From Candidatus Endomicrobiellum pyrsonymphae (GTDB taxonomy: Bacteria > Elusimicrobiota > Endomicrobiia > Endomicrobiales > Endomicrobiaceae): DNA of 34,744 nucleotides. The first letter of the stretch is position 1, and every line of letters starts with the position of its first letter. This document shows, piece by piece, positions 1-34,744 of this stretch. The notes beneath the pieces were generated by a model. It saw only the letters and a program-made list of their open reading frames with translations, had not been told where the DNA came from and did no database searches. Position numbers and translations under genes: made by a program. The stretch spans positions 1-34,744 of the forward strand of contig JAIXMY010000003.1 in assembly GCA_020328045.1 (NCBI GenBank), in the 5' to 3' direction.

Positions 1-319
1 AATCAATCGATCTCATACTTGTCGAAGTGTCAAGCGCCATTATAATATCAATACCTTGATCGTTTGATTGTTCAAATGCTTTTCCTCTCTGAGGTCTTGC
101 AACAGCAATGATAATCAATATCAACGCAAGATATTTTAAAATTTTCAAGAGATTTAGAAGATTTTCTTTAAATCTCGCGCCGTTATTTTCAAGAAGATTT
201 ATCAGCGAAAAACTTATATAGGGTTTAAATGCTTTTTTATTAATAATGTTTCTGTATGCATATACAAACGCTAAAAGCAAAAGAAATATTAAAAGATATA
301 GCGGATTTGCAAATTTCAT
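1..319 (-). CDS. BatA-like von Willebrand factor A domain protein, N-terminal part, truncated by window edge
   Basis: Reverse-strand translation from ATG at 319: MKFANPLYLLIFLLLLAFVYAYRN...VARPQRGKAFEQSNDQGIDIIMALDTSTSMRSID; N-terminal membrane segment then MIDAS-type DTSTSM motif; start overlaps the stop of the next ORF. Confidence 0.85.
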   Translation of the reverse strand, partial: MKFANPLYLLIFLLLLAFVYAYRNIINKKAFKPYISFSLINLLENNGARFKENLLNLLKILKYLALILIIIAVARPQRGKAFEQSNDQGIDIIMALDTSTSMRSID

Positions 320-1206
320 AACAACTCCAAAAGCTTTTTCGTGAAATTATAATTATTTTCTCTTTTTGTTTCATCAGGTGTAAAATCCGCATACCTTGCC
401 AAATTAAAAACTTTTAAGTAGTCTTTAAATTCATTGATATTAATTTCTTTAGGCATAATCGGTTTAATTTTGTCAAAAAATTCAGACGTCGTCATTTCTA
501 TAGCCTCAAAATTACATTTTTTAGATACATAAGATCTCAAAATTCTCGACATCGTATAATAAAAATTTCTCGCGCTTATATCGCTTCTAGTTTTGTACAA
601 ATCTTCCAAAGCGTTTAAAGCCTTAGTTTTAGGATCTATTTCAACTTGTTTTGATTTTTTTATATATTCAACAAAGCTCTTTACTGTAAATGCAGCATAA
701 ACAATAAACAATAACAATACAAAAAGAATTAAGACAACGTGCAAAGATTTTATCTTAAATTTTTTTAAAGCTTTTATATCTTTTATACCTTGCACTTGAG
801 CATTGTCTGCAACGCTTATAATTTCAACATGTTCTTCCGGAGTTAAAAATAGATTGCTCGTACCATCTGGATTTATATAGAAAACCGTTAAAGGGTTTAT
901 GGTAAATGATCCTGTTTTATACGCGGCAATATTGAAATCTAATTCATAAGTATTTTCTATGCTTGGCAAATGTTTAACATCTGAACTTATGATATCAAAA
1001 TCGTTAAAATGAAAATTCTGCTTTGCGGTTATTTGAGCATTTGGCGGCAGTTGGACTTTTACAGTAAAATTTATAACATCGCCAACATAAGCTCTGTTTT
1101 TGTTTAATGAAACTTCTATCGTCTCCTGAGCGTTTAAAAACGCACAAAAACAGAAAACAAATAAGCTATTTAAAATAATATGCTTGGCAAAAACACAATA
1201 TTTCAT
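316..1206 (-). CDS. BatD-like membrane protein of the bat (aerotolerance) locus
   Basis: ORF with signal peptide, Ig-like N-terminal part (VSLNKNRAYVGDVINFTVKV), central TM helix, cytosolic tail; lies between DUF58 and VWA genes with overlapping stops/starts. Confidence 0.7.
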   Translation of the reverse strand: MKYCVFAKHIILNSLFVFCFCAFLNAQETIEVSLNKNRAYVGDVINFTVKVQLPPNAQITAKQNFHFNDFDIISSDVKHLPSIENTYELDFNIAAYKTGSFTINPLTVFYINPDGTSNLFLTPEEHVEIISVADNAQVQGIKDIKALKKFKIKSLHVVLILFVLLLFIVYAAFTVKSFVEYIKKSKQVEIDPKTKALNALEDLYKTRSDISARNFYYTMSRILRSYVSKKCNFEAIEMTTSEFFDKIKPIMPKEININEFKDYLKVFNLARYADFTPDETKRENNYNFTKKLLELL

Positions 1207-2084
1207 CGCAAACCCGCTCGATGTTCTCTCTCTTTAAAAAATCTTATGAGAGGCTTTACATAAGATTCATTTGTATTTAAATTTATAATACCTACTTTGG
1301 CGTTTTTAAATATTCTGTCCGTTTTTTCATTAAGAGCTTTGCTCTTTTGTTTAAACAATTCTGCAACAGAAGAGCTGTCAACTATCATTGTCTCTTTTGT
1401 CTCGGGATCTTGCATTTCAATTAAACCCACTTTCGGCAAATCTTTTTCTCTGTTATCCTCTATTTTTATACATACCAAATCGTGTTTCTTTGCAGTTATT
1501 ATTAAATCTTTTTCATAATTTTCATCTTGAAAATCTGAAATAAGAAAAACAACCGCTTTTCTTCGCCATATTTCATTTATTGCTTTTAATGCCGTTGATA
1601 TCGATGTTTTTATGCCTGACGAATTTGAATCAAGAATCTCATTTATAATTCTTAAAATGGTGTTCTTCCCTTTTTTAGGCGTAATAATTTTTTCCACTTT
1701 ATCGGTAAAAGAAAGCATCCCAACTCTATCATTATTTTTTAAAGATGAAAATGCCAAAAGAGCAGTCACTTCTGCTGCAACTTCAGATTTTAATTTATCA
1801 GCGCTACCAAAGTTTTGTGATAATGAAATATCTATAAGAAATATTACCGTGAGTTCTCTTTCTTGTGAGAAAAGTTTTATATAAGGTTTGCCGTATCTGG
1901 CGGTAGCATTGTGATCAATACTTCTAAAATCATCACCAACTTGATATTCTCTGACTTCCACAAATTCTATCCCTTGCCCTTTAAAAACGCTTTGATACTG
2001 TCCTGCAAAAATTTCATTTACAAGTTTATTTGATTTTATTTCAAGCTGATGTATCTGTTTTTTTAATATATCCTTATCTAGCAT
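1203..2084 (-). CDS. DUF58 domain-containing protein
   Basis: Translation contains NKLVNEIFAGQYQSVFKGQGIEFVEVREYQVGDDFRSIDHNATARYGKPYIKLF, typical of DUF58 proteins. Confidence 0.92.
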   Translation of the reverse strand: MLDKDILKKQIHQLEIKSNKLVNEIFAGQYQSVFKGQGIEFVEVREYQVGDDFRSIDHNATARYGKPYIKLFSQERELTVIFLIDISLSQNFGSADKLKSEVAAEVTALLAFSSLKNNDRVGMLSFTDKVEKIITPKKGKNTILRIINEILDSNSSGIKTSISTALKAINEIWRRKAVVFLISDFQDENYEKDLIITAKKHDLVCIKIEDNREKDLPKVGLIEMQDPETKETMIVDSSSVAELFKQKSKALNEKTDRIFKNAKVGIINLNTNESYVKPLIRFFKEREHRAGLR

Positions 2085-2189
2085 TGAATTATCCTAAAAT
2101 CTGTATTTTGCCGATTGTCCACCAATTAATGCAGTCGATGGTAAACTTCGTTTGTCTCACGAAAAAAACGAATCCATGTTGTCGTCAAT

Positions 2190-2237
2190 TCCCCTTTCTA
2201 TGAAAGAGGTGGCATGCCAAGAGGCATTGACGGGGGG
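2190..2237 (+). repeat. Short palindromic intergenic repeat (hairpin module, family R2)
   Basis: TCCCCTTTCTATGAAAGAGGTGGCATGCCAAGAGGCATTGACGGGG; similar modules at ~16415-16456, ~22970-23010, ~23101-23135, ~31336-31385. Confidence 0.7.
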
Positions 2238-2240
2238 TAT

Positions 2241-2418
2241 TGTTCCTTAAAAACAAGTATAATTTAAGTGTACAGGGGTGTTGGAAGATTGAACGGGTGG
2301 GGCAAAGCCCGTAGTCATCAGGATCTCCAACACCACAAGGTAAAAGCTTGATGAGGTTGCAAATGTGCAAACTTTAGTTGAAAACAAGAAGCTAATATCA
2401 ACTAAAAGGATGCACAAA
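2241..2418 (+). ncRNA. Putative IS110-type bridge RNA / structured leader upstream of transposase remnant
   Basis: TATAAT at 2258-2263; perfect 9-bp stem GGTGTTGGA (2277-2285)/TCCAACACC (2326-2334) with inner ACGGG/CCCGT stem; second perfect 9-bp stem TTTAGTTGA (2373-2381)/TCAACTAAA (2398-2406); immediately 5' of an IS110-type ATG at 2419; partial copy at 23012-23101. Confidence 0.45.
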
Positions 2419-2502
2419 ATGCCAAAAACCTTATACACTGAATTTGTAGGCATCGATGTATCAGAAAACAAGTTGAACGTTTATGAAACAAAAAACAATC
2501 AG
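2419..2502 (+). pseudogene. IS110-family transposase, N-terminal remnant
   Basis: MPKTLYTEFVGIDVSENKLNVYETKNNQ matches the start of IS110 DEDD transposases; frame then runs into repeat sequence. Confidence 0.75.
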
Positions 2503-2630
2503 TTTTTCAAGGACTTCTTTCACCACTTTTTTCAGTGGGTTGATGAGGGAGGGGCAAAGCCTGACGGAAACAGAGAGAGTATAGTGCAAGCTACCTCCCA
2601 CACAAAATACCTTTCATGCGTTTGTCGTGA
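2503..2630 (+). repeat. Composite dispersed repeat (family R2) containing one arm of a perfect 43-bp inverted repeat
   Basis: 2503-2545 TTTTTCAAGGACTTCTTTCACCACTTTTTTCAGTGGGTTGATG is identical to the reverse complement of 34239-34281; followed by GGGGCAAAGCC and ATACCTTTCATGCGTTTGTCGTG, also found at 21562-21660 on the opposite strand. Confidence 0.8.
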
Positions 2631-2664
2631 CGTAAATAAGAAAATACGAACTTAAAAGACGAAA

Positions 2665-3663
2665 TTATTTTTTTATCCAAGACATTTTTGAGCGTAATCT
2701 TGCCCCAATTTTTTCAATCATTCTTTCGCTTACTTCTCTTCTTGCTTTATTGAAAAAAGGTCTGCCTGTTTTGTTTTCTTCAAGCCATTTGTTTGCAAAC
2801 TTGCTTGACTGAATATCTGCTAAAACATTTTTCATTTCTGCTTTTACGGCTGGTGTAATTAATCTCTTTCCGGTTACGTATTCACCGTATTCTGCTGTAT
2901 CGGAAATTGAATAATTCATTTTGCTGAGCCCGCCTTCAAATATCAAATCTACTATAAGTTTAACTTCGTGGCAACATTCAAAATATGCAATTTCAGGTTG
3001 ATAACCTGCTTCTACAAGGGTTTCAAAACCTGAATTTATAAGTTCTACTAAACCGCCACAGAGAACAGACTGCTCGCCAAATAAATCGGTTTCAGTTTCT
3101 TCCTTAAAAGTTGTTTCAAGAACTCCGCCTCTTGTCCCGCCTATAGCTTTTGCGTAGGCTAAAGCCAAATCTTTTGCTTTTCCGCTTGCGTTCTGCTCTA
3201 CAGCTACCAAACAAGGAACACCTTTGCCTTCCTCATATTGTCTTCTTACTAAATGTCCGGGACCTTTAGGAGCAATCATAATTACATCTAAATCTGAAGT
3301 AGGAACGATTTGCTGAAAGCGAATATTAAAACCATGCGCAAAACTTAAAACCGCGTTTTTTTTAATACTAGGTTTTATATCCTCTTCCCAAATCTTTCTC
3401 TGAACTTCATCTGGTAAGAGAATGTGAATCCAGTCTGCTTGCTTAACTGCTTCGGCAACACTTACCGGCTTCCAACCGTCTTCGATAGCTTTTTTATAGT
3501 TATCCCCACCAGGTCTTTGAGCGACAACAACGTTAACACCCGAATCTTTAAGATTTAGAGCGTGGGCATGCCCCTGACTTCCATAACCCAAAACAGCAAT
3601 AATTTTCCCTTTTAAAAGATTTAAATCTGCGTCATTGTCATAATACATTTTTGCTTCAGCCAT
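2665..3663 (-). CDS. ilvC: Ketol-acid reductoisomerase
   Basis: [22 protein letters not shown]...; start chosen at [11 protein letters not shown]; rest of KARI conserved ([16 protein letters not shown]). Confidence 0.97.
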
Positions 3664-4162
3664 TTCTTTTCTCCTTAATTTTAATAGTGTGTCCGCGTCC
3701 CAAAGCAACAACGCTTGTTCTGCATGTTTCTTTTATGCCGTAGGGCATAACTGTTTTTACAAAAGCATTAATTTTATTTTCGTTGCCCGTCATTTCAACA
3801 GTAACTGAATTTTGTGAAATGTCTTCAATTCTTGCCCTAAAAATACCAATAAGTTTAATGAGTTCATTTTGTGTTGATTTAGTCATATTTATTTTTATGA
3901 GAGCGAGACTTCTTTCAACGTATTCAGTATCTTTGAAATCGGTAACTTTTATGACATCGACAAGTTTGTTTAATTGTTTTGTAACCTGCTCAAGAATATA
4001 AGCACCCCCTTTGACGACAATAGTCATTCTTGAAATGGCAGGCTCTTCAGTTTCGCTTACGGAAAGCGAGTCTATATTGAAACCGCGCGCCGCAAAAAGA
4101 GTAGAAATTCTTGCAAGTACGCCAAACTTGTTTTCAACTAAAACTGAAACTGTATGCCGCAT
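3656..4162 (-). CDS. ilvN: Acetolactate synthase small subunit
   Basis: [38 protein letters not shown] domain; adjacent to ilvB and ilvC. Confidence 0.95.
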
Positions 4163-4214
4163 ACTTCCTTCCTCCGCTTGCTAATGTGTAAGGATCTTGT
4201 ATTGTGAAAATTGT

Positions 4215-5945
4215 TTATCCGTTCATTCTAGTTATAATATCGTCGAGAGAAGCTCCGACTGGAACCATCGGAAAAATGTTCTCTTCTATCTCAACCCATA
4301 TATCAAGAACAATCGAAGCTTTTGCTTCTAACATCTTTTTTAAGGCAGGCACAACATCTTTTTTGTCTGTCACGCGTATTCCTAAAGCGCCATAGCTCTC
4401 TGCCCATTTTACAAAATCGGGAACATAAACGGGACATTTGTCTCTGCTTGGAGTATTGCACCACTTGGGGCATTTCTTACGTTTCGCAAGACAACTGTGA
4501 GAATATCTTTTGCCATAAAACATTTCCTGCCACTGACGAACATTGCCAAGGTACTGGTTGTTTAATATAGCAACTTTAACATCAATATCATTTAAAATCG
4601 CGACAGCCATTTCCTGCATATTCATTTGAAAAGAACCGTCGCCGGCTATGACTATAACCTCTTTATCAGGATTACCGAATTTTGCTCCTATACCTGCAGG
4701 ATAACCAAACCCCATAGCACCAAGTCCTCCAGAACTTAAAAACAAACGAGGATATTTTGCCTTATAATACTGCGCCGACCACATTTGGTGTTGTCCGACC
4801 TCAGTTGCAATAATTGCCTCACCTTTTGTGAGTTCAGAGATTTTTTCAATCACGTATTGCGGATGGAGTTTATCGTCGTTTCTATCATAGGATAAAGGGT
4901 GTTCTGCTTTCCAACCATCAATCGTTTTAATCCAATCTTTTCTTTCTTTTTTCTCTATCGTAGCTGACATTTCTTTTAAAACCGTTTTTGCATCGCCTAC
5001 TACAGGGATATCAACGTCAACAACTTTTGATATTGCAGTGGGATCTATATCTATATGAATTATTTCAGCTTTTTTTGCAAAATCACAGACCTTGCCGGTG
5101 CATCTGTCATCAAATCTTGCACCAACAGCTATAATGACATCTGCAGCCTGTACAGCTTTGTTTGCGCAAAAAGTTCCGTGCATTCCAAGCATACCTAAAC
5201 TTAAATTTGTATCAGGCGGATACGCTCCTACGGCAAGCAAAGTATTTGTAACCGGGATATCGGCCTTTTTTGATATCTCAATAATTTCTTTTTCTGCGTT
5301 GGAAGCAATAACTCCAGCCCCTATATAAAAAACAGGTCTCTCACTGTTATTTATGATATCAACAGCTTTTTTGATTTGTCCGGAATGTCCTTCATAAGTA
5401 GGCTTATATGAACGTATTTCAATTTTTTCCGGATAAATAAATTCACAAATCCCGCGCTGAACATCAATGGGAATATCAACTAAAACAGGTCCCGGTCTTC
5501 CTGTAGTCGCAATATAAAATGCCTCCTTTATAGTCCTTGCCAAATCCTTTACGTCTTTAACCAAAAAGTTATGCTTTGTTACAGGTCTTGTAATACCCGT
5601 AGTATCAGCCTCTTGAAATGCGTCTTGTCCTATCACATTTGTTGCGACCTGCCCCGTAATTGCAACCATAGGGACGGAATCCATATACGCGGCAGCAAGT
5701 CCAGTAACTATATTTGTGGCTCCCGGTCCAGAAGTAGCTATACACACGCCGGGTTTACCAGTAGAGCGAGCATATCCGTCAGCCATATGGGAAGCGGCTT
5801 GCTCGTGCCTTGTCAAAACAAAATTTAATTTTGATCCGTGAATTGCGTCAAATATCGGCAGAGTTTGTCCGCCGGGAAGACCAAAAGCTATCTCAACATT
5901 TTCCTTTAACAGGCTTCCTACTAAAATCTGAGCACCAGTTTTTTG
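4215..5945 (-). CDS. ilvB: Acetolactate synthase large subunit (TPP-dependent); first ATG at 5816 but coding similarity extends to ~5945
   Basis: ORF 4215-5816 plus in-frame upstream TGAQILVGSLLKENVEIAFGLPGGQTLPIFDAIHGSKLNFVLTRHEQAASHMADGYAR; in-frame TAA at 5946-5948; no ATG/GTG/TTG at the expected position. Confidence 0.9.
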   Translation of the reverse strand, partial: QKTGAQILVGSLLKENVEIAFGLPGGQTLPIFDAIHGSKLNFVLTRHEQAASHMADGYARSTGKPGVCIATSGPGATNIVTGLAAAYMDSVPMVAITGQVATNVIGQDAFQEADTTGITRPVTKHNFLVKDVKDLARTIKEAFYIATTGRPGPVLVDIPIDVQRGICEFIYPEKIEIRSYKPTYEGHSGQIKKAVDIINNSERPVFYIGAGVIASNAEKEIIEISKKADIPVTNTLLAVGAYPPDTNLSLGMLGMHGTFCANKAVQAADVIIAVGARFDDRCTGKVCDFAKKAEIIHIDIDPTAISKVVDVDIPVVGDAKTVLKEMSATIEKKERKDWIKTIDGWKAEHPLSYDRNDDKLHPQYVIEKISELTKGEAIIATEVGQHQMWSAQYYKAKYPRLFLSSGGLGAMGFGYPAGIGAKFGNPDKEVIVIAGDGSFQMNMQEMAVAILNDIDVKVAILNNQYLGNVRQWQEMFYGKRYSHSCLAKRKKCPKWCNTPSRDKCPVYVPDFVKWAESYGALGIRVTDKKDVVPALKKMLEAKASIVLDIWVEIEENIFPMVPVGASLDDIITRMNG

Positions 5946-5993
5946 TTAAATGAAGTATCCTTCCCACCTCTTATCACTTTAATTATCGTGTTA

Positions 5994-7643
5994 TCACTCT
6001 AAAACAGCGCCGGTATCAGCAGACTGTACCAACTTGGCGTAACGAGCCATGTAACCGGTTTTAACTTTAGGTTCAGGTTTTACAGTTTTAGCAATTCTTG
6101 CCTTTATTTCTTCATCGCTTAGTTCAACGTTTAATGTTCTTCCCGGTATATTTATATTGATGATATCGCCTTCATTTATTGCAGCTATCGTTCCGCCGGC
6201 AGCGGCTTCAGGAGAAATATGCCCTATGCAAGGTCCTCTTGTTCCTCCGGAAAAACGTCCGTCGGTAAGAAGAGCCACAGAATCGCTTAATCCCATGCCA
6301 TGCAACGTGCTTGTAGGGCTTAACATTTCTCTCATGCCCGGTCCGCCTGCAGGACCTTCATACCTTATAACGACAATATTGCCCGGAACTATCTTATTAT
6401 CGAGTATTGCTTTCATGGCGTCATCTTCAGAATTAAACACTCGCGCTTTGCCTGAAAAAATTTTCATCTTCTCACTTACCGCAGCTTGCTTTACAACAGA
6501 TCCGCTAGGCGCTATATTACCTCTTAGAATTGCAATACCGCCCTCAGGTTTGTACGGATTATTTGCTCTTATTACATCTTCGTCTAAAATTTTTGATGAT
6601 CTTGCAATTTCAACTACATCAGGACCGGTCACTGTTTTAGAATGGGTCAATTTGTTTTGAACCGCAAATAATACGGCAGGCACACCTCCGGCATTATCCA
6701 AATCTTCCATATAATGATCTCCTGCTGGTTCTAAGCATGCAATCTGTGGAGTCCTTTTAGAAATCTCGTCAAATAATTCCAACGGCAGTTTTATTCCCGC
6801 CTCGTGTGCTATGGCTGGAAGATGTAAAACTGTATTTGTAGAACCGCCTAAAGCCATATCTACAATAATTGCATTTTTAAAAGCGCCCAATGTTAAAATA
6901 TCGCGCGGTTTTATATTTTCTTTTACAAGTTCGACAACTCTTATTCCGGATTCATAAGCAATTCTTTTTTTCTTTGCGCTCACAGCAAGAGCAGTGGCAC
7001 ATCCTTGCAAAGACATTCCCATTGTTTCTGTCAAACAAGCCATAGTATTTGCAGTGTACATTCCCTGACAAGAACCCGCACCTGGGCATGCGGCTATTTC
7101 CAATTCTGACAACTGATGTTCTGTAATTTTACCTGCTTGAAATTGTCCGACGGCTTCAAAGGTATCTCTAACCATAGAGCGTCTTTTTTTTTCGTACATT
7201 CCTGTCATCATAGCGCCCGCAGTAACAACAATGGCAGGGATATTAAGTCTTGCGGCAGCCATAAGCGTTCCGGGTGTGACTTTATCGCAGTTTGACAAAA
7301 GAACAAGTCCATCAAGCATGTGTGCGTTAGCAACAGTTTCTACTAGATCAGCAATTATCTCCCTTGATCCTAAAGAATAGTACATACCACTATGTCCCAT
7401 GGCTATACCATCGCATACGGCAGGGACTCCGAAAATGAAGGGCACTCCGCCACCCGCAGCAACGCCTCTTTCTATGTATCTTTCCAAATCTCGCATAGCA
7501 ATATGACCCGGCACTAAATCTGAGAAAGACGAAGCAATACCTATGAAGGGCTTGTTTAAATCACTTGGACTAATTCCTGTAGAATACAACAAACATCTAT
7601 TTGGCGCTCTTACCGCGCCTTTTTTTATTTGATCGCTTCTCAT
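5994..7643 (-). CDS. ilvD: Dihydroxy-acid dehydratase
   Basis: [23 protein letters not shown]..., [42 protein letters not shown]. Confidence 0.97.
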
Positions 7644-7722
7644 ATGTAACTCCCACTGTGTTTGTTTTTACTTCTGCGATGCAGTATTGTATCAAATTTT
7701 ATTTATTATGTGCAATTTTTCT

Positions 7723-7752
7723 GTACTTTTATCGGACAAAACAAAAGCACGG
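7723..7752 (-). repeat. Solo copy of R1 terminal palindrome
   Basis: GTACTTTTATCGGACAAAACAAAAGCAC, matching the R1 terminal hairpin GTACTTTTGTTTTGTC(T)GACAAAAGTAC. Confidence 0.6.
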
Positions 7753-7761
7753 AAGAAAAAA

Positions 7762-7790
7762 TTTGATTTTCTTTCAAAAACAAGTATAAT
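7762..7790 (+). promoter_or_regulatory. Sigma70-like promoter for tRNA-Asn
   Basis: TTTGAT (7762-7767), 17-nt spacer, TATAAT (7785-7790), ~30 nt upstream of the tRNA. Confidence 0.6.
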
Positions 7791-7820
7791 GAAGTGATAG
7801 TCATAAATGAGATATTTAGT

Positions 7821-7892
7821 TCCGACGTAGCTCAATGGTGGAGCAATCGGCTGTTAACCGATCGGTTGCTGGTTCGAGTCCAGCCGTCGGAG
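7821..7892 (+). tRNA. tRNA-Asn (GTT)
   Basis: Acceptor TCCGACG/CGTCGGA, T-loop GGTTCGAGTCC, anticodon loop CTGTTAA. Confidence 0.95.
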
Positions 7893-8115
7893 GTCTTGTA
7901 GTCAGCTAGCGCTGTGTTGATGTGATATATCGTAAATCCTCTGGCGGATTTTCTGTTGCTGCTCTAGAGCACAATATTCCCACAGAATCGGTTAACCAAT
8001 AATTGTGGCTATAAATATTATCTTGGCACATGATAATAATAGAGATTCACAAAAAATTCACAAAGATGACTTTAATTTAGTGCCTGAGCTAATGTACTAT
8101 TTAGTATAATGGGAT

Positions 8116-8795
8116 ATGAAGAAATTAGTTGCTCTAGTTTAAGTATATACGATGTTGTTGCCTTCATGTACAAAAAACTCAAAACCGGACTCAGGTGTAA
8201 CAGAAGTGATCGATAGAAAAAGTCATGATAAAATAAAAGTAAGAATTGAGTTAATAGCTAACGATACTTCGAGGAAAGTAGACGTGGAAATAGCTAAAGG
8301 TAGGACTATACAAGATGCTGTTATAGAAAATGTAGAAAAGTACGCAAGACTGGAGCAAACGGCAGTGTGGTTTGCATAATTGGTGGTGTCAAAAGCGAGT
8401 TTGAAAGATTTAAATTGTATTCCGCGCTGGGAGATAAGATTACTTACTTGCATCGTGATACGGCTGAGATAAAATGCCGAGAGCGAACAGGTAAAAATGG
8501 ATGAGTATGTGGTAATATTGAGATAACAATCAGAGCAGAAAAACCAAAAAGAAAAACGAATACAAATGGAAATGCTGAAAAAGCGCGATAATACTAGACA
8601 AATCTTTCGCAATTACAAGTCATCATTCGAAAAAATATTAAAAATGCAACTAAGGCTTTATTAGGCAACGAAATATTTGACAAGGTATGCAAAGAAACGA
8701 TGACGGAGAAGAAGCATTACGTAGAACTATTCGGCATGGAAAAGGACGAAGTATACATAAAATTGGAACGAGAAATGTCCGATGCCTAGAATTGA
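8116..8795 (+). pseudogene. Decayed lipoprotein / phage-like gene remnants
   Basis: MKKLVALV(stop)VYTMLLPSCTKN lipobox-like start with internal stop; further pieces in shifted frames (GVKSEFERFKLYSALGDKITYLHRDTAEIKCRE; SSFEKILKNATKALLGNEIFDKVCKETMTEKKHYVELFGMEKDEVYIKLEREMSDA). Confidence 0.4.
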
Positions 8796-8905
8796 GTATG
8801 ACGCATTTGAAAAAAGAAGAGAAATAAAAAATAATCAACTGCTACGAACTCGCGTCCGTAGCTTCAATAAGAATCGAGGAATCAACGATTAGGGCTTGGT
8901 GACTT

Positions 8906-9090
8906 GTGGTTGCACTTCCTTAGAGAGCGAGATTACGAGCGAAATAAAACAATTTTAACACTTTGAAGTGAAATCACCCATAAAGTCTGTAAGCTTTTTC
9001 GCAAGTTCTAAAGTTGTCTAAGAAATGTGAGGCGGATGAAGCTCAGCGGCAAAAGTTTTTGGTACTTTTGTTTTGTCTAACAAAAGCACA
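8906..9090 (+). repeat. Dispersed repeat family R1, copy A
   Basis: Shares CTTAGAG..CGAGATTA.GAGCG, TTTTTCGCAAGTTCTAAA.TTG.CTAA.AAATG.GA.GC, GGTACTTTTGTTTTGTC.AACAAAAG with 30471-30670 and 32841-33042. Confidence 0.8.
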
Positions 9091-9144
9091 GGAGGTTGCA
9101 ACGAATATGGATAAAATTGTAGAATAAGCGGGAAGCGGAGATGA

Positions 9145-10611
<1,467 letters not shown>

Positions 10612-10695
10612 TAGTTGAACAATAGAAGATAGGCAGGATAACAGCGAAGATTTAGGGGTTTTAAGATTAGGTGTTTGTAAGGAAGAAAAGTAACG

Positions 10696-11628
10696 ATGTT
10701 TGATAATTTGATTTCGTTTTTTTTAATTGCAGGATTTGGAGTGTTTTTTCAATGGAAAAAACCCGGCGATATAAACCCGGATGTTGCAAGACATGTAATT
10801 AACACGACGGTAATAAGGTTTTTTTTACCAATATTATGTTTCAAAGTTATGGCTACGGCTTCAATAGACAAAAATACAGTGTTATTACCACTTGCTGCAA
10901 TGATTACAATTTTTTTCGCCATATTAATATCTTTTATAACCTATACAATGGTTGGCAAAATTGCGACATTGCATAAGGAAGAAAAAGGTGCTCTTATTTT
11001 AGGCTCTTCTTTTGGTAATGTAACATTTTTAGGATTATTGTTTCTCACCAGCTTGTACGGACAAAGTGCGGCAAAATATGTTCTTTTGTACGATTTGCTT
11101 GCAACAACACCTTTGCTGTTTCTTGCAGGCTCGGCAATAGCTGCTTATTATGGTCGCGGACAAAAACTTACAATAAAAGAAAATTTTAAAGTTGTGGCAG
11201 AGCTTCCACCTATATGGACTCTTGTCGCGGGATTTGCAGTAAACTTTTCAGGAATTACCCTTCCAAGTTTTTTACTTACAACATTAGAGCTTATGTCCAT
11301 ACCTATAGCGCCTTTAATGATATTTAGTATTGGTCTTGCTCTTTCTTTTCCGAAGTTAAAGCATGCCATAATTGCGATGCCTGCAGTTATAATAAAATTG
11401 TGCGTTGCGCCAATAATTTCTTTTGGACTCGCCCGTTTTTTCGGCATGGACGGTCTTGCCCTAAAATCAGTGGTTATGGAATCGGCAATGCCTACAATGG
11501 CGTTGACTTTGGTTCTATCTTCGCAGCATAAATTAGATCATAATCTTTCTTCTTTTCTTATTATATTTACAACAACTGTCGCACTTATAACTTTGCCTTT
11601 AACAGCACGGCTGGTTAGCGTGTTTTAA
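10696..11628 (+). CDS. AEC (auxin efflux carrier) family transporter
   Basis: 10-TM-like hydrophobic protein; GSSFGNVTFLGLLFLTSLYG and MESAMPTMALTLVLSSQHKLD typical of AEC permeases. Confidence 0.85.
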   Translation: MFDNLISFFLIAGFGVFFQWKKPGDINPDVARHVINTTVIRFFLPILCFKVMATASIDKNTVLLPLAAMITIFFAILISFITYTMVGKIATLHKEEKGALILGSSFGNVTFLGLLFLTSLYGQSAAKYVLLYDLLATTPLLFLAGSAIAAYYGRGQKLTIKENFKVVAELPPIWTLVAGFAVNFSGITLPSFLLTTLELMSIPIAPLMIFSIGLALSFPKLKHAIIAMPAVIIKLCVAPIISFGLARFFGMDGLALKSVVMESAMPTMALTLVLSSQHKLDHNLSSFLIIFTTTVALITLPLTARLVSVF

Positions 11629-11639
11629 AACTGCAATTT

Positions 11640-11915
11640 TATAGTCAACTAGCCTTTATATTGACGCATTACGTTAACTTAAAAATAGATGCAATGCAAG
11701 GCTGACTGACAAAGCAGTAAGCTCATTCTTTTTGCTAGGAAGTCCAACGACGCGACGCGCTATTTTTGAGCTAACTCTGCAGACTACGCCTTTTTGGTAA
11801 ATTTTGTCTGTTTTGTTTGGTCAATATGTTCTCATATCATCTCTCATAAAACAGCCAAAGTTTCCTCGAAAATTTAAGTAGCACAGTTGTATCAATATAA
11901 AATTAGTTGACTATA
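11640..11915. mobile_element. MITE-like element, 276 bp with imperfect ~25-bp terminal inverted repeats
   Basis: Left TATAGTCAACTAgccTTTATATTGAC; reverse complement of right end TATAGTCAACTAattTTATATTGAT; no ORF inside. Confidence 0.7.
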
Positions 11916-12264
11916 GATAGCTTGCAATATGAAAGTCTGTTATTTGCAAATTAAATTTGTATCGACAGACTTTTGTTACTATTATTTTTTTGTTCTTTAG
12001 TTCTTTGTGAAGAAGTTTTAACGAATGGAACGATTTTAAAGCTATAGAGTTTCAAAGGTACAACGAAACAGAACGGCTAATTTTGTATTTTAGGTTACAT
12101 TTGGGGATATTAAACAGAAAAGAAATATTAATGAGAACAGGCATACTTGAGTATCAAATAATGAAGTTTGTAAAAGCTGTTAGGACTTACGAAGACGGGA
12201 GCTATCTCACCAAAACAGATAGTTATTACAGGGTTAACGGGACGGATTAACTGAATTGCTTAGT

Positions 12265-12772
12265 TTAGAGATCAATGCGCCAAAAACGACAGTGCAATGA
12301 CAAGCGTGAATGAATCCTATTTCCATTCCTAATATCCCTAGAAATGCAAATAAAACCAGTATTCTTACCAAGAGTGAACCGATCTAATTCATGTTCAGCG
12401 TAGGGCATGTTCTGTCCATTAGTGGTGTCGTTTTGTCTTTCTTCTTTGGACTTGTCTTCCTGCGGAGATGATTCAGAATTGTCAACTGCAACTGCGCCAA
12501 CAAGCGACGAAGTCGGAACTGAATTAGAATCAGGATCAGGATATGGTGTAAATGTCCCATCAGTGCTAGTATAAGGATAGTATTCATACGGTCCACCACC
12601 CAATACGACCAGTATTAGGTGGTGGCGATTCTGATATGGATACTGGTCCGGATTTTGGTCTGGGTTTCGTAAAGTCTCTTTGGATTACACCTGTTGTTAT
12701 CTTTTGGGAACATGAAGAGAGCATAAGCGTAAAAATTAAAAACAACGTAATAAATTTTTTTATTTGTTTCAT
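12265..12772 (-). pseudogene. Lipoprotein gene interrupted by a frameshift
   Basis: MKQIKKFITLFLIFTLMLSSCSQKITTG...ISESPPPNTGRIGWWTV stops near 12584; a shifted frame at TTGGGTGGTGGACC continues GGGPYEYYPYTSTDGTFTPYPDPD. Confidence 0.5.
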
Positions 12773-13064
12773 CTGCCCCACTTCGCAGAATCCACGCTGA
12801 AAAATCTTTAAATTATTACAGAGGCATGCACGTTGTAACATAAAAAAAAGACTTAACAGGTTAATTAATATGAAATCTTTTAAAACTGGATATTATCATC
12901 AATCAGAATATATATTTGTCCTACTGAATTTTAAGAATTTCCATTTTAGATTTCAACCTTTTGTAAGATTTAGAGCAGTATATTCTGTTATTTTTTAGCG
13001 TCATCGTGCATGATATGATTTTGGAACTATTTTGTTAGTATAAAATTTTGATAAAATACCAACT

Positions 13065-13664
13065 ATGATAAAAATCTCTACAGTGGAAATTCCATATAAT
13101 AAGTTGCTTGTAAGATTGGGGTATTCGCAGACTAAAACAAAACTTGATGTTAAGATTGCAAGTCTTATAAAAGAAAATTTAAGTTTAGTTCAAAAGCTTA
13201 TTAGACCTAAGGTTGTGGTAGCTTTTGAAAATATAACGGTAATTAATAACGAAGTATTATTTGAAAAAGGTTATAAAATAAAAAGCAGCAATGTTGCCGC
13301 ACTTTTAAAAAACAGTTTTAAGGCTTACGGGGTTGGCGTAACTATTGGTAATATAGTAGAGAGTAGAAGAGACGAGCATTTCAAGAAAAAAGAAACTTTC
13401 AACGCTTTAATCCTCGATGCTGCGGGATCCGTTGCCGCTGAGGAGATAATAACGCTTGCGTATGAGCAAATTAAAACTTACGAAGAAAATAACAATAATT
13501 TTATAACGAAAAGATATTCACCCGGATATGGCAATTGGAAGCTTGAGGATAATAGAGAATTTTTAGATTGGATTGGCGCGGAATACATAGGAATTAAGCT
13601 AAGCAAGTTTTACCAAATGAAGCCTGAAAAATCAATTTCAGCTTTAATTGGAGTTGCGAAATGA
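13065..13664 (+). CDS. Vitamin B12-dependent methionine synthase activation domain protein (stand-alone)
   Basis: RYSPGYGNWKLEDNREFLDWIGAEYIGIKLSKFYQMKPEKSISALIGVAK matches the MetH activation domain; directly upstream of metH. Confidence 0.85.
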   Translation: MIKISTVEIPYNKLLVRLGYSQTKTKLDVKIASLIKENLSLVQKLIRPKVVVAFENITVINNEVLFEKGYKIKSSNVAALLKNSFKAYGVGVTIGNIVESRRDEHFKKKETFNALILDAAGSVAAEEIITLAYEQIKTYEENNNNFITKRYSPGYGNWKLEDNREFLDWIGAEYIGIKLSKFYQMKPEKSISALIGVAK

Positions 13665-13689
13665 CAAAGCAAAAAGGAGTGAGCGCAAA

Positions 13690-16101
13690 ATGGAAAAGCA
13701 AAAATTTTTGGAGATATTAAAAAATCGCGTGTTGATAATGGACGGCGCTACCGGTACGGAACTGCAAAAGAAAAAGTATCTTGAAGATGTTGTAATACCT
13801 GAAGAATTAAATGTTAAATTCCCTAAAAGAATTTCGGACATTTATTCTTCTTATGTTAATGCAGGATCCGATATACTGCTTGCAAATACTTTTGGCGCAA
13901 ATCCTATAAGATTAAAACAGCATGGTTTGTTAGACAAAGCTGACGACATAATAAAATCGGGAATAGATTTAATAAGAAAAATATCTCCTAAAACAATTGT
14001 AGCGGGAGATATATCGTCAATAGGAGAATATATAGAACCTTTAGGCAGCTTGTCTTTTGACGAAGCTTATAATGCTTTTGCAATGCAGGCATCTTTGTTG
14101 CAAAAACACAACGCTGATATTATGATCATAGAAACCATGACGGAAATAAAAGAAATGAAAGCCGCGATTCTTGCCACAAAAGACAATTTTAACGGAGCAA
14201 TTATTGCTCAAATGACATTTGCAGAAGACGGTATTACAGTTACCGGAAGCGATTTAAAAAGTTTTATTGCGATGGTTGAAAGTTTAGGTGTTGATGCTCT
14301 TGGATTAAACTGTTCTATCGGTTCAAAAGATTTAGCGGAACTGGCAAAGGTATTGCGCGAAAATACAAATCTTCCTATATCATTTAAACCTAATGCGGGA
14401 ATGCCTGTATTAATAAATCGTGATACCTGTTTTCCTGAAACAAAAGAAGAATTTATTGAGTCCAGTTTAAAAGCCTATTCTTACGGCGTTAATATGTTCG
14501 GCGGATGCTGCGGAACAAATCCTGAATTTATAAAAGCTTTGTCCGATGAGTTAAAAAATAAATCTCCTAAAATTGCAAAGACAATAAATAAGTACTTCCT
14601 TTCTACAAGAGTAAAAGCTATTGATATCAACGAAATTAAAAAGCCTGTAATAATTGGCGAGAGAATAAATCCTACAAATAGAAAAAAACTTCAGGAAGAA
14701 TTGGTTAAAGGCAGTTTTTCTATGGTAAAAGACGAAGCACGTTTTCAGACGCAATCAGGCGCAAATCTTTTAGACGTAAATATGGGCGTGCCAAGTGCTG
14801 ACGAAGAAAAACTTCTTACGAATGCCGTAAATCAAATACAGGAGATAGTTTCAGCACCTTTATGCATAGATTCAAGCAATACAAGCGCTTTAGATCGAGC
14901 TGTTAAAAATTGTGCGGGAAAACCCATTATAAATTCTGTTAACGGCGAGCAAAAAAAACTAGATTTAATACTGCCCATAGTAAAAAGGTACGGCGCTTCT
15001 TTGATTGCTTTAACTAGTGACGATAATGGAATACCAAAGACGGCTGAAGAAAGATTAGAAATAGCTGAAAAAATTTTGCGTTTTGCCGATAAGTATGGCG
15101 TGGAAAGAAAAAACATTATTTTCGATTATCTTGTGTTGTCTGTTAGTTCTTCTCCTGAGCAAATACAAGAAACATTAAAAGCGATGAAAGAATCAAAGCA
15201 ATTACATCCCGAGTGCAAACTTGTTTTGGGTGTATCAAACGTTTCTTTTGGTCTTCCTTCAAGACAGACAATAAATTCAACATTCCTAAAAATGGCTGTA
15301 GCGGCCGGTCTTGATTTTGCTATTATTAATCCTCACGAAAATTGGACAATAGACAGTCCTCTTGCTAAAGATTTACTTGAAAATAAAGATAAAGGCGCTG
15401 CTAAATACATAGAGGCTTTTTCTTCTTTTAAAAAGTCGTTGCCCAAGGATGAGACAGAAAAACTGCCTTTAGATAAGTGCCTTTATTTTGCAGTTTTAAA
15501 CGGGAATCAAGAGTCCATAGCTGACATTATAAGGCAGATTATCGCATGCGACGCCAATCCTTTTAAAATGGTAAATGATAATGTGTTAAAAGCGTTAGAT
15601 ATTGTGGGGGAAAAATTTGCTTCAAAAGAATATTTTTTGCCACAAATAATTATGTCGGCACAGGCCGCTCAGATGGCATTTGCAATATTAAAAACTACTT
15701 TTAAGAAAAGTGAAACTTTTTCCGCGGGCAGAGTCATAATGGCTACTGTTAAAGGTGATATGCACGACATAGGTAAAAATGTAGTGGGAGCGGTGCTTGA
15801 AAGCTATGGGTTTGATGTTATAGATATGGGAATAAATGTTGATTCTCAAGAAATAATAAATAAAGCTCGCGAAATTAATCCTATTGCAATAGGGCTTTCA
15901 GCTCTTATGACAACTACAATGCCAGAAATGGAAACGGTTGTAAAATTAAGAAATGCGGAACACGTGCCTACAAAAATAATTATAGGCGGCGCCGCTGTAA
16001 CGGAGAAATTTGCAAAAGAAATCGGCGCCGACGCTTATGCTAAAGATGCTATGGAAACCGCCGAGTACATAAAAACTTTACAAAAAGAATCCTGCAAATA
16101 G
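13690..16101 (+). CDS. metH: Cobalamin-dependent methionine synthase lacking C-terminal activation domain
   Basis: Homocysteine-binding (FGGCCGTNPEFI), pterin-binding (GERINPTNRKKLQEEL), B12-binding (GDMHDIGKNVVGAVLESYGFDVIDMG); start set at MEKQKFLEIL. Confidence 0.95.
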   Translation: MEKQKFLEILKNRVLIMDGATGTELQKKKYLEDVVIPEELNVKFPKRISDIYSSYVNAGSDILLANTFGANPIRLKQHGLLDKADDIIKSGIDLIRKISPKTIVAGDISSIGEYIEPLGSLSFDEAYNAFAMQASLLQKHNADIMIIETMTEIKEMKAAILATKDNFNGAIIAQMTFAEDGITVTGSDLKSFIAMVESLGVDALGLNCSIGSKDLAELAKVLRENTNLPISFKPNAGMPVLINRDTCFPETKEEFIESSLKAYSYGVNMFGGCCGTNPEFIKALSDELKNKSPKIAKTINKYFLSTRVKAIDINEIKKPVIIGERINPTNRKKLQEELVKGSFSMVKDEARFQTQSGANLLDVNMGVPSADEEKLLTNAVNQIQEIVSAPLCIDSSNTSALDRAVKNCAGKPIINSVNGEQKKLDLILPIVKRYGASLIALTSDDNGIPKTAEERLEIAEKILRFADKYGVERKNIIFDYLVLSVSSSPEQIQETLKAMKESKQLHPECKLVLGVSNVSFGLPSRQTINSTFLKMAVAAGLDFAIINPHENWTIDSPLAKDLLENKDKGAAKYIEAFSSFKKSLPKDETEKLPLDKCLYFAVLNGNQESIADIIRQIIACDANPFKMVNDNVLKALDIVGEKFASKEYFLPQIIMSAQAAQMAFAILKTTFKKSETFSAGRVIMATVKGDMHDIGKNVVGAVLESYGFDVIDMGINVDSQEIINKAREINPIAIGLSALMTTTMPEMETVVKLRNAEHVPTKIIIGGAAVTEKFAKEIGADAYAKDAMETAEYIKTLQKESCK

Positions 16102-16310
16102 AAAGTATTCCAAAAAGTGCGCAAGTAGCAAAGAAGATTGCGAAGCTAACTTCATAAGAGAATTATATTAAAAAACGTCAAAGTCCGTAGAGTGAAATAT
16201 TCAAATTTTGACAGTTGCCAAGAACAGCAATGTCAACTCTTTTTATAATCATATTATATTTTACAGCTCGTTTTTTTATTTTAATTTCGTAAAATGAAAC
16301 ACCCTGTCAG

Positions 16311-16456
16311 ATTCCGTCTGCCACCCCTAGATTAAAACATTCGAGGGCAGACTGCTAAGGAAGAACGACTTATTTTAAAAAAATGGGAATTAATGCAATG
16401 TTTTTTCTCTTTTCATTCCTCTGAAAGAGGTGGCGATGCCAAAGGCATTGACGAAG
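16311..16456 (+). repeat. Composite dispersed repeat R2
   Basis: CGTCTGCCACCCCTAGATTAAAACATTCGAGGGCAGACTGCTAAGGAAGAACGAC...CTCTGAAAGAGGTGGCGATGCCAAAGGCATTGACG, near-identical to 22871-23010 and reverse-strand 21700-21787. Confidence 0.85.
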
Positions 16457-16478
16457 TACGTCGATAGGTTTTTCAACT

Positions 16479-17127
16479 TTATTCATTAGAGGCAAATCTT
16501 TCAATTCTTTTCATTTCTTCTTTTGACAGAGTTTCTAAGTAGTCGACAAAGCTGTTAATATCGTCATTTTTTAAAAATTCAAAATATTTACTTCTGTCGA
16601 CTACGGATATAATACAAGGAGTAATATTGTTTTTTAATAATTCAAAATTGATGATTAATCTGCCTGTTCTGCCATTTCCGTCTATAAATGGATGAATTTT
16701 TTTCAAACTCTATATGTGATTAAATGCCGTTTTTCGAAAATTGAATTATATTTAGAATTGTTATAGTTATCAATAAAATAAAGCATACTATTTTGAACAA
16801 ACTCTTTTTTTGGTGAAATATGTTATGCACCGCGGACATATACGTCGGTATTTCTAAAACCGTCTATTTCATTTATATTTTTATTTATGACTTGTAATTT
16901 ATGGCTTCGTAAATCTCTCTGGAGTTTGCAGATATTTTAAACGACTTGTCATTAAATACAGTTGCATAAGTATCAGCATAGGATAATGTAGAGCCTTCTA
17001 TTGCATTAGAATTATAAATACTGCGCGTAATGTAATCTTCAAAATAGCTGTTATTGGTTTGCAAAAATTTAACAACATTTAATTCTTTTATGTTCCCTCT
17101 TTTTCTTATAACAGAAACTTCACACAA
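16479..17127 (-). pseudogene. Fic domain protein, frameshifted
   Basis: N-part DYITRSIYNSNAIEGSTLSYADTYATVF and C-part KKIHPFIDGNGRTGRLIINFELL (HPFxxGNGRxGR) in separate frames with stops between. Confidence 0.8.
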
Positions 17128-17133
17128 TCTATT

Positions 17134-17718
17134 TTACATTATCATCAGTTTTTTGCATTTTTGAATAATGTATTCTGAACCTGATGTTATATCTTTTATT
17201 TCAGACAAATCTTTTTCAATTAAAATGTCTGTGTCATACGTAGTTCTAAAAAGGCTAGGCAATCCTGAAGATTTGATTATATTAATTGACCGTTTGATTA
17301 AGTTTAAATCTCCTTTGAAAAAGAGATTATATTTTTCCATAGACGACTTTATATCCATAGCCACAAAATCTATAAGTTTCTTAGCTATCAACTCTTGTAG
17401 TATTTGTGGATTTGTTCCATTTGTATCGAGCTTAATAAAAAAGTTTAAATTTTTGATTGCCGTTATAAATTCGAGCAAATCTTTTTGAATGGTTGGTTCT
17501 CCACCCGTTATAACTATACCTCTTAAAAGTTTTATTCTTTTTGACAGGAAAACAAAAATTTCATCTTCGTCAAATGACCGTTCAAACAAATACGGATAAA
17601 TCAATTGCGGATTGTGGCAGTAAGGACACATCATATTGCATCCCTGCGTAAAAATAACAGCGGCAGGCACACCTGGATAGTCTATAAGAGACAGTTTTTG
17701 TAATCCGCCGATTTTCAT
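17134..17718 (-). CDS. nrdG: Anaerobic ribonucleotide reductase activating protein (radical SAM)
   Basis: MKIGGLQKLSLIDYPGVPAAVIFTQGCNMMCPYCHNPQL; CxxxCxxC radical SAM motif; next to nrdD. Confidence 0.9.
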   Translation of the reverse strand: MKIGGLQKLSLIDYPGVPAAVIFTQGCNMMCPYCHNPQLIYPYLFERSFDEDEIFVFLSKRIKLLRGIVITGGEPTIQKDLLEFITAIKNLNFFIKLDTNGTNPQILQELIAKKLIDFVAMDIKSSMEKYNLFFKGDLNLIKRSINIIKSSGLPSLFRTTYDTDILIEKDLSEIKDITSGSEYIIQKCKKLMIM

Positions 17719-17740
17719 TTACGTGTGCCACCGTTATTTT

Positions 17741-17926
17741 TTAATCATGTTTGCAGGGGCAATAAGTTTTACGTATTTTAAATTCTTCTCTCTTGCCTTC
17801 ATTCCACAAAGAAACCGGTCTCAAGTACCCAACAACTCTAGAATAAACCTCACATTTTGTGCCTTCAACTGAATCTTTCTGGGTTTTTAATTCATGAATC
17901 TTTTCTTGAATTTCATTTACTGTCAT
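17741..17926 (-). CDS. Small stand-alone NrdD glycyl-radical-domain protein (61 aa)
   Basis: CEVYSRVVGYLRPVSLWNEGKREEFKIRKTY resembles the NrdD C-terminal glycyl-radical segment; own ATG with strong SD (AAAGGAGG); located between nrdD and nrdG. Confidence 0.8.
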   Translation of the reverse strand: MTVNEIQEKIHELKTQKDSVEGTKCEVYSRVVGYLRPVSLWNEGKREEFKIRKTYCPCKHD

Positions 17927-17968
17927 TGAAATTGCCTCCTTTAAACTAAACTCCGTGATTTTTTGTTG

Positions 17969-20017
17969 TTAATTAGCATATAACATATTTTCAAGAATTT
18001 TTATTTGTGAATCTATTTCTTCCACTTTTTCATTTTTACATTTAGGGCATTCTGCATGTTCGCCCTCAATATATCCGCACTTAGGACAAACACTGAATGT
18101 TGGAGTTATTGAAAAATACGGCAAACTGTAATTTTCACATACGGTTTTTATAAATGTTTTTAAAGCGTCAGTATCTTTAATACGTTCGCCCATAAACATG
18201 TGCAGAACTGTACCACCTGTATATTTTGACTGCATGGCATCCTGCAAATCTAAATTTTCAAAAATATCGTCTGTGTAATTTACAGGCAGTTGACTTGAAT
18301 TTGTATAGAAAGGCGTGTCAGATGTTTCACTTGCAGAAATTATATCAGGATATTTCTTAGCGTCAAGTTTTGCAAGTCTATAAGAAGTACCTTCTGCAGG
18401 TGTTGCCTCAAGATTATAATTGTTGCCCGCTTCTTGCTGATATTGAATTAAAGTTCCTCTCATAAAATCTAAAACTTTTTCACCAAAAGCTTTGCCTCTT
18501 TCACTTCCAATTCCTTCGCCAAACAAGTTCATACAAGCTTCGTTTAAGCCAACGATGCCGATTGTTGAAAAATGATTTTTCCAATATTCGTTAAAACGTT
18601 GTTTTATGCTTCTTAAATAAAAACTCATATACGGATATAAGTTGCTTGCGGTGAATTTCTCTAAAACTCTTCTCTTTATTTCTAAGCTTTGTTTGGATAT
18701 ATTCATATTTGCTTTTAGTCTTTCCATAAAGTCGGACTCATTTTTTGCAAGATAACCTATTCTTGGAAGATTGATTGTTACAACTCCTATAGACCCTGTA
18801 AGAGGAGAAGCTCCAAAAAGTCCGCCACCGCGTTTTTGAAGTTCGCGATTATCTATTCTCAAACGGCAACACATGCTTCTTGCGTCTTCAGGTTTCATGT
18901 CTGAATTGATGAAGTTTGCAAAATAGGGTATCCCATATTTTGCAGTTATGTCCCACAAAGCTTTTATATTTTTGTTATCCCAATCAAAGTCGCTTGTTAT
19001 GCTGTATGTTGGAATAGGAAACGTAAATACTCTTCCTTTCGCGTCGCCTTCAAGCATAAGTTCTAAGAAAGCTTGATTTAGTATATCCATTTCTTTTTGA
19101 AATTCGCCATATTTTTTATCCTGATGTTTTCCTCCGATGATAACTGATTCTTCCTTATAATACGGAGCGACAGTTAAATCCATCGTTAAGTTTGTAAAAG
19201 GGGTTTGAAACCCTACTCTTGTAGGAACGTTAATATTAAATAAAAACTCCTGTAAGGTCTGCTTTACTTCATCACGAGTTAATTTGTCATAATATATAAA
19301 CGGCGCAAGCAGGGTATCAAAATTTGAGAAAGCCTGAGCCCCGGCGCTTTCTCCCTGAAGTGTATAAAAGAAATTTACTATCTGCCCGAGAGCTGTCCTA
19401 AAATGTTTTGCGGGTTTTGCCTCGGCTTTTCCGGAAACGCCCTTAAAGCCACTTGTTAGCAAATCCTGCAAATCCCATCCAACGCAGTAAGCGCCAAGTA
19501 ATCCTAAATCATGTAAATGTATATCGCCTTCAGTGTGAGCTTTTCTTATATTTTCCGGGTAAATTTTATTCAACCAATAAATTTTACTGATTTCAGAAGA
19601 AACATAATTATTTAAACCTTGTAAGGAGTAAGACATATTACTGTTTTCGTTTACCTGCCAGTCTATTTTTTTAAGATACTGATCAACCAAATCAACATTA
19701 AATGCAGACGTGATTTCTCTTATTTTGTTGTGCTGTTCACGGTATAAAATATAAGCTTTAGCTGTTTTTTTATACAAGGAAGAGAGCAGAACTTCTTCAA
19801 CCACATCTTGAATGTCTTCAACAGAAGGTTTTCTGTCTTCAATGGCATTGCGTAAAACAGATAAAGTTTTGAGAGTAAGTCTATCCGCTATATCTTGATT
19901 GAACTCCCCGGTAGCTTTTCCTGCTTTTGCTATTGCTGCAGAAATTTTCTTGGGATCGAAAGCTTCTCTAAGACCGTCTCTCTTTAAAATCGAACTAAAA
20001 AACTCTTCATGTCCCAT
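17969..20017 (-). CDS. nrdD: Anaerobic ribonucleoside-triphosphate reductase, catalytic body
   Basis: N-terminal ATP-cone (ILKRDGLREAFDPKKISAAI), QGESAGAQAFSNFDTLLAPF, C-terminal Zn site CPKCGYIEGEHAECPKC; no RVxGY motif before stop. Confidence 0.95.
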   Translation of the reverse strand: MGHEEFFSSILKRDGLREAFDPKKISAAIAKAGKATGEFNQDIADRLTLKTLSVLRNAIEDRKPSVEDIQDVVEEVLLSSLYKKTAKAYILYREQHNKIREITSAFNVDLVDQYLKKIDWQVNENSNMSYSLQGLNNYVSSEISKIYWLNKIYPENIRKAHTEGDIHLHDLGLLGAYCVGWDLQDLLTSGFKGVSGKAEAKPAKHFRTALGQIVNFFYTLQGESAGAQAFSNFDTLLAPFIYYDKLTRDEVKQTLQEFLFNINVPTRVGFQTPFTNLTMDLTVAPYYKEESVIIGGKHQDKKYGEFQKEMDILNQAFLELMLEGDAKGRVFTFPIPTYSITSDFDWDNKNIKALWDITAKYGIPYFANFINSDMKPEDARSMCCRLRIDNRELQKRGGGLFGASPLTGSIGVVTINLPRIGYLAKNESDFMERLKANMNISKQSLEIKRRVLEKFTASNLYPYMSFYLRSIKQRFNEYWKNHFSTIGIVGLNEACMNLFGEGIGSERGKAFGEKVLDFMRGTLIQYQQEAGNNYNLEATPAEGTSYRLAKLDAKKYPDIISASETSDTPFYTNSSQLPVNYTDDIFENLDLQDAMQSKYTGGTVLHMFMGERIKDTDALKTFIKTVCENYSLPYFSITPTFSVCPKCGYIEGEHAECPKCKNEKVEEIDSQIKILENMLYAN

Positions 20018-20507
20018 TTTTTTCCCTCTTTGCGGTAAAAATTCCCTTCAATTTAGCAAACGAATCCACACCATAAATATATTTGCAGTGATTTAAAATT
20101 ATCGAGACTTGCGACGTTTGCGAGTCGCGACAAGCTAGACAACAACTATGCTGGATTGCTTCGTCATTTCATTCCTCGCAAAGACACCGCTGATGCAATT
20201 TAAAGCTATTTGACTATATATGTCCAACAGAACACTTCTCTGCAAGTCCACTGACTCATAAATAGAGTCACCTTAACTCGCGTCGTCTTATCCTTGAGGT
20301 AGTGGTTTTTACATTTCACCGTTACGATTTTCGTTTTTCTTTAATAGTAGCCAAAATGCTTCCGAATCTTGCGGAATTTTCTGTTAGGACCAAAAACTTT
20401 CATAGGATACTACATATAGTATGAATGATTTGTATTAGGCACAACCTATACTACACTACTAAAAATAAAATGTCAATACAAAGTTATGAAATAAATGTGA
20501 AACTTTT

Positions 20508-20597
20508 CTGTACTTTTGTTAAACAAAACAAAAGTACCAAAAATTCTTGCCACTGAGCGCCTTCGCTTCACATTTTTTAGGCAATTTTAGAAAAGGA
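20508..20597 (-). repeat. Dispersed repeat R1, partial copy B
   Basis: CTGTACTTTTGTTAAACAAAACAAAAGTACCAAAAATTCTTGCCACTGAGCGCCTTCGCTTCACATTTTTTAGGCAATTTTAGAA; reverse complement of the 3' half of copies A/C/D. Confidence 0.8.
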
Positions 20598-20603
20598 AAA
20601 TTT

Positions 20604-21527
20604 CTAACTTTGGGCTGCAATTTGTAACATTTTGTGAATAGGTAGATAAGCTTTTTGTCTTACATCATCTAGAACAGAAATTGTGTTTTTCATACTTGTA
20701 AGCACATCTAGAACTTTTGCCAACGTGATTTTTTTCATATTGGGACATTCAGCAAGGGTTGTTACAGGATAAAAGTTTTTCCCCGGATTATCTTTTCTAA
20801 GTTTATACAAAATTCCGGTTTCTGTACCTATAATAAAATCTTTTTCACTGCTTTTTGCAACATATCTGCACATAACGCCTGTTGACATGACGCGATCTGC
20901 CAAAGATACAACTTCAGGACGACATTCAGGATGCACAAGAATTTCGGCATTAGGATGATATTCTTTTGCCTCTAAAACATATTCAGGCAAAATAAAATTG
21001 TGATGCGTAGGGCAAAATCCGGTCCATATATTCATTTTTATACCTGAAGTGGTTTGAATATAATTACCTAAATTTCTATCAGGTACAAAGAGTATGTCCA
21101 TATCTTTAGCATTTTTGCCTGCAACAATATTTTTTACAACATTTATCGCATTGGAAGATGTGCAGCATATATCGCTTTCGGCTTTTACGGCAACAGATGT
21201 GTTTACATAAGTTACAACAACAGGATTTTTATACTGAGATTTCCATTCTTTTAATTGCTTGGAGGTTATCATGTCAGCCATAGGGCAGCCTGCGTTTAAA
21301 TCAGGAAGTAGAACTTTTTTATCAGGACTTAAGATGGACGCTGTTTCTGCCATAAAATGTACGCCACAGAAAACAATAACATCGGCATCCGTTTGAGCGG
21401 CTTTTCTGCTCAATTCTAAAGAGTCGCCTACAAAATCTGCAATATCGTGAATTTCAGGCGATTGATATATGTGGGCTAAAATAATAGCGTTTCTTTCTTT
21501 TTTTAGTTTATTTAATTTTTCGTTCAC
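20604..21527 (-). CDS. nadA: Quinolinate synthase
   Basis: ILAHIYQSPEIHDIADFVGDSLELSRKA, VTYVNTSVAVKAESDICCTSSNA, HPECRPEVVSLAD. Confidence 0.95.
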   Translation of the reverse strand: MNEKLNKLKKERNAIILAHIYQSPEIHDIADFVGDSLELSRKAAQTDADVIVFCGVHFMAETASILSPDKKVLLPDLNAGCPMADMITSKQLKEWKSQYKNPVVVTYVNTSVAVKAESDICCTSSNAINVVKNIVAGKNAKDMDILFVPDRNLGNYIQTTSGIKMNIWTGFCPTHHNFILPEYVLEAKEYHPNAEILVHPECRPEVVSLADRVMSTGVMCRYVAKSSEKDFIIGTETGILYKLRKDNPGKNFYPVTTLAECPNMKKITLAKVLDVLTSMKNTISVLDDVRQKAYLPIHKMLQIAAQS

Positions 21528-21561
21528 AATGGTATCTCCGTTATCTATTTTTGCTTACGAT

Positions 21562-21787
21562 CACGACAAACGCGTGAAGGATACATGTTTTATCAAGCGT
21601 CTTGTTTGTCAATACCCCATTAGACTTTGCCCCACCCCCTTTCAGTGAAAGGGGAATTAACGGCGAGAAAGGGAAAGAGAATAAAGACGTTGCAGTAAAA
21701 TTCCCCTTTTTTTAAAATAGATCGTCCTTCCTTAGCAGTCTGCCCTCGAATGTTTTAATCGAGATGTAGCAGCGAAGCTGCCGGGGT
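21562..21787 (-). repeat. Composite dispersed repeat R2, longest copy
   Basis: Reverse strand reads CTCGATTAAAACATTCGAGGGCAGACTGCTAAGGAAGGACGATC...CCCCTTTCACTGAAAGGGGGTGGGGCAAAGTCTAATGGGGTATTGAC...GTATCCTTCACGCGTTTGTCGTG. Confidence 0.8.
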
Positions 21788-21809
21788 ATTGGAGTATGTC
21801 CTTTTTTGG

Positions 21810-22757
21810 TTAAAAACCGCTAGCTCTAATTACTTCTTTAATTTTTGCCGCAGAATTTTGCAGCGCTTTAAGTTCATCTTCGGCAAAAGCAACTTTCATT
21901 ACTTGTCTTATGCCATGCTTATGGACTATTGCGGGAACGCTTAAGTATAAGTCGCTTATGCCATAATAGTTTTCAAGTAAAGACGAAACGGGCAAAACAC
22001 TGTTTTGATCTTTTAAGATTGCTTTTGATATTTTAGTAAGCGCAAGTCCTATTCCGTAAGAAGTTTCACCTTTTTTCTCTATAATTTTATAAGCGGAATC
22101 TCTTACGTCTTCAAATATTCCTTTAAGTTTTTGTTCGCCGCACTCCTCGTAGCAGTTTTCAAAATAGTCTTTAAAAAAAACATCTCCTATTATAGCTTTG
22201 CTCCATACTGGGAATTCGCTGTCTCCGTGTTCTCCGAAAATTGAAGCATGAATATTTCTAGAATCGATATTTAATTCTTTACTTATCAAATATCTAAATC
22301 TTGCGGTATCTAGCACTGTGCCTGAGCCGATAATTTCGCGTGACGGTTTACCCGAAATTTTATAAGTTATGTAAGATAAGATATCTACCGGATTTGTAGC
22401 CACAAGAATAATAGCATTTGGCGAATATTTTACAATTTCAGGGATGATTGTCTTAAAAATTTCAGCGTTTCCTTTTACCAAATCTATTCTTGTTTCACCT
22501 TGCTTCTGACCTCTTCCTGCAGTTACAACAACTAGGTCGGAATCTGCAGTATTCGGATAATCTCCGGCGTATATTTTAACTGGCGATACAAACGGCGCGC
22601 CATGCGATAAGTCCATAGCTTCGCCCTCAGCTTTTTTTCTGCTATAATCGACAAGAATTATTTCTCTTGCAACGCCGCTTATAATCATGGAATATGCGTA
22701 ACGCATTCCGACGTTTCCGCACCCCACAATGCAAACTTTTGGAGATAATTTATTCAT
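21810..22757 (-). CDS. ldh: L-lactate dehydrogenase (LDH/MDH superfamily)
   Basis: VCIVGCGNVGMRYAYSMI, GRGQKQGETRIDLV, IFGEHGDSEFPVWS, SYGIGLALTKISKAILKDQNSVLPVS; QGETR loop favours LDH over MDH. Confidence 0.85.
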   Translation of the reverse strand: MNKLSPKVCIVGCGNVGMRYAYSMIISGVAREIILVDYSRKKAEGEAMDLSHGAPFVSPVKIYAGDYPNTADSDLVVVTAGRGQKQGETRIDLVKGNAEIFKTIIPEIVKYSPNAIILVATNPVDILSYITYKISGKPSREIIGSGTVLDTARFRYLISKELNIDSRNIHASIFGEHGDSEFPVWSKAIIGDVFFKDYFENCYEECGEQKLKGIFEDVRDSAYKIIEKKGETSYGIGLALTKISKAILKDQNSVLPVSSLLENYYGISDLYLSVPAIVHKHGIRQVMKVAFAEDELKALQNSAAKIKEVIRASGF

Positions 22758-22870
22758 ATATTCCTCCGTTTCGCGCATATTAATATGAAACTGCTTAACT
22801 ATAGTATATCATAAAATTGTGAGATGTTTTTGTTTTTCTCATTTTGGGATGTGACAATGCCTCGTCACGC

Positions 22871-23010
22871 TTCGTCTGCCACACCTCGATTAAAACATTC
22901 GAGGGCAGACTGCTAAGGAAGAACGACCTATTTTTAAAAAAAAGAGGAATAAAGACACGGCATTAAATTCCCTTTTCTCTGAAAGAGGGGGTATGTCAAA
23001 GACATTGCCT
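22871..23010 (+). repeat. Composite dispersed repeat R2
   Basis: CGTCTGCCACACCTCGATTAAAACATTCGAGGGCAGACTGCTAAGGAAGAACGACC...TCTGAAAGAGGGGGTATGTCAAAGACATTG. Confidence 0.85.
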
Positions 23011-23011
23011 A

Positions 23012-23101
23012 GAACGTTCCCTAAAAACGAGTATAATAAAGTGTATAAGAGTGTTGGAATATCGAATGGGGTAGGGGGCAAAAGCCCGTCGTCATCAGGA
23101 T
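23012..23101 (+). ncRNA. Orphan, 3'-truncated copy of the putative IS110 leader/bridge RNA
   Basis: CGTTCCCTAAAAACGAGTATAATAAAGTGTATAAGAGTGTTGGAATATCGAATGGGGTAGGGGGCAAAAGCCCGTCGTCATCAGGAT aligns with 2241-2324; no transposase ORF follows. Confidence 0.45.
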
Positions 23102-23369
23102 GAGATGTGGCAATACCAAAGACATTGCCGGGGCAGGAGGAGTACGTAAAAGGATGAGAAAATCAGTTTTTAAAGTTTCGCAAAAAATTCACAATATATG
23201 GTACAATACAACTGTCTTTGGATTATAGTAGTGGTAACGAGGAACAGATCTCATTGAAGGATAGGTGTTCTAGAAGGAACAGAAAAACAAGATGTTGAAA
23301 AGTAAATTATAAGACGTTTTTTGTTTAAATGCGCTAGTTTTGATAGTACATCTGAAGAATGTGTGAAAC

Positions 23370-23990
23370 ATAATGATGAATTTAAAGGAAGCGGTAACCA
23401 CTATTGTTGTCTTTAGTTTAGTATTTTGCCTTCGCGGAAAAAATTCCCGACATGATACAAAGAGATAGTAATGACTACGGGAATAATAATTCTAGAAGCG
23501 CAGAAGAAATCGAGAGATATAGGCGTAGTCTCTTTTCTTTCATTCATCTAAAACGGGATAAAAAAGAGGATGAGAAGAATAAAGAGAAATATCGTCCTTT
23601 GTTGCTTTACAGATTTTGGATATACAGAAGAGAAGTTTTGTGAAAAAGGAGACGGAACAGACAAAACAAATGGTCATAAGATGTATATGAAATGTTCTAA
23701 GAAACAACGTCCTAATAGAAATGAATGTTTTAAGAGTGGGAAATGCACGGAATAAGAAATCGCCGATGACCACGCTGAAATGACTGGTATGTATGCAAAA
23801 AAAGAAAAGTTCTACCGAAAATAAACCTCTCTACACTGGAAAAGAAACAAAGAAATATTTTCAATCAGAATGGCTGTAAGAAATGTTATAGATTGATTAA
23901 AGATATTCAAAATAATATCTAGCGGATATAAAATTTGAGTTGTTGTGAATAGGCAGACGCTATGGATCTAAAGTTTGACGATACTAAAAA
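23370..23990 (+). pseudogene. Possible decayed lipoprotein/secreted gene
   Basis: MMNLKEAVTTIVVFSLVFCLRGKNSRHDTKR then stops; short overlapping ORFs only. Confidence 0.3.
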
Positions 23991-24019
23991 TTGTACAATA
24001 GTCCCAGCATATTATCGAA

Positions 24020-26758
24020 ATGAAAAATTTGTATATGAAATTGTGTAAATATAAAAATAAAGCTGGTAATTTGCCATCGCGTGGACATTCAGTGCGTTTC
24101 AATTTTAAGTTCTGCTTATGTTTTGTACTGATTTTTTTCATGTCTTCCTTTTCAAATCAAGTTTTTGCTATTATCATAAACGAAAAGAAAAATGATACTG
24201 TTTATGGTAATGCTTATCCTCCGGATGCTTACGGCAAGCCTAAATATTGGAGCCCTATCCGTAACACGGTAAAGATTGTTCACGGCGGGGAAGTGCTTGG
24301 AAGTGTCGTGGGAGGATTTGGTACTGGCGATGACGGTGATCCTTCTAATAACATTGTTTTAATCGATGGTGGTGACGCAACAAGGAACATTTTTGGGGGA
24401 CTGACTAGCCACGGAGAAGTTACTGAGAATACTATCGAAATACTCAATGGCAACATCAAGTTCGATGCTCGTCAAGGTAAAGCTATTGAACTTAAAATTA
24501 ATGAGGAGAAAGAAAGAAACCTGGATGATATTTTGAAGGGTATTTTTGGAGGAGTGGTTTACGATGGAACTGCTACCGGTAATTCTATTAAAATATTTGG
24601 CGGTGATATTGAGAGCAGTCTTGTTTCCGGCGGAATTGTAATAAATGCTGGTAATGTTTCTAATAATATTGTTACAATCGGCGGAGGTAATTTGTCTTCT
24701 AGCATCGAAAATAAAGATCATATTGTTGGAGGACGCACTGCTTGGGGCAATGCGATCAATAATTCTGTCGTAGTTAACGGTGGCGTAGTTAGTCGTATGC
24801 ATATTTTTGGTGGCGCTGTACTTGATAGCGGTGATGCCACCGATAATTCTGTCACGATTAATGGAGGTGAAATAATTGAAAGCAAAGTTGTTTGTGGTGG
24901 CATTGTATTTGGTACAGGTGATGCAACAAAAAACAAAGTTACAATTACCTCAAACCAGAACATTGATATTGAATTTCTTTGCGGCGGATTAACATCGCGG
25001 AGTGATGGTGATGTATTTACAGGGAATACTCTGCGTATAGAAACATCAGGTTTAACGATTAAGAGAGGAGTTAGTAATTTTCAAAACTATGATTTTTGTT
25101 TGCCTGCAAATATACGGTCCGGAGATTGGGTGTTGACTTCCGAAAACGGTGGGCAGAGTCCTAGTATTAGTAGTAAGTCAGGTTCAGTTACAGATTTAGA
25201 TGATCCTTCAGAAGGTCTTTTTTCTCCTAATTATGATTCAGATGATGCGTATCCGATAAATCTTGATAAGACAAATATTAATGCTTACATCGCCGGTGAT
25301 CATAAATTGTTACAAGCTGGTGATTATTTCTCGCTTATACTAAGTCAGCAAGGCTTTAAAGGTTCCACAAATAATTCTAAACTTACACTGAAACAAGGGT
25401 TTGCGCTTCGGTATGCTTGCAAATTATCAACAACAAGTAGTACATTAGATTTGACGGTGGCAAGCAATGCGGAATTTAACCAAGAAGTAAAGTCATTTTC
25501 CGAAGGTCGAGCAGCCAGCGTTGCTTTTTTAAATCAAGGATCTGATGTTATATCTGATAAAGGATTGTCGGAAGCAGTAACATCTGTTAGTCCAAACAGT
25601 GTTAAATCTGTTTCTTATTTTACAGTGGCTTCTGGGGTGAAGCTAAAATATAACACTGGTTCTCATGCAAAGGTTGACGGAATTTCGGCGCTTACAGGTT
25701 TAGCCAAAGGAATTGATGTTAAATTCGGGCAATTAACTACAGGAGTATTCTTCGAATATGGAAGCAGTAACTATAATACATCTAACAGCTTTAGCGAGTT
25801 TTCATCTGTGAAAGGTGGTGGAAACGCTGGATATAAAGGTAGCGGAGTATTAGGGCATTTTGACTTCAGGAATAATTTTTACGGCGAAGTTTCAGGTCGT
25901 ATAGGTTCTATAGCAACGACCTTTTACAGTTTAGATATTACATATGGTCGTGATGTTTTTGCCAAATACAATTATGATACGCAATACGTCGGCGCTCATG
26001 CAGGCGGTGGATATTTGTGGGATATTAACAATAAACTAGGACTTAACTTGTATGGAAAGTGTTTCTTTACGCATCAAAATGATAAAGATGTCGTTCTTTC
26101 TACAAGCGAAGTTGTTAAATTTGCAGCTACAAACTCAAAGCGCGTTCGTGTAGGTGCAAATTTTTCAAACAATGTAAGTAACGGTATAAGTCTTTATTGC
26201 GACGTAGCGTACGAGTACGAACTTGATGGAATTGTTAATGCGACTATGTCAGGCAGAAATATTCCCGCACCCAGTTTAAAGGGTGGGACAGGTATTGGAG
26301 AAATTGGCGTTAAAGGTAGCGGCGGTACTTGTTCCGTTGATTTAAGCGTGCAAGGCTATACAGGTTCTCGAGAAGGTTTTAGCGGAATGTTAAGATTCTC
26401 GTTTGCATTTTTTAATTATGCAAATCGCTGTTTAGGTTATTCATTAGAGAAATTTTACGATAAAGAAAATACGGGAAGATTTAATCAGATGTTTAATATG
26501 TCAAAGAAAGAGTGCTTTGATAAGAGCTTAGATATAATAAAAAAACTTAAATGGAGAGTAACACATAAGAGTTTTAAAAAAGGTTATATAGTGGCTTTTG
26601 ACCTTTCCAAGAGCTTTAAATATCTTTGTTTAGATTCAACTGAAGTGTGTATCTTTATAACTGAAACTGAAAGCGGAAATGTAAATGCTGAAGTTGTTTC
26701 AACAAACAGTTTTTTAGCTCAGGCGGTTTCTGTGGAATTTTTTAAAATGCTTGGATAA
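24020..26758 (+). CDS. Autotransporter-like surface protein: signal peptide, GG-rich passenger repeats, beta-barrel, plus C-terminal extension
   Basis: Signal segment FNFKFCLCFVLIFFMSSFSNQVFA; repeats like IFGGAVLDSGDATDNSVTINGGEI; barrel-like region ending GYTGSREGFSGMLRFSFAFF; then ~115 aa soluble extension. Confidence 0.8.
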   Translation: MKNLYMKLCKYKNKAGNLPSRGHSVRFNFKFCLCFVLIFFMSSFSNQVFAIIINEKKNDTVYGNAYPPDAYGKPKYWSPIRNTVKIVHGGEVLGSVVGGFGTGDDGDPSNNIVLIDGGDATRNIFGGLTSHGEVTENTIEILNGNIKFDARQGKAIELKINEEKERNLDDILKGIFGGVVYDGTATGNSIKIFGGDIESSLVSGGIVINAGNVSNNIVTIGGGNLSSSIENKDHIVGGRTAWGNAINNSVVVNGGVVSRMHIFGGAVLDSGDATDNSVTINGGEIIESKVVCGGIVFGTGDATKNKVTITSNQNIDIEFLCGGLTSRSDGDVFTGNTLRIETSGLTIKRGVSNFQNYDFCLPANIRSGDWVLTSENGGQSPSISSKSGSVTDLDDPSEGLFSPNYDSDDAYPINLDKTNINAYIAGDHKLLQAGDYFSLILSQQGFKGSTNNSKLTLKQGFALRYACKLSTTSSTLDLTVASNAEFNQEVKSFSEGRAASVAFLNQGSDVISDKGLSEAVTSVSPNSVKSVSYFTVASGVKLKYNTGSHAKVDGISALTGLAKGIDVKFGQLTTGVFFEYGSSNYNTSNSFSEFSSVKGGGNAGYKGSGVLGHFDFRNNFYGEVSGRIGSIATTFYSLDITYGRDVFAKYNYDTQYVGAHAGGGYLWDINNKLGLNLYGKCFFTHQNDKDVVLSTSEVVKFAATNSKRVRVGANFSNNVSNGISLYCDVAYEYELDGIVNATMSGRNIPAPSLKGGTGIGEIGVKGSGGTCSVDLSVQGYTGSREGFSGMLRFSFAFFNYANRCLGYSLEKFYDKENTGRFNQMFNMSKKECFDKSLDIIKKLKWRVTHKSFKKGYIVAFDLSKSFKYLCLDSTEVCIFITETESGNVNAEVVSTNSFLAQAVSVEFFKMLG

Positions 26759-27024
26759 GACACTAGCGCGACAAACGCATAAAAGATACTATATTATTGA
26801 TTGTCGCCGCAAGAGTAATGAGTAAGAGTATCGTGAGTTTGAGATGGAGAACGACAATGTGGAGAGGAGAAAAAGGACAAAGACTACTTGGGACTTTGAA
26901 AGACAAAGTCTTGAAAAGAGGGTTAGGAGTTGCATCATTGTTGTAAAATATTTTCATGCGTTTTACTCGAAATTAGCGATAAGTTAACTGAGGTAAGTAA
27001 TTCCAAAACAGGAGGTAGTTTATT

Positions 27025-28329
27025 ATGGCAAAGATTGTAAAAATTGTAGGTAGAGAAATTGTTGATTCGCGTGGAAATCCCACTGTTGAAGTAGATGTTA
27101 AACTTGACGATGGTTCTTTTGGAAGAGCAGCTGTCCCATCCGGCGCATCAACTGGTTCGAGAGAAGCTTTAGAACTTAGAGACGGCGATAAGAAGAGATT
27201 TGGGGGTAAGGGCGTATTGAAAGCCGTTGCAAATATTAACAATAAAATCGCTCCAAAACTTTTAGGATTTGAAATAACAAAGCAACAAGAAATCGACGAT
27301 ACAATGATTGAACTTGATGGTACAGATTTTAAAAACAATCTAGGCGCTAATGCAATTTTGGGCGTTTCTCTTGCATGCGCTAAAGCCGGGGCAAATTCGA
27401 GCAAACTTCCTGTCTATGAGTACATAAGAAAGATTTACAATATCAAAAGCGATAAATACATTTTACCTGTTCCCCTTATGAACATTATTAACGGTGGCGA
27501 ACATGCCGACAATAATGTTGACCTTCAGGAGTTTATGATTGCGCCTGTCAGCGCTCCGAATTTTCATGAAGCTTTAAGAATGGGCTGCGAGGTTTTTCAC
27601 AGCTTAAAAAAAGTTTTAAATGAAAAAGGTTATGCTACGGGCGTTGGCGACGAGGGCGGTTTTGCGCCGAATTTAACATCTAACGCGCAAGCTTTAGAAG
27701 TGATATGCGAAGCCGTCAAAGCTGCAGGTTATGGAGTCGGTAAAGACATAGTTTTTGCTTTAGATGTTGCCGCAAGCGAATTGTATGATGATAATAAATA
27801 TACTCTTGAGGGCGAAGTAAAAGATAAAGTTAAGACATCAGAAGACATGATTGCTTTTTATAAGGGGTTTTTGGCGACATATCCTATTATTTCTATAGAA
27901 GACGGTTTGAGCGAGTCTGATTGGAGCGGTTGGAAAATTTTAACCGATGAGTTAAAATCAAAACTTCAACTTGTTGGCGATGATATTTTTGTTACAAATA
28001 CAAAAATATTTAGAGAGGGAATTGATAAAGGTATTGCAAATTCAATTCTTATAAAAGTTAATCAGATTGGTTCTCTTTCGGAAACCGTTGCGGCTGTCCA
28101 AATGGCATATAAAGCGGGGTACACAGCAATTATATCGCATCGTTCAGGTGAAACAGAAGACAGCGTTATTGCAGATTTAGCCGTTGCTCTTAACATGGGG
28201 CAAATTAAAACGGGATCTGCGTCAAGAACTGACAGAATGTGCAAATATAATCAACTTTTGAGAATAGAAGAAGAGTTGGGGTCAAAAGCGAGTTATTTAG
28301 GCAAGTCTGCTTTTTCAAGCATAAAGTAG
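27025..28329 (+). CDS. eno: Enolase
   Basis: [52 protein letters not shown]. Confidence 0.98.
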
Positions 28330-28539
28330 TTGTAAAAGATAAAGCTGAAAACAAAAATTGACAGTCAAATAACCTGATTTGACCTAGTGTCAACCTACTG
28401 AAAAAGCCCCCGATTAAGACATTCGGGGGTAAGCTCCAGCGACTATAAAGTATCCGGAAGAATGGATATTTCGCTACGCTCAATATAACAAACAGCTTTC
28501 AGACAACTGTTTGACATTGCAAAGACAGTATTATTACTC

Positions 28540-28812
28540 ATGAAAAAATTTAAAATCAGATATGTTATTTTTGCAGGTATTGTGTTTGGCTTATTATTCA
28601 ACGAGGGGAACATATCTCTTGTTCGGCGTTTGTTTGAACAAAGAAAATTGAAGTCTTATATCAAACATGCTCAATATCAAAATGATCTTCTCAAAAGAAG
28701 AATATATTATCTTGAAAACGAACCTCTGTATTTAGAGAGAATGGTACGAAGTGAATTGAATGTTATCGCTTCCGGAGAAATAGAGTATAGATTTTCAGTT
28801 AAAGATCGATAA
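28540..28812 (+). CDS. FtsB/DivIC-type septum formation initiator
   Basis: 90 aa, N-terminal TM plus coiled coil ending LENEPLYLERMVRSELNVIASGEIEYRF; downstream of eno. Confidence 0.75.
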   Translation: MKKFKIRYVIFAGIVFGLLFNEGNISLVRRLFEQRKLKSYIKHAQYQNDLLKRRIYYLENEPLYLERMVRSELNVIASGEIEYRFSVKDR

Positions 28813-29075
28813 TCTACAGGCAACCATAGCGCTTTTTTAAGTTTTGCGACGTTGTCTTTTAATGTGTCAACATAGGAATTTTTGAGAGTGGCATTGCTTA
28901 TAACTGCATACTTAGTATGAATATTTTCAGCTATACTTTTTCCGATAGAAGAATCTAAATTGTCCATGATCATTGATATTTTGTTTTTTCTACCGGTATT
29001 TATAAAATATGCGAATTTACGCTCGCTTAATTCTTTTAACGCTTATGTAAATTCAAATGCCATGATGTCAGAAAC
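28813..29075 (-). pseudogene. Decayed ORF of unknown function
   Basis: Reverse strand: IMAFEFT(stop)ALKELSERKFAYFINTGRKNKISMIMDNLDSSIGKSIAENIHTKYAVISNATLKNSYVDTLKDNVAKLKKALWLPVDYRS; internal stop. Confidence 0.35.
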
Positions 29076-29167
29076 ACAAACAGGATATCACGGTAGTGTG
29101 TAGGTTTAAATTATAAATTCACGCCGGCGCCTTTTGATTTTTACAGCAACCAATAGACCTCTTTCTT

Positions 29168-29197
29168 GTACTTTTGTCAGACAAAACAAAAGTACCA
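29168..29197 (-). repeat. Solo R1 terminal palindrome
   Basis: GTACTTTTGTCAGACAAAACAAAAGTAC. Confidence 0.7.
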
Positions 29198-29199
29198 AG

Positions 29200-30387
29200 T
29201 TAACTTTTTAATGTTGCTTCCAATCTGTCAATCCCTTCTCTAATGTTTTCAATAGAAGTTGCGTATGAAAGTCTTATATATCCTTCAGCTCCAAAAGCAG
29301 ACCCCGGTACTACTGCAATTTTTGCTACGTCAAGCAAATAATCTGCAAATTCAATATCTGTATTAATTGTTTTACCGTTAAAAGTTTTTCCTAGCAATGT
29401 GCTGATATTTGGGAAAACATAAAATGCTCCTTCAGGTTTTGCACATGATATGTCATTTATTTCATTAAGTCTCTCTACAATGTAGTCTCTTCTTTTTTTA
29501 AATTCCTTTTTCATCGATTCAACATATTCTTGCGTACCGTTTAATGCTTCCACAGCCGCCTTGATCGATATTGAAGTAGCATTTGAAGTTGATTGGCTTT
29601 GTATCTTAGACATAGCAGAAATAATATTTTTAGGTCCAACCGCATAACCTATTCTCCAGCCCGTCATTGCGTATGCTTTAGAAACGCCATTTACTACAAT
29701 GGTAATATCTTTAGTTTCAGAGGTAGTTTCTGCGATAGATGTAAACTTAAAATTATCATATACAAGTTTTTCGTATATTTCGTCTGAAATTATAAAAATA
29801 TTATTTTTCCCGCATATCTGCGCAATTGTCTTAAGCTCTTGCACTGAATACGTGCATCCGGTAGGATTGGATGGAGAATTGATTATAATGGCTTTTGTTT
29901 TTGATGTTATAACTTTTTCAACATTTTCTGGTGTTATTTTAAAATTTGTTTTATCGCTTGTTTTGATTATTACAGGTTTGCCTCCTGCAAGAATAACCAT
30001 GTCGGGGTAAGAAACCCAGTAAGGAGCTGGAATTATAACTTCATCCCCATCATCTATTGTAGCTTGAAAAATATTGTAAAGAGAATGTTTAGCGCCGCAC
30101 GAAACTATAATTTCTTCAGGTGCGTATGTGAGATTATTATCCCTTTTAAGTTTGTTTATAATTGCATTTTTTATTTCAAGAGTTCCTGCTACAGGGCAAT
30201 ACTTTGTAAAGCCGGAATTGATTGCATCAATTGCCGCATCTTTTATATTTTTAGGCGTGTCAAAATCGGGCTCTCCAGCGCCAAAGTTAATGACGGCAAC
30301 CCCTTGTTGTTTTAGCGTTTTAGCTTTTGCGTCAATTGCAAGCGTTGAGGATGGTTTGATAGATTGTACTCTTTTTGAAATGTGCAT
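29200..30387 (-). CDS. Pyridoxal-phosphate aspartate aminotransferase (class I)
   Basis: MHISKRVQSIKPSSTLAIDAKAKTLKQQGVAVINFGAGEPDFDTPKNI, NSPSNPTGCTYS, VNGVSKAYAMTGWRIGYAVGP. Confidence 0.92.
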   Translation of the reverse strand: MHISKRVQSIKPSSTLAIDAKAKTLKQQGVAVINFGAGEPDFDTPKNIKDAAIDAINSGFTKYCPVAGTLEIKNAIINKLKRDNNLTYAPEEIIVSCGAKHSLYNIFQATIDDGDEVIIPAPYWVSYPDMVILAGGKPVIIKTSDKTNFKITPENVEKVITSKTKAIIINSPSNPTGCTYSVQELKTIAQICGKNNIFIISDEIYEKLVYDNFKFTSIAETTSETKDITIVVNGVSKAYAMTGWRIGYAVGPKNIISAMSKIQSQSTSNATSISIKAAVEALNGTQEYVESMKKEFKKRRDYIVERLNEINDISCAKPEGAFYVFPNISTLLGKTFNGKTINTDIEFADYLLDVAKIAVVPGSAFGAEGYIRLSYATSIENIREGIDRLEATLKS

Positions 30388-30470
30388 GAAACCCTCCGTG
30401 TATTGGTCGTAAAATCACTTAAAAAACACCGAAAAACAATAAAACACTTACTCAATTTGAGTCTTAGTTT

Positions 30471-30670
30471 GCGGTGGTTGCGTCGCCTTAGAGCACGAGA
30501 TTATGAGTGGAGTATTTTTTAGGATAAACAACTTTAGGCGTTCGAAGCGAAATCACCTATAAATCTTACAAGATTTTTCGCAAGTTCTAAAATTGCCTAA
30601 AAAATGTGAAGCGAATGAAGCTCAGTGGCAAGAATTTTCGGTAATTTTATTTTGTCCGACAAAAGTACAA
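30471..30670 (+). repeat. Dispersed repeat R1, copy C
   Basis: GGTTGCGTCGCCTTAGAGCACGAGATTATGAG...TTTTTCGCAAGTTCTAAAATTGCCTAAAAAATGTGAAGCGAATGAAGCTCAGTGGCAAGAATTTTCGGTAATTTTATTTTGTCCGACAAAAGTAC. Confidence 0.85.
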
Positions 30671-30733
30671 GACTTCGTTTGACATATAGCTTTAATTCTT
30701 GTAGACTATACAAGTTATAGAGGAGTATGTCAA

Positions 30734-31048
30734 ATGTATGCAATTATTAAAACAGGCGGAAAGCAGTACGTGGTAGAAGAAGGCATAAGTCTAGTAGTAG
30801 AAAAACTTAATGAGGTAGAAGTTGGTCAAGAGGTTATTCTTAATGAAGTTCTCTTGCTTACAGATGGCGACAGTACAACTATTGGGAAGCCCGTGGTAGA
30901 AGGCGCTAGCGTAGTAGCAAAAGTTGTTGCGCAAAAAAGAGCTCCTAAAGTTTTGGTATTTAAAAGAAAACCAAAAAAAGGATACAAAAAGATGCAGGGA
31001 CATCGTCAATATGTAACAGAGTTGGAAATTACAAAGATTAACGCTTAA
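30734..31048 (+). CDS. rplU: 50S ribosomal protein L21
   Basis: [17 protein letters not shown]...[23 protein letters not shown]. Confidence 0.97.
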
Positions 31049-31072
31049 GTAAATTTATTGAGAGAGAGTAAA

Positions 31073-31324
31073 ATGGCACATGTTAAAGCGCAGGGTTCGT
31101 CAACCAATGGACGCGATTCGCACGGTCAGAGACTAGGTGTAAAAATATATGGAGATCAAAAAGCCCTCGCGGGCGCCATAATAGTGCGTCAAAGAGGGAC
31201 TAAGTATCATCCCGGAGTAAACGTAGGAATGGGCAAAGATAATACTATTTTTGCAAAAGTTGCAGGCACAGTGAAATTCATTAGAAAATCCGGCGATAGG
31301 TGTTATGTCAATATCGAGCAATAA
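31073..31324 (+). CDS. rpmA: 50S ribosomal protein L27
   Basis: [48 protein letters not shown]. Confidence 0.97.
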
Positions 31325-31335
31325 GTTTTACGCGA

Positions 31336-31385
31336 CCATTCCCATTTTTAAAAAAGGGTGGTAATGCCAACGGCATTGACGGAGT
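31336..31385 (+). repeat. Hairpin module of R2 family between rpmA and obgE
   Basis: CATTCCCATTTTTAAAAAAGGGTGGTAATGCCAACGGCATTGACGGAG. Confidence 0.65.
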
Positions 31386-31495
31386 GTTGCGGAGTGGCGA
31401 TGAAGATGTCGAGGAGCTAGTGATTGGATGGGTTGAGGGGTTGCTTTCGCGTGGTGATGTGCTGGCGTAAGATAGAGATGTGGGACCAAATAAAA

Positions 31496-32758
31496 ATGTT
31501 TATAGACAAAGTTAATGTTTTTCTTACAGCCGGTCGCGGTGGCGACGGCTGTATTTCTTTTAGAAGGGAAAAGTACGTTCCTTACGGCGGACCAAGTGGT
31601 GGTAATGGGGGCAAGGGGGGCGATATCTATTTTGAGGGAGATCCTCACAAAACAACGCTGCTTGATATATCTTACAAACCGAAATTCAATGCTGAAGACG
31701 GTGATAAAGGATTGCCAAGCGATAAATTCGGCAGATACGGCAAAGACTTGATAATCAAAATACCGCTGGGAACTCTGGTCTTTAAAAAGGGAAAGCTTTT
31801 TACAGACTTAAAAACTGCAGGGGAAAGGGTTCTAATTGTGAAAGGCGGCAGAGGGGGTAGAGGAAATGCTTCTTTTAAAACAGGAAGACATACCGCTCCC
31901 AGAATAGCCGAAAAAGGCGAACCGGGCGAAACTGCTGAAGTTAATCTTGAACTTCGTTTGATAGCGGACGTTGGTTTTGTAGGGTTGCCAAATGCCGGAA
32001 AATCAACTCTTTTGTCGCAAGTTTCAGCCGCAAGACCTAAAATTGCAGATTATCCTTTTACAACATTAACACCTAATTTAGGCGTTGTTGATTATAAAGG
32101 TAAGCATTTCGTGGCTACCGACATACCGGGGATAATTGAAGGCGCTCATCAGGGCAAAGGTCTTGGCTTTGAGTTTTTAAGACATATAAGACGTACAAAA
32201 GTCCTTATCCACTTAATAGACGTAAGCGGTTTTGATGGTAAAGATCCTTATGAGAACTATAAAATTGTAAATAACGAATTAAAAAAATATTCAGAATATC
32301 TCGCTAAAAAGCATATAATAACGGTTTTAAATAAAGTTGATTTACCGGAATCTAAGCAACATGTAAAAAATTTTAAGAAACATTTAAAAAATAAAAAATT
32401 GTTCGAGATTTCTGCAGCAACCGGAAATGGCATTGAAGCGCTGCTTAAGGAAACGGCAAAAATACTTGAAAAACCAATTGCCTTTAATCCTGAAGAAGAA
32501 ATAGAAACCGTACCCATAAAGAAATATATTTACGAACCGGAATTTAAAGTTGCAGTTGATGAAGACGACGTATTTGTAGTTACAGGCGCAAAAGTGAAAA
32601 CGTTAACAGAAATGACAAAATTTGGCGAGGACGAAGCCTTAAGACGTTATCAAAATATCCTCAAAAAAATGGGTTTAGAAATCGAACTTGAAAAAATGGG
32701 CGCAAATCCAGGCGATACTGTAAGAATTGGCAATGTTGTGTTCACTTTTGAAAAATAA
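31496..32758 (+). CDS. obgE: GTPase ObgE/CgtA
   Basis: MFIDKVNVFLTAGRGGDGCISFRREKYVPYGGPSGGNGGKGG; GLPNAGKSTLL; C-terminal OCT domain. Confidence 0.97.
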   Translation: MFIDKVNVFLTAGRGGDGCISFRREKYVPYGGPSGGNGGKGGDIYFEGDPHKTTLLDISYKPKFNAEDGDKGLPSDKFGRYGKDLIIKIPLGTLVFKKGKLFTDLKTAGERVLIVKGGRGGRGNASFKTGRHTAPRIAEKGEPGETAEVNLELRLIADVGFVGLPNAGKSTLLSQVSAARPKIADYPFTTLTPNLGVVDYKGKHFVATDIPGIIEGAHQGKGLGFEFLRHIRRTKVLIHLIDVSGFDGKDPYENYKIVNNELKKYSEYLAKKHIITVLNKVDLPESKQHVKNFKKHLKNKKLFEISAATGNGIEALLKETAKILEKPIAFNPEEEIETVPIKKYIYEPEFKVAVDEDDVFVVTGAKVKTLTEMTKFGEDEALRRYQNILKKMGLEIELEKMGANPGDTVRIGNVVFTFEK

Positions 32759-32840
32759 ACGTATTTTTATGATAAACCTACGTGTCAAATCATTTAAAAA
32801 GTAATCAAAAAATAAAAATACCTGCCTGATTTGAATATTG

Positions 32841-33042
32841 GTAGTTTGTAGTCGCGATTATGCCGTCTTAGATCGTGAGATTATGAGCGAAAGATTTTTT
32901 AGAATTTGTAGTCAATTAGTTCTATAGAAATGTGTTGCTTTGCTAAGATTTTTCGCAAGTTCTAAAATTGCCTAAAAAATGCGAAGGAAATATGCTCAGC
33001 GGCAAGAATTTTGCTACTTTTGTTTTGTCTGACAAAAGTATA
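32841..33042 (+). repeat. Dispersed repeat R1, copy D
   Basis: GTCTTAGATCGTGAGATTATGAGCGAAAG...GATTTTTCGCAAGTTCTAAAATTGCCTAAAAAATGCGAAGG...CTACTTTTGTTTTGTCTGACAAAAGTATAG. Confidence 0.85.
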
Positions 33043-33131
33043 GAAAAATATGTTGACACGCGCAATGTTCTTGTTGTATAAATATAATGCAGTTAGAACA
33101 CTATTTTCTTAAATAATTATGGGGGTTTGAA

Positions 33132-34118
33132 ATGGTGGTTGATATTGATACATTGAACAAAAAAATTGTACGGGAAAGTGTTTTTGTTTCAAGGCTTTTA
33201 AGCGAGATTTCAAATATTCTTGTTGGGCAAAAGTATGTTTTAGAAAGAATGCTTATAGGGCTTTTCTCAGGGGGACATATTTTGCTTGAAGGTCTTCCGG
33301 GGCTCGCAAAAACTCTTGCGGTTAAGAGTTTGGCGTCTGCAATTAAAGCCGATTATAAAAGAATACAGTTTACTCCTGACTTGTTGCCTGCGGATGTCGT
33401 GGGTATTTTAATGTATAATCCTCAAAGTGGTAGTTTTTCCGTGAAAAAAGGACCTGTTTTTACAAATATAGTTTTAGCCGATGAAATTAACCGTGCGCCG
33501 GCAAAGGTGCAGAGCGCATTGCTTGAAGCCATGCAGGAAAAACAGGTTACAATAGGTGACGCTACGTACGAGCTTCCCGATCCATTTTTGGTTATGGCCA
33601 CGCAAAATCCTATAGAGCAAGAAGGTACATACCCTCTCCCTGAAGCTCAGGTTGACAGATTTATGCTTAAGCTTAAAGTTTCTTATCCGAGCAAAGAAGA
33701 TGAAAAAATTATTCTTGAAAGAATGACACAATCGTCGCCAAAGATAAATTCTGTAGTTACTTTAGACGATGTGCAGAGAGCGAAAAATTTAATTGAACAG
33801 ATTTATGTCGATGACAAAGTGAAAAACTACATAGTTGATATTGTGTTTGCTTCTAGAAGTCCTGAAAAATACAATCTTAAAGAATTAAAAAATCTTATTG
33901 CTTACGGCGCTTCTCCAAGAGCAACAATCAATTTAACCCTTGCGGCAAAGGCGTATGCTTTTTTGCAGGGAAGAGGTTATGTTATTCCCGAGGATATAAA
34001 AACAATCGGGCATGATGTTTTAAGACATAGAATTTTAATTACTTATGCGTCGGAAGTCGATTCTCTTACATCGGACGATATAATTGATAAAATATTTGGT
34101 GGCGTTGAAGTTCCGTAA
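33132..34118 (+). CDS. MoxR-family AAA+ ATPase
   Basis: GHILLEGLPGLAKTLAVKSLA, RIQFTPDLLPADVVG, LADEINRAPAKVQSALLEAMQEKQVTIG, MATQNPIEQEGTYPLPEAQVDRFMLK. Confidence 0.95.
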   Translation: MVVDIDTLNKKIVRESVFVSRLLSEISNILVGQKYVLERMLIGLFSGGHILLEGLPGLAKTLAVKSLASAIKADYKRIQFTPDLLPADVVGILMYNPQSGSFSVKKGPVFTNIVLADEINRAPAKVQSALLEAMQEKQVTIGDATYELPDPFLVMATQNPIEQEGTYPLPEAQVDRFMLKLKVSYPSKEDEKIILERMTQSSPKINSVVTLDDVQRAKNLIEQIYVDDKVKNYIVDIVFASRSPEKYNLKELKNLIAYGASPRATINLTLAAKAYAFLQGRGYVIPEDIKTIGHDVLRHRILITYASEVDSLTSDDIIDKIFGGVEVP

Positions 34119-34238
34119 AGTACAAGTAAATTTACAATTGTTATTGCCACAGACAAATGTATACAAAGTGTTTTATGATGAGGTGTGATCCACGGCACCT
34201 GAACTCAATACCTTGACAGACTTTGCCTGCCATCCTTG

Positions 34239-34281
34239 CATCAACCCACTGAAAAAAGTGGTGAAAGAAGTCCTTGAAAAA
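34239..34281 (-). repeat. Right arm of perfect 43-bp inverted repeat (partner 2503-2545)
   Basis: CATCAACCCACTGAAAAAAGTGGTGAAAGAAGTCCTTGAAAAA is the exact reverse complement of 2503-2545. Confidence 0.95.
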
Positions 34282-34575
34282 AGATACAATTAAGTGAGCA
34301 TCAAGATAATATTGCTTATAACAATTGTTAATAATGATTAATAGTTTGTGCACAACGGCAACCATTTTAAGTTTACCGTCGTTTGTCAGCATAGTCTTTG
34401 TTGTTTCTAATAGCGACTATAGGCAACGCACATAAAGAGCATACGTTTAACAAGAGAGCGACCTTGCAGAAGCTCTACGCCTTTTGCTAGTCTTACCGCT
34501 ATCATTGGCATAAGAAGCAAGACCTGTCGGAGCAACAATTTTTCTTAACAAGGTCGCAGTAGTTTTTCGCCTACT
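34282..34575 (-). pseudogene. IS110-family transposase, C-terminal remnant (frameshifted)
   Basis: Reverse-strand pieces PTGLASYANDSGKTSKRR, GRSLVKRMLFMCVAYSRY and LKMVAVVHKLLIIINNCYKQYYLDA match the order of motifs in the IS110/IS116 C-terminal domain, spread over frames. Confidence 0.7.
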
Positions 34576-34588
34576 GATTTCACAGAGC

Positions 34589-34744
34589 TTATCGCTTCTG
34601 TAATGCTTCAACGATTACTCTTTCAGATTGCTTTATACTTTTTTCTGTTGTCGGCAAATCTTCCGGCATTGCTCCTCCAAATTCTTTTATTGCTTGTCTT
34701 ACTTTAGCGCCTACTTCGTGTTGCGTTAAACTAGCTTTTAATTT
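34589..34744 (-). pseudogene. DinD-like (DNA-damage-inducible protein D) C-terminal segment, cut by window edge
   Basis: KLKASLTQHEVGAKVRQAIKEFGGAMPEDLPTTEKSIKQSERVIVEALQKR*; resembles the HNxVGxxVRxxIxxxGGTMPEDLPTPxKSIK ending of DinD proteins; intactness beyond window unknown. Confidence 0.6.

What the first reader, a model, noticed from the sequence alone, without database searches (positions are those of the whole stretch)
2241..2502. IS110 remnant preserving a structured leader that may be a bridge RNA
Seen: upstream of the IS110-like start MPKTLYTEFVGIDVSENKLNVY there is a TATAAT box, a perfect 9-bp stem (2277-2285/2326-2334) enclosing a ~40-nt loop with an inner hairpin, and a second perfect 9-bp stem (2373-2381/2398-2406) ending just before the ATG. 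Known: IS110-group elements encode a ~170-nt bridge RNA with two internal guide loops in the left-end non-coding region. Inference: this leader is that RNA, kept although the transposase body is gone.
Basis: partly seen in the sequence, partly recalled or inferred. Interest (0 to 1): 0.72.

Follow-up and report, generated by a model that had tools for sequence, protein, structure and literature searches.

The report
Deleted IS110 copy with damaged bridge-RNA
A termite-gut symbiont genome carries a shrunken copy of a jumping gene that still contains most of the guide RNA such elements use to choose where to insert, but this copy has lost the part of the guide that would recognise the element's own DNA; it is a new example of a known RNA-guided system.

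Summary
The stems and TATAAT box are real, and the leader is the left end of an IS110-group element. The window copy (2239-2544, about 304 bp) is an internal deletion: left end, 28 transposase codons, then the right end at 2503, between AT cores.

Over 50 left-end copies in this and other genomes of the genus (termite-symbiont Endomicrobiia) support a bridge-RNA origin. The target-loop stem is conserved with compensatory changes. The loop's 5' guide matches each copy's own left flank far above chance (z = 11). The circle junction rebuilds TTGATT-17-TATAAT. Empty target repeats show an (A)T core. Right-target guide support is weaker (p = 0.02).

The second 9-bp stem is not a family feature (38% of pairs kept in relatives, against 89% for stem 1). 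It appears because this copy alone lost about 18 nt: the 3' arm of the donor-loop hairpin plus the right donor guide GAACAA. So the bridge RNA here is damaged, not preserved.

Many copies sit in two dispersed repeat families, as known IS110s do. The window copy's guide resembles its own flank, but in a shifted register. No RNA was measured. Best reading: a decaying new member of a known kind.

The parts
2189..2238 (+). Left half of the dispersed target repeat (type A: TTCCCCTTTC..GGCATTGACGGGGGGT) into which the element inserted
   Evidence: Same repeat without the element at C23; same left flank type at C1, C84, C95, C65
2239..2240 (.). Core AT (minimally T) at the left junction
   Evidence: Comparison of empty and occupied target repeats in the same genome
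2241..2418 (+). Left end (LE), non-coding, carrying the bridge-RNA-like sequence
   Evidence: Homology begins at this point in more than 50 unrelated places
2258..2263 (+). -10 box TATAAT; in the excised circle paired with a TTGATT -35 formed across the RE-LE junction
   Evidence: TTGATT-17-TATAAT in 36 of 54 LEs, 16-nt spacer in 4
2277..2334 (+). Target-binding-loop stem-loop: outer stem 2277-2285/2326-2334, inner stem GGGC 2300-2303 / GCCC 2307-2310
   Evidence: Conserved with compensatory changes
2288..2299 (+). Left target guide (ATTGAACGGGTG)
   Evidence: Family-wide match to own left flank; for this copy 4/8 in register, or 9/9 with a 1-nt bulge in a shifted register
2311..2319 (+). Presumed right target guide (GTAGTCATC)
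   Evidence: Position by family; genome-level test p = 0.022, weak
2339..2399 (+). Donor-binding-loop remnant: outer stem GGTAAAAGCTT 2339-2349 / AAGCTAATATC 2389-2399, presumed left donor guide GCTTGATGAGG 2346-2356; lost about 18 nt at 2379/2380 (3' arm of inner hairpin and right donor guide GAACAAT)
   Evidence: Alignment A1; inner hairpin covaries in relatives; outer stem assigned by eye
2419..2502 (+). First 28 codons of the IS110 recombinase
   Evidence: Continues into the recombinase in L002 and L032; L032 N-terminus matches PF01548 at 24.7 bits, below the 29-bit cut-off, E 2e-5
2503..2544 (+). Right end (RE) of the same element family, fused to codon 28 by an internal deletion; ends in GGGTTG + core AT 2543-2544
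   Evidence: Same sequence follows recombinase C-termini in C25, C39, C45, C119 and others, then the flank changes
2545..2580 (+). Right half of the type A target repeat

Best explanation
The segment 2239-2544 is an internally deleted IS110-group insertion sequence sitting in a dispersed repeat of an Endomicrobiia (termite flagellate endosymbiont) genome. Its left end encoded a bridge RNA. In intact relatives the excised circle joins right end to left end, which makes a promoter (TTGATT-17-TATAAT). The RNA's first loop pairs with the target and its second loop with the element's own ends, and a DEDD recombinase exchanges strands at an (A)T core. In this copy most of the recombinase gene is gone and a deletion of about 18 nt has removed the right donor guide, so it most likely makes no working bridge RNA. 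Both terminal half-sites remain, so at most it could be moved in trans by another copy. Shown by sequence: homology, both ends, deletions, target-repeat context, family-wide left-guide match, promoter geometry. Inferred: transcription, pairing, recombination and loss of function.
For: More than 50 homologous LEs with a fixed left edge; RE identified after recombinase C-termini, PF02371 E 6e-14; empty versus filled target repeats; LTG versus own flank z = 11, swap p < 5e-5; covarying target-loop stem and donor-loop hairpin; promoter across the circle junction in 36 of 54; RDG deletion seen only in this copy. Published mechanism for comparison: PMC11208160.
Against: No RNA data. RTG-RT support is weak (p = 0.022, and 0.13 in a less related subset). 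The window copy's own LTG match is out of the usual register. G013 copies, numerous in their genome, lack part of the presumed left donor guide, so that assignment may be wrong. No intact recombinase of this family was found in any genome searched. Copies sharing a guide within a genome are not independent, so z = 11 overstates; by guide class p = 0.011.
Confidence: 0.88

Rival explanations
1. The RNA of this copy still works in part: it could bind recombinase made elsewhere and the target repeat, acting as a competitor, or be a non-autonomous partner moved in trans.
For: Target loop and both terminal half-sites are intact; Durrant et al. show that a bridge RNA can be supplied in trans to a short donor (PMC11208160).
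Against: Right donor guide lost; this deletion junction was found once in the genome, so no sign that the derivative multiplied; no intact recombinase found, though contigs break inside the element.
Confidence: 0.08
2. The reader's second stem (2373-2381/2398-2406) is a real functional structure, for example one that controls translation of the recombinase.
For: Perfect 9 bp just before the ATG; L002, L081 and the L090/L096 group keep 6 of 9 pairs.
Against: On average 38% of its pairs form in 24 relatives against 89% for stem 1; it competes with a donor-loop hairpin that has compensatory changes.
Confidence: 0.05
3. The leader is only a structured untranslated region of the recombinase gene, not a guide RNA.
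For: It lies directly upstream of the ATG; no transcript is known.
Against: Loop sequence follows the insertion site; a promoter is rebuilt at the circle junction; the element retains the two-loop order of published bridge RNAs.
Confidence: 0.06

Closest known systems
IS621 and the IS110 group with LE-encoded bridge RNA (Durrant et al. 2024, PMC11208160)
   Same: Bridge-RNA-like sequence in the LE; target loop first, donor loop second; 5' side of the target loop matches the left target; promoter rebuilt at the circle junction; dispersed repeats as targets.
   Different: Core is (A)T rather than CT; no room for a 5' stem-loop before the target loop if the start is near 2270; this copy lacks the right donor guide and nearly all of the recombinase. 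No RNA or activity shown.
IS110/IS1111 'seekRNA' elements (PMC11187229; seen as title and abstract only)
   Same: Non-coding region directs site choice by a DEDD transposase.
   Different: Not compared in detail; the present element has its RNA in the LE, as the IS110 rather than the IS1111 group does according to PMC11208160.
MITECca01, a miniature element derived from ISCca4 in a Cardinium endosymbiont (PMC9769881)
   Same: Short derivative with both ends and almost no transposase, in an endosymbiont.
   Different: Parent is IS110 rather than IS982; no terminal inverted repeats used; no evidence that this exact derivative multiplied.

Membership tests
IS110 group element | DEDD (PF01548) plus Transposase_20 (PF02371) recombinase | tested here: inconclusive
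   Window copy keeps 28 codons only, with no Pfam match. Family: PF02371 E 6e-14 in own genome and PF01548 over the cut-off in genomes of the genus.
IS110 group element | Long non-coding LE, short RE | tested here: met
   LE 178 nt, RE about 40 nt.
IS110 group element | Scarless insertion with short core present at both junctions | tested here: met
   Empty and filled repeats, (A)T at both sides; pooled from different copies, not one copy's own empty site.
Bridge RNA | Two stem-loops with internal loops, in order target then donor | tested here: met
   Family: yes, with compensatory changes. Window copy: first loop intact, second truncated.
Bridge RNA | Left target guide matches the left target | tested here: met
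   Family z = 11; by guide class p = 0.011. Window copy alone: inconclusive.
Bridge RNA | Right target guide pairs with the right target | tested here: inconclusive
   p = 0.022 over ten genomes, 0.13 in seven less related ones.
Bridge RNA | Right donor guide pairs with the LE start | tested here: not met
   Not met in the window copy: GAACAAT, reverse complement of ATTGTTC, is deleted. Present by eye in most relatives, with an A/T change on both sides in the G009/G036 lineage and a mismatch in the G010/G013 lineage.
Bridge RNA | Promoter rebuilt across the circle junction | tested here: met
   TTGATT-17-TATAAT in 36 of 54; window copy has a 16-nt spacer.
Bridge RNA | Transcribed, bound by the recombinase, directs recombination | not testable with these tools
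   Needs RNA-seq and binding or recombination assays.
Miniature (MITE-like) derivative | Short, lacks transposase, keeps both ends | tested here: met
   About 304 bp, LE and RE present.
Miniature (MITE-like) derivative | Present in several copies | tested here: not met
   The LE-RE junction at 2502/2503 was found only in the window, so I do not file it as a MITE.

The most novel reading that the evidence does not exclude
A 304-bp derivative that keeps the target guides but has lost its donor guide acts in trans as a decoy or regulator of its parent IS, holding the recombinase on genomic repeats without a donor.
Probability: 0.04. Interest if true: 0.7.

Novelty: new member of a known kind. Interest (0 to 1): 0.34.

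Why it matters
It adds a bridge-RNA IS family in flagellate endosymbionts of termites. Within one genus the target guide exists in about two dozen versions that tend to follow the insertion sites, so it is a small natural record of guide re-programming, including spread into two repeat families. It also shows that a neat stem in a single copy can be the scar of a deletion.

Tried and rejected
Rfam search at gathering and permissive thresholds: no bridge-RNA family match; HEARO at E 0.95 is chance. RNAalifold on the full MAFFT alignment recovered only the target-loop stem because the loops misalign; realigning the two halves separately gave both (three sequences were left out because my split pattern missed them, and L041, L070 and L081 were split at the wrong place). 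PF01548 in the own genome: none, probably because contigs break inside this repeated element. Two other IS110-type genes in the genus (G004 C46, G010 C102) were not tied to this left end and set aside. Pairing left and right ends of the same copy in the own genome was impossible because contigs end inside the element. The right-end list for the RTG test was picked by hand from pattern matches, so that test is rough. No paper on bridge RNAs of Endomicrobiia or on internally deleted, bridge-RNA-bearing derivatives turned up in the held library; the library is not complete.

Full report
What is there. The window is one contig of a 1.25-Mb draft genome in 122 contigs. Relatives of the family's recombinase in named records are almost all Endomicrobiia, the closest being Candidatus Endomicrobiellum dinenymphae DS12 at 86% identity, so the host is most likely a termite-flagellate endosymbiont of that group.

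Boundaries. A search of the own genome with 2100-2660 found 36 matches. Left-end matches start at the same point (about 2239) in unrelated places. A separate set matches only from 2503 onward. Reading those contigs shows that 2503-2544 follows the recombinase 3' end (VAVMRKLLVIINN, stop, then CTTTTTTCAGTGGGTTGAT), after which the sequence changes from copy to copy. So the window element is left end + 28 codons + right end, about 304 bp. Complete but decayed relatives are about 1.2 kb (L032, L081/L151).

Target. Unoccupied repeats read TTGCGAGGGATGAAATGACGAAGCAATC. Copies read TTGCGAGGGA|TTGTTCC on the left (L005, L006) and GGGTTGAT|GAAATGACGAAGC on the right (C45), so a T, or AT, is shared. 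The window copy lies in a different repeat, GGCATTGACGGGGGGT[AT]...[AT]GAGGGAGGGGCAAAGCCTGACGG; an unoccupied relative is at C23. Copies at C1, C84, C95 and C65 have the same left flank type, and C87, C89 and window 34217-34281 the same right flank type.

Structure. Aligning the two loops separately gives the target-loop stem with its inner GGGC/GCCC stem and a donor-loop hairpin GCAAAC/GTTTGC. Several pairs change on both sides: TA to CG, GC to TA, CG to TA, AT to TA. The donor-loop outer stem GGTA..AGCTT/AAGCT..TACC was assigned by eye.

Guides. The 5' side of the first loop was compared with each copy's own left flank. For 52 copies the sum of matches is 259, against 177 +/- 7.4 at other T-followed positions of the same flanks (z = 11; none of 20,000 draws) and 208 +/- 6.9 when flanks are swapped among copies (p < 5e-5). 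By guide class (24 classes) the effect is weaker but present (p = 0.011). Copies within a genome share guides and some loci look orthologous, so the 52 are not all independent. Perfect cases include TCAAACACA (L038) and GCGAGAAA (L004). The right guide, tested by genome, gives p = 0.022, and 0.13 in a less related subset. For the window copy itself the guide matches the flank 4 of 8 in the usual register. With a 1-nt bulge it matches 9 of 9 about five bases further out, the best among 28 guides and among all flanks, a score reached by 0.24% of random windows but by 2% of shuffles of the flank. Part of that match (ATTGA) is loop sequence common to the family, so I treat it as suggestive only.

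Promoter. Joining the right-end consensus GGGTTGA to each left end gives TTGATT, 17 nt, TATAAT in 36 of 54 copies and 16 nt in four; the window copy has 16. This mirrors the published circle-junction promoter (PMC11208160). A start a few bases after 2263 leaves no room for a 5' stem-loop before the target loop, a difference from IS621.

Damage. Against L002 the window copy lacks TGCAGCATGTGAACAATT at 2379/2380. This holds the 3' arm of the donor hairpin and GAACAAT, the reverse complement of the left-end start ATTGTTC. The other full-length copies in the alignment keep the guide region (L046 has lost the hairpin but keeps AAACA). Another copy in the genome (C84) has the opposite damage: it lost the target loop and kept the donor loop.

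Conclusion. This is an ordinary, decaying, internally deleted IS110-group element whose family carries a bridge RNA. Transcription and function were not tested by anything here.

Noticed in passing
window 22966-23101 (+): A second left-end copy of the same family, cut off inside the target loop, again next to a type A repeat.
   Followed up: partly
window 34217-34281 (-): A right-end remnant of the same family flanked by the right half of a type A repeat.
   Followed up: partly
window 20154-20181 (-): An unoccupied type B target repeat, TTGCGAGGAATGAAATGACGAAGCAATC.
   Followed up: partly
L003/L010 (own genome C84): A copy that lost the target loop but kept the donor loop, the reverse of the window copy's damage.
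   Followed up: no
L035/L123 (G034 C8): Left end fused to what looks like the recombinase 3' part, followed by several repeats of CAGTGGGTTGATGA-type sequence; right-end-like motif in an unexplained repeat array.
   Followed up: no
L155 (Bacteroidia bacterium MS499-82, BNTU01000281.1): A 53%-identical recombinase fragment on a 1.5-kb contig binned as Bacteroidia: transfer, or a mis-binned Endomicrobiia contig.
   Followed up: no
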